From NCBI GenBank assembly GCA_031269245.1, contig JAISZL010000097.1:1-37494 (forward strand): a stretch of DNA of 37,494 nt, given 5' to 3'. The position numbers were made by a program, and so were the translations under genes. Below are positions 1-37,494 of the stretch, piece by piece. Numbering within the stretch: position 1 is the first letter of the stretch; each line of letters opens with the position of its first letter. Below the pieces are notes generated by a model. The model did no database searches, had not been told where the DNA came from, and was given only the letters and a program-made list of their open reading frames with translations. This DNA is from Synergistaceae bacterium (GTDB lineage: Bacteria > Synergistota > Synergistia > Synergistales > Synergistaceae).

Positions 1-2
1 AT

Positions 3-98
3 CTGATATGCAGGATTTACGATGATAAACTTATCGTTTCAGAACCTACTAAAAAAATGAAAGAAATTATTTCTCTCATTTCTTCTTATGGGGGGTAA
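3..98 (+). CDS. 3' end of an unidentified gene (partial)
   Basis: An open frame runs in from the left edge and ends at TAA (96-98), giving a 31-residue C-terminal tail that finishes ISLISSYGG. I do not recognise the family. The piece is strikingly AT-rich compared with the GC-rich genes that follow, and the AT-rich character continues to about position 180. That is typical of acquired DNA, but the fragment is too short to name. Confidence 0.4.
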   Translation: MICRIYDDKLIVSEPTKKMKEIISLISSYGG

Positions 99-145
99 TT
101 TTTCGGGAATTTAGGATTAATTTTAAATAAAGAGTAACACGCTTA

Positions 146-174
146 TTGACTTTTTTGCTATCGCATATTAATAT
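146..174 (+). promoter_or_regulatory. Sigma-70 promoter of the nickel/cobalt ECF operon
   Basis: TTGACT (146-151), a 17-base spacer and TAATAT (169-174) form a near-consensus promoter facing nikK. A perfect 12-bp palindrome CATATTAATATG (164-175) covers the -10 box and could be an operator. The transcript would have a leader of about 125 bases before the GTG start at 304. I could not match that leader to a known riboswitch. Confidence 0.6.
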
Positions 175-303
175 GAATTCCAACGATTATCACGAGGGCA
201 ACTCCGAACCGCGGAAGGCGGCGGAAAGTGCTTTTGTGGTTTTTGTGGGCGCGCCTGATATCAAACTAGAACAACTCAAAAAAATTTAAGGAGATGATCA
301 TTA

Positions 304-1089
304 GTGCGTAAACAAGTGTGCGTATGGGTTATGTTTTTGATTTTTTCCGTTGCTCCAGCGTTCGCCCATGAGCTGATCCTAAAACCGTCCAAGTTCAATG
401 CGGCGAAGGGAGAGGAACTAGCTATAGAGTTGCAGTCGACTCATATTTTCATCCAAAAGGAGGAGGTCGAGGACATATCGAAGATAAGAGCCGGCGTATT
501 CCAGGACGGCAAGCTACTCGAGTCGCGATTGAAGCCCAACGATCCCGACCTTCGCATAGATTTTTCGGTAAAGATCCCGGACGATGCCTCGTCGACGGTG
601 GTTATGGCGAATAAAATCGGCGATATCTGGTCGGTGACGCCGGACGGCTGGCAGGCGGGAACCCGCAAGTCGCTGGAGGAGAAGGGCGTCAAGGTCCTGC
701 GGGCGTCGATGACGGACAAATTCGTCAAAACGATCATAAACGCGTCGCCGTCCGACAAAAATTTCTCGGCGGTCGTGGGGCAGGAATTGGAGGTCGTACC
801 GATCACCAACCCCTCCGACGCTAAGACGGGCCAGTATTATCAGGTGCGAATCCTATTCAAGGGGCAGCCCGCGTCGATGCCGGTGTTCGCCACTTACGAC
901 GGCTTCGTCAAGGAGTTCGAGAACACCTACGCCTATTACACCGAGTCCGACGAAAACGGCGTAGCCAATATAAAGATAACGTCGCCGGGCCTCTGGATAA
1001 TCAGGGCGTCCAAGGACAACGAGCCCGGAGTCGAGGGCGAGTACGACTACCGCAATCTGCGCTCGATCCTGTCGATTCAGGCGAAGTAG
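304..1089 (+). CDS. nikK: NikK-like periplasmic metal-uptake protein (DUF4198)
   Basis: A 261-residue exported protein. Residues 1-21 form a Sec signal peptide (hydrophobic VMFLIFSVAPAFA, cleavage before HELIL). The mature part starts with a His, as in the DUF4198/NikK family of periplasmic components found with nickel and cobalt ECF transporters. It resembles that family in size and in its C-terminal beta-rich half (ESDENGVANIKI, SPGLWIIRA). The start is GTG at 304 with AAGGAG about 10 bases upstream. It is the first gene of the nikK-nikL-nikM-cbiQ-cbiO run and probably captures or delivers Ni2+ or Co2+ outside the membrane permease. The stop is TAG, notable in a pyrrolysine-decoding genome. 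Family placement is from overall pattern and context; the metal cannot be decided from sequence. Confidence 0.7.
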   Translation: MRKQVCVWVMFLIFSVAPAFAHELILKPSKFNAAKGEELAIELQSTHIFIQKEEVEDISKIRAGVFQDGKLLESRLKPNDPDLRIDFSVKIPDDASSTVVMANKIGDIWSVTPDGWQAGTRKSLEEKGVKVLRASMTDKFVKTIINASPSDKNFSAVVGQELEVVPITNPSDAKTGQYYQVRILFKGQPASMPVFATYDGFVKEFENTYAYYTESDENGVANIKITSPGLWIIRASKDNEPGVEGEYDYRNLRSILSIQAK

Positions 1090-1115
1090 GAAGCGGCGGA
1101 GGGAAGGGAATAGCG

Positions 1116-1658
1116 ATGCGGGCATGGAGCCGAGCGAGCATGACGAAATCGCGTATGGCGCCTCTTTGCGCGGGAATCATAGGCCTGTTTTCGTCAACGG
1201 GACTCGCCGTGACCGCATCGCTCCTTCTCGCGTTGGCGATGCCCGGCGCGGCCACGGCCCACGGCGTCGGCTACAGGATTTCCTCCAAACGAGCCGTGAC
1301 GCTGGAATTTTACTACTCCACGGGCGAGACTATGGCGTACCTCGAAGCCAAGGCGTACTCGCCCGCTGACGAGAAGAACGCGTTCCAGTCGGGACGCACC
1401 GACGAGTTCGGACGGGTGTCCTTCGTCCCGGACTTCGAGGGGGAGTGGCGCGTCGTGGTCAAGGACGAGGAGGGGCACATGGCTGACGCCGTAGTGCCCG
1501 TCACGTCTGAATTCTTGAGCGGCGTATCGGAGAACGGCGTATCCGCGGCCGTCCAGTCCGGCTTCCCTCAGGGCGTGGATCTCGTTTTGCGTGCCCTGCT
1601 CGGGGTCAGTGCCCTGTTCAACATCGCCGTCCTCGCGAGGCTGCGAAAATGCATATAA
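1116..1658 (+). CDS. nikL: NikL-like exported and membrane-tethered component of ECF metal transporter
   Basis: A 180-residue protein with an N-terminal hydrophobic segment (about residues 27-46, ending GAATAHG), a carboxypeptidase-regulatory-like beta domain (residues about 50-130, containing TDEFGRVSFVPDFEGEW) and a C-terminal transmembrane helix (about 155-175) followed by RLRKC. This architecture fits NikL, the partner that in some bacteria replaces NikN next to NikM. The ATG follows a GGGAAGGGAA ribosome-binding stretch. The 3' end overlaps nikM by 10 bases, which implies translational coupling. The exposed His at the start of the mature domain (AHGVGY) could bind metal. Assignment rests on position and topology; sequence identity in this family is low. 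Confidence 0.6.
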   Translation: MRAWSRASMTKSRMAPLCAGIIGLFSSTGLAVTASLLLALAMPGAATAHGVGYRISSKRAVTLEFYYSTGETMAYLEAKAYSPADEKNAFQSGRTDEFGRVSFVPDFEGEWRVVVKDEEGHMADAVVPVTSEFLSGVSENGVSAAVQSGFPQGVDLVLRALLGVSALFNIAVLARLRKCI

Positions 1659-2260
1659 GCGAAGGATTCCTCTCGGCGCCCGCGCTAGCGGCCGGATGGA
1701 CGGTCGCCGGGGCCGGAGTGGCATGGGGGCTCAAAAAAATGGACGCGGAGGAGGTCGTCAAGGTCTCTATGGCCTCGTCCGTATTCTTCCTGGCCTCACT
1801 GGTGAACGTAAAGCTCGGTCCCAGCGCGACACACCTCTCTCTCATAGGACCGATGGGGTTGTTGCTCGGGTGGGCGTCGTTCCCAGCGATCTTCACTGCC
1901 CTCCTGCTGCAGGCCGTGCTTTTCCAATTCGGCGGCCTGCTCGTACTGGGCGCTAACACGGCATCTATGGCTACCCCCGCGGTATGCGCGTATCTGATCT
2001 TCGGCCGTGCGGTGCGCTCTCAAAACTTGAATCTGTCCGCGGCCGCCGCGTTTGCGGCTGGATTCCTCTCCGTACTGGCCAGCGCGCTTTTGGTCGGGTC
2101 GTGGCTCTCGATCTCCGACCCGGACATGGCACTGACGGCCAAGAGTATTTTCGTTGCCCACGTACCGATCGCCGCGGTAGAGGGTGCAGCGGCGCTCTTC
2201 ATTACGCTGTTTCTGAAGCGCGCCTTCCCGGATATGCTGATGGGGGTGGATCGAAGGTGA
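1649..2260 (+). CDS. nikM: NikM/CbiM-family substrate-binding subunit of nickel/cobalt ECF transporter
   Basis: A 203-residue polytopic membrane protein beginning MHISEGFLS. The N-terminal Met-His is the hallmark of CbiM/NikM proteins, where His2 coordinates the metal. The signature GPSATHLSLIGPMG (around residues 58-71) is also typical. Six to seven hydrophobic segments are visible. The protein is the S-component giving Ni2+/Co2+ specificity to the ECF module encoded by the next two genes. It overlaps nikL upstream and shares GTGA with cbiQ downstream. No PDGLE/CbiN domain is fused here, unlike the second CbiM at 21479-22528, so the two transporters belong to different subtypes. Confidence 0.85.
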   Translation: MHISEGFLSAPALAAGWTVAGAGVAWGLKKMDAEEVVKVSMASSVFFLASLVNVKLGPSATHLSLIGPMGLLLGWASFPAIFTALLLQAVLFQFGGLLVLGANTASMATPAVCAYLIFGRAVRSQNLNLSAAAAFAAGFLSVLASALLVGSWLSISDPDMALTAKSIFVAHVPIAAVEGAAALFITLFLKRAFPDMLMGVDRR

Positions 2261-3030
2261 TATTGGACACGGCCGGCATCTTCAAGGAGAGCGGGATCGC
2301 TTCCAAGCTTGACTCGATCGATTCGAGATGCAGGGTGATATGCGCGTTCTGCCTCGCCCTCGCGGCAGCCGCCGTCGACGACACGCGGGCGCTCGCGTTT
2401 GGCAGCGCGCTGCCTCTCTGTTTGCTCTTCATGGATGGGCGAGATGGGCTCTCGCACCTCGTCCGCATGCTCGTGGGGGTGAACAAGGTGAGCGTCCTGG
2501 CGCTGATCTTTCTGCCGCTGACGTATCCCGGGAACCGAGTGATGATGTTTTTCTCCGTCGAGGGCGCCGCTATGGCGCTCCTGATAATATGGAAGCTCAA
2601 CATAATATCCGTAACTCTCCTCAAGATGGTCGCATCAATGGGCACGATCGGCGTGAATGAAGCGCTCGCCGCGTTGCGCTTCCCGATAAAGCTCAGGATG
2701 CTCCTGCTCCTCACCATGCGCTACGTCTTTCTCATGGCGGATAGGATGTCTACGATGACAAGGGCCATTGACCTTCGCGCGCCCGATATAAAGGGTGCCA
2801 CCGCGTGCAAGGCTTACGCCTGCATGGTTGGCACGACGCTTGTCCACAGCGCGGACAGGGCGGAGCGCGCATCGCTCGCCATGAGGTGCAGGGGCGGTAT
2901 GAACGGCTTCTCTCAGGTGCTCGTTCGCGGATGGACGTGGAGGGAGTCGGCGCTCTGCGCCGCGTTTTCCATCTACTCGATGTGCGTGGCGGCCGTCGCC
3001 GTGATGCCGCCGGGGCTGCTCGGCCCGTAA
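2257..3030 (+). CDS. cbiQ: CbiQ/NikQ transmembrane (T) component of ECF transporter
   Basis: A 257-residue integral membrane T-component that couples the ATPase to NikM. The GTG start at 2257 overlaps the nikM stop (GTGA), which sets the start: a longer upstream reading in this frame runs through nikM and is not credible. Four to five hydrophobic helices lie in residues 25-155. The two coupling motifs typical of CbiQ are present: an ALRFP segment near the middle and ERASLAMRCRG near residue 205, the A-x-x-x-RG pattern that contacts the ATPase. The gene lies in the five-gene metal-uptake operon; a seven-base gap separates it from cbiO. Confidence 0.85.
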   Translation: MILDTAGIFKESGIASKLDSIDSRCRVICAFCLALAAAAVDDTRALAFGSALPLCLLFMDGRDGLSHLVRMLVGVNKVSVLALIFLPLTYPGNRVMMFFSVEGAAMALLIIWKLNIISVTLLKMVASMGTIGVNEALAALRFPIKLRMLLLLTMRYVFLMADRMSTMTRAIDLRAPDIKGATACKAYACMVGTTLVHSADRAERASLAMRCRGGMNGFSQVLVRGWTWRESALCAAFSIYSMCVAAVAVMPPGLLGP

Positions 3031-3037
3031 ATGGCGC

Positions 3038-3748
3038 ATGGCGGCGCTGCTTGAGACGAAGGGCCTCTGCTACGACTACCCGGACGGCACTCCGGCGCTG
3101 ACGGATGTGTCGATTCGTCTGAATGAGGGGGGCAAGACGGCACTCATCGGGGCGAACGGCTCCGGCAAGTCGACGCTCCTCATGCTGCTGGCTGGGTGTT
3201 TCGCCCCTAGTCGGGGCGAGGTCCTGCTGCGCGGCGAACCGGCGGGGCAAGACCTCTGGATGCTGAAGAACTCTGCCGGGCTGGTGTTTCAGGAGCCGGA
3301 CGACCAGCTCTTCATGCCGAGCGTCCTGGAGGACGCGGCCTTCGGGCTCGTCGCGCGCGATGTGCCGGCGGAGGAGGCACGGGCCATAGCGCGAGCGTGC
3401 CTCGAAAAACTCGGCATCCAGCACTTGGCGGATCGCCCGCCCCACCGCCTGTCGGGGGGCGAAAAACGGTCCGCCGCGCTCGCCGGCATACTGGCGATGA
3501 AGCCCGAGATAATACTGCTCGACGAGCCCTCCGCCTCGCTTGACCCGAGGGCTCGCCGCAATCTCATCGGCACGCTGCGCGAGCTGGATAAGACGATGGT
3601 CATAGCGACGCACGATCTCGAAATGGCTTCCGCCCTCTGCGACGCCGCCGTGCTGCTCTTCAAGGGGCGCGTGGCGGGAGAGGGCTTCATGGGCTGCCCG
3701 GAAAATTCGCTTATGGACGAGAAATTCCTGCGGGACCACGGCCTGTAA
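3038..3748 (+). CDS. cbiO: CbiO/NikO ATPase of ECF metal transporter
   Basis: A 236-residue ABC ATPase. Walker A GANGSGKST lies at residues 38-46, the Q-loop is in VFQEPDDQLF, the signature is LSGGEKR, Walker B is IILLDEP, and the switch His is in ATHDLE. The QEPDDQLF sequence around the Q-loop is characteristic of cobalt/nickel ECF ATPases. It powers uptake through CbiQ and NikM. The start at 3038 (ATGGCGGCG) is preferred; an ATG at 3031 is out of frame. It is the last gene of the operon. No clear T-rich terminator follows; the gap instead holds a repeat element. Confidence 0.9.
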   Translation: MAALLETKGLCYDYPDGTPALTDVSIRLNEGGKTALIGANGSGKSTLLMLLAGCFAPSRGEVLLRGEPAGQDLWMLKNSAGLVFQEPDDQLFMPSVLEDAAFGLVARDVPAEEARAIARACLEKLGIQHLADRPPHRLSGGEKRSAALAGILAMKPEIILLDEPSASLDPRARRNLIGTLRELDKTMVIATHDLEMASALCDAAVLLFKGRVAGEGFMGCPENSLMDEKFLRDHGL

Positions 3749-3770
3749 TGGCGCCGCATCCGATTGAAAC

Positions 3771-3932
3771 CCCTGAATCCCGTTTTGGACATTTCATTTA
3801 TGTATATTGATCGCGAATTGGCGTAATACCAATTTGAAATCAAAAGGCCCAAAGGGTGAGGCGTTAAAACAGGTTTGATCAACCATTCAGCCTCGTCAAA
3901 AACAGCCCGTTGACCGCGAATTGGTATAAGCA
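3771..3932 (+). repeat. MITE-like intergenic repeat with inverted ends
   Basis: This gap between cbiO and the convergent zinc-ribbon gene contains several repeat pieces. Positions 3771-3800 resemble the 3' module of the dispersed repeat at 25968-26021 (CGTTTTGGACATTT against CGTTTTGGCCATTT). GCGAATTGG occurs at about 3815 and again at about 3917. TAATACCAATTTG (about 3826) is matched in inverted orientation by CGAATTGGTATAA (about 3918), framing a block of roughly 105 bases. No ORF of note is inside. The look is that of a small non-autonomous mobile element or a nested pair of intergenic repeats. Confidence 0.45.
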
Positions 3933-3969
3933 TTCGCTTGGGCGATGCCCCGCATAAAGCGAAACCGCC

Positions 3970-4263
3970 CTAATCGCCGCTCGCTTCAGCCGCGCCCTCC
4001 ACGCCAGGCGCCTCCTGGGATGGCCCGTCACGCCTCGATGACATGAATCGCTCGTAAAGTTCCTCGCCGACGCACTGAACCGCGTACCTGCACCAAGTCA
4101 CGCAACTGGGGACGTCGTTGTACGCTACGAATCCGCAGTTGCGGCAGACGTCCCGCGAGTCGCAGGAAAAGAGCTCTATCTCCCCGCCGCACTCCGGGCA
4201 GACCTTGACCTTGATCGTGGGCGCGCCCTTGATGTTACCGGCGCCTGGACAACCTGACAGCAT
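3970..4263 (-). CDS. Small Cys-rich zinc-ribbon protein
   Basis: A 97-residue cytosolic protein of unknown function. Cysteines form two ribbon knuckles: CPECGG (around residue 22) and CRNCGF (around residue 40). Further cysteines follow in VPSCVTWCRYAVQC, which suggests a second metal site or an Fe-S cluster. Starting at ATG 4263 gives MLSGCPGAGNIKG, with GGGAGGCGAGG just upstream as ribosome-binding site. An upstream ATG at 4302 lacks one. The C-terminal 25 residues are low-complexity and acidic. The gene is convergent with the metal ECF operon and ends in TAG. Similar small ribbon proteins occur in anaerobes, but I cannot assign a function. Confidence 0.65.
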   Translation of the reverse strand: MLSGCPGAGNIKGAPTIKVKVCPECGGEIELFSCDSRDVCRNCGFVAYNDVPSCVTWCRYAVQCVGEELYERFMSSRRDGPSQEAPGVEGAAEASGD

Positions 4264-4422
4264 ATCCTCGCCTCCCGTCGCCGCTCTGGCTTGTCGTATC
4301 ATACTAGAACTTGGCGCGAATGGTCTGTTGTTTATACAACTTTTACGGGCTCATCCGCGGCATGGCGGTCATGGCAGTGCCACCGCTCATCTTTATGCCA
4401 GAGAGCTAGCGGGGGCGCGCAT

Positions 4423-4451
4423 TTGACATAAATAACACGAGCGAATATATC
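4423..4451 (+). promoter_or_regulatory. Sigma-70 promoter, distal, methylamine operon
   Basis: TTGACA (4423-4428), 17 bases, then TATATC (4446-4451). This is a strong -35 with a good -10, reading toward the permease gene about 290 bases away. The inverted repeat ATTACCAC/GTGGTAAA lies downstream in the would-be leader. Confidence 0.5.
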
Positions 4452-4568
4452 GTCTAACACATGATTTTTGAAAGTATATATCCAAATTACCACCTTTTCC
4501 AGCTATAAATGAGTGGTAAATGACGGGCAAACCATTCTAAATGGATATTTTAGTATGTTGGTAAAAAA

Positions 4569-4596
4569 TTGACCTGCTAGTTTTGTTTTCTACAAT
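4569..4596 (+). promoter_or_regulatory. Sigma-70 promoter, proximal, methylamine operon
   Basis: TTGACC (4569-4574), 16 bases, then TACAAT (4591-4596). It is a second well-formed promoter about 140 bases before the permease start. Two tandem promoters suggest more than one condition switches the operon on. Confidence 0.5.
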
Positions 4597-4737
4597 AGCT
4601 CTTGCAAATATCAACGAAGGCTGTTATGTTGTCCCCGTCGGTGAGTTACTTCGCTTTTCTAACTAATACAACTGAATAAGAGCAAAAACGATAGCGCGCA
4701 TGACTGTACAACTATTCTACTTGGATGTGGAGAGGGG

Positions 4738-5895
4738 TTGTCGAAAGTGAGCAATATAGTTTCTGATGTGGCGGCGTTGCAGGATTACCTGCGGCTGTTC
4801 AAGAACATGGACATATGGTTCATGTTGATGCTCGTAGCGTTTTTAATGATATTCATCCGCAAGTTCGAGTGGTCCACCTGCCTAGCTGTTCTTTTAAGCG
4901 CTGTTTCAAGTATGGTCACGTATATTTTTCTCTGTCAGAAGGTAAAGGGGATGTCCCCCGAGGCGTTGTTCGGGACGCAGGACACGATGATCGCGGGCGT
5001 CGTGTGTGCCATCACGGTCGTCATAGCGATAGGCGTTTTTTTGGGAACGGTCAAGACTTGGCAGTATCTCGTGGCCGGCGTCCTGTTCTCACCGGCGTTC
5101 ATGTTCTTGGAGTTCATCCTGTGGGAGTGGCTTCCTGGCGTAACCCAGGGCACTGTCACCGACCCGGGCGGGGGGATATTGGTGCACCTGTTCGCTGCGT
5201 ACTGGGGCTTGGGAGTCGCCATCGGAGTGAGGGAGAAGCGCGCGTTCGACGAGCCGATGTTGACGTCGAAACACAGCGTCAGCTTCGTATGGCTGGCGGC
5301 GATGGTTCTGTTCGTCCTGTGGCCCTCGTTCGTCACGTCGCTCCTGCCGCTGGAGCAGAACACGATGGCCTCCATCAACTGCTATTTCTCGGGCTTCGGC
5401 TCCATCGTCACCGCCTACATTACATGCGCGGCGGTCTCCAAGACTCATAGGGTCAACCCGCTCGTCTACACCTACGCCATGCTCGCCGGCCCGGTCGCCA
5501 GCAGTTCGACGCTCCTCTTAGCCACGCCGTGGGCGTCCCTGCTCATAGGAGCGGCGGCGGGAACGCTCAGCGCGCTATCCTTCACCTATCTGAACGCTTG
5601 GCTGTGCGGGAAGATCAAAGCGCTCGACGTCATGGGAGTGCATAACCTTCACGGCGTCGGCGGCTGGATCTCCCTGCTGACCGGAGCCATGCTGGCGGGC
5701 AGCATCGTCAACGTGTGGGCCGGGATTATCACCGCCGCCCTGGGTATCGTGGCTGGGATCGTGACTGGCCTCGTGTTGCTGGCCACCAGAGGGGACATGC
5801 CCCTGGAGAAGCTGTTCAACGATGACGACGTCTTCGAGGGGTTCAATCCAGATCCCCGCGTAGAGCCGGGCGAAGGGGTCGTGGCGGCCAAATGA
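4738..5895 (+). CDS. Rh/Amt-family ammonium or methylammonium permease
   Basis: A 385-residue polytopic membrane protein with about eleven hydrophobic segments. It resembles Rh proteins more than bacterial AmtB: the segment DPGGGILVHLFAAYWGL (residues 142-158) matches the Rh pattern around the first channel His (H150), LFVLWPSF (191-198) resembles the Rh segment LFLWxxWPSF, and NLHGVGGW (303-310) carries the second twin His (H305). Rh/Amt channels conduct NH3 or CH3NH2. Lying directly before mtmC-mtmB, it probably imports methylamine or exports the ammonia released by demethylation. The start is TTG 4738 with GGAG 5 bases upstream, or GTG 4747 with GAGGGG 9 bases upstream; both are plausible. 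The stop is TGA. Confidence 0.85.
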   Translation: MSKVSNIVSDVAALQDYLRLFKNMDIWFMLMLVAFLMIFIRKFEWSTCLAVLLSAVSSMVTYIFLCQKVKGMSPEALFGTQDTMIAGVVCAITVVIAIGVFLGTVKTWQYLVAGVLFSPAFMFLEFILWEWLPGVTQGTVTDPGGGILVHLFAAYWGLGVAIGVREKRAFDEPMLTSKHSVSFVWLAAMVLFVLWPSFVTSLLPLEQNTMASINCYFSGFGSIVTAYITCAAVSKTHRVNPLVYTYAMLAGPVASSSTLLLATPWASLLIGAAAGTLSALSFTYLNAWLCGKIKALDVMGVHNLHGVGGWISLLTGAMLAGSIVNVWAGIITAALGIVAGIVTGLVLLATRGDMPLEKLFNDDDVFEGFNPDPRVEPGEGVVAAK

Positions 5896-5913
5896 TTTCC
5901 TAAAGACGCGATG

Positions 5914-5964
5914 AACCCCGCAGTGGGGGGGGACCACCATCTCCCCCTCGAAGTAAGCGGGTTT
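5914..5964 (+). terminator. Hairpin between permease and mtmC (attenuator-like)
   Basis: AACCCCGC (5914-5921) pairs with GCGGGTTT (5957-5964) with one bulge. Inside this an eight-G run faces CCCCC. The structure is strong but is followed by TATTGGTTAAAAATT rather than a clean T-run, so partial termination, or an RNA-processing site that sets different levels of permease and MtmC, is more likely than a full stop. Confidence 0.5.
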
Positions 5965-6064
5965 ATTGGTTAAAAATTGTCTGAGCGGGCTCCTTTCTGT
6001 TCGGAGTCAGGAGGACAGTGGTTCCTTCTCCAAAAAACAAAAGCGGAAGGAGGTGAAATGAAAA

Positions 6065-6718
6065 TTGAGTCAGCAAATCCTGGACAAACTGAAGAAATCT
6101 ATCGAGACCTTGGATGCGAAATTAGCGGAGGAAGCCTCTAAAGAGGCAGTGGCAGCGAAGATACCGCTGAACACCTCACTTGAGGCGCTCACGAAGGGAA
6201 TCACGGTGGTAAGCGACGCCTTCGATGAGGGAGAAATGTTCATCCCGCATCTCATACTTGCGGGCAAAGCGTTCGAAAAATCGGCTGAAATCCTGACCGC
6301 CGGGGTCTCCGTGGAGGAAAGGGCAGCCAGTTCCAAAGGCAAGGTGCTTGCGCACACAGTGCAGGGAGACATCCATTCCATCGGCAAGAACATATGCGTC
6401 ATTCTGCTCAAAGCCAGCGGATACGAGGTCTACGATGCCGGTGTGGACGTCCCTGTGCAGGACATCGTCGACAAGGCGGAGGAGATGGGAGCGGATATCA
6501 TTCTCGGTTCCGCCCTCATGACCACGACGATGCCGGCGCAGAGGGATATCGTCAACCTTCTGAAAGAAAAAGGGCTTCGCGACAAGTATTTTGTCTTGTT
6601 CGGCGGAGCACCCACATCGCAGCAGTGGGTGGAACAGATCGGCGCGGACGGGTGGTCGGACACGGGCCCCGGCTCCGTCAGGGTAGCAAATGAGTATATG
6701 TCCCAAAAAAAGAAATAA
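6065..6718 (+). CDS. mtmC: Monomethylamine corrinoid protein MtmC
   Basis: A 217-residue methylamine-type corrinoid protein. Residues 1-90 form the helical cap. Residues 92-217 form the B12-binding Rossmann domain with the base-off motif GDIHSIGKN (101-109), where H104 is the lower cobalt ligand. SALMTTTM (about 155-162) and the late FGGAP segment complete the fold. It accepts the methyl group from MtmB and passes it on. The start is TTG at 6065, with GGAAGGAGG about 11 bases upstream. An ATG at 6058 is out of frame and stops early. The 24-base gap to mtmB shows co-transcription. MtmC, MtbC and MttC are close relatives; the MtmB neighbour decides the substrate. Confidence 0.92.
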   Translation: MSQQILDKLKKSIETLDAKLAEEASKEAVAAKIPLNTSLEALTKGITVVSDAFDEGEMFIPHLILAGKAFEKSAEILTAGVSVEERAASSKGKVLAHTVQGDIHSIGKNICVILLKASGYEVYDAGVDVPVQDIVDKAEEMGADIILGSALMTTTMPAQRDIVNLLKEKGLRDKYFVLFGGAPTSQQWVEQIGADGWSDTGPGSVRVANEYMSQKKK

Positions 6719-6742
6719 TGAAAGAAAGGAGGTTGATCTAGG

Positions 6743-8140
6743 ATGTCGCTTGTCCGTAAAGTGAATATTTACGACGTATTTGACAGAGCGAAGTCTGGCC
6801 AGCAGATGGAGGAATCCCAGTGGGATTACGAAGTCATTCCGCAGACCGCGTCTAAGCTCAAGGAAAAATACAAGATCAAGATGGACAAGACGAAGATGGT
6901 CCCCGAGGACAAGACCTTAATCGACAATCTGTACCTGGCAGGCATCGACATGCTGGAAGAGTGCGGAGTGTACTGCACCGACACCAAGCGTGTGATCAAG
7001 TACACCAGGGAAGAGATTATGGCGGCCATTGAGTCTGTGCCAACGAACGTGCAATACGGCGAGGGGAAAGAAGCGCTGTTCTTGAACCCGAGAAGTTACG
7101 ACAGCAAAACGCCTCCGATCATACAGGGCGGCCCCACTGGCGCCCCCTGCTCGGAAGCCCTTTTCCTTCCGATCCATCAGTCTTATGCCCAGGAGGGCTT
7201 GGTAGACTGCATCGTTGACGGCGTCATGCAGACCATCAACGGCAGGGACCCAACCCCTGGCAGCCCCTACGAAATCGCCGCGGTAAGAGCGGAATGCCTG
7301 CAGGTGCGCGATGCCTGCATGCGCGCCGGTCGCCCCGGCCTGGGATTATAGGGGAGCGAAACTTCCCTGTCCGCCGCTGGCGTCATCGCCTCGGATTTTC
7401 CGGGCGGCATGCGGCCGAGTGACAGTCACGAAATTTCGCAGCTATGCGAGCTCAAGATCGACCAGAGCGCTATTTGTTACATTTCCCACTATATACAGAA
7501 TGGGAACGTAATAATGGTCGAACAAATGCCAATATATGGCGGTTACGCCGGAGGTCTCGAGGAGACGACCATCGTAGGCGTAGCTACAACCATAAATTCA
7601 TTTGTTATGGCTCACGCGACCTGGCATCTGGATGGACCGGTGCATGTGAGATGGGGCATCACGACCGCGAGAGAGGCTCTCGCCGTCGCGGGTCACGTTA
7701 GCATGACTATCGACCAGAAAACAGATATGATTTTGGGCAACCAGTATTACACGTTGGCGGGGCCTTGCACCGTCATGTGCCTGTTGGAGACAGCCGCCCA
7801 AGCGATCACGGACACGGCCAGCGGACGGGAGATCCTGTCCGGGGTCGCTGCCGCGAAGGGCGTCAAAACCAACTACCATACTGGTCTGGAAGCCAGAATG
7901 ATGGCGGAGGCCGCCCGTGCCGTGACAGGTATGGAGACGGGCAAGGTGAACGGAATCCTCCACAATCTGGTAGCCGCCTACGAGAAGGATTACAAAACGG
8001 CTCCTGTAGGGAAACCCTTCCAGGATTGCTATGACACCGTGAGGATACTGCCCTCGCCTGAGTATTTGAAAGTATATGACGATGCCGTCAAAGTGCTTAC
8101 GGACCTCGGGTTGGATTACTGGAAGAACAAGGGCAAATAA
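6743..8140 (+). CDS. mtmB: Monomethylamine methyltransferase MtmB with in-frame UAG (pyrrolysine 203)
   Basis: One 465-residue product read through UAG at 7349-7351. The frame is identical before and after (202 codons, UAG, 262 codons, TAA). It transfers the methyl group of monomethylamine to the Co(I) corrinoid of MtmC. The context GLGL-Pyl-GSETSLSA matches my recollection of archaeal MtmB, where pyrrolysine is residue 202. The downstream half carries family segments such as MPIYGGYAGG, EETTIVGVAT, WHLDGPVHVRWG and ITDTASGREILSGVA, with no second disruption. The ATG at 6743 has AAAGGAGGT about 10 bases upstream. A premature stop or pseudogene is unlikely because pylT and all pyl genes follow. 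Short stem-loops could form after the UAG (GGGA/TCCC; GCCGC/GCGGC), but a PYLIS role is unproven. Confidence 0.95.
7349..7351 (+). other. UAG codon read as pyrrolysine
   Basis: TAG lies at codon 203 of mtmB, in the same frame as the 202 codons before it and the 262 after it. The site corresponds to the catalytic pyrrolysine of MtmB. The matching CUA tRNA is encoded at 8277-8349. Confidence 0.95.
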
Positions 8141-8179
8141 GCGGCGACATGGCGGACTGACGTTTCAAGACTGACGAAC

Positions 8180-8230
8180 AGAGGGGAAATTTCCGACGGA
8201 GCAGGGTCTCTTGAAGAATATCCCCTCTTT
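8180..8230 (+). terminator. Hairpin between mtmB and pylT
   Basis: AGAGGGGA (8180-8187) is the exact complement of TCCCCTCT (8221-8228), followed by a short T stretch. The loop is long (33 bases). It may stop part of the mtm transcription or mark processing of a joint mtm-pyl transcript. Confidence 0.4.
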
Positions 8231-8276
8231 CCATCGATAGAAATGGCAAAAGGGGAAGATTCGCAAGTTATTGAGC

Positions 8277-8349
8277 GGAGAATGGATCGATAAGGATCAC
8301 GCGGACTCTAAATCCGCGCAGTCGGGTGTGACTCCCGGATTCTCCGCCA
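8277..8349 (+). tRNA. pylT: tRNA-Pyl (CUA anticodon)
   Basis: A 73-base tRNA, CCA encoded. The acceptor stem GGAGAAT pairs with ATTCTCC (8339-8345), followed by discriminator G. A single base (G8284) joins acceptor and D stem, the D stem is GATC/GATC (8285-8288, 8295-8298), and the anticodon stem is six pairs long (CGCGGA/TCCGCG). The anticodon CTA is at 8308-8310 in loop CTCTAAA, and the variable loop is minimal (CAG). The T stem TCGGG/CCCGG has one wobble pair. The single linker base, six-pair anticodon stem and three-base variable loop are hallmarks of tRNA-Pyl. It inserts pyrrolysine at UAG. Confidence 0.97.
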
Positions 8350-8375
8350 AACATCCAATCAGGAGGGTGACTTGC

Positions 8376-9212
8376 ATGTTCCCTTTCACCGACGGGCAGA
8401 AAAGGAGATTGTTGGAGTTGGGCGCCGCCCCATCCGCCTGCGAGGCGGAGTTCGAGGATGCGGCAGCGAGCGATAGGCGCTTCAAGGCGCTGGAAAAAGA
8501 GCTGGTCAGCGCGTCAAAGCGACGGCTCGGCGATCTGAGGGAAGGATCTCGCCGCCCTGCGCTGCTCGTTTTGCAGTCAGAGGTCGAGTGCGCGCTGCGC
8601 GAGGAGGGCTTCGTGCAGGTGAGCACCCCCGTCATCCTGGCGAAGCGAATGCTCGAGAGGATGTCCATAGGAGACGGCCACGCACTTTCGTCGCAGGTGT
8701 TCTGGCTTGAGGACGACAGGTGTCTGAGGCCGATGCTCGCCCCGAACCTCTACAGCGTGTCCACGGATCTGATGCGGATATGGGAAAAACCGATCCGCAT
8801 CTTCGAAATAGGCCCATGCTTCCGAAAGGAATCTCAGGGCAACCGCCACCTCAATGAATTCACGATGTGCAACCTAGTCGAATGGGGTACGCCCGAGGAA
8901 GCCCGAGCCGACCGGCTCAGGCAGCTGGCGCGCGTCGTCATGTCCGCCGCCGGGATAGACGGCTGCGACTTGGAGGAGACGGACTCCGAGGTGTACGGTC
9001 CCTCGCTCGACGTGGTCTGGAGAGGCATGGAGCTCGCCTCCGGCAACATAGGCCCGCACTTCCTGGACGCCAACTGGGGCATCCGCTCCACATGGGTCGG
9101 GCTGGGTTTTGGACTGGAGCGCCTGCTTATGGCGCGGCAGAAGACGAACAACATCCACAGCGTTGGCAAGAGCCTCAGCTATCTGGACGGCGTAAGGCTC
9201 AGAATAAATTAA
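8376..9212 (+). CDS. pylSc: Pyrrolysyl-tRNA synthetase catalytic domain PylSc
   Basis: A 278-residue class II synthetase catalytic domain without the tRNA-binding N-terminal domain, which is encoded separately at 12426. Motif 2 is GPCFRKES (146-153) and motif 3 is GLGFGLERLLM (242-252). The pyrrolysine pocket is recognisable: APNLY (122-126), N166 in FTMCNLVEWG (equivalent to Methanosarcina Asn346), Y207 in VYGPSLD (Tyr384) and W240 (Trp417). The Cys348 equivalent is Val168. ATG 8376 has AGGAGGG upstream; the open frame to its left lies inside pylT and is not coding. The protein charges tRNA-Pyl. It is the first protein gene of pylSc-B-C-D-Sn; pylB follows after 16 bases. Confidence 0.96.
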   Translation: MFPFTDGQKRRLLELGAAPSACEAEFEDAAASDRRFKALEKELVSASKRRLGDLREGSRRPALLVLQSEVECALREEGFVQVSTPVILAKRMLERMSIGDGHALSSQVFWLEDDRCLRPMLAPNLYSVSTDLMRIWEKPIRIFEIGPCFRKESQGNRHLNEFTMCNLVEWGTPEEARADRLRQLARVVMSAAGIDGCDLEETDSEVYGPSLDVVWRGMELASGNIGPHFLDANWGIRSTWVGLGFGLERLLMARQKTNNIHSVGKSLSYLDGVRLRIN

Positions 9213-9228
9213 ATCCTGGAGAGATCCA

Positions 9229-10320
9229 ATGACGATAAATCATAGGGACAGTTTTGACGAGACACTGCGAATGGCGATGGAAGACCATCCTCTTGAGGAA
9301 TCCCATCTGGAAATTTTGCTCGGCGCGGAGGGGGTTCAGCGCGAAGCCCTCTATGCCGCGGCGCGGGAGTGCCGCCTGAAGCATTTCGGCGACCGCCTCT
9401 TCGGATATGGATTCATATATTTTTCGACGTATTGCCGCAACGACTGCACCTTCTGCTTCTATCGCAGGTCCAACGGAGACGCGCCGCGATACAGGAAGAC
9501 GAAGGACGATGTGATCAGGACGGCCAAGGCCCTGACGGAGAGCGGTGCGCACCTGCTCGACCTAACGCTGGGGGAGGACCCTCACTACGTCATGGACGAC
9601 GAGGGCTACGACATGCTGCTGGACATAGCGGACGACATGCGCGCGCTTAATGGTCTGCCGCTGATGATCTCCCCGGGGGTGTTGGAGGGCGGCAGGATCA
9701 AAAAAGCCGCGAGGGCCGGCATATCGTTCTACGCGTGCTATCAGGAGACGCACAACCGCCAGCTCTTCTCCGCGCTGCGCCAGGGACAGGACTACGAGAC
9801 GCGATGGAACGCCAAGATGAGCGCGCGGGAGGGGGGGATGCTGGTGGAGGAGGGCATCCTGACCGGGGTTGGCGAGACGCTGGCCGACATCGCGCACTCG
9901 ATCAAGACCATGAAGGAGATGCGAGCCGCGCAGGTCCGTGTCATGAGCTTCGTGCCTCAGAGGGGAGCGCCGCTGAAACGAGCTATCGAGGATGGCCTGT
10001 ATCCGCGTGAGCTCAACACCATCGCGGTCATGCGCGTGTCGATGCCCGGCAAATTCATACCCGCGTCGCTCGACGTGGCCGGCAAGGCCGGGCTGAAGGA
10101 GAGACTCGACGCTGGCGCCAACGTCATAACCTCGCTCATCATGCCGGAGAGCGGTTTCGCCGGCGTCTCGAACGCTACGTTGGACGTCGACAACGGCAGC
10201 CGCTCTCTGCCGGGCATCTTGGACACGATAGGCGAACTCGGCCTTCGAATGGGCAGCGGGAGCGAGTTCGAAAGCGCGCTCGGCAAGCTGCGCGAGGAGT
10301 GCGAGATCCAATGCGCGTAG
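9229..10320 (+). CDS. pylB: Methylornithine synthase PylB (radical SAM)
   Basis: A 363-residue radical SAM enzyme that rearranges L-lysine to (3R)-3-methyl-D-ornithine, the first step of pyrrolysine synthesis. The cluster motif is CRNDCTFC at 69-76 (C-x3-C-x2-C), preceded by FIYFSTY. SAM- and substrate-binding segments such as LTLGEDPHY, GVGET and SFVPQRGAPL are present, and the length matches the family. ATG 9229 follows GGAGAG. The gene ends in TAG (10318-10320) and overlaps the start of pylC (ATGCGCGTAG). In a cell that decodes UAG this would permit a 51-residue read-through extension past the UAG residue, to TGA at 10474, reading across pylC in another frame. Confidence 0.96.
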   Translation: MTINHRDSFDETLRMAMEDHPLEESHLEILLGAEGVQREALYAAARECRLKHFGDRLFGYGFIYFSTYCRNDCTFCFYRRSNGDAPRYRKTKDDVIRTAKALTESGAHLLDLTLGEDPHYVMDDEGYDMLLDIADDMRALNGLPLMISPGVLEGGRIKKAARAGISFYACYQETHNRQLFSALRQGQDYETRWNAKMSAREGGMLVEEGILTGVGETLADIAHSIKTMKEMRAAQVRVMSFVPQRGAPLKRAIEDGLYPRELNTIAVMRVSMPGKFIPASLDVAGKAGLKERLDAGANVITSLIMPESGFAGVSNATLDVDNGSRSLPGILDTIGELGLRMGSGSEFESALGKLREECEIQCA

Positions 10321-11423
10321 CGATCGTCGGGGGTAGGCTGCAGGGGGTCGAGGCCGCCTACCTGGCTCGCGAGGCGGGCTATGAGAGCGTGGTGGTGGAT
10401 CGCGACAAAAACGCCCCGGCGTCCAGCCTGTGCGACAAATTCGTCTGTGGGGACGCCCTGGACCGTGCCGTGCTGAGGGAAGCCTTCGAGGGCGCTGACG
10501 CGGTCGTGCCAGCCATCGAAAACGACGCCGTGCTGGAGTCGGCTGGGCTCGCCGCGAAGGATAAGGGCATCCCGTTTCTGCACGACGAACACTCATACAG
10601 GATATCCTCCAGCAAACTGGAGTCCGACGAGATGTTCGGCGAAATCGGCGTCCCGGCCCCGGCGCCGTGGCCGCGCTGCGGGTTCCCGCTGATAGCCAAG
10701 CCCAGCGGGGAGAGCGGCAGCGCTGGGGTGGCGCTGATAGAGAACCGGGCGCAACTGGACGAATGGACGCGCCTGAACGGCGGCAAGCCCTACGTGCTTC
10801 AGCAGTATCTCCCCGGGCCGTCGTACTCCATCGAAGTCGTCGGGGATGGGGAGCGCTGCGGCGCGCTGCAGGTGACCGAGCTATTCATGGACGAGGTTCA
10901 CGACTGCTGCCGCGTGATAACGCCGTCTCTCCTGGCGCCGGAGGCGGATGCCAAATTCAGGGAGATCTCCCTTCGCATCGCGCGCAGGCTGAAGATAAGG
11001 GGCGTGTTTGACGTGGAGATCATCTTGCACGAAAACGAGTGCAAGGTGCTGGAGATCGACGCGCGCCTGCCCAGCCAGACGCCCACCGCGGTATATCACT
11101 CCTCCGGTGTGAACATTTTGGAGTTGATATGCAGGTCCGCCTTGGACGGGCGTCTGCCCGAGACCGGCCGGAGCCGGGAGGAGTCCGTGCTGTACCAGCA
11201 CATTTACGCGGACGGACGCGGCGTCTCGGTCCTCGGGGAGCACGTCATGGGTGCTTGCGGGCCGCTGCGAAAACATGACGGATTCCTTGGCGCCGACATA
11301 GCCATAACGAGCTGGAGCCCCGGAGCGAGCCCTTGGGCCGCCACGCTGATCTACCTCGGGGGGACGCGGGAGACGCTCATAGAGCGCCAGAGGGAGAGTG
11401 TCCTGAGTGCCAGAGGGCTGTAA
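10311..11423 (+). CDS. pylC: Pyrrolysine biosynthesis ligase PylC (ATP-grasp)
   Basis: A 370-residue ATP-grasp ligase that joins (3R)-3-methyl-D-ornithine to the epsilon-amino group of lysine. The N-terminal Rossmann-like part starts MRVAIVGGRLQGVEAAYLA, followed by the ATP-grasp fold with PLIAKPSGESGSAGV (nucleotide-binding loop) and KVLEIDARLPSQTPTAVYHSSG, whose acidic residues bind Mg-ATP. The ATG at 10311 overlaps the pylB stop by 10 bases. A GTG at 10299 is an alternative, but homologues begin at the Rossmann strand. The overlap makes translation of pylC depend on ribosomes finishing pylB. Confidence 0.94.
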   Translation: MRVAIVGGRLQGVEAAYLAREAGYESVVVDRDKNAPASSLCDKFVCGDALDRAVLREAFEGADAVVPAIENDAVLESAGLAAKDKGIPFLHDEHSYRISSSKLESDEMFGEIGVPAPAPWPRCGFPLIAKPSGESGSAGVALIENRAQLDEWTRLNGGKPYVLQQYLPGPSYSIEVVGDGERCGALQVTELFMDEVHDCCRVITPSLLAPEADAKFREISLRIARRLKIRGVFDVEIILHENECKVLEIDARLPSQTPTAVYHSSGVNILELICRSALDGRLPETGRSREESVLYQHIYADGRGVSVLGEHVMGACGPLRKHDGFLGADIAITSWSPGASPWAATLIYLGGTRETLIERQRESVLSARGL

Positions 11424-11448
11424 AACAAATGACTCCGTATCTTTATGA

Positions 11449-11480
11449 GGAACGCTGATTTGCCGTCAGCGGCCTGAAGG
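11449..11480 (+). repeat. Dispersed intergenic repeat, 5' module, between pylC and pylD
   Basis: GGAACGCTGATTTGCCGTCA followed by GCGGCCTGAAGG matches copies at 24155-24196 (opposite strand), 33729-33766 and 15141-15175 (opposite strand). Its last bases (GAAGG, continuing AGG) create the Shine-Dalgarno sequence of pylD, so the repeat now forms part of the pyl operon. Confidence 0.6.
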
Positions 11481-11486
11481 AGGATC

Positions 11487-12293
11487 GTGAAGGGCATGAC
11501 CAGGTTGGTTGAAGTGGACATTGCGGACCTTACTGAAAAACTTGCGAAGTACGACCTGTATTTGAAGGAAGTTTGCGGCAAAAACCTCGAGGGGATCGCT
11601 AAGACCGCCGCCAAAAAATCAGAGTCCCCGGCGGCGGCGCGAGTGGCGGTTGTGCCCGTAACGTCGGGCCTGGGCATCATAAACGGGTTCTCGGAGACGG
11701 TAGCAGGCATCGCCAATTTCCTTGGATACTCCGCGCGCGTCACGAACGAGACGGACATAGCCGGCATCGCCGAGGCTGTGAGCGGCCAGTGCGACATCTT
11801 AATGGCGGCCGACGACGAGACGTTCATCGCGGTGAACCCCAAAAAGCGGCTCGTCTCGGACAACAGCGAGGCCACTGGCCGGGGATACGCAACCGCGCTC
11901 TCGCTGGCGGCGGGGGGGCTTGAGAGCAGAGATGTGCTTTTGCTCGGAGCGGGCCCTGTTGGCCGCGCCGCCGCCGCCGTCATGCTCCTCGGCGGCGCGC
12001 GGCTGACCGTCTACGACACGGACGCGGGCAAAGCCGAGTCGCTGCGGCGCTCGCACCCATCCGTCCGAATCGCCCGAAACCTCGATGAGGCGCTGTCTGA
12101 ACACTCGCTGCTCTTTGACGCGACGCCCTCCGGCGCTTTCATCCGCAAGGAGCCGCTCCGCCAGGACGCCATCCTCTCCGCGCCGGGCGTACCCCTCTGC
12201 CTTGACAGCGAGTGCGAGGAGTGGATGCGAGGGCGCGTGCTGCACGACGTGCTGGAGATCGGCGTGGCCACCATGCTGTTCGACGTGACATGA
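11487..12293 (+). CDS. pylD: Pyrrolysine synthase PylD (dehydrogenase/cyclase)
   Basis: A 268-residue NAD-dependent enzyme that oxidises the lysine-methylornithine dipeptide, after which the pyrroline ring closes. The N-terminal helical substrate domain contains PVTSGLGIINGFSETV (57-72), a PylD hallmark. The Rossmann domain has LLGAGPVGRAA (152-162), and CLDSECEEW is near the C-terminus. The start may be GTG 11487, three bases after AAGGAGG, or ATG 11496, twelve bases after it; neither spacing is ideal. The gap to pylC carries a dispersed repeat that donates this ribosome-binding site. A hairpin follows the gene at about 12297-12317. Confidence 0.94.
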   Translation: MKGMTRLVEVDIADLTEKLAKYDLYLKEVCGKNLEGIAKTAAKKSESPAAARVAVVPVTSGLGIINGFSETVAGIANFLGYSARVTNETDIAGIAEAVSGQCDILMAADDETFIAVNPKKRLVSDNSEATGRGYATALSLAAGGLESRDVLLLGAGPVGRAAAAVMLLGGARLTVYDTDAGKAESLRRSHPSVRIARNLDEALSEHSLLFDATPSGAFIRKEPLRQDAILSAPGVPLCLDSECEEWMRGRVLHDVLEIGVATMLFDVT

Positions 12294-12296
12294 GGT

Positions 12297-12317
12297 TAAC
12301 CCGGTTTCAGCCGGGTT
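12297..12317 (+). terminator. Short hairpin after pylD without T-run
   Basis: AACCCGG and CCGGGTT (within 12297-12317) flank a small loop. There is no poly-T, so it may be an RNA stability or processing element inside the pyl transcript rather than a terminator. The remaining 110 bases to pylSn hold no gene. Confidence 0.35.
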
Positions 12318-12425
12318 CGATGTGAGGGCTCGGCACGGGAACACCGCCGTTGAGACCTTGTTGGATACATGCCTCTGGCCGCGAATTGCCATGAGGCGGC
12401 AAACCACTGACGGAAGGGTATTTGA

Positions 12426-12773
12426 ATGGCCAAGACCATCGACAGGATAGTGAAGAAGGAACATGAAAAGGACATCGTCAAAAAAGTGTACAACAAGAAC
12501 CAGAGCTTGTTCGCTATACTTGAAAAAATCAAGCTCTACACTTCGCGGACCGGCGTGCTGCACGGCGTCAGGAAAATCGAGATACACGGCCAGACCGCCA
12601 CGATCACGACGCACTGCGGGCAGACGATAGAGGTGCGCGACTCGAAGAACAGCCGCGTCGGGCGCTGGCTGCGGAACCGCTGGATGGTCGAGCCCTGCGC
12701 CAAGTGCAAGATCCCGGGCTGGAAGCTCGAAAAATACTCCACGACTCGTTTCGTGAAAAAGAGGAGCCGCTGA
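12426..12773 (+). CDS. pylSn: Pyrrolysyl-tRNA synthetase tRNA-binding domain PylSn
   Basis: A 115-residue stand-alone version of the N-terminal domain of PylRS that grips the compact core and short variable loop of tRNA-Pyl. Recognisable features are TGVLHGVRKIEIHG (about 42-55), a Cys in HCGQTIEVRDSKNSRVGRWL (63-82) that parallels the archaeal run ending SRSSRTARAL, and CAKCK (91-95) forming the small zinc site. The first 30 residues are lysine-rich and helical, an extension relative to the archaeal domain. ATG 12426 follows GGAAGGG. Separation from pylSc by three genes is the usual bacterial order. A three-base gap leads to the DUF1638 gene. Confidence 0.93.
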   Translation: MAKTIDRIVKKEHEKDIVKKVYNKNQSLFAILEKIKLYTSRTGVLHGVRKIEIHGQTATITTHCGQTIEVRDSKNSRVGRWLRNRWMVEPCAKCKIPGWKLEKYSTTRFVKKRSR

Positions 12774-12776
12774 CCA

Positions 12777-13430
12777 ATGGACATCATAGTCGCTTGCAAG
12801 ACAATTCGCATGGAGCTGGAGAAGGTGATCGAGGAGACGGCGTGCCCGTTCCCCGTGATCTGGATGGATCCGGGCCTTCACGACGTCCCGAAGAAACTTC
12901 ACGGCGTTCTGCAGGAGACGCTGGACAGAATTGCCAACGTCGAGCACGTCCTGCTGTATTTCGGTTTTTGCGGCAACGCGCTCCTGGGGCTGGTGCCGCA
13001 CGGATTCAAGCTCGTGTTCCCAAAGGCTGACGACTGCATCACGCTGCTGCTGGGCTCCTCAAACCGCCGCAAGGAGCTGGAGCCGCGCAGTTATTTCTTC
13101 ACCCCCGGCTGGCTTGGCAACGGCAAAAGCATCCTGACCGAATACGACGACGCGGTAAAGGAGTTCGGCGAGGCGTCCGCGGATTACGTCTACGAATTCA
13201 TGCTGAGCGGATACCAGCGCGCGCTTCTGGTGGACACGCACGTAGGCGACATGGATGCCGTGAGGGAGATGACGCGCCCGTTCACCGAAAAGTTCAAACT
13301 CTCGCAGGAACTGGTCGAGGGTGACACGCGGATGTTCCGCCAGATGCTGGCCAAAGAATGGGACGAGAATTTCGTCGTCATCCAGCCGGAGGAGGAAGTG
13401 ACATCCGCACATCTCTTCGGGGAGCGGTGA
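12777..13430 (+). CDS. DUF1638 protein, pyl-operon partner
   Basis: A 217-residue soluble protein of the DUF1638 family, recognised from the opening IIVACKTIRMELE (C7), the segment LHDVPKKLHGVLQETLD and the Cys-Gly motif YFGFCGNALLGL (around residues 61-72). The family's biochemistry is not established as far as I know. Its members recur near corrinoid methyltransferase genes, and here the gene sits three bases after pylSn, so it is almost certainly co-expressed with the methylamine system. The conserved Cys and His residues could bind metal, corrinoid or a cofactor precursor (inference). ATG 12777 has GAGGAG about 10 bases upstream. The stop is TGA. Confidence 0.8.
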   Translation: MDIIVACKTIRMELEKVIEETACPFPVIWMDPGLHDVPKKLHGVLQETLDRIANVEHVLLYFGFCGNALLGLVPHGFKLVFPKADDCITLLLGSSNRRKELEPRSYFFTPGWLGNGKSILTEYDDAVKEFGEASADYVYEFMLSGYQRALLVDTHVGDMDAVREMTRPFTEKFKLSQELVEGDTRMFRQMLAKEWDENFVVIQPEEEVTSAHLFGER

Positions 13431-13446
13431 CGCGCGTAGGAAGACT

Positions 13447-15078
13447 ATGGATCTGATTTTACGCAACGGCAAAATAAGCACGATGGACCGGAAAAAACCA
13501 GAGGTTTCGGCGGTCGCGGTCGATGGCGGGCTTGTCGCGGCAAGGGGAACCTCGGAGGAGATAATGGCGCTCAAAACGCGGGACACCGACGTGGTCGATC
13601 TTGGGGGCGCTCGCGTCGTGCCGGGTTTCAACGACTCCCATCTGCACATCCTGAATTACGCCGTGTTGAACGAGGAGTGCGATTTGCGGGGCTTCAGATC
13701 GGTCGGCGAGATAGTCTCCAGGATGAAGCGGCACATCGGAGAGAAACGGATCCCCAAGGGCAACTGGGTCATCGGAACACAGTGGAACCAGGAGCTTTTC
13801 GCGGAGAAAAAATTCCCCACGAGGGACGACCTCGACGCGGTCTCCAGAGAACACCCGGCAGTGTGCATCAGGGCGTGTTTCCACGTCGTCTGCGTCAACA
13901 CCAGGACGCTGGAAATGATGGGTCTCTGCGGGGGCGGGGCGCGAAGCGCCGCGGCGCCGATACGGTTCCGCGGCGCCTGGGCTATCGGGGAGAAGGAGGT
14001 CAGGACGGGCATCTTCGCCGAGTCCGCCGCCGATGCGGTGTTTGACGCGATTGCCCAAACCTCCCCAGACGAGATCGCCAAATATCTGGCCAAAGTGGGT
14101 TTAGAGCTTACTCGGCACGGTATCACGTCGCTGCAGAGCGACGACTTTCCCGACGCCGTGAACTACGAGGACGTGATAGCGGCTTACGTCGGCTTGGCGC
14201 GGGACGGGCGCCTGCTTTTCAGGGTCTGCCAGCAGCGCAGGCCGCCGGACGGGTGCGATCTGGACGACTTTTTGAGCGAGCCCCATGACCTCTCCGGTGC
14301 CGATGGGTTTTACAAACTCGGTCCGGTAAAGTTCGTCGCTGACGGGTCGCTAGGCGCGCGCACGGCGTTCTTGAGCCGCCCCTACAGGGACGACCCCTCT
14401 ACGCGCGGGGTGGCCATCCACTCCCAGGACGAGCTGGACTATCTGGTACGCCGCACGCACGAAGCGGGACAGTCCGCGGCGATTCATTGCATCGGCGACG
14501 CGGCGGCCTACATGGCGATGGAGAGCATACGCAAAGCATCGGAGCCGAAAAAATTCGATGCGCGTCACGGGCTCGTCCACTGCCAGATCACCGACGCGCC
14601 CCTTCTGAAGATGTTCAGGGAGCTGCGCGTGCTGGCCTACGTGCAGCCGATTTTTTTGGACTCGGACCTGCACATCGTGGAGAGCAGGGTCGGCGGATCC
14701 CTCGCCGCCACGAGCTACAATTTCAAGACGATGGCGGACACTGGCGTTGCCATGTCCCTCGGCACCGACTGCCCGGCGGCGCCCGTCAACCCCATGCATA
14801 ATATTTACTCGGCTGTCACCAGAAAGGACCTCGCCGGCAACCCAGCGGGCGGTTTCCTCCCCGAGCAGCGCATGACGGTCTGGGAGGCCGTGCGCGCCTA
14901 CACGGCGGTCTCCGCGTACTGCTCCCGCGAGGAGGACGTGAAAGGGACGATAGAGCGAGGCCGCATGGCCGACATGGCCGTTCTGTCGGACGATATCTTC
15001 GAGATGGACCCGGACGGGATCAAGGACGCGGGGGTCGACATGACGATCCTGGGCGGGAGGATAGTGTGGCGAAGATGA
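13447..15078 (+). CDS. YtcJ/NfdA-like metal-dependent amidohydrolase
   Basis: A 543-residue amidohydrolase-superfamily enzyme. The metal-ligand motif is NDSHLHIL (HxH, about 60-67). The carboxylated-Lys region is near GPVKFVADGSLGAR. Later metal sites are HCIGDAA and HGLVHCQ, and the late Asp is in SLGTDCPA. A beta-sandwich closes both ends. YtcJ relatives include N-substituted formamide deformylase (NfdA), which hydrolyses N-alkyl formamides to amine and formate. Sixteen bases separate it from the DUF1638 gene, so it probably ends the methylamine/pyl transcription unit. A role in releasing methylamine from an N-methylated amide is an attractive inference, not shown. ATG 13447 follows GTAGGAAG. 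It is cytosolic, without a signal peptide. Confidence 0.82.
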   Translation: MDLILRNGKISTMDRKKPEVSAVAVDGGLVAARGTSEEIMALKTRDTDVVDLGGARVVPGFNDSHLHILNYAVLNEECDLRGFRSVGEIVSRMKRHIGEKRIPKGNWVIGTQWNQELFAEKKFPTRDDLDAVSREHPAVCIRACFHVVCVNTRTLEMMGLCGGGARSAAAPIRFRGAWAIGEKEVRTGIFAESAADAVFDAIAQTSPDEIAKYLAKVGLELTRHGITSLQSDDFPDAVNYEDVIAAYVGLARDGRLLFRVCQQRRPPDGCDLDDFLSEPHDLSGADGFYKLGPVKFVADGSLGARTAFLSRPYRDDPSTRGVAIHSQDELDYLVRRTHEAGQSAAIHCIGDAAAYMAMESIRKASEPKKFDARHGLVHCQITDAPLLKMFRELRVLAYVQPIFLDSDLHIVESRVGGSLAATSYNFKTMADTGVAMSLGTDCPAAPVNPMHNIYSAVTRKDLAGNPAGGFLPEQRMTVWEAVRAYTAVSAYCSREEDVKGTIERGRMADMAVLSDDIFEMDPDGIKDAGVDMTILGGRIVWRR

Positions 15079-15120
15079 CGTCGGGTCGCATCCGCCAGCT
15101 TCGCCTAGGAGTAACATAAA

Positions 15121-15154
15121 GGCCTAAAGGTATTTTTTATTTATCCTTTAGGCC
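15121..15154. terminator. Bidirectional terminator between amidohydrolase and ggt
   Basis: GGCCTAAAGG (15121-15130) and CCTTTAGGCC (15145-15154) form a perfect 10-bp stem around an A/T-only loop between two convergent genes. The right arm is also part of a dispersed-repeat copy on the minus strand (15141-15175), so the repeat may provide the terminator. Confidence 0.65.
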
Positions 15155-15175
15155 CTCGGTGATAAATCGTTTTTA
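15141..15175 (-). repeat. Dispersed intergenic repeat, 5' module
   Basis: On the minus strand it reads AAAACGATTTATCACCGAGG then GCCTAAAGG, the same plan as the copies at 11449-11480 and 33729-33766. It touches the stop codon of ggt. Confidence 0.5.
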
Positions 15176-16894
15176 AAACTCTCGCCTCGGGTCGTGCGAG
15201 CCGCATACCGCTCCGGTCTCCGGGTCGATCAGTATCGCGTTCACGTCGCCCATCGGCTCCTGGACGGAGACGTTGTATCCCATGCCTGTCAGTTTGTCCG
15301 ACACGTCCTTAACAACCCCGTAGGCCTCGACCCGCAGCTCATCGGGGAGCCACTGCATGTGGATGCGCGGAGCCTCTACGGCCTCGCTGATGTTCATCCC
15401 GTGGTCTATGACGTTGGATATTACCTGGAGCGTGGTGGTGATTATCCTGGAGCCTCCGGGGCTGCCAGCGACAATGAACACCTTGCCGTCCTTGAGAACC
15501 AGCGACGGGGACATGGAGCTCAGGGGGCGCTTTCCTGGCGCTATGCTGTTGGCGTCGCTCCCCACAAGCCCGTAGATGTTCGGGACGCCGGTCTTGGCCG
15601 AGAAGTCATCCATCTCGTTGTTGAGCAGGAATCCAGCGCCCATTACGGCGGCGCCGCTCCCGTACCAGTCGTTTACGGTGTAGGTGACGGACACCGCGCT
15701 GCCGTCCTTGTCGACGATAGAGTAGTGCGTGGTGTTCTTCCCCTCTTTTATCTCGGAGAGCCCTGGTTTGACCTCCGAGCTCGGGGTTGCCTTTTTATTA
15801 GCGGCGACTATCTTGTCGTAGATGGACTTGGCATATTCCATTGACGTGAGCTTCTCCACCGGGACCTCGACGAAATCCGGGTCGCCCATGTACTCAGAGC
15901 GGTCGGCGTATGCGTAGCGCATCGCCTCCGCCATGACGTGCAGCGTCTCGGACGAGGCGAAGCCCAGCGCCCTGATGTCGGCGTATGACATGACGTTGAG
16001 TATCTGGAGGAGGTGCGTGCCGCCGGAGCTGGGCGGGCTCATGGATATTATGTCATACCCGCGGTACTTTCCCGATACGGGCTCGCGCCACTTGACATCG
16101 TACTCCTCGAGGTCCTTCAGCGTGATCAGCCCGCCGTTCTTGGCCATGTCGTCGGCGATCAGCTTGGCGGTCGCTCCCCTGTAAAATCCCTCGTCGCCGC
16201 TCACGGAGATGCGCTTCAGGACCTCGGCGAGATCCTTCTGGACGAATATCTCCCCTTCTTTGTAGGTGCCGCCGTCCGGTTTTAGGAAATATTTTTTCGA
16301 CGACTCGAACCGCGCGAACCTCTCGGCGTAATCCGCCATCGTTATCGCGCCGAACTCGTTGGTAGCAAAGCCCTCCTCGGCTAGCTTTATGGACGGCGCG
16401 ATTACCTCGGCCAGCGGTTTCGTCCCGTATTTGGCCAGCATCGCGTTCAGCCCGGCCACTGTCCCCGGAACCCCCGCAGCCCTGTAACCGACGGTGCTGG
16501 CCTCCGGTATGACGTTGCCGTCCTTGTCGAGATACATGTCCCTCGACGCGGCGAGAGGCGCCTTCTCGCGGAAATCCACGGCGACGGTCTCCTTCCCGGC
16601 GTTGTGGATTATGGCAAACCCGCCGCCGCCCACGTTGCCCGCCGCCGGAAGCACCACCGCCAGCGCGTAGCCCACGGCCACCGCCGCGTCGACCGCGTTG
16701 CCGCCGTTGTCCAGCACGCTCTGCCCTATCGCGTCCGCGAGCCTGTGGCTCGAGAGCACCAGCCCGTTCCCCCCGCTCCTTATCGGCGGATACGCAGCCG
16801 CTTCGAGACGGGACGCCGCCATCATGAGCGGCATCACGGCAAATATCGCGGCGATGAAACAAGCGGTCAAACCGTTAGTGAAATTTCTCCTCAT
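15173..16894 (-). CDS. ggt: Gamma-glutamyltransferase (exported)
   Basis: A 573-residue Ntn-hydrolase precursor that cleaves gamma-glutamyl bonds of glutathione and related compounds in the periplasm. The start ATG 16894 is eight bases after GAGGAGG; earlier in-frame starts are too close to or upstream of that site. Residues 1-33 form a signal peptide (hydrophobic LTACFIAAIFAVMPLMM). Autoprocessing and catalytic Thr388 sit in NTTHYSIVD. Glutamate-binding residues appear as NDWYGSG, LLNNEMDDF and PLSSMSPS. The large-subunit part contains GNVGGGGF and the processed core. It is monocistronic and convergent with the amidohydrolase. Its product glutamate could feed amino-acid fermentation. Confidence 0.93.
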   Translation of the reverse strand: MRRNFTNGLTACFIAAIFAVMPLMMAASRLEAAAYPPIRSGGNGLVLSSHRLADAIGQSVLDNGGNAVDAAVAVGYALAVVLPAAGNVGGGGFAIIHNAGKETVAVDFREKAPLAASRDMYLDKDGNVIPEASTVGYRAAGVPGTVAGLNAMLAKYGTKPLAEVIAPSIKLAEEGFATNEFGAITMADYAERFARFESSKKYFLKPDGGTYKEGEIFVQKDLAEVLKRISVSGDEGFYRGATAKLIADDMAKNGGLITLKDLEEYDVKWREPVSGKYRGYDIISMSPPSSGGTHLLQILNVMSYADIRALGFASSETLHVMAEAMRYAYADRSEYMGDPDFVEVPVEKLTSMEYAKSIYDKIVAANKKATPSSEVKPGLSEIKEGKNTTHYSIVDKDGSAVSVTYTVNDWYGSGAAVMGAGFLLNNEMDDFSAKTGVPNIYGLVGSDANSIAPGKRPLSSMSPSLVLKDGKVFIVAGSPGGSRIITTTLQVISNVIDHGMNISEAVEAPRIHMQWLPDELRVEAYGVVKDVSDKLTGMGYNVSVQEPMGDVNAILIDPETGAVCGSHDPRREF

Positions 16895-17044
16895 AATCAT
16901 GACCTCCTCGTCAGTCGTCCCAGACAAAAAACAATCAGTAACGCGAAACGTTCAATAACTCTCGGCAGATCCTGCGCAGCTGCGATATTGCCCGGCGATA
17001 CCCCCTTAAGCGATGTGACGTATATTACGTGAAAGCCATAATGG

Positions 17045-18916
17045 TCAGGCCGCGGCGATGCCTCGGTTCTCCGCGCGTTTGCGCGACGTCGGGTCCAGGA
17101 TGCCCTTCCTTATGCGGACGGACTTCGGCGTTATCTCGACGAGCTCGTCGTCCTCTATCCACTCCAGTGACGACTCCACGGTCATCTGGCGGGGAACGTC
17201 CAGCACCACGGTGGCTTCCTTCGTGGCCGACCTGTGGTTGGTCTGCTGCTTCCTCTTGGCCGGGTTGCAGGGGAGGTCCTTCGTCTTGGAGCTCTCCCCG
17301 ACGATCATCCCGCAGTAAACCCTGTCGCCTGGGTTTATGAAGAGCGTGCCTCTCTCCTGCAAGTTTTCGAGGCTGTAGCTGGTTGCCACTCCAGAGTCCA
17401 TGCTGACCATGGAGCCCCGCGAGCGCGACACCACCTCCCCCGCCCACGGGGCGTATCCCGTGAAGCGGGACGCCAGGATGCCCAGCCCCCTGGTGTCGGT
17501 CAGAAACTCGCCCCTGTAGCCGATCAGCCCGCGCGTTGGGATGCGGAAGGCGATGCGCAGCGTGCCGGTCCCACCGTTCTCCATGCCTAGCAGCTCCCCC
17601 TTGCGAAGCGCTATTTTTTGTATCACGATGCCCTGGTACTCCTCGGGCACGTCTATTATCAGCTCCTCCATCGGTTCCAGCAGCTCTCCGCCGCGACCAG
17701 TCTGGGTTATCACCTCTGGGCGGGAGACGCAGAACTCCATTCCCTCGCGCCTCATCTCCTCGATCAGTATGCCCAGGTGAAGCTCGCCCCTTCCTGAGAC
17801 CTTGACCCCGTCGGGCCGCCCTATGTCTTCCACGCGGAGCGCCGGATCGATCCTCGTCTCGCGCTCCAGCCGCGCCTTTATCTGCCTCAGCGTCACGGCG
17901 CTGCCGTCCTCGCCGGCGAATGGTCCGGTGTTGACCAGGAAGAACATGGACACCGTTGGTTCCTCTATGTCGAGGGGAGGGATTGGGGACGCGGTACGAC
18001 ACGGGTCCGATATGGTGTCGCCGAGCGTTATGTCGTCGGGGCCGGAGAACCAGATTATCTCGCCCGCCCCCGCCTCGTCGACCTCCCTGCGCTCCAGCCC
18101 CTCAGTGATGAAGAGGTGGGCGCAGGTCTCCTCGGACTGGGACACTACCTCGAAATCCTTCTGCTCATGGCTGGTCCACCTCGTGTGCGTCACCATTATC
18201 GTATCGCCCCTCTTGAGGCGGCCGCTCGTAACGCGCCCGCAGGCGATGCGGCCAAGGTAGTCGCTCCACGTTATGGTGCTGGCCTGCATCAGGAATGGGC
18301 ACCCCTCGTTCACCTTGGGGGGCGGTACGAAGCTCACTATGACCTCGAAGAGCTCATCCATTCCCCTCCGCTCGCCGCTGGAGGAGTCCCGCGCCATCCA
18401 ACCGTCGAGTCCGGAGCCGTACAGCACCGGAAATTCGCACTGCTCGTCCGACGCGCCGAGCTCTATGAAGAGGTCGAACGTCTTGTCGAGAGCCGAGGCC
18501 GGCGTCGCGTTCGGCCTGTCCACCTTATTTACCACCACGATGGGTTTCAATCCCAAGCGCAGCGCCCGCATGAGGACGTAACGGGTCTGGGGCATCGGCC
18601 CCTCGTTGGCGTCGACCAGCAGGAGGACGGAGTCAACCATGGAGAGAACCCTCTCGACCTCCCCCGAGAAATCGGCGTGTCCCGGTGTGTCGACTATGTT
18701 TATCTTGTATCCGTTCCAGTCGACGGAGCAGTGTTTCGCCTTGATGGTTATGCCCCGTTCCTTTTCGAGGGAGAGGCCGTCCATCACTCGCTCCTCCACG
18801 CGGGCGTTCTCGCGGAAGGTTCTGGTGGCCCTGAAGATGGAGTCTATCAGGGTCGTCTTTCCGTGGTCTATGTGGGCTATTATCGCCACGTTGCGAATCT
18901 TTGAAGCGTCACGCAC
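17045..18916 (-). CDS. typA: Ribosome-associated GTPase TypA/BipA
   Basis: A 623-residue translational GTPase involved in ribosome assembly and stress adaptation. The G1 motif AHIDHGKTTL is at 14-23, the switch region has ERGITIKAKH, G3 is DTPGHADF, and G4 is NKVDRP. EF-G-like domains III and V follow, then the TypA-specific C-terminal domain with CNPAKRKQQTNHRSATKEA. The GTG start at 18916 follows GGGGTG. It is divergent from the RNase P RNA gene, leaving an 85-base shared promoter region. The length is normal for the family. Confidence 0.96.
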   Translation of the reverse strand: MRDASKIRNVAIIAHIDHGKTTLIDSIFRATRTFRENARVEERVMDGLSLEKERGITIKAKHCSVDWNGYKINIVDTPGHADFSGEVERVLSMVDSVLLLVDANEGPMPQTRYVLMRALRLGLKPIVVVNKVDRPNATPASALDKTFDLFIELGASDEQCEFPVLYGSGLDGWMARDSSSGERRGMDELFEVIVSFVPPPKVNEGCPFLMQASTITWSDYLGRIACGRVTSGRLKRGDTIMVTHTRWTSHEQKDFEVVSQSEETCAHLFITEGLERREVDEAGAGEIIWFSGPDDITLGDTISDPCRTASPIPPLDIEEPTVSMFFLVNTGPFAGEDGSAVTLRQIKARLERETRIDPALRVEDIGRPDGVKVSGRGELHLGILIEEMRREGMEFCVSRPEVITQTGRGGELLEPMEELIIDVPEEYQGIVIQKIALRKGELLGMENGGTGTLRIAFRIPTRGLIGYRGEFLTDTRGLGILASRFTGYAPWAGEVVSRSRGSMVSMDSGVATSYSLENLQERGTLFINPGDRVYCGMIVGESSKTKDLPCNPAKRKQQTNHRSATKEATVVLDVPRQMTVESSLEWIEDDELVEITPKSVRIRKGILDPTSRKRAENRGIAAA

Positions 18917-18965
18917 TAATTGTCACCCCATTATCATGTATGCACAACTTGAACAAATAAATATC

Positions 18966-18995
18966 TTAACACTTAACCGGAAATTATGCTAGAAT
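18966..18995 (+). promoter_or_regulatory. Promoter of RNase P RNA
   Basis: TTAACA (18966-18971), 18 bases, then TAGAAT (18990-18995), with the RNA 5' end expected about seven bases later at 19002. It lies between rnpB and the divergent typA. Confidence 0.55.
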
Positions 18996-19001
18996 GCCGC
19001 G

Positions 19002-19322
19002 GGAAGTATTTCATCCAGTCGCTGTCGGCCCAATGCCGATGGAGGAAAGTCCGGGCTCCGCAGGGCAGGGTGCAGGAGAAACTCCTGTGGGTGCGAACTC
19101 AAGGAAAGTGCCACAGAAAACAAACCGCTTCCCCGTTTCAAGGGGCAGCAAGGGTGAAAAGGCGAGGCAAGAGCTCACCGGACGCGCGGCGACGCGCGCG
19201 CCTGGCAAACCCCACCCGGAGCAAGATCGAATAGGGGAGGTTGACGCGGCCCGCCGACTCCCGGGTACGATCGCACAGATAAATGACTGGGCACGACAGA
19301 ACCCGGCTTACGAAATGCTTCC
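19002..19322 (+). ncRNA. rnpB: RNase P RNA (type A)
   Basis: The catalytic RNA of RNase P, about 321 bases. Helix P1 is closed by GGAAGTATTTC (19002-19012) and GAAATGCTTCC (19312-19322). Conserved elements appear in order: GAGGAAAGTCCGGGCTCC near the 5' end, AGGGTGCAGGAGAAACTCCTG, AGGGTGAAAAGGCGAGGCAAGAGCTCACC split over the central core, AAACCCCACCCGGAGCAAG and the 3' universal stretch GACAGAACCCGGCTTAC. It processes pre-tRNA 5' ends, including tRNA-Pyl and tRNA-Ser in this window. Confidence 0.96.
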
Positions 19323-19335
19323 GCTTCATGTCTTT

Positions 19336-19380
19336 CGATGGAGAGGCGTGTTTCTCATCTCGCCTCTCCATCGTCTTTTG
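19336..19380 (+). terminator. Terminator of rnpB
   Basis: CGATGGAGAGGCG (19336-19348) and CGCCTCTCCATCG (19361-19373) form a perfect 13-bp stem with a 12-base loop, followed by TCTTTTGCTGTTTT. Confidence 0.85.
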
Positions 19381-19508
19381 CTGTTTTCGACACCTGTTGA
19401 CAGTCAATCAACCGAAAATTGATAAAAATATTTAATTATTACCAGAATTCGCACTCGTTTTGTTTTATGATCCAATCGTAACTCAATTATTGAAAGGGAA
19501 ATGATTTT

Positions 19509-19799
19509 ATGAGCCACGCTGAGTATCATCACGTGCATTCCGAGGGGGATCAGAAAGCTGTCCTCAATCGTATCTCTCGCGCCATAGGCCACCTGGAGTC
19601 GATCAAGAGGATGGTCGAGAAAGACCGTGACTGCAGCGACGTACTGATACAGCTTTCCGCCGTCCGATCCGCCATAACAAACGTCAGCAAGCTTATAATG
19701 CGCCACCACATAGAACACTGCGTAATCGACGCCGTTCACAGCGGCGAGTTTGACCGCATAGACGATTTTAAAAATGCCATTGAGCGGTTTATAAAGTGA
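19509..19799 (+). CDS. CsoR/RcnR-family metal-sensing repressor
   Basis: A 96-residue all-helical DNA-binding repressor of the CsoR/RcnR/FrmR family (DUF156). The metal-site pattern is C42, H67, C71, with the same spacing as the C-H-C site of copper-sensing CsoR. RcnR instead has His at the third position. The N-terminus is His-rich (H3, H7, H8, H10), which recalls the extra N-terminal His ligand of nickel/cobalt-sensing RcnR. The gene stands alone upstream of, and convergent with, the cbiMQO operon. Context therefore hints at cobalt, but the ligand set hints at Cu(I). ATG 19509 follows GAAAGGGAA. A terminator follows directly. Confidence 0.85.
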   Translation: MSHAEYHHVHSEGDQKAVLNRISRAIGHLESIKRMVEKDRDCSDVLIQLSAVRSAITNVSKLIMRHHIEHCVIDAVHSGEFDRIDDFKNAIERFIK

Positions 19800-19816
19800 T
19801 GTCTCTAAAAAATCGG

Positions 19817-19858
19817 AAGAGGCCCCTCATTAATAACCGGAGAGAGGCCTCTTGTTGA
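19817..19858. terminator. Terminator after the CsoR-like gene
   Basis: AAGAGGCC (19817-19824) pairs with GGCCTCTT (19846-19853), followed by GTTGATTTTG. The surrounding sequence could also act for transcripts arriving from the opposite side. Confidence 0.7.
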
Positions 19859-19963
19859 TTTTGTGTACCGCTGCCGCGGTCCCACATTGACTGGATTGGT
19901 AGTGGCCTGCAACGAGCTGGTGAAGGAGCTCGCTGCTTAAGAATTTATCACCAGTTTGGCGGA

Positions 19964-19997
19964 CCAACAAGCTCCCCCGGGGGGATATTGGTTCGTC
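19964..19997 (-). terminator. GC-rich inverted repeat downstream of cbiO
   Basis: On the minus strand ACCAATATCCCCC is followed by GGGGGAGCTTGTTGGT shortly after the cbiO stop. The outer ACCAA/TTGGT and the inner C/G runs can fold, but there is no T-run. A similar C-run/G-run core appears in the leader upstream of cbiM (22700-22730). Confidence 0.35.
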
Positions 19998-20011
19998 AAG
20001 AAAGCACTGAT

Positions 20012-20707
20012 TTATAGCCCATACATCTCCAGCCTTTCTTCGTCGGTCAGTATTTCCACGGCGCTCCCTTCCGCGCAGACCTCCCCGTCACGCAGGACGA
20101 CCGCGCGTGAGCAGAGCCGTCTCGCCAGATCGAGGTCGTGTGTCGCCACCAGGATGGTTTGAGACAGGGACGAGAGCAGCCTTATCAGGTTCCTCCTGGA
20201 GCGGGGATCAAGGGACGACGACGGCTCATCCAGGAGGAGCGTACTTGGGGCCATGGACAGGACCGATGCCAGCCCCACAAGGCGTTTCTCCCCGCCCGAC
20301 AGCCTGTCCGAGATGCGGTCTCTCAGGTGTGAGGCGTCAAGCCGTCCCAGCGAAGTGTCCACCCTGCAACTTACCTCCTCCTCCGGCAGCCCCATGTTAC
20401 GGGGGCCGAAAGCCACGTCCTCGCTGACCTTCGTCATGAAAAGCTGGTCGTCAGGGTTTTGAAAGACAATGCCGACCCTGGCGCGTATCTCGGGTACGGT
20501 ATTTCTGGAGAGTACGATTCCGTCCACGGAGATCTCGCCGCCCGATACGGGCAGTAACCCTACTATAGCGCGAAGCAATGTCGATTTGCCCGCGCCATTG
20601 GCGCCGACAAGCGCCGCGCGCTCCCCGCGGCCGAGCGCGAAGCCCACTCCGTTGAGAGCGAGGTTCCCGTCCGGGTAAATTACAGAAACGCCTTTCAGCT
20701 CAAGCAT
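20012..20707 (-). CDS. cbiO: CbiO ATPase of the cobalt ECF transporter
   Basis: A 231-residue ABC ATPase starting MLELKGVSVIYPDG at 20707. Walker A is GANGAGKST, the Q-loop region VFQNPDDQLFM is typical of cobalt/nickel ECF ATPases, the signature is LSGGEKR, Walker B is TLLLDEP, and the switch His is in ATHDLD. It energises CbiM/CbiQ encoded just before it, and overlaps cbiQ by 13 bases. A much longer open frame reaching 21418 reads through cbiQ in another frame and is not coding. It is clearly distinct from the other CbiO (3038-3748). Confidence 0.93.
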   Translation of the reverse strand: MLELKGVSVIYPDGNLALNGVGFALGRGERAALVGANGAGKSTLLRAIVGLLPVSGGEISVDGIVLSRNTVPEIRARVGIVFQNPDDQLFMTKVSEDVAFGPRNMGLPEEEVSCRVDTSLGRLDASHLRDRISDRLSGGEKRLVGLASVLSMAPSTLLLDEPSSSLDPRSRRNLIRLLSSLSQTILVATHDLDLARRLCSRAVVLRDGEVCAEGSAVEILTDEERLEMYGL

Positions 20708-21486
20708 CTGGGAATGATCATTGCGCCGCACACGGCCGCCAGGATCAGCATGTCGCCCGCGCCGAGTCGTTCGCGGCGGGGGGTCGGGTAAGCCCCGGAA
20801 AAGCCCCTGCACTTCATAGCGCTGTACACCCTCCCCGCCCGGTCTATGCTGCGCAGCAAAAGCGCGCCGACGAACGCGCCGGTGTCTCCCATGCGGATAC
20901 CTCGCGCTCCGGGGCAGCGGACGGCGTATGCCTCGTACAGGGTGCCGGTCTCGCCGGTCAGCACGCCCAGATAGCGGTACGTCAGAACGAGCTGCAGCAC
21001 AAAGAGTTCCGGCACCTTCATGAACACGAGCTGGCGTGACAGATCCGCCATGCCCGTCGCGGACACGAGAAGCAATACGGCCGATACGGACAGCACGGTC
21101 TTCGACATTATCGATACGAAAGATACCACTCCGCCTGTCACCGCAAAACCTCCTACGGACATCACCGGCTCCGTGTCGAAAAGGACATTGCCTATTCCCC
21201 CGAACAGCGTGAAGGGCAGCGCCGGGAGCAGCCTCCGCATCAGGATCCGAGGGGGCGTCTCGGACAACGGCACGAGAATGGCGGGGTAGAGAAAATATGG
21301 CGTGAGGGCGCTGACCTCGTAGCGCCCGAAGGATACGACGACGGCCACGTAAACTATGGTCGCGGCCATCTTGACGAAAGGGTGCAGCCTGTGGATAACG
21401 GTGTCGCGCCCGGCGCACATCTCAAGCGTGTTCAGACCGGAGAGCGCGCCGAACCCGACGAAAGACCCGCTGTCGCGCCTATACAT
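20695..21486 (-). CDS. cbiQ: CbiQ transmembrane component of the cobalt ECF transporter
   Basis: A 263-residue membrane protein with about five hydrophobic helices (roughly 40-80, 95-130, 140-165, 235-260). Near the N-terminus the CbiQ pattern of Asp/Arg-rich sequence before the first helix is visible (GRDTVIHRLHPFVKM). Coupling-helix motifs appear as QLVFMKVPELFVLQL and RVYSAMKCRGFSG, the latter being the A-x-x-x-RG contact to CbiO. Its ATG (21486) overlaps the TAG stop of cbiM, so the two are translationally coupled. The gene sits centrally in cbiM-cbiQ-cbiO. Confidence 0.92.
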   Translation of the reverse strand: MYRRDSGSFVGFGALSGLNTLEMCAGRDTVIHRLHPFVKMAATIVYVAVVVSFGRYEVSALTPYFLYPAILVPLSETPPRILMRRLLPALPFTLFGGIGNVLFDTEPVMSVGGFAVTGGVVSFVSIMSKTVLSVSAVLLLVSATGMADLSRQLVFMKVPELFVLQLVLTYRYLGVLTGETGTLYEAYAVRCPGARGIRMGDTGAFVGALLLRSIDRAGRVYSAMKCRGFSGAYPTPRRERLGAGDMLILAAVCGAMIIPRCLS

Positions 21487-22528
21487 TATTCCCAGCGTGT
21501 TTTTTTAACGCGGAGGCCAATAACCCGGCGACGAACGCAAGAACCAGGGTGAGCGCGCCGCCTACGATCCCGGCGGTACTCGTTCCCAACGCGGAGCCTT
21601 CATCGCCCGCCGATTTGAAACCGTAGTCCGGCATGAACGCCGTCTTCTCCTGTATGGCGGCGGCGCTGTCATAAGCCCCGCCCTCCCTCTCAAACTCGGC
21701 GGTGCCCGCCGCCTTTTCCATGGACCACTCCAACCCGTCCGGGTAAGACGAAGCGTAAAGCGACAGCCCGCCGCCTATGACCGCCGCCATAGCCAGCAAC
21801 GCAAGCAGCGTCTTCCCGAACGATAGCGCGCCGCGGTCTTCTCCACGCGCCGTGCCGCGCGAAGCGGCGTAAGAGTCCAGTATGTCGGGCCGTGCCTGGA
21901 ACACGAAGCATAACACGGCTGCGGTGATGGCCCCCTCTATCACCCCAATAGCGAGGTGAATTGGCTGCATTAGCAGCACAAATGTCCCAAACGGGAGCTC
22001 GGTGACCCCGGAGAGCAAGGTCTGCAGCACGACGCTGAATGCCCCTAGTTGAAGGCCGACGACGACGGACACCACGGACGCCGCCGTTATCCTCCCACGG
22101 CTCAGGCCGCTCCTGACCATAGGCTTGAATATAAGCGGATACGCCACGAAACAGGCGTACACGCCCATGTTGAATATGTTGCATCCTAGGGCCAGCAACC
22201 CCCCGTCCGCGAAGAAAAGACACTGTATTATGAGCACAGCCGCTATCGTCAGTAGCGAGGCGTAAGGACCAAGCATCGCCGCCAGCAGGATGCCGCCCCC
22301 TATGTGCCCGCTCGACCCGGTGGCCGGTATAGTGAAATTGATCATCTGGGCCGCGAACACGAACGCCCCCATGACCCCCATTACGGGCGCCCTGCCTTCC
22401 ACAGAAGCTCCAAGATTTGATTCGCCAGCGCTTTTCAGCTTCACAACGGAATAAGCCAAAGCCCCAGCGCTCGCCAACGCCATTACTCCGCTCACGGCGG
22501 GTGAAAGCAACGCGTCTGCCATATGCAT
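21479..22528 (-). CDS. cbiM: CbiM with fused C-terminal PDGLE (CbiN-like) domain
   Basis: A 349-residue cobalt-binding S-component. It starts MHMADALLSPAVSG at 22528, nine bases after AGGAGG; this start keeps His2, the expected metal ligand. Conserved CbiM segments include TGSSGHIGGGIL, ALGCNIFNMGVYACF and QPIHLAIGVIEG. Residues about 255-349 form an extra domain with PDGLEWSMEKAAG and MPDYGF, the PDGLE/CbiN-like module, ending in a last transmembrane helix. The fusion replaces a separate CbiN. It probably imports Co2+ for the corrinoid of MtmC. The stop TAG overlaps cbiQ. Confidence 0.93.
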   Translation of the reverse strand: MHMADALLSPAVSGVMALASAGALAYSVVKLKSAGESNLGASVEGRAPVMGVMGAFVFAAQMINFTIPATGSSGHIGGGILLAAMLGPYASLLTIAAVLIIQCLFFADGGLLALGCNIFNMGVYACFVAYPLIFKPMVRSGLSRGRITAASVVSVVVGLQLGAFSVVLQTLLSGVTELPFGTFVLLMQPIHLAIGVIEGAITAAVLCFVFQARPDILDSYAASRGTARGEDRGALSFGKTLLALLAMAAVIGGGLSLYASSYPDGLEWSMEKAAGTAEFEREGGAYDSAAAIQEKTAFMPDYGFKSAGDEGSALGTSTAGIVGGALTLVLAFVAGLLASALKKHAGNNV

Positions 22529-22921
22529 GGTTGAATACCTCCTAAAATTTCAGCGATAAAATAGCGATGGAAGACCGAGTTAAATTTAAGACACGCTGAC
22601 TATAAATTAGCTATGTCATGCTGTCCCTCCCCCGTTTTTTGACCTCTGGATTTTTTTGCGCAAAACAGCCACGCCTGGATTATTGCGCGGAGCGGCTTCG
22701 CGCGCAACCCCCCAGGGGGGATACGCGCGAAAGGACGATCGTCCCCGCGCAGTCCCTACACCCTATAACCTGGGACGTGGAACACCCTTCTTTCAGACCA
22801 TTAGGCTATGGAAGAAACCATGACGATAGGCGGAGAATCAATGTTTTCGACGATTCCAATGAAAATCACTTAGTGAATGGTTTTCCCCACTTCTCCTGTA
22901 AGTGTTTCCTGTTCGGACGCC

Positions 22922-22947
22922 GTCTTTTGTCCTCGACAACAAAAGAC
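22922..22947 (+). terminator. Hairpin in the gap between cbiM leader and DHH gene
   Basis: GTCTTTTGT (about 22922-22930) pairs with ACAAAAGAC (about 22939-22947) around CCTCGACA. It adjoins the terminator stem at 22948 and could be an alternative fold of the same transcript end. Confidence 0.35.
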
Positions 22948-22990
22948 ACGAGATAAACAGCGCGCTCACCGAAGTGACTGTTTATCTCGT
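22948..22990 (-). terminator. Terminator of the DHH phosphoesterase gene
   Basis: A perfect 13-bp stem, ACGAGATAAACAG with CTGTTTATCTCGT, followed on the minus strand by GTCTTTTGTTGT. It lies 33 bases after the gene's stop. Confidence 0.8.
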
Positions 22991-23022
22991 CAACCGCTCT
23001 GTGAAACCGCGTTTCCCTTACT

Positions 23023-23961
23023 TTATTTTTTGCCGTTCAACGCCTTGTGCTCAACGTTTATGAAGTGCAGCATCTCATCCAGTATCCGTGCTGAGTCCGC
23101 GTAGGCGATCTGACAGGTTCCAACGGCCCTGTGTCCTCCTCCGCCGTATTTCAGCATCAGGGAGCCCACGTCGACCGTCGATGTCCTGTTCAGTATGCTG
23201 TAGCCGACGGAGAAGACGCAGAACTCCTTGTCCTTGCCGTCGAAGATCCTGATGCTTATGTTCTGGTACGGGAAGAGCGCGTACACGACGTGCCTGTTGC
23301 CGACGTAGGTCTCCGGGACGTCGCGCAGGTCGGTCACTATCACGTCTCCCTGGGCGGTCGAGTACTCGAACATCATCTGCAGGAAGTTCGGCTTGTGCTC
23401 CTCGTATCGCCGCACCCTCTCCTGCATGTCATCCAGCTCCAGTATCTCGTCGACGCCCTTAGTCCGAAGCTCCTCTATCAGCGTGAGCATCAACTGGTAG
23501 TTGGATATTCGATAGTCACGGTAGCGGCCCAGACCGGTGCGCGGGTCCATCATGAAGGAGAGCAGAACCCACCTCGTCGGGTTGAGTATCTCATCCCTGG
23601 CGAATTGAGCGGCGTCCGCCTTGTCCGCCGCCTCCAGCATCTCCTTGAAGCGCCCCAGCTTCTCGTCCCCTCCGTAATACTCGTATATGACGCGCGCGCA
23701 ACTCGGCGCGGGCCAACTGGAACCCTTGAACTCCACCCCCTCCGCGAGCCCCCTCTCGGTCTCGCTGGTGTGATGGTCAAACCATATGCCGCAACCAGGG
23801 ACGTAGGGGATGTTAACGAGTATGTCCTCGTTCGACACATTTATCAACCCATCCTGGATGTCCTTCGGGTGGACGAATTTGATATCGTCATACATATCAA
23901 GTTCCTTTAACAGAACAGCGCAAATCAACCCATCATAGTCTGAACGAGTCAGGAGCCTCAT
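23023..23961 (-). CDS. DHH-family phosphoesterase (exopolyphosphatase-like)
   Basis: A 312-residue cytosolic DHH/DHHA1 hydrolase. Metal motifs are SDYDGLICAVL (7-17), FDHHTSETE (61-69, the DHH signature) and downstream acidic residues such as DAAQFARDE. The C-terminal DHHA1 domain ends with the substrate-binding glycine motif YGGGGHRAVGTCQI. Members hydrolyse oligonucleotides, cyclic dinucleotides, inorganic polyphosphate or pyrophosphate; this sub-type is usually annotated as an exopolyphosphatase-related protein and its substrate cannot be told from sequence. The ATG start has AGGAGG upstream. It appears monocistronic. Confidence 0.88.
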   Translation of the reverse strand: MRLLTRSDYDGLICAVLLKELDMYDDIKFVHPKDIQDGLINVSNEDILVNIPYVPGCGIWFDHHTSETERGLAEGVEFKGSSWPAPSCARVIYEYYGGDEKLGRFKEMLEAADKADAAQFARDEILNPTRWVLLSFMMDPRTGLGRYRDYRISNYQLMLTLIEELRTKGVDEILELDDMQERVRRYEEHKPNFLQMMFEYSTAQGDVIVTDLRDVPETYVGNRHVVYALFPYQNISIRIFDGKDKEFCVFSVGYSILNRTSTVDVGSLMLKYGGGGHRAVGTCQIAYADSARILDEMLHFINVEHKALNGKK

Positions 23962-24339
23962 GCGTCTACCTCCTACTGTCGGTCCTCAAAATTTTTTAAG
24001 ATTATGATTGTAACTTCGGTTATTTATACTATTTTTTCGCCCGTTCGTCCATCTCAAACGCAAAAACAATATAAGGACTTTTTGGGAAACGCCAATTCTA
24101 CGCCCAAAACGACATTCAAGCGTTTGGGAGCGCTGGTTCCAGAGTGGTTTGAATCCTTACCCTTCAGGCCCTTAACAATAAATCAGCGTTTTCTTTAATT
24201 TACGCGCGCAAGCCCGGACGGTCGAGGCTCGCGGTGCGGCCAGTGATTCATCAAATCCAACTTTTCAGAATGATAACACCTTTCACGAATCTTTTAAAGG
24301 CCGCGCCGGCCGGATTGTCGCCCCGCGCCGTGCGGCGGC
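23962..24339. other. Intergenic region holding a dispersed repeat
   Basis: About 380 bases without a credible gene between two minus-strand genes. It contains the near-full repeat copy at 24102-24196 and an AT-rich tract beside the DHH gene (probably its promoter). The part next to the binding-protein gene is GC-rich and featureless. Confidence 0.4.
24102..24196 (-). repeat. Dispersed intergenic repeat, near-full-length copy
   Basis: On the minus strand it starts AAAGAAAACGCTGATTTATT, runs through GGGCCTGAAGG and TGGAACC, and ends AACGCTTGAATGTCGTTTTG. Both its 5' and 3' modules recur elsewhere in the window, making it the reference copy for the family. Confidence 0.6.
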
Positions 24340-25935
24340 TCACCTCGGCTCGAACCGCCTCTGGAACCTGCCTCGTCCGCCGCTGCAATAGACGAGGGCC
24401 GCGGACTTGTTCCACGGGCCGTGCGACCTCGGGTCTATCGACAGCGACGCGTGCAGGAGGGGAGTGTTTCGAGTCGACATGAACGCGTGGCGGAGGGCCT
24501 CCCCTCGAGAATCGGGGGCGCGGCGCAGAACATCCCCCACCCACTGCACCGAGTCATACGCGAGAAGCGTCCCCGAGAAATCCCCGCCCGACGCGCTCTC
24601 GTTGTACTTGTTTCTGTAGAGAGCCTGGTACGACTGGAGCTGAGGGTCGTCGGGGGACGATGGGAGTATCCACCAACTGTTGTCCATGCTCGATCCCCCC
24701 ACAGCCTGCATCGTCTCGTCATAAGCCATGCCCAGCACGACTCCGCCGTACCCCCGCTCCCGAAGGGGCTTGAGCAGCGGCGCCGCGTCCGGCGCTCGGT
24801 TCAGTATGACCACAGCCTCCGCGCCTGATGAAATTATTTCCTCTATCGAAGCACGGTCGAGGCCCCCTCGTTTCGTGTAGGTCTCCTCTCGGACGACGGC
24901 GCCCCCGTAGGCTGCGTTCCACTCCAAAAACGCGCGCCTCATCTCTAAGGAGTCGGTGTCGTAGGCCTCGCTAACCAGCGCGGCGTTTCTCCGCTTCAGC
25001 CCTCTTGAGAGGAAGTAGGCCGCCAGCTTGCCCTTGTACGCGTTGTCGAGATTCATCCTGAACGAGTAAAGCGACGGTCTGTCGTTCGTCGCCATAGTGA
25101 CGGCCGCCGCGCTGGATTCGGGGAAGACGAGCGGGATCTCGCGGCTGTCCGCGAGCTTGGAGATGGCCTCGTTGACGCCGTCGCCGCACACGGATATGGC
25201 CGCCGCGGCGTTCTTTTCGCGCAGCAACGCGCCGAAGGAGCTCGCCGCATCCTCCGGGGACCGCGGGATGTCGTGTCCGACTATGCGGACGGGCCTCCCC
25301 CTGACCCCTCCGTCCGCGTTGATCTGATCCGCCGCCATCTGCGCCGCCTTGAGTCTCACGTGCCCAGACGCGGCGCCCGCACCGGAGAGATGGGCCATGA
25401 AGAGTATCCTGTGCTCGCTCGGCACGGAGTAGCGCGACTCGGTTATCGTCACGAAGAGCCCCAGAAAACTCATTATTATGCAAAGCAGCAGGAGACCGTT
25501 CCGAAGGGTTTTTTTCCTGAACGGCGCCGTGCGGGGACGCTTGGCTATACCCCTCGCTATCGACTCCAGAAAGCCGCTGTGAGCCTCTATGTGCCCGTCA
25601 GGCGGCGGGTCCTCCGAGCCGCACTCCAAAATGCGCGATATCGCGCCTGCCGCCCACCGCGCCGACTCATCGGCGAAACCGAGGTTCAGCCGCAGCCTCT
25701 CTATTACGCGCTCCCTCTCCTCCGCGAATTTTTCCGGAGACGGCAGTCCCCCTCCCCTGGCGATCTCCCTCAACGCGAAGGATAATATGAATATATCCCT
25801 CCTGGCGTCGCCGCACTCATCCTCCAGAAGCTGGCCGAGGCGCTCCGTGTCCTCCAGCAGGGCACGTCCGTAAACTTCTATCAAATCCCTCGCAACTTCC
25901 ACGAGCCTGTCACTCAACGCGGGATACCCCCTCAT
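24340..25935 (-). CDS. Membrane-anchored LivK-like binding protein with cytosolic helical domain
   Basis: A 531-residue protein of unusual build. Residues 1-140 are a soluble helical domain; its pattern (VYGRALLEDTERLGQLLEDE, RRDIFILSFALREI, GFADESARWA) resembles a small helical module I recall at the ends of varied bacterial signalling proteins. A basic stretch and one transmembrane helix follow (about 145-166). Residues 175-531 form a periplasmic type-I binding fold of the branched-chain amino-acid receptor family (AAQMAADQINADGGVRGRPV, IPLVFPESS, DNSWWILPSS). No signal-peptidase or lipobox site is present, so it should stay anchored with the sensor outside. It may serve the LIV permease at 27405-31010, which lacks a binding protein, or signal inward (inference). 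Confidence 0.75.
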   Translation of the reverse strand: MRGYPALSDRLVEVARDLIEVYGRALLEDTERLGQLLEDECGDARRDIFILSFALREIARGGGLPSPEKFAEERERVIERLRLNLGFADESARWAAGAISRILECGSEDPPPDGHIEAHSGFLESIARGIAKRPRTAPFRKKTLRNGLLLLCIIMSFLGLFVTITESRYSVPSEHRILFMAHLSGAGAASGHVRLKAAQMAADQINADGGVRGRPVRIVGHDIPRSPEDAASSFGALLREKNAAAAISVCGDGVNEAISKLADSREIPLVFPESSAAAVTMATNDRPSLYSFRMNLDNAYKGKLAAYFLSRGLKRRNAALVSEAYDTDSLEMRRAFLEWNAAYGGAVVREETYTKRGGLDRASIEEIISSGAEAVVILNRAPDAAPLLKPLRERGYGGVVLGMAYDETMQAVGGSSMDNSWWILPSSPDDPQLQSYQALYRNKYNESASGGDFSGTLLAYDSVQWVGDVLRRAPDSRGEALRHAFMSTRNTPLLHASLSIDPRSHGPWNKSAALVYCSGGRGRFQRRFEPR

Positions 25936-25967
25936 CCTGCGGTTTTGAACACTGCCGCAATTACGTT

Positions 25968-26030
25968 AGGAAAACGCTGATTTGGAACCCATGCCCCAAA
26001 ACGCTTAAATGTCGTTTTGGCCATTTAATC
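25968..26030 (+). repeat. Dispersed intergenic repeat, internally deleted copy
   Basis: AAAACGCTGATTTGGAACCC joins the 5' module directly to the 3' module (CAAAACGCTTAAATGTCGTT TTGG), missing about 45 bases present in the copy at 24102-24196. It lies upstream of the HD-GYP gene. Confidence 0.55.
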
Positions 26031-26196
26031 CGCGTTTTCTTGTAAGATTATACAATAAGCGCCGCCGGACAAGGCCGGGCATCGCCATATCGCGCGGATT
26101 TTATGAATTTTATATGGTGTACCGGATAGAATTGGGATATACTACAATATGGAATTTTATCAATCCATCAAACCCGCAAGAGAGGGGGAATTACGA

Positions 26197-27378
26197 GTGA
26201 AACAAGTTCCTTCTTACAAGATGAGGATACCCATAGACAAGATACTGGATTACCCCAACGCGGTCTTTACGCGGGACATACTCTCGCAGACCGGGGCGAC
26301 CGTGCTGCTTCCCCGCATGGTTCCGATAAACAAATTGGCGGAGGGGCTGAAGAACCCCGGAAGGATAATCAGCTCCCTCGACAAGATGGGGGTGAAGACG
26401 GTTGATATAGAGATACCGCGGGACATTGACGACGATGAGATCCTGCTGCGGGTCAAGGAGCTCGACCCGTCCGTGGTGCTGATAGACAACGATGTCACCA
26501 AACACGCCCAGTCCTTCATAGGGAACATACTCCAGCAGACCGCCCTGAACGATAAATTCCGCTTCCCCAAAGAGTCGGTGGAGGAATTGAGCAAGGACCT
26601 CACGGCGGAGATCGAGAAGGCCTCGCAGATAGCGTTGTCGATGATATCGGGCGACGCGGACTCATACACCCAGAATCACTCGCTCAACGTCTCCATGCTA
26701 GCCGGGTACATCGCCAAAAAACTCGCCGAGGACAAAAAAGCGCCGCGAAACCTCGTAGAGAAGACTGTGACGGCTGGGCTGTTCTTCGACATAGGCAAGA
26801 CTGCCACGCCGAAGGAGATACTGAACAAACAGGGCGAGCTCGACCTGAGTGAGATCGAGATAATGAGAGACCACATCAACGAGAGCCTGGCGATCTGCAG
26901 GAACTCGGGCATAACGGACAAGGACGTGCTGGACGGCATAGCGTCACACCACGAGAGATACGACGGCTCCGGCTATCCAAAGGGGCTGGTTGGCACCCAG
27001 ATACCGCTCATAGGAAGGATACTCGCGGTGGCCGACACGTTCGACGCGATGACGTCCGCCAGGGTCTACAAGGACGCCGTGTCCTCCAAGATGTCGTTCA
27101 ATTTCATCATGAGCGCCAACGAGACGCAGTTCGACCCGGACATATGCAAGATATTCATCACCGGCATGGGTGTGTACCCCCCAGGCAGCGTGGTCGAGCT
27201 GTCGAACGGCCAGGTCGCCTCGGTCGTCACCATGAGCGGGGGCAACATGCTCCAGCCTAAGGTGGCGATCAAGGACGGCGGGAAGAACAAAGTGATAGAC
27301 CTGGTGCGGGAGAAATTATTCATCAAAAAATCCCTCGACATGGAGCCAAAGGACGAGGTCGACTTGCTCGGCATATAA
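26197..27378 (+). CDS. HD-GYP-domain protein with altered HD motif
   Basis: A 393-residue cytosolic protein, probably related to cyclic-di-GMP phosphodiesterases. An N-terminal domain of about 140 residues is followed by an HD-GYP domain with H161 (NHSLNV), H226, HH at 251-252 and DGSGYP at 256-261. At the eponymous site the sequence is FFDIGK (196-201): the HD His is Phe, so one metal ligand is lost and catalysis may be weak or absent. The C-terminal 70 residues (PPGSVVELSNGQVASVV) form the usual tail. GTG 26197 has GAGAGGGGG upstream and is preferred; ATG 26149 directly abuts a TACAAT -10-like box. It stands between the anchored binding protein and the LIV operon. Confidence 0.8.
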   Translation: MKQVPSYKMRIPIDKILDYPNAVFTRDILSQTGATVLLPRMVPINKLAEGLKNPGRIISSLDKMGVKTVDIEIPRDIDDDEILLRVKELDPSVVLIDNDVTKHAQSFIGNILQQTALNDKFRFPKESVEELSKDLTAEIEKASQIALSMISGDADSYTQNHSLNVSMLAGYIAKKLAEDKKAPRNLVEKTVTAGLFFDIGKTATPKEILNKQGELDLSEIEIMRDHINESLAICRNSGITDKDVLDGIASHHERYDGSGYPKGLVGTQIPLIGRILAVADTFDAMTSARVYKDAVSSKMSFNFIMSANETQFDPDICKIFITGMGVYPPGSVVELSNGQVASVVTMSGGNMLQPKVAIKDGGKNKVIDLVREKLFIKKSLDMEPKDEVDLLGI

Positions 27379-27404
27379 TATAATCTCTGGCGCGCGCGGC
27401 GCGC

Positions 27405-28163
27405 TCAGGTATTTTGGCGTTTCCTGCCTCCGAGATAAGCCTCCTCGATCTCGGGGTTGCCCAGCAGGTCCTTGGAGCTCCCCTCCATAGTTATGACTCC
27501 GGTCTGCAGGACGTAAGCCCTGTGGGAGAGCATGAGCGCCTTTCGCGCGTTCTGCTCCACTATCAGGATCGTCATGCCGAGCGTTTTGTTTATAGCGTCG
27601 AGCTCCTTGAATATCTCGGTGATTATGATGGGCGCCAGGCCCAGTGATGGTTCGTCCAGAAGCAGCACCCTCGGTCGGGCCATCAGCGCCCTTCCTATGG
27701 CCAGCATCTGCTGCTCGCCCCCCGACAGGGTGCCAGCGTACTGCGAGGCGCGCTCCTCGAGGCGGGGGAAGAGACTGTAGACGCGGGACATCTGCTCGCT
27801 CATCTCTCCCCTGTTCTTCAGGGGAAACGCCCCTATCTCGAGATTTTCACGGACCGTGAGCGGCGCGAAGAGCTTCCTGCCCTCGGGGGAAAGACTGACC
27901 CCCGCGCTCACCACCTGATAGCTGCGCTCGGGCAGCGGGGTCCCGTCGAGCAGTATCTGCCCCCCCGATCTCCTCGCATCCCCCATTATAGCCGCCATGA
28001 GCGTCGACTTCCCCGCCCCGTTGGCCCCGATGACCGCCGCGATCTCCCCTCGGCGGACGTCCAGGCTCACGCCCTTGAGCGCTCTTATGGCCCCGTAGTC
28101 GACCGACAGGTTCCGCACGGACATTATGACGCGATCGGACTCCGGCCCCGCATTCCCGATCAT
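27405..28163 (-). CDS. livF: Branched-chain amino-acid ABC transporter ATPase LivF
   Basis: A 252-residue ABC ATPase, one of two in the LIV-type importer. Walker A is GANGAGKST, the signature is LSGGEQQ, Walker B is VLLLDEPSLGL, and the D/H-loop region EQNARKAL is diagnostic of LivF. ATG 28163 follows GGAGGAG and overlaps the livG stop. The longer reading to 28277 runs through livG in another frame. It is the last gene of livH-M-G-F. Confidence 0.93.
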   Translation of the reverse strand: MIGNAGPESDRVIMSVRNLSVDYGAIRALKGVSLDVRRGEIAAVIGANGAGKSTLMAAIMGDARRSGGQILLDGTPLPERSYQVVSAGVSLSPEGRKLFAPLTVRENLEIGAFPLKNRGEMSEQMSRVYSLFPRLEERASQYAGTLSGGEQQMLAIGRALMARPRVLLLDEPSLGLAPIIITEIFKELDAINKTLGMTILIVEQNARKALMLSHRAYVLQTGVITMEGSSKDLLGNPEIEEAYLGGRKRQNT

Positions 28164-28165
28164 AT

Positions 28166-28933
28166 TCACTCCTCCTCCCCCAGGTACGCTTTCAGCACCT
28201 CGGGATGGCCCTGTATGTCCCGCGGAGGACCCTCGGCTATCAGCGCGCCGAAGTTCATGCAGACCACGCGGTGGCATATCCGCATCACCATGTCCATGTG
28301 ATGCTCTATCAGAAGTATGGTGAGCTTGAAATCCTCGTGTATCTTGACTATGAGGTCATTGAGCGTCGAGACCTCCTCCGCGTTCATACCAGCGGCGGGC
28401 TCGTCGAGAAGCAACAGGCTGGGCTTCAGCGAGAGGGCGCGCGCAATCTCGAGCCTCCGCTGCAACCCGTAGGGCAGAGTGCCGGCGGGCTGACCGGCCC
28501 TGTCGGCGAGCCCGACCCTCTCCAACAGCCCCATGCTCTCGTCCCTGATGGCGCGCTCCGTCCCGCGCCATCTTCCAAGGTGGCTGACCGCCTCGAAGAA
28601 TGAATACCTGTGATGATACTGCGCCGCGGTCATGACGTTCTCCAGGACGCTTGACGCGGCGAACAGCCTCAGATTTTGGAACGTCCTAGCGATCCCGAGC
28701 GCCACGACCTGATACGTCTTGAGCCTGTTTATGTTCGCCCCTTTGTACTCCATTTCCCCGCCGGTCACGTCGTAAACGCCGGTGACGAGGTTGAAGATGG
28801 TCGTCTTTCCCGCGCCGTTGGGGCCGATGAGCCCCGCCAGCTCCCCCTCCGCGACTGAGAACGACATATCCCGCACGGCGTGAATGCCTCCGAACGACTT
28901 GTTCACACCCTTCAGCTCCAGGCAGGCATCCAT
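28166..28933 (-). CDS. livG: Branched-chain amino-acid ABC transporter ATPase LivG
   Basis: A 255-residue ABC ATPase with Walker A GPNGAGKTT. The segment RTFQNLRLFAASSVLENV is typical of LivG, followed by GTLPYGLQRRLEIARAL as the signature (divergent, as usual in this family: PYGxQR in place of SGGQ), Walker B LLLLDEPAAGMN and EHHMD. ATG 28933 follows GAGGAGG by six bases; an extension to 29134 overlaps livM out of frame. It pairs with LivF under the LivH/LivM channel. Confidence 0.94.
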   Translation of the reverse strand: MDACLELKGVNKSFGGIHAVRDMSFSVAEGELAGLIGPNGAGKTTIFNLVTGVYDVTGGEMEYKGANINRLKTYQVVALGIARTFQNLRLFAASSVLENVMTAAQYHHRYSFFEAVSHLGRWRGTERAIRDESMGLLERVGLADRAGQPAGTLPYGLQRRLEIARALSLKPSLLLLDEPAAGMNAEEVSTLNDLIVKIHEDFKLTILLIEHHMDMVMRICHRVVCMNFGALIAEGPPRDIQGHPEVLKAYLGEEE

Positions 28934-28944
28934 TGGCGTCCTCC

Positions 28945-30105
28945 TCACATCCCGCGCCCCGCCGCGCGAGAGTCGTCGATTTTTTTTACCAGCTTGATTA
29001 TGCCGCCCAGCGCCCAGGCGAAAGACGCGCAGATGGCACAGGCAATGACGACCGCCAGCGCGGCGTTCGGGGCTACGGACTTGTGCAGGGGCGCTCCGAA
29101 TTTCACGGCGCCTGACATAAGGCTCGGGATGCAACTCAGATATTCCGCCAACGAGATGGCGCGGACGGAGGATGGTTGGAAGCAGTAGCTCACCGGTATG
29201 CCTATCAGAACGCCGGCCAACCCGAATCGCGCGGCCGTGTCGCGCGTCAGCGCCTTCGCGCGTGACAATGCGCGTTTGAGGCTGTCCCAGCCGAGCTCAT
29301 TGGCGCCCATCAGACCCTCCGGCCGAAGGACCATCACCAGCACAAGCACGAGCCCGTAGATCAGCATTCGGTACTGTGATATGGGGCGGAACATCTCGGT
29401 GACCAAGGTCAGTATGAGGGTCCCCATCAGACAGCCGCTCATGGAACCGAGACCGCCGAAGACGACTATCGAGACCAGCTCCGTTGACTTCGCCATGTCG
29501 AACATGACTGGCTGTATGAAGGACATGAACCCAGCCAGGAGCGACCCGCTGACCCCGCAGTAGAAACCGGATATCGCTAGGCTGAACACCCTGTGCCTCG
29601 ACGTGTTGAAGCCCAGGAGCGAGGCCGCAACGTAGTCGTCGCGGCACGCCTTGAACGCTCTGCCGTAATTGCTGTTTATGAGGAAAAACATGCCGACGGC
29701 GAGCACAGCCATGAAACCGACGGCCACGGGCGCCGTAGTGTAGTGAGGGATACCCGGATACCCCCTCGCACCGCGCGTCACGCTCTCCCAGTTCTCTATT
29801 ACGAGCCTGATGGCCTCGCCCAGGCCGAGGGACGCTATGGTGTAGTAGTCGCCGACGAGCTTCAGGGTAGGCAGCCCTATCAGATACGCGAAGAACATCG
29901 CGGCGAGTCCGCCCGCTATTATGGCCGGCATCCACGGCACGCCGAGTTTTATTATCAGTATCGTCGACGTGTACGCGCCTATGGCCATGTAGCCGGCGTG
30001 CCCCAGCGTGAAGATCCCGGTGAAACCGGTGAAGAGCGACACGCCCATCGCCGCTATGCAGTTTATCGCCAAAAGGGTGACGATGCCAATCGTGTAATCC
30101 CCCAT
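28945..30105 (-). CDS. livM: Branched-chain amino-acid permease LivM
   Basis: A 386-residue inner-membrane permease with about ten hydrophobic segments. The LivM signature FTGIFTLGHAGYMAIGAY is at 29-46, and the EAA-like loop FGGLGSMSGCLMG is around residue 215. The C-terminus carries an extra pair of hydrophobic helices (about 300-315 and 350-372) beyond the usual LivM end, making it longer than many homologues. It starts 11 bases after livH. It forms the translocation path with LivH. Confidence 0.93.
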   Translation of the reverse strand: MGDYTIGIVTLLAINCIAAMGVSLFTGFTGIFTLGHAGYMAIGAYTSTILIIKLGVPWMPAIIAGGLAAMFFAYLIGLPTLKLVGDYYTIASLGLGEAIRLVIENWESVTRGARGYPGIPHYTTAPVAVGFMAVLAVGMFFLINSNYGRAFKACRDDYVAASLLGFNTSRHRVFSLAISGFYCGVSGSLLAGFMSFIQPVMFDMAKSTELVSIVVFGGLGSMSGCLMGTLILTLVTEMFRPISQYRMLIYGLVLVLVMVLRPEGLMGANELGWDSLKRALSRAKALTRDTAARFGLAGVLIGIPVSYCFQPSSVRAISLAEYLSCIPSLMSGAVKFGAPLHKSVAPNAALAVVIACAICASFAWALGGIIKLVKKIDDSRAAGRGM

Positions 30106-30116
30106 GACCGGACCCG

Positions 30117-31010
30117 CTAAACTTTCTCGCCGACCGATTTGCCGAACAACCCGGTCGGGCGGACTATCAGAGTTATTATGAGCAGCCCGAAGACTATGAG
30201 GTCCCTGAACTGGCTGGAGAGGAAGCCAGCCGCCAGCATCTCAGCGAGCCCGAGGATCAGGCTCCCCACGACGGCGCCCGGCAGCGAGCCAAGCCCGCCG
30301 ATGACCGCGGCCACAAACGCCTTGGTCGTTATGACGCCCAGCTGGGGGTAGAGGGAGTACCTGGCCGAGAGGAATATCCCCCCAATCGCCGCGAGAAGCC
30401 CCGCGACGAAGAAGACAAGCGATATGAGCAAGTTGACGTTGACCCCCATCAGGCCGGCCGTCCTCAGGCTATACGACGCGGCCCTGATCGCGAGTCCCCA
30501 CTTCGTCTTGGAGAGAAAGAGCTGCAATCCCACCAGGAAGACCACGGCGGTGACGAGCGACAGCAGGTCGGACGCGCTCGTTGACGCCACCCCAAAGACG
30601 TTCACCGTCTGCATCGGTATGACCGGCGGTAGCGCCCTGAAGCGGCCCCCGATCGTCACCACGAATATGTTCTCGATGACTATGCTCATGCCCATCGACG
30701 CGATCAGCATGTAGAGCGTTATCGGCGTCCTCTCCCTTATCGGCTTGTACGCCATGCGCTCCACCGCCATCGCTGATATCCCTGCGCCCAGCAGAGCCGC
30801 TAGCGACGCGACCCATATGTTGGCGCCGCCTTTCAGAAGCGAGTAGTAGCAGATGTACCCGCCAATCACCAAAAAACCGCCGTGCGCGAAATTGGAGAAC
30901 AAGAGAACGGAGTAGACGAGAGAATAACCGACAGCGATGAGGGCGTAAACGGAACCCAGAGATAAACCGTTTATTACCTGCTGAATGAGACTGCTCACAG
31001 AAACAAACAC
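30117..31010 (-). CDS. livH: Branched-chain amino-acid permease LivH
   Basis: A 297-residue membrane permease and first gene of the LIV operon. The family start QQVINGLSLGSVYALIAVGYSLVY and the loop AAVIGGLGSLPGAVVGSLILG are clear, with eight or so transmembrane segments. The GTG at 31010 abuts GAGGAG too closely, and an in-frame GTG at 30998, 12 bases beyond the site, is an alternative start. The stop is TAG. A promoter and a symmetrical operator-like repeat lie just upstream at 31087-31114. No livK precedes it. Confidence 0.93.
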   Translation of the reverse strand: MFVSVSSLIQQVINGLSLGSVYALIAVGYSLVYSVLLFSNFAHGGFLVIGGYICYYSLLKGGANIWVASLAALLGAGISAMAVERMAYKPIRERTPITLYMLIASMGMSIVIENIFVVTIGGRFRALPPVIPMQTVNVFGVASTSASDLLSLVTAVVFLVGLQLFLSKTKWGLAIRAASYSLRTAGLMGVNVNLLISLVFFVAGLLAAIGGIFLSARYSLYPQLGVITTKAFVAAVIGGLGSLPGAVVGSLILGLAEMLAAGFLSSQFRDLIVFGLLIITLIVRPTGLFGKSVGEKV

Positions 31011-31086
31011 CTCCTCATCTCACGACGCGCTGAACCGACGCGGTTTGACCAAAATCGCTTAACGTAATAAACTTCTGAGTAGGTTG

Positions 31087-31114
31087 ATTTTACATGTTAC
31101 TGAAAATATGTAAA
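31087..31114 (-). promoter_or_regulatory. Promoter and overlapping inverted repeat of the LIV operon
   Basis: On the minus strand TTTACA, 16 bases, TAAAAT. An inverted repeat TTTACAT/ATGTAAA (31089-31095, 31108-31114) spans from the -35 to the -10, a position where a bound regulator would block the polymerase. Confidence 0.5.
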
Positions 31115-31130
31115 CCCGCATTTCTGCCGC

Positions 31131-31244
31131 TCACTTTAGTATCTTCAAATACTCAATGGCTTCGGGCCTCCCCCGAGCCTCGTCTATGGACACAGCGCGC
31201 GACGTGTATCGCGTCTATATCAAGACCGCGGAGGCGGTGTTCAT
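31131..31244 (-). CDS. Possible 37-codon ORF containing UAG, coupled to trmB
   Basis: An ATG (31244-31242) overlaps the stop of the TrmB-like gene as ATGA. The frame reads nine codons, then TAG (31217-31215), then 27 codons to TGA at 31131, ending RGRPEAIEYLKILK, which looks like a genuine protein C-terminus. It could be a small pyrrolysine-containing ORF, a UAG-terminated nonapeptide, or the eroded tail of a former gene. No homologue is known to me. Confidence 0.25.
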
Positions 31245-32197
31245 AGTTCGGCTCCGGTCTTGCGCGTTACGTGCCGCAGGCTTGCGCGAACTCCGGGGGT
31301 TCTGTACGGGTGTCCCACGGAGTCGGTCTTGGCCCGCAGCCTGCCGTCGGCGTGAACGATCTTGACGCGGTAATGCTGCTCGAAGCCCTCGTCTATGGAG
31401 ATGACCTTGACAAGCGCGCTCATGCCGGCTCCGAAAAACACCTCCCTGAACACGACCTTGTAATCACTGTTCTCCAGCTCGTTGCCCTCGAGCGACCTCA
31501 CCAGATCTCTGAAACTCTCCTCGTTTAACGCCGTTGTGGCTGCCAACAGCGATTCCGCCGATTCCATCGTCTCCAGTTCCTCCCGAATTTTTTGAGTAGA
31601 CGTGCCCCGGACCGCGCTCTTCTTTTTTTTTGCGCGTACCTCGTAAATGTCTCGTCCCATGCCCAGCCACTTTCGCTCGTACTTCGTACTGAAGCCTCTT
31701 GGCTGGATTCGCGTCACGGGACCCGCCTCGTATGTGCCGGCAGCGGCGAATACGTCCCTCGTCTCAGCGGCATACCAGTCCACGTCGGTGACGAGTGTGA
31801 ACGTTCCGCTGAGCACGAGGCGGGAGGCCAGCAGGTCCGCGAACTCCCTCCGCGCCACCCTGCGCTCCGCATGTCTTCGCTTCGGCCAGGGGCAGGGGCA
31901 GTTCATGAACACCTCCGAGACGCACTCGCCGTCGAAGGCGTATTTAAGAAGGTATCTCGCGTCGCCCCAGACTAGGCGGATGTTCTCGAGCCTCCCGGCC
32001 AACGCCCTGCGCGCGCCCTTCGCAATACACCACTGCGATATCTCCATGCCGACCACCGTATAGCCCGGCCTCTCCGCCGCCAAGCGCTCCAAGAACTCCC
32101 CGTTGCCGAACCCTATTTCGACCGCCAGCGGCCCGTCCGTATCCCGGAATGGCGGAGTGTCCGGCCCGCGCAGGATATCTCCGAAATTCCAATACAT
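31241..32197 (-). CDS. trmB: TrmB-like tRNA (guanine-N7) methyltransferase with C-terminal extension
   Basis: A 318-residue protein. Residues 1-200 form a SAM methyltransferase domain: SAM motif VEIGFGNGEFLE (26-37), GMEIS, VWGDARY, and the family motif at 98-109. There the usual FPDPWPKKRH reads NCPCPWPKRRH, so the Phe and the important Asp are both Cys. Residues 200-318 are an extra domain, starting with a KKKK linker, absent from ordinary TrmB. The enzyme normally makes m7G46 in tRNA. The altered motif raises the question of changed activity. It lies eight bases after a small hypothetical gene and shares its promoter. Confidence 0.82.
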   Translation of the reverse strand: MYWNFGDILRGPDTPPFRDTDGPLAVEIGFGNGEFLERLAAERPGYTVVGMEISQWCIAKGARRALAGRLENIRLVWGDARYLLKYAFDGECVSEVFMNCPCPWPKRRHAERRVARREFADLLASRLVLSGTFTLVTDVDWYAAETRDVFAAAGTYEAGPVTRIQPRGFSTKYERKWLGMGRDIYEVRAKKKKSAVRGTSTQKIREELETMESAESLLAATTALNEESFRDLVRSLEGNELENSDYKVVFREVFFGAGMSALVKVISIDEGFEQHYRVKIVHADGRLRAKTDSVGHPYRTPGVRASLRHVTRKTGAEL

Positions 32198-32205
32198 TGA
32201 TTAGA

Positions 32206-32487
32206 TCACTTCCCCGGCATGATCCAGCGGCGCACCGCCCGAAAAACCATGACGCGCGAGTATGCGCCGATCAATCGAAGGAGCCGGGTAACGTCGGCGG
32301 TGTTGGTGAGTGACACGAAATGTTCTGGTTCCGGTGAGATGATAAATCCTCGGAGCGCGTACACAAGATCATCATCGCAACGCCCCGTCAATGTTCCATA
32401 GCTAAAAATCTGGCTGATAACCTGTTTTACCCTTATGCTCATCTCGTATTTCCCCGCATTGCCAAGCCTTTGAATCAATGGTAGCAT
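32206..32487 (-). CDS. Hypothetical small protein upstream of trmB
   Basis: A 93-residue unrecognised protein with mixed helix and basic C-terminus (RAVRRWIMPGK). It is directly upstream of trmB (gap of eight bases) and downstream of a good minus-strand promoter at 32544-32572, which supports expression. The ribosome-binding site at ATG 32487 is weak; ATG 32442 (MSIRVKQ) is an alternative. Composition is less GC-rich than its neighbours. Confidence 0.45.
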   Translation of the reverse strand: MLPLIQRLGNAGKYEMSIRVKQVISQIFSYGTLTGRCDDDLVYALRGFIISPEPEHFVSLTNTADVTRLLRLIGAYSRVMVFRAVRRWIMPGK

Positions 32488-32543
32488 ATCCGTAACTCTC
32501 TCTCACTAGTCCGGCTTGTGTACCATTTATTGAGTGATATTAT

Positions 32544-32572
32544 ATCATATTTAGGTTACGCTAGGTTGTTAA
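32544..32572 (-). promoter_or_regulatory. Promoter of hypothetical gene/trmB unit
   Basis: Minus strand TTAACA, 17 bases, TATGAT, with a perfect TATAAT overlapping just downstream. It begins five bases from the 3' end of tRNA-Ser. Confidence 0.5.
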
Positions 32573-32576
32573 GACC

Positions 32577-32664
32577 TGGCGGAGGGCGCAGGATTCGAAC
32601 CCGCGGTGGGTCTCCCCACAATTGATTTCAAGTCAACCGCCATCGACCGCTCGGCCAGCCCTCC
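32577..32664 (-). tRNA. tRNA-Ser (UGA anticodon)
   Basis: An 88-base class II tRNA including CCA. Acceptor GGAGGGC pairs with GCCCTCC. The D arm is GGCCGAGCGGTCGATGGC, the anticodon loop is CTTGAAA (anticodon TGA), the long variable arm TGGGGAGACCCA is typical of serine, and the T arm contains GGTTCGAATCC. A promoter (TTGAAT, 18 bases, TATAAT at 32677-32682 on the minus strand) precedes it. Confidence 0.96.
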
Positions 32665-32676
32665 GTCCGGAAGTGT

Positions 32677-32706
32677 ATTATATACTTGTACAATAAAAAT
32701 ATTCAA
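32677..32706 (-). promoter_or_regulatory. Promoter of tRNA-Ser
   Basis: Minus strand TTGAAT (32701-32706), 18 bases, TATAAT (32677-32682), about 13 bases before the mature tRNA 5' end. Confidence 0.6.
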
Positions 32707-32728
32707 TAGCCAATGCGAGGTCGATACC

Positions 32729-33169
32729 ATGAAGAATAACGACGATTTGTTCACCCTTTCCTCCACAATTCGGGTGAGGTACGCGGAAACGGACAAAATG
32801 GGGATAGCGTACAACGCGAACTATCTCGTGTGGTTCGAGGTCGCCCGGACTGAGTTCTGCAGGAATTTGGGAAAGGCCTATCGAGGATGGGAGGCACAGG
32901 GATATTTCCTTCCTGTCGTCGAGTCATACTGCCGATTCAGGTTTCCGGCGAGCTACGACGACCTTGTCTCGCTTTACTGCAGAGCGCCGATCGAACAGAT
33001 AAAACCGCACAGCATCCTCTTTGAGTACAAGGTAATGTCGGACCGCGACGTCTTGGCCGATGGGTGGACCAAACACGCTTTCGTGAACTCGGAGGGGAAG
33101 CTCCACAAGAAGGACAATCAGTTCCAGATGTGGCTGCTGGAGGAAGGGAGAAAGCTTTGCCGCGAATAA
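32729..33169 (+). CDS. YbgC/FadM-like acyl-CoA thioesterase
   Basis: A 146-residue hot-dog-fold thioesterase of the 4HBT family. The active-site segment RVRYAETDKMGIAYNANYLVWF (residues about 15-36) has the catalytic Asp in ETD and the family Asn-Tyr. It hydrolyses acyl-CoA or acyl-ACP; the substrate cannot be specified. ATG 32729 has GAGG upstream; an open extension to 32606 reads through the tRNA gene region and is not coding. The gene overlaps the prepilin start by 13 bases, so the pair is coupled. The stop is TAA. Confidence 0.88.
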   Translation: MKNNDDLFTLSSTIRVRYAETDKMGIAYNANYLVWFEVARTEFCRNLGKAYRGWEAQGYFLPVVESYCRFRFPASYDDLVSLYCRAPIEQIKPHSILFEYKVMSDRDVLADGWTKHAFVNSEGKLHKKDNQFQMWLLEEGRKLCRE

Positions 33170-33690
33170 CCCGCGTTGGTTTCACGTTGATCGAGGTCAT
33201 AGTCACCATGTCGATCCTGTTGAGCGTCACCGCGTTCTTGACAATAAATGCGGTGTCGGCGCTGGAAAAATATTCCGACCCGCGTTCGGAATATCGCGTC
33301 GCGATGGAGGTCAAGTTCACTACCAATTGGATAGAGAGTATCCTGAGGAGATCTCTGGTCTCTCTGAGCGACGTCAGGTTCACCGTGCCGTACAGCACCC
33401 CTTCGCCAAACATTAAAATCTTGTGGCTCGTTTCCAGCCACAGCGAGGAGCGAGTTTCAGATGTCATAGAGTTTCGGTCCGTGTCCTCCAGCATTCATAC
33501 ATACAACCACTCCGCTCAGACCTTGAGCCCCGCGCTCCTCCTCCACGTCTACGTAAAGGACGAAAGCGGGAACGGCAGGATGACAGATTGGCGCATATCT
33601 GTCTCTGGATATGGGTTCGTGAGAGCCTATCGCGAGCCTTCGAAACAAGCGCGAGGTCTTTGTGCCGGCACCGAGGCGTCCGTCGCGTGA
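33157..33690 (+). CDS. Type IV prepilin-like / pseudopilin protein
   Basis: A 177-residue protein with a class III signal: MPRITRVG followed by FTLIEVIVTMSILLSV. The prepilin-peptidase site lies between G8 and F9, the conserved Glu is at +5, and a hydrophobic assembly helix covers about residues 9-31. The rest is a globular periplasmic domain without recognised motifs. The TTG start at 33157 has AGGGAG six bases upstream; longer readings enter the thioesterase gene. No pilus ATPase or platform gene is nearby, so it is an orphan pilin or minor pseudopilin. The role (competence, secretion, adhesion) is open. Confidence 0.78.
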   Translation: MPRITRVGFTLIEVIVTMSILLSVTAFLTINAVSALEKYSDPRSEYRVAMEVKFTTNWIESILRRSLVSLSDVRFTVPYSTPSPNIKILWLVSSHSEERVSDVIEFRSVSSSIHTYNHSAQTLSPALLLHVYVKDESGNGRMTDWRISVSGYGFVRAYREPSKQARGLCAGTEASVA

Positions 33691-33728
33691 ATTTCGGTGC
33701 GGGTCCCGCGGTCGTCAAGGCAAATATC

Positions 33729-33766
33729 GTTTTTAAGAGGGCTGATTTATCGTCAGATGCCTAAAG
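33729..33766 (+). repeat. Dispersed intergenic repeat, 5' module
   Basis: GTTTTTAAGAGGGCTGATTT followed by ATCGTCAGATGCCTAAAG matches copies at 11449-11480 and 15141-15175. It lies between the prepilin gene and the convergent motB. Confidence 0.5.
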
Positions 33767-33873
33767 ATCAGCTATAAAATGTCAAGCCCGAACCCTATTC
33801 CTAGCTGCCTCGCTCGCGGCCGTAAGGTGGTGTTTCCCCCTCGTGCCGGTGAACCAGCCGGATTGGCTCCATC

Positions 33874-34647
33874 CTACGGCCTGGATACCACCAATTCCAC
33901 TCGGCGATTCAGCTGACGGCCTTCCGGTGTGCTGTTGTCCCCTATGGGCTGATATTCTCCGTAGCCTCGGGCACTGAACAAGCCAGGATTGAGTTCCGTG
34001 TTCTCCAGCAGGACGACCAGGAAATTGAAGGCACGCTCCATGCTGAGATACCAGTTTGACGGGTAGCGGGAAGTGCGTATCGGCACGTTGTCCGTGTGCC
34101 CTGTGACGATGATCGCCAGAGGGTGTTCCGCATCCTGGTTGTCCCTCAGGAGAGCGGCTAGGGTGCGGGCCTGATTGACCATATCGCGGGTCACCGCCGC
34201 GCTGCCGGACTGAAACCATATATCGCTTTTGAGCGTGATCAGCATATTCTCACCGTTGAACTCCAACCCTATGGTCCCCTCCAGCGAATTGTCGCTCACG
34301 TACCGCCGCAGCGATGCGTAGAGGTTATCCATCTGTTTTGTGAACACGCCGCTGCCGTTATCGTTGTCTTCTTCTTCAGTCCGCCGCGGCGGCGGAGGCA
34401 GAAGCACGTTGAGGTCCATAGGTATGAGACCGCCTTCCGGGAACATCTCTATGACACCGCTTCCCTCGGAGACGCCGAAGGCGTGGGAGAGGGATCCCAT
34501 GACCGCCCTGAACTTTTCCTCCTGGACCGTGCTGGAGGCAAAGAGGACTATAAAAAGCGCCAGAAGCAGCGTCATCAGGTCCGAATAGGGAATCAGCCAG
34601 CTTTCGTCCGCGTGTTCTTCGTGCGGTTCTTTCTTGCGCTTTGCCAT
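33874..34647 (-). CDS. motB: MotB-like stator protein with OmpA peptidoglycan-binding domain
   Basis: A 257-residue inner-membrane protein. Residues 1-14 are charged and cytosolic. The single transmembrane helix begins in SWLIPYSDLMTLLLALFIVL and contains the ion-binding Asp of MotB (PYSD). A plug and Pro-rich linker follow, then an OmpA/MotB domain from about residue 115 with VTGHTDNVPIRT, SMERAFNFLVVL and RQLNRRVELVV. ATG 34647 is nine bases after GGGAG; ATG 34653 is an alternative overlapping the motA stop. It pairs with MotA as a proton or sodium channel. The stop is TAG. Confidence 0.92.
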   Translation of the reverse strand: MAKRKKEPHEEHADESWLIPYSDLMTLLLALFIVLFASSTVQEEKFRAVMGSLSHAFGVSEGSGVIEMFPEGGLIPMDLNVLLPPPPRRTEEEDNDNGSGVFTKQMDNLYASLRRYVSDNSLEGTIGLEFNGENMLITLKSDIWFQSGSAAVTRDMVNQARTLAALLRDNQDAEHPLAIIVTGHTDNVPIRTSRYPSNWYLSMERAFNFLVVLLENTELNPGLFSARGYGEYQPIGDNSTPEGRQLNRRVELVVSRP

Positions 34648-34649
34648 GA

Positions 34650-35450
34650 TCATTTGCTCCCAGACTTGCGCTCGACTTCCGCCGCTTCCATTCTCTCCCG
34701 CTCCAACGGGGGCAGGGATACCATGAGGCGTTCCCTGAGCTTTGCCGGGTTTTCTCCCTCGACAATGCCGAGTACACCGTCGCATATCAGCTCTTTAACG
34801 AACACCTCCTGTTTGGATTTCTGTTTCAGCCGGTTCGCGAAAGGATGCCACAGCACATATCCAGTGAAGATACCGAGAAGCGTGGCGATAAAGGCCGCGG
34901 AAATGGCGTGCCCCAGAGCGTCCGTATCTCCCATGTGGCTAAGGGCCGCTATGAGTCCCAAGACCGCTCCGAGAACCCCCAATGTCGGCGCGTACATGCC
35001 GGCCTGAGTGAATATCTGGGCGCCCGCGGCGTGCCGGGCCTTCATGGCGTCTATCGCGGCGTACAGATTATCGCCGAGCTTCTGCACGTTCGATTCCGAC
35101 AACGCTATCGAAAAACTCAGCTTCATGAACGGATCGGGAATTTCTTCGAGCTTCTTCTCCATGACCAGTATTCCTTCCTTGCGAACCATCTCCGCCACCG
35201 TCACCAGCGTATCTATGGCTTCCGTGGCCGAGAGAGACCTCTGTTGTCCGAACAACACCTTGATCAGCTTTCCCGTCCTTTTTATCTCGCCGCCCGGCGT
35301 TGCTATGATGACGGCCCCGGCGGTTCCAACCAAGATTATGAAAAAAGCGGCCGGATTGTTCAGGGCAGCGTAAGGGACTCCTTTGAAATACATTCCGATC
35401 AGGAGTGCCGCAAAACCGGTTATGATGCCAACTACCCCCATCACATCCAT
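34650..35450 (-). CDS. motA: MotA-like stator channel protein
   Basis: A 266-residue protein with four transmembrane helices (about 2-22, 32-50, 145-170, 180-205) and a large cytosolic loop between the second and third. Conserved MotA features are VLGAVLGLIAALSHMG and AISAAFIATLLGIFTGYVLWHPFANRLK. With MotB it couples ion flow to flagellar rotation. The ATG at 35450 (MDVMGVVG) is preferred; in-frame GTG codons at 35462 and 35459 lie in the Shine-Dalgarno-like AAGGGTGG. The end abuts motB. No other flagellar gene is in view. Confidence 0.92.
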   Translation of the reverse strand: MDVMGVVGIITGFAALLIGMYFKGVPYAALNNPAAFFIILVGTAGAVIIATPGGEIKRTGKLIKVLFGQQRSLSATEAIDTLVTVAEMVRKEGILVMEKKLEEIPDPFMKLSFSIALSESNVQKLGDNLYAAIDAMKARHAAGAQIFTQAGMYAPTLGVLGAVLGLIAALSHMGDTDALGHAISAAFIATLLGIFTGYVLWHPFANRLKQKSKQEVFVKELICDGVLGIVEGENPAKLRERLMVSLPPLERERMEAAEVERKSGSK

Positions 35451-35511
35451 AGATTCCACCACCCTTCGAGAATTGCCCGCCGAATGACCATTGGCCGAGG
35501 TTCTTTAGAAT

Positions 35512-35928
35512 TCACCTCCCGCGGTTTACCAGATATCCGCCTATTGGCATCGACAGCAGTCCCCCCAAAAAACCAGCGGGGCCGAATGTTTCGGTGAAAA
35601 AAAACACAGGGACAGCGGCGGCTGTCGTCACGATGTATCTGTATGTCAGATCGAGCATGAAGCTCATCATGGCGCTCCCCTCGCCGGGTCTCATCATCCT
35701 GAAAAACGATCTCGTCATCACGCACACTTTCACCATCGAACAGGCCCACCCGGCCGCAAGCCCCGCGGCGAATCTCCCGGGGCTCTCGAACCTGGCGCCG
35801 AAAATGCGCAGCCCCATATCTGCCGCCAGAAACGTCACGCACACCAACGTCAGCGATATCGCAAGGCGCCGCGCTGTCCGTAACAGTTCGCGCCTATCCT
35901 TTTCAAATCCTCCGCTAATCGCCGCCAC
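35512..35928 (-). CDS. ATP synthase subunit I (AtpI-like) protein
   Basis: A 138-residue membrane protein with four hydrophobic segments (about 20-40, 50-68, 90-112, 115-132). Size, topology and coupling to the atp genes suggest an AtpI-like assembly factor or Mg2+-related membrane partner of the F-ATPase; there is no strong sequence motif. It overlaps the end of atpC by 14 bases, so it is translated from the atp message. AtpI is more often the first gene of the operon, so this 3' position is unusual. Confidence 0.55.
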   Translation of the reverse strand: MAAISGGFEKDRRELLRTARRLAISLTLVCVTFLAADMGLRIFGARFESPGRFAAGLAAGWACSMVKVCVMTRSFFRMMRPGEGSAMMSFMLDLTYRYIVTTAAAVPVFFFTETFGPAGFLGGLLSMPIGGYLVNRGR

Positions 35929-36400
35929 CGCCAGAGTCGCGCAAGTCTTCGTCGAACTCCATAACGCCCGCGTGTCCCTTGATTATCGAGTAAGCGCTCA
36001 CGTCGACCCTGACCAGAGCGCGGCGCAGACCCAGCTCCATGATATGTATGTCCGTGCTCCCCTTACGCTCCTCCTCGGCGAGCGCGGTCTTCTCCCGCGC
36101 GAGCTCGTTGATGGTCTGCTTTATCCTGTTCGGATGGTCCGCGATCTCGGAGACTACAATGACCTCGTCGTCCAGCACGGAAGCGATGCCTCCCAGGACG
36201 ACCAGAGTATGCACCGCCGAGTTCACACGATACACCAGCAGACCCTCGTTGAGCGTCGCGGTGAACGGCTCGTGTCCGATCTGTATGCCGGCGTCTCCCT
36301 CCGTCGACCTGAATATGACGTAATCCACCTCTTGGTCGCGGAGCGAACCGCGCGGAGTGAGCACCCTCAATCTGAGTTTTTTATCCGTTCGTTCTTCCAT
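35915..36400 (-). CDS. atpC: F-type ATP synthase epsilon subunit
   Basis: A 161-residue subunit of the F1 central stalk. The N-terminal beta-sandwich (residues about 8-90: LRVLTPRGSLRDQEVDYVIF, GDAGIQIGHEPFTATL, VLDDEVIVVSE) is typical, followed by a helical hairpin (about 95-125) and a C-terminal extension of about 35 residues. It is longer than the usual 130-140 residues. It links catalysis to rotation and often inhibits ATP hydrolysis. The ATG start is 17 bases after the atpD stop. Confidence 0.92.
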   Translation of the reverse strand: MEERTDKKLRLRVLTPRGSLRDQEVDYVIFRSTEGDAGIQIGHEPFTATLNEGLLVYRVNSAVHTLVVLGGIASVLDDEVIVVSEIADHPNRIKQTINELAREKTALAEEERKGSTDIHIMELGLRRALVRVDVSAYSIIKGHAGVMEFDEDLRDSGGGGD

Positions 36401-36417
36401 GATGAATCCTCTTGCCC

Positions 36418-37494
<1,077 letters not shown>

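Follow-up and report, generated by a model that had tools for sequence, protein, structure and literature searches.

An in-frame UAG in a Synergistaceae monomethylamine methyltransferase gene, probably read as pyrrolysine with the help of an adjacent pyl cassette

Does the UAG triplet that interrupts the monomethylamine methyltransferase gene of a Synergistaceae bacterium inactivate that gene, or is it read as an amino acid? The gene lies in a 37,494-nucleotide window that makes up a whole contig (C77) of a Synergistaceae genome of 2.34 Mb, 96.7% complete, and the bacterial host supposed in a first-pass annotation of the DNA is confirmed. From position 6743 the translation runs for 202 codons to a TAG (7349-7351, codon 203) and continues in the same frame for a further 262 codons before reaching TAA (8138-8140), UAG203 being the sole interruption. 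Mechanical calling of open reading frames returns two pieces (6743-7351 and 7409-8140), which is the split that had been foreseen for automatic annotation. Our preferred reading, which we hold at a probability of roughly 95% on the strength of the sequence, is that the gene is intact and encodes a monomethylamine methyltransferase (MtmB) that depends on a corrinoid; UAG203 would be decoded as pyrrolysine (Pyl) by machinery that the gene's own cassette supplies. The two features at issue are the following.

6743..8140, + strand: mtmB, monomethylamine:corrinoid methyltransferase; read-through of UAG203 gives 465 residues (frame translation, Pfam, alignment, dN/dS)
7349..7351, + strand: in-frame UAG at residue 203, predicted to encode pyrrolysine and corresponding to Pyl202 of M. 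barkeri (translation, alignment)

The read-through protein covers the PF05369 profile completely (1-450 of 450, 713 bits) and its residues 5-457 align with the M. barkeri MtmB structures 1l2q and 1tv2, in keeping with the first-pass view of an intact MtmB of normal full length whose frame is kept exactly across the UAG. The UAG column coincides with the non-standard residue X of 1l2q and with the lysine that substitutes for pyrrolysine in 1tv2, and it falls at 203 here and at 202 in M. barkeri because one residue is inserted upstream. The M. barkeri active-site residues E229, E259, Q333 and Y335, to which the 1l2q structure paper reportedly assigns a catalytic role, are retained in the alignment as E230, E260, Q334 and Y336, each shifted by +1. 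The likeness to the M. barkeri enzyme thus extends over full-length homology, the Pyl column and the active site, while the present protein differs in being bacterial, in the numbering of its UAG and in its methyl acceptor, presumably tetrahydrofolate and not coenzyme M. Alignment with archaeal MtmB, a comparison suggested at the outset, places the UAG on the Pyl column, and TAG occupies this column in all eight archaeal and all ten bacterial Pyl-type mtmB genes compared.

Selection has acted on both halves of the gene. Measured against the closest relative, a sister species (G026), mtmB gives dN/dS values of 0.029/0.76 (~0.04) before the UAG and 0.029/0.46 (~0.06) after it, which shows strong purifying selection on either side and agrees with the conserved segments that had been seen to flank the codon; the MtmB of a Synergistaceae MAG locus (L007) is 95% identical and, with the family search, supports placing the genome in this family. 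These low ratios, together with the fixed column of the UAG, argue against a nonsense mutation under relaxed selection. An inactivating mutation in a decaying mtmB pseudogene, or else a sequencing artefact, might be entertained for a sequence that comes from a MAG and in which roughly one gene in five normally ends in UAG, but we consider it extremely improbable given that dN/dS stays below 0.1 on each side, that the UAG coincides exactly with the catalytic Pyl column in all Pyl-type relatives, which span two domains, that the same UAG is found in two species and that a complete pyl machinery is adjacent. As a separate observation, mtmB diverges less from G026 (95% amino-acid identity, dS 0.57) than do its operon neighbours (69-86%, dS of 1.4 to 2.9 where measured), perhaps because mtmB was exchanged recently or because its codons are strongly constrained; pylD, pylSn and the DUF1638 gene lay outside the set for which dN/dS against G026 was computed.

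The gene is part of an operon-like cassette of 8.7 kb (4738-13430), in which it stands between mtmC and pylT. The other members, in order, are:

4738..5895, + strand: Rh-type (Rh50-like) ammonium/methylammonium channel, first gene of the cassette (PF00909; best solved relatives Rh50, Amt/Rh family, E 6e-38)
6065..6718, + strand: mtmC-type corrinoid protein, TTG start, SD AAGGAGG (B12-binding domains PF02310 and PF02607)
8277..8349, + strand: pylT, tRNA-Pyl, CUA anticodon, CCA encoded (ARAGORN; fold)
8376..9212, + strand: pylSc, catalytic subunit of pyrrolysyl-tRNA synthetase (TIGR02367, 332.7 bits against a cut-off of 178)
9229..10320, + strand: pylB, methylornithine synthase (TIGR03910, 412 bits against 348)
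10311..11423, + strand: pylC, 3-methylornithine-lysine ligase, starting at ATG 10311 or GTG 10299 (TIGR03909, 365 bits against 248)
11487..12293, + strand: pylD, 3-methylornithyl-lysine dehydrogenase (TIGR03911, 274 bits against 150)
12426..12773, + strand: pylSn, tRNA-Pyl-binding small subunit (TIGR03912, 108.8 bits against 51)
12777..13430, + strand: DUF1638 protein, closing the conserved cassette (PF07796; same place in G026 and in a third pyl genome, G030)

The cut-offs for PylSc, PylB, PylC, PylD and PylSn are those of NCBI curated models and all five are exceeded, so that the first-pass claim of pylT and all pyl genes downstream of mtmB holds. In its fold the tRNA has an anticodon stem of 6 bp, one base separating the acceptor and D stems and a variable loop of 3 nt, and it lacks TPsiC. 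PylSc finds its best structural match in D. hafniense PylSc (3dsq, E 7.5e-94; 2zni), and PylSn matches the N-terminal domain of PylRS (5ud5). The corrinoid protein that adjoins mtmB (6065-6718) is of the type cognate to MtmB and matches the TIGR02370 subfamily, with a score under that model's cut-off. No regulator gene was identified in the cassette, a point that we count against the pyrrolysine reading. The DUF1638 gene directly after pylSn ends the cassette in all three pyl genomes, and a weaker homologue is present on C80, a contig with an MttB homologue and MeTr.

Given how widely UAG is used as a stop in this genome, the pyl genes may be switched off in a wide range of conditions, and a near-cognate or suppressor tRNA could then insert one of the standard amino acids at UAG203 while the pyl genes stay silent. 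This is highly improbable in our judgement, since all pyl genes are intact, the proteins they encode share 69-86% identity across species and have dN lower than dS wherever the two were computed, and the 73 nt of pylT do not differ from those in G026; moreover, no second CUA tRNA was found in the portion of the genome that was sampled (67%), a weak point because only six tRNAs were detected there.

Pyrrolysine decoding of UAG203 would have to coexist with the ordinary use of this codon as a stop. Depending on the score cut-off, TAG ends 18.6-20.5% of predicted genes (131 of 706 to 264 of 1286) in the 1.57 of 2.34 Mb (67% of the genome) over which stops were counted, and the genes so ended include pylB and others in which the Pfam domain stops shortly before the TAG. 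A TAG share of about 21% has been described as matching Pyl-encoding bacteria (PMC9723677), and bacterial users of Pyl have been described as handling it by regulation and not by avoidance of UAG (PMC3941956). Since UAG is also an ordinary stop here, its decoding as Pyl would have to be conditional or confined to particular sites, and the insertion of Pyl is probably governed by expression of the cassette, in competition with termination.

In a sub-case of the pyrrolysine reading, UAG203 would mostly terminate, so that a 202-residue fragment or the off-state prevails and full-length Pyl-MtmB is made only with monomethylamine. The use of UAG as a stop, by which a 202-residue product could also arise, the regulation of Pyl in other bacteria (PMC3941956) and the failure to find a conserved UAG-proximal recoding element in bacterial mtmB all point in this direction; however, the downstream 262 codons are conserved as strongly as the upstream part, which indicates that full-length MtmB is the product kept by selection. 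We regard predominant termination as possible, but would sooner bet against it.

Whether UAG203 is the only such codon in the genome was approached from two sides. Read-through was sought in the 264 genes that end in TAG within 67% of the genome, and Pfam was run on the 20 whose extensions look like coding sequence. A single candidate has a Pfam domain across the TAG, a PDDEXK_2 gene (L100:9992-10768, G000:C21) that is truncated at its 5' end and adjacent to a transposase-like fragment, and we rejected it as probably a pseudogene, although there are proposals of transposases that contain Pyl in methanogens. The other candidates were set aside as Pyl proteins because their domains, where found, stop before the TAG, as in tandem genes (examples are ribosomal protein L18, SAICAR synthetase and a MacB-type permease). 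Family searches of the whole genome recovered three MttB homologues, all of them without stops, and no MtbB. Apart from MtmB, no convincing Pyl protein was seen, with the TAG screen covering 67% of the genome and the family searches all of it.

At the end of pylB (window 10311-10320), the UAG stop lies within the pylC start (ATGCGCATAG); the stop is also UAG in G026 and is UGA in G030. A UAG stop inside the Pyl operon might confer sensitivity to Pyl-tRNA levels. A more far-reaching idea, and in our estimation a long shot, is that Pyl-tRNA competes with release factor at mtmB and at many genuine UAG stops alike, giving rise during growth on monomethylamine to extended proteins and feedback, and that read-through at the pylB stop could adjust the output of PylB and PylC. 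If this were true, the genus would represent a natural, switchable organism in which UAG has a dual meaning.

A further question is whether decoding of UAG203 needs an mRNA element of the PYLIS type on the 3' side of that codon. The Rfam model PYLIS_1 (RF01982) matches 7349-7448 with 64.7 bits, slightly below its gathering cut-off of 70 (two Clostridia mtmB genes reach 77-78 bits), and the 102 nt past the UAG are more stable than synonymous shuffles (z -2.4, p 0.015). Against such a requirement, helix 2 (inner) is broken at three of its seven pairs in the window, covariation across ten bacteria is no greater than in shuffles, a local hairpin shows no covariation at all, and codons +1 to +20 show no excess synonymous constraint in bacteria but a strong one in Methanomassiliicoccales-type genes. 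As this archaeal control set is strongly positive, the test is able to detect an element of this kind. We therefore think the requirement unlikely, and a conserved recoding element in bacterial mtmB genes is not supported by the sequences compared. A UAG-proximal hairpin at 7349-7369 was likewise rejected, for it has a modest fold signal in the window but neither covariation nor nearby synonymous constraint in bacteria. A weak signal of excess synonymous identity among the ten bacterial mtmB genes occurs at codons +21 to +40 (window 7412-7471; p <0.001 in one of ten bins). The Methanomassiliicoccales-type genes (L005, L006, L008, L009, L010, L011, L012) carry a near-invariant hairpin 9-39 nt after the UAG, GAGACCCCGCUG UCCG CAGCGGG AC GUCUC, which is under strong synonymous constraint and is unlike the Rfam PYLIS_1 fold.

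With UAG203 read as pyrrolysine, we propose the following route for monomethylamine. PylB, PylC and PylD would convert lysine to Pyl, which PylSc and PylSn would charge onto tRNA-Pyl(CUA), and the ribosome would place it at UAG203 in an active site shared with E230, E260, Q334 and Y336. MtmB would then demethylate monomethylamine, loading the methyl group onto the Co(I) corrinoid carried by MtmC and releasing ammonium, which may exit via the adjacent Rh-type channel. A separate methyltransferase would pass the methyl group on to tetrahydrofolate, the best candidate being a MeTr-like PF00809 protein encoded on contig C80 near an MttB homologue, and the corrinoid would be reactivated by RamA-type proteins, which are encoded on C29 and C35. 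One URO-D-family protein is encoded on C78. The association of Rh50 with mtmB has been reported in methanogens and read as ammonium export (PMC5209957), and an Rh-type gene adjoins mtmB in G026 and in the Methanomassiliicoccales-type loci L005, L008, L009 and L012. Two cobalt-uptake sets (CbiM, CbiQ and ATPase) lie on either side of the cassette, one just upstream (1649-3748) and one at 20012-22528, and both fit a high corrinoid demand.

The cassette combines features of several known systems. The gene order pylT-Sc-B-C-D-Sn has been described for bacteria (PMC3941956), and the D. hafniense-type system shares this order with the present one, along with the split PylSc and PylSn, the use of UAG also as a stop and the closest PylSc structure. 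It is distinct from that system in its Synergistaceae host, in opening with an Rh-type channel and closing with DUF1638, and in that the only Pyl-type methyltransferase of the genome is MtmB, with no Pyl-type MttB or MtbB. The linkage of mtmC, mtmB, pylT and the pyl genes is found in Clostridia and Coriobacteriia as well, where clusters such as that of Pseudobacteroides have the same mtmC-mtmB-pylT order, the same UAG codon and MtmB proteins of 65-73% identity; branching of the bacterial sequences in the MtmB tree is not resolved. In two annotated Clostridia/Coriobacteriia loci a RamA-URO-D fusion lies in the gap of ~3 kb after pylT, whereas here pylSc follows directly and RamA is encoded elsewhere. 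The URO-D methyltransferase domain of these fusions is MtbA-like, its partner is a RamA-type activase, and the fusions lie between pylT and the pyl synthesis genes (L194:10755-13490 and L198:10454-13180; Clostridia, Coriobacteriia-class). The Rh-type channel beside mtmB is a likeness to the Methanomassiliicoccales loci, which are archaeal and, unlike the bacterial genes, possess a strongly conserved hairpin close to the UAG. Among the loci compared, the Rh50-like channel (4738-5895) next to mtmCB is shared only with these Methanomassiliicoccales-type loci, in addition to G026, which suggests that an Rh-mtm unit has passed between these bacteria and archaea of the gut.

PylD scores above its cut-off in 3 of 188 Synergistota genomes, all three belonging to one genus (represented by 11 genomes in the set), and PylSc is found in the same three. 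The GC3 of the pyl genes matches that of the genome, which makes contamination of the bin unlikely. From the Rh-type gene through DUF1638, every gene of the window has its counterpart at the same place in G026; outside that stretch the two differ, and the genes that flank the cassette of G026 on one side have their homologues on our C43, in a stretch without a cassette; the pyrrolysine code therefore resides in a compact 8.7-kb cassette that occupies different sites in two sister species. No mtmB was seen in the third pyl genome, which we list against the preferred reading, although its contig (in G030) stops 5 bases beyond pylT and the absence is uninformative. Carriage of the cassette by plasmids or viruses was considered and dropped, as no PylSc match was found in plasmids and no MtmB in viral contigs. 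Published lists of Pyl bacteria name Firmicutes and Deltaproteobacteria/Desulfobacterota, and no earlier report of pyl genes in Synergistota was found in the literature searched, though papers outside that search may report them. The methyltransferase, the pyrrolysine code and the order of the genes were already known; as far as the searchable literature goes, Synergistota, through one genus, joins the phyla known to host the pyrrolysine code. The PylRS and tRNA-Pyl found here offer another natural split pair for genetic-code work.

A second PF05369 protein of the same genome lacks an in-frame stop and has valine at the Pyl column (contig C14, G000:C14:4978-6327; L002:1492-2868), with a corrinoid protein and an NhaC-type antiporter as neighbours. 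The non-Pyl MtmB homologue MtqB demethylates tetramethylammonium and choline (PMC13044021). Both belong to PF05369 without Pyl, and by analogy the C14 protein, with its valine at that column, is possibly a quaternary-amine methyltransferase like MtqB. A single genome thus holds Pyl and Pyl-free MtmB homologues together and uses UAG both as a common stop and, on the preferred reading, as a sense codon. Similar Pyl-free proteins of the MtmB family occur in 14 other genomes of the family.
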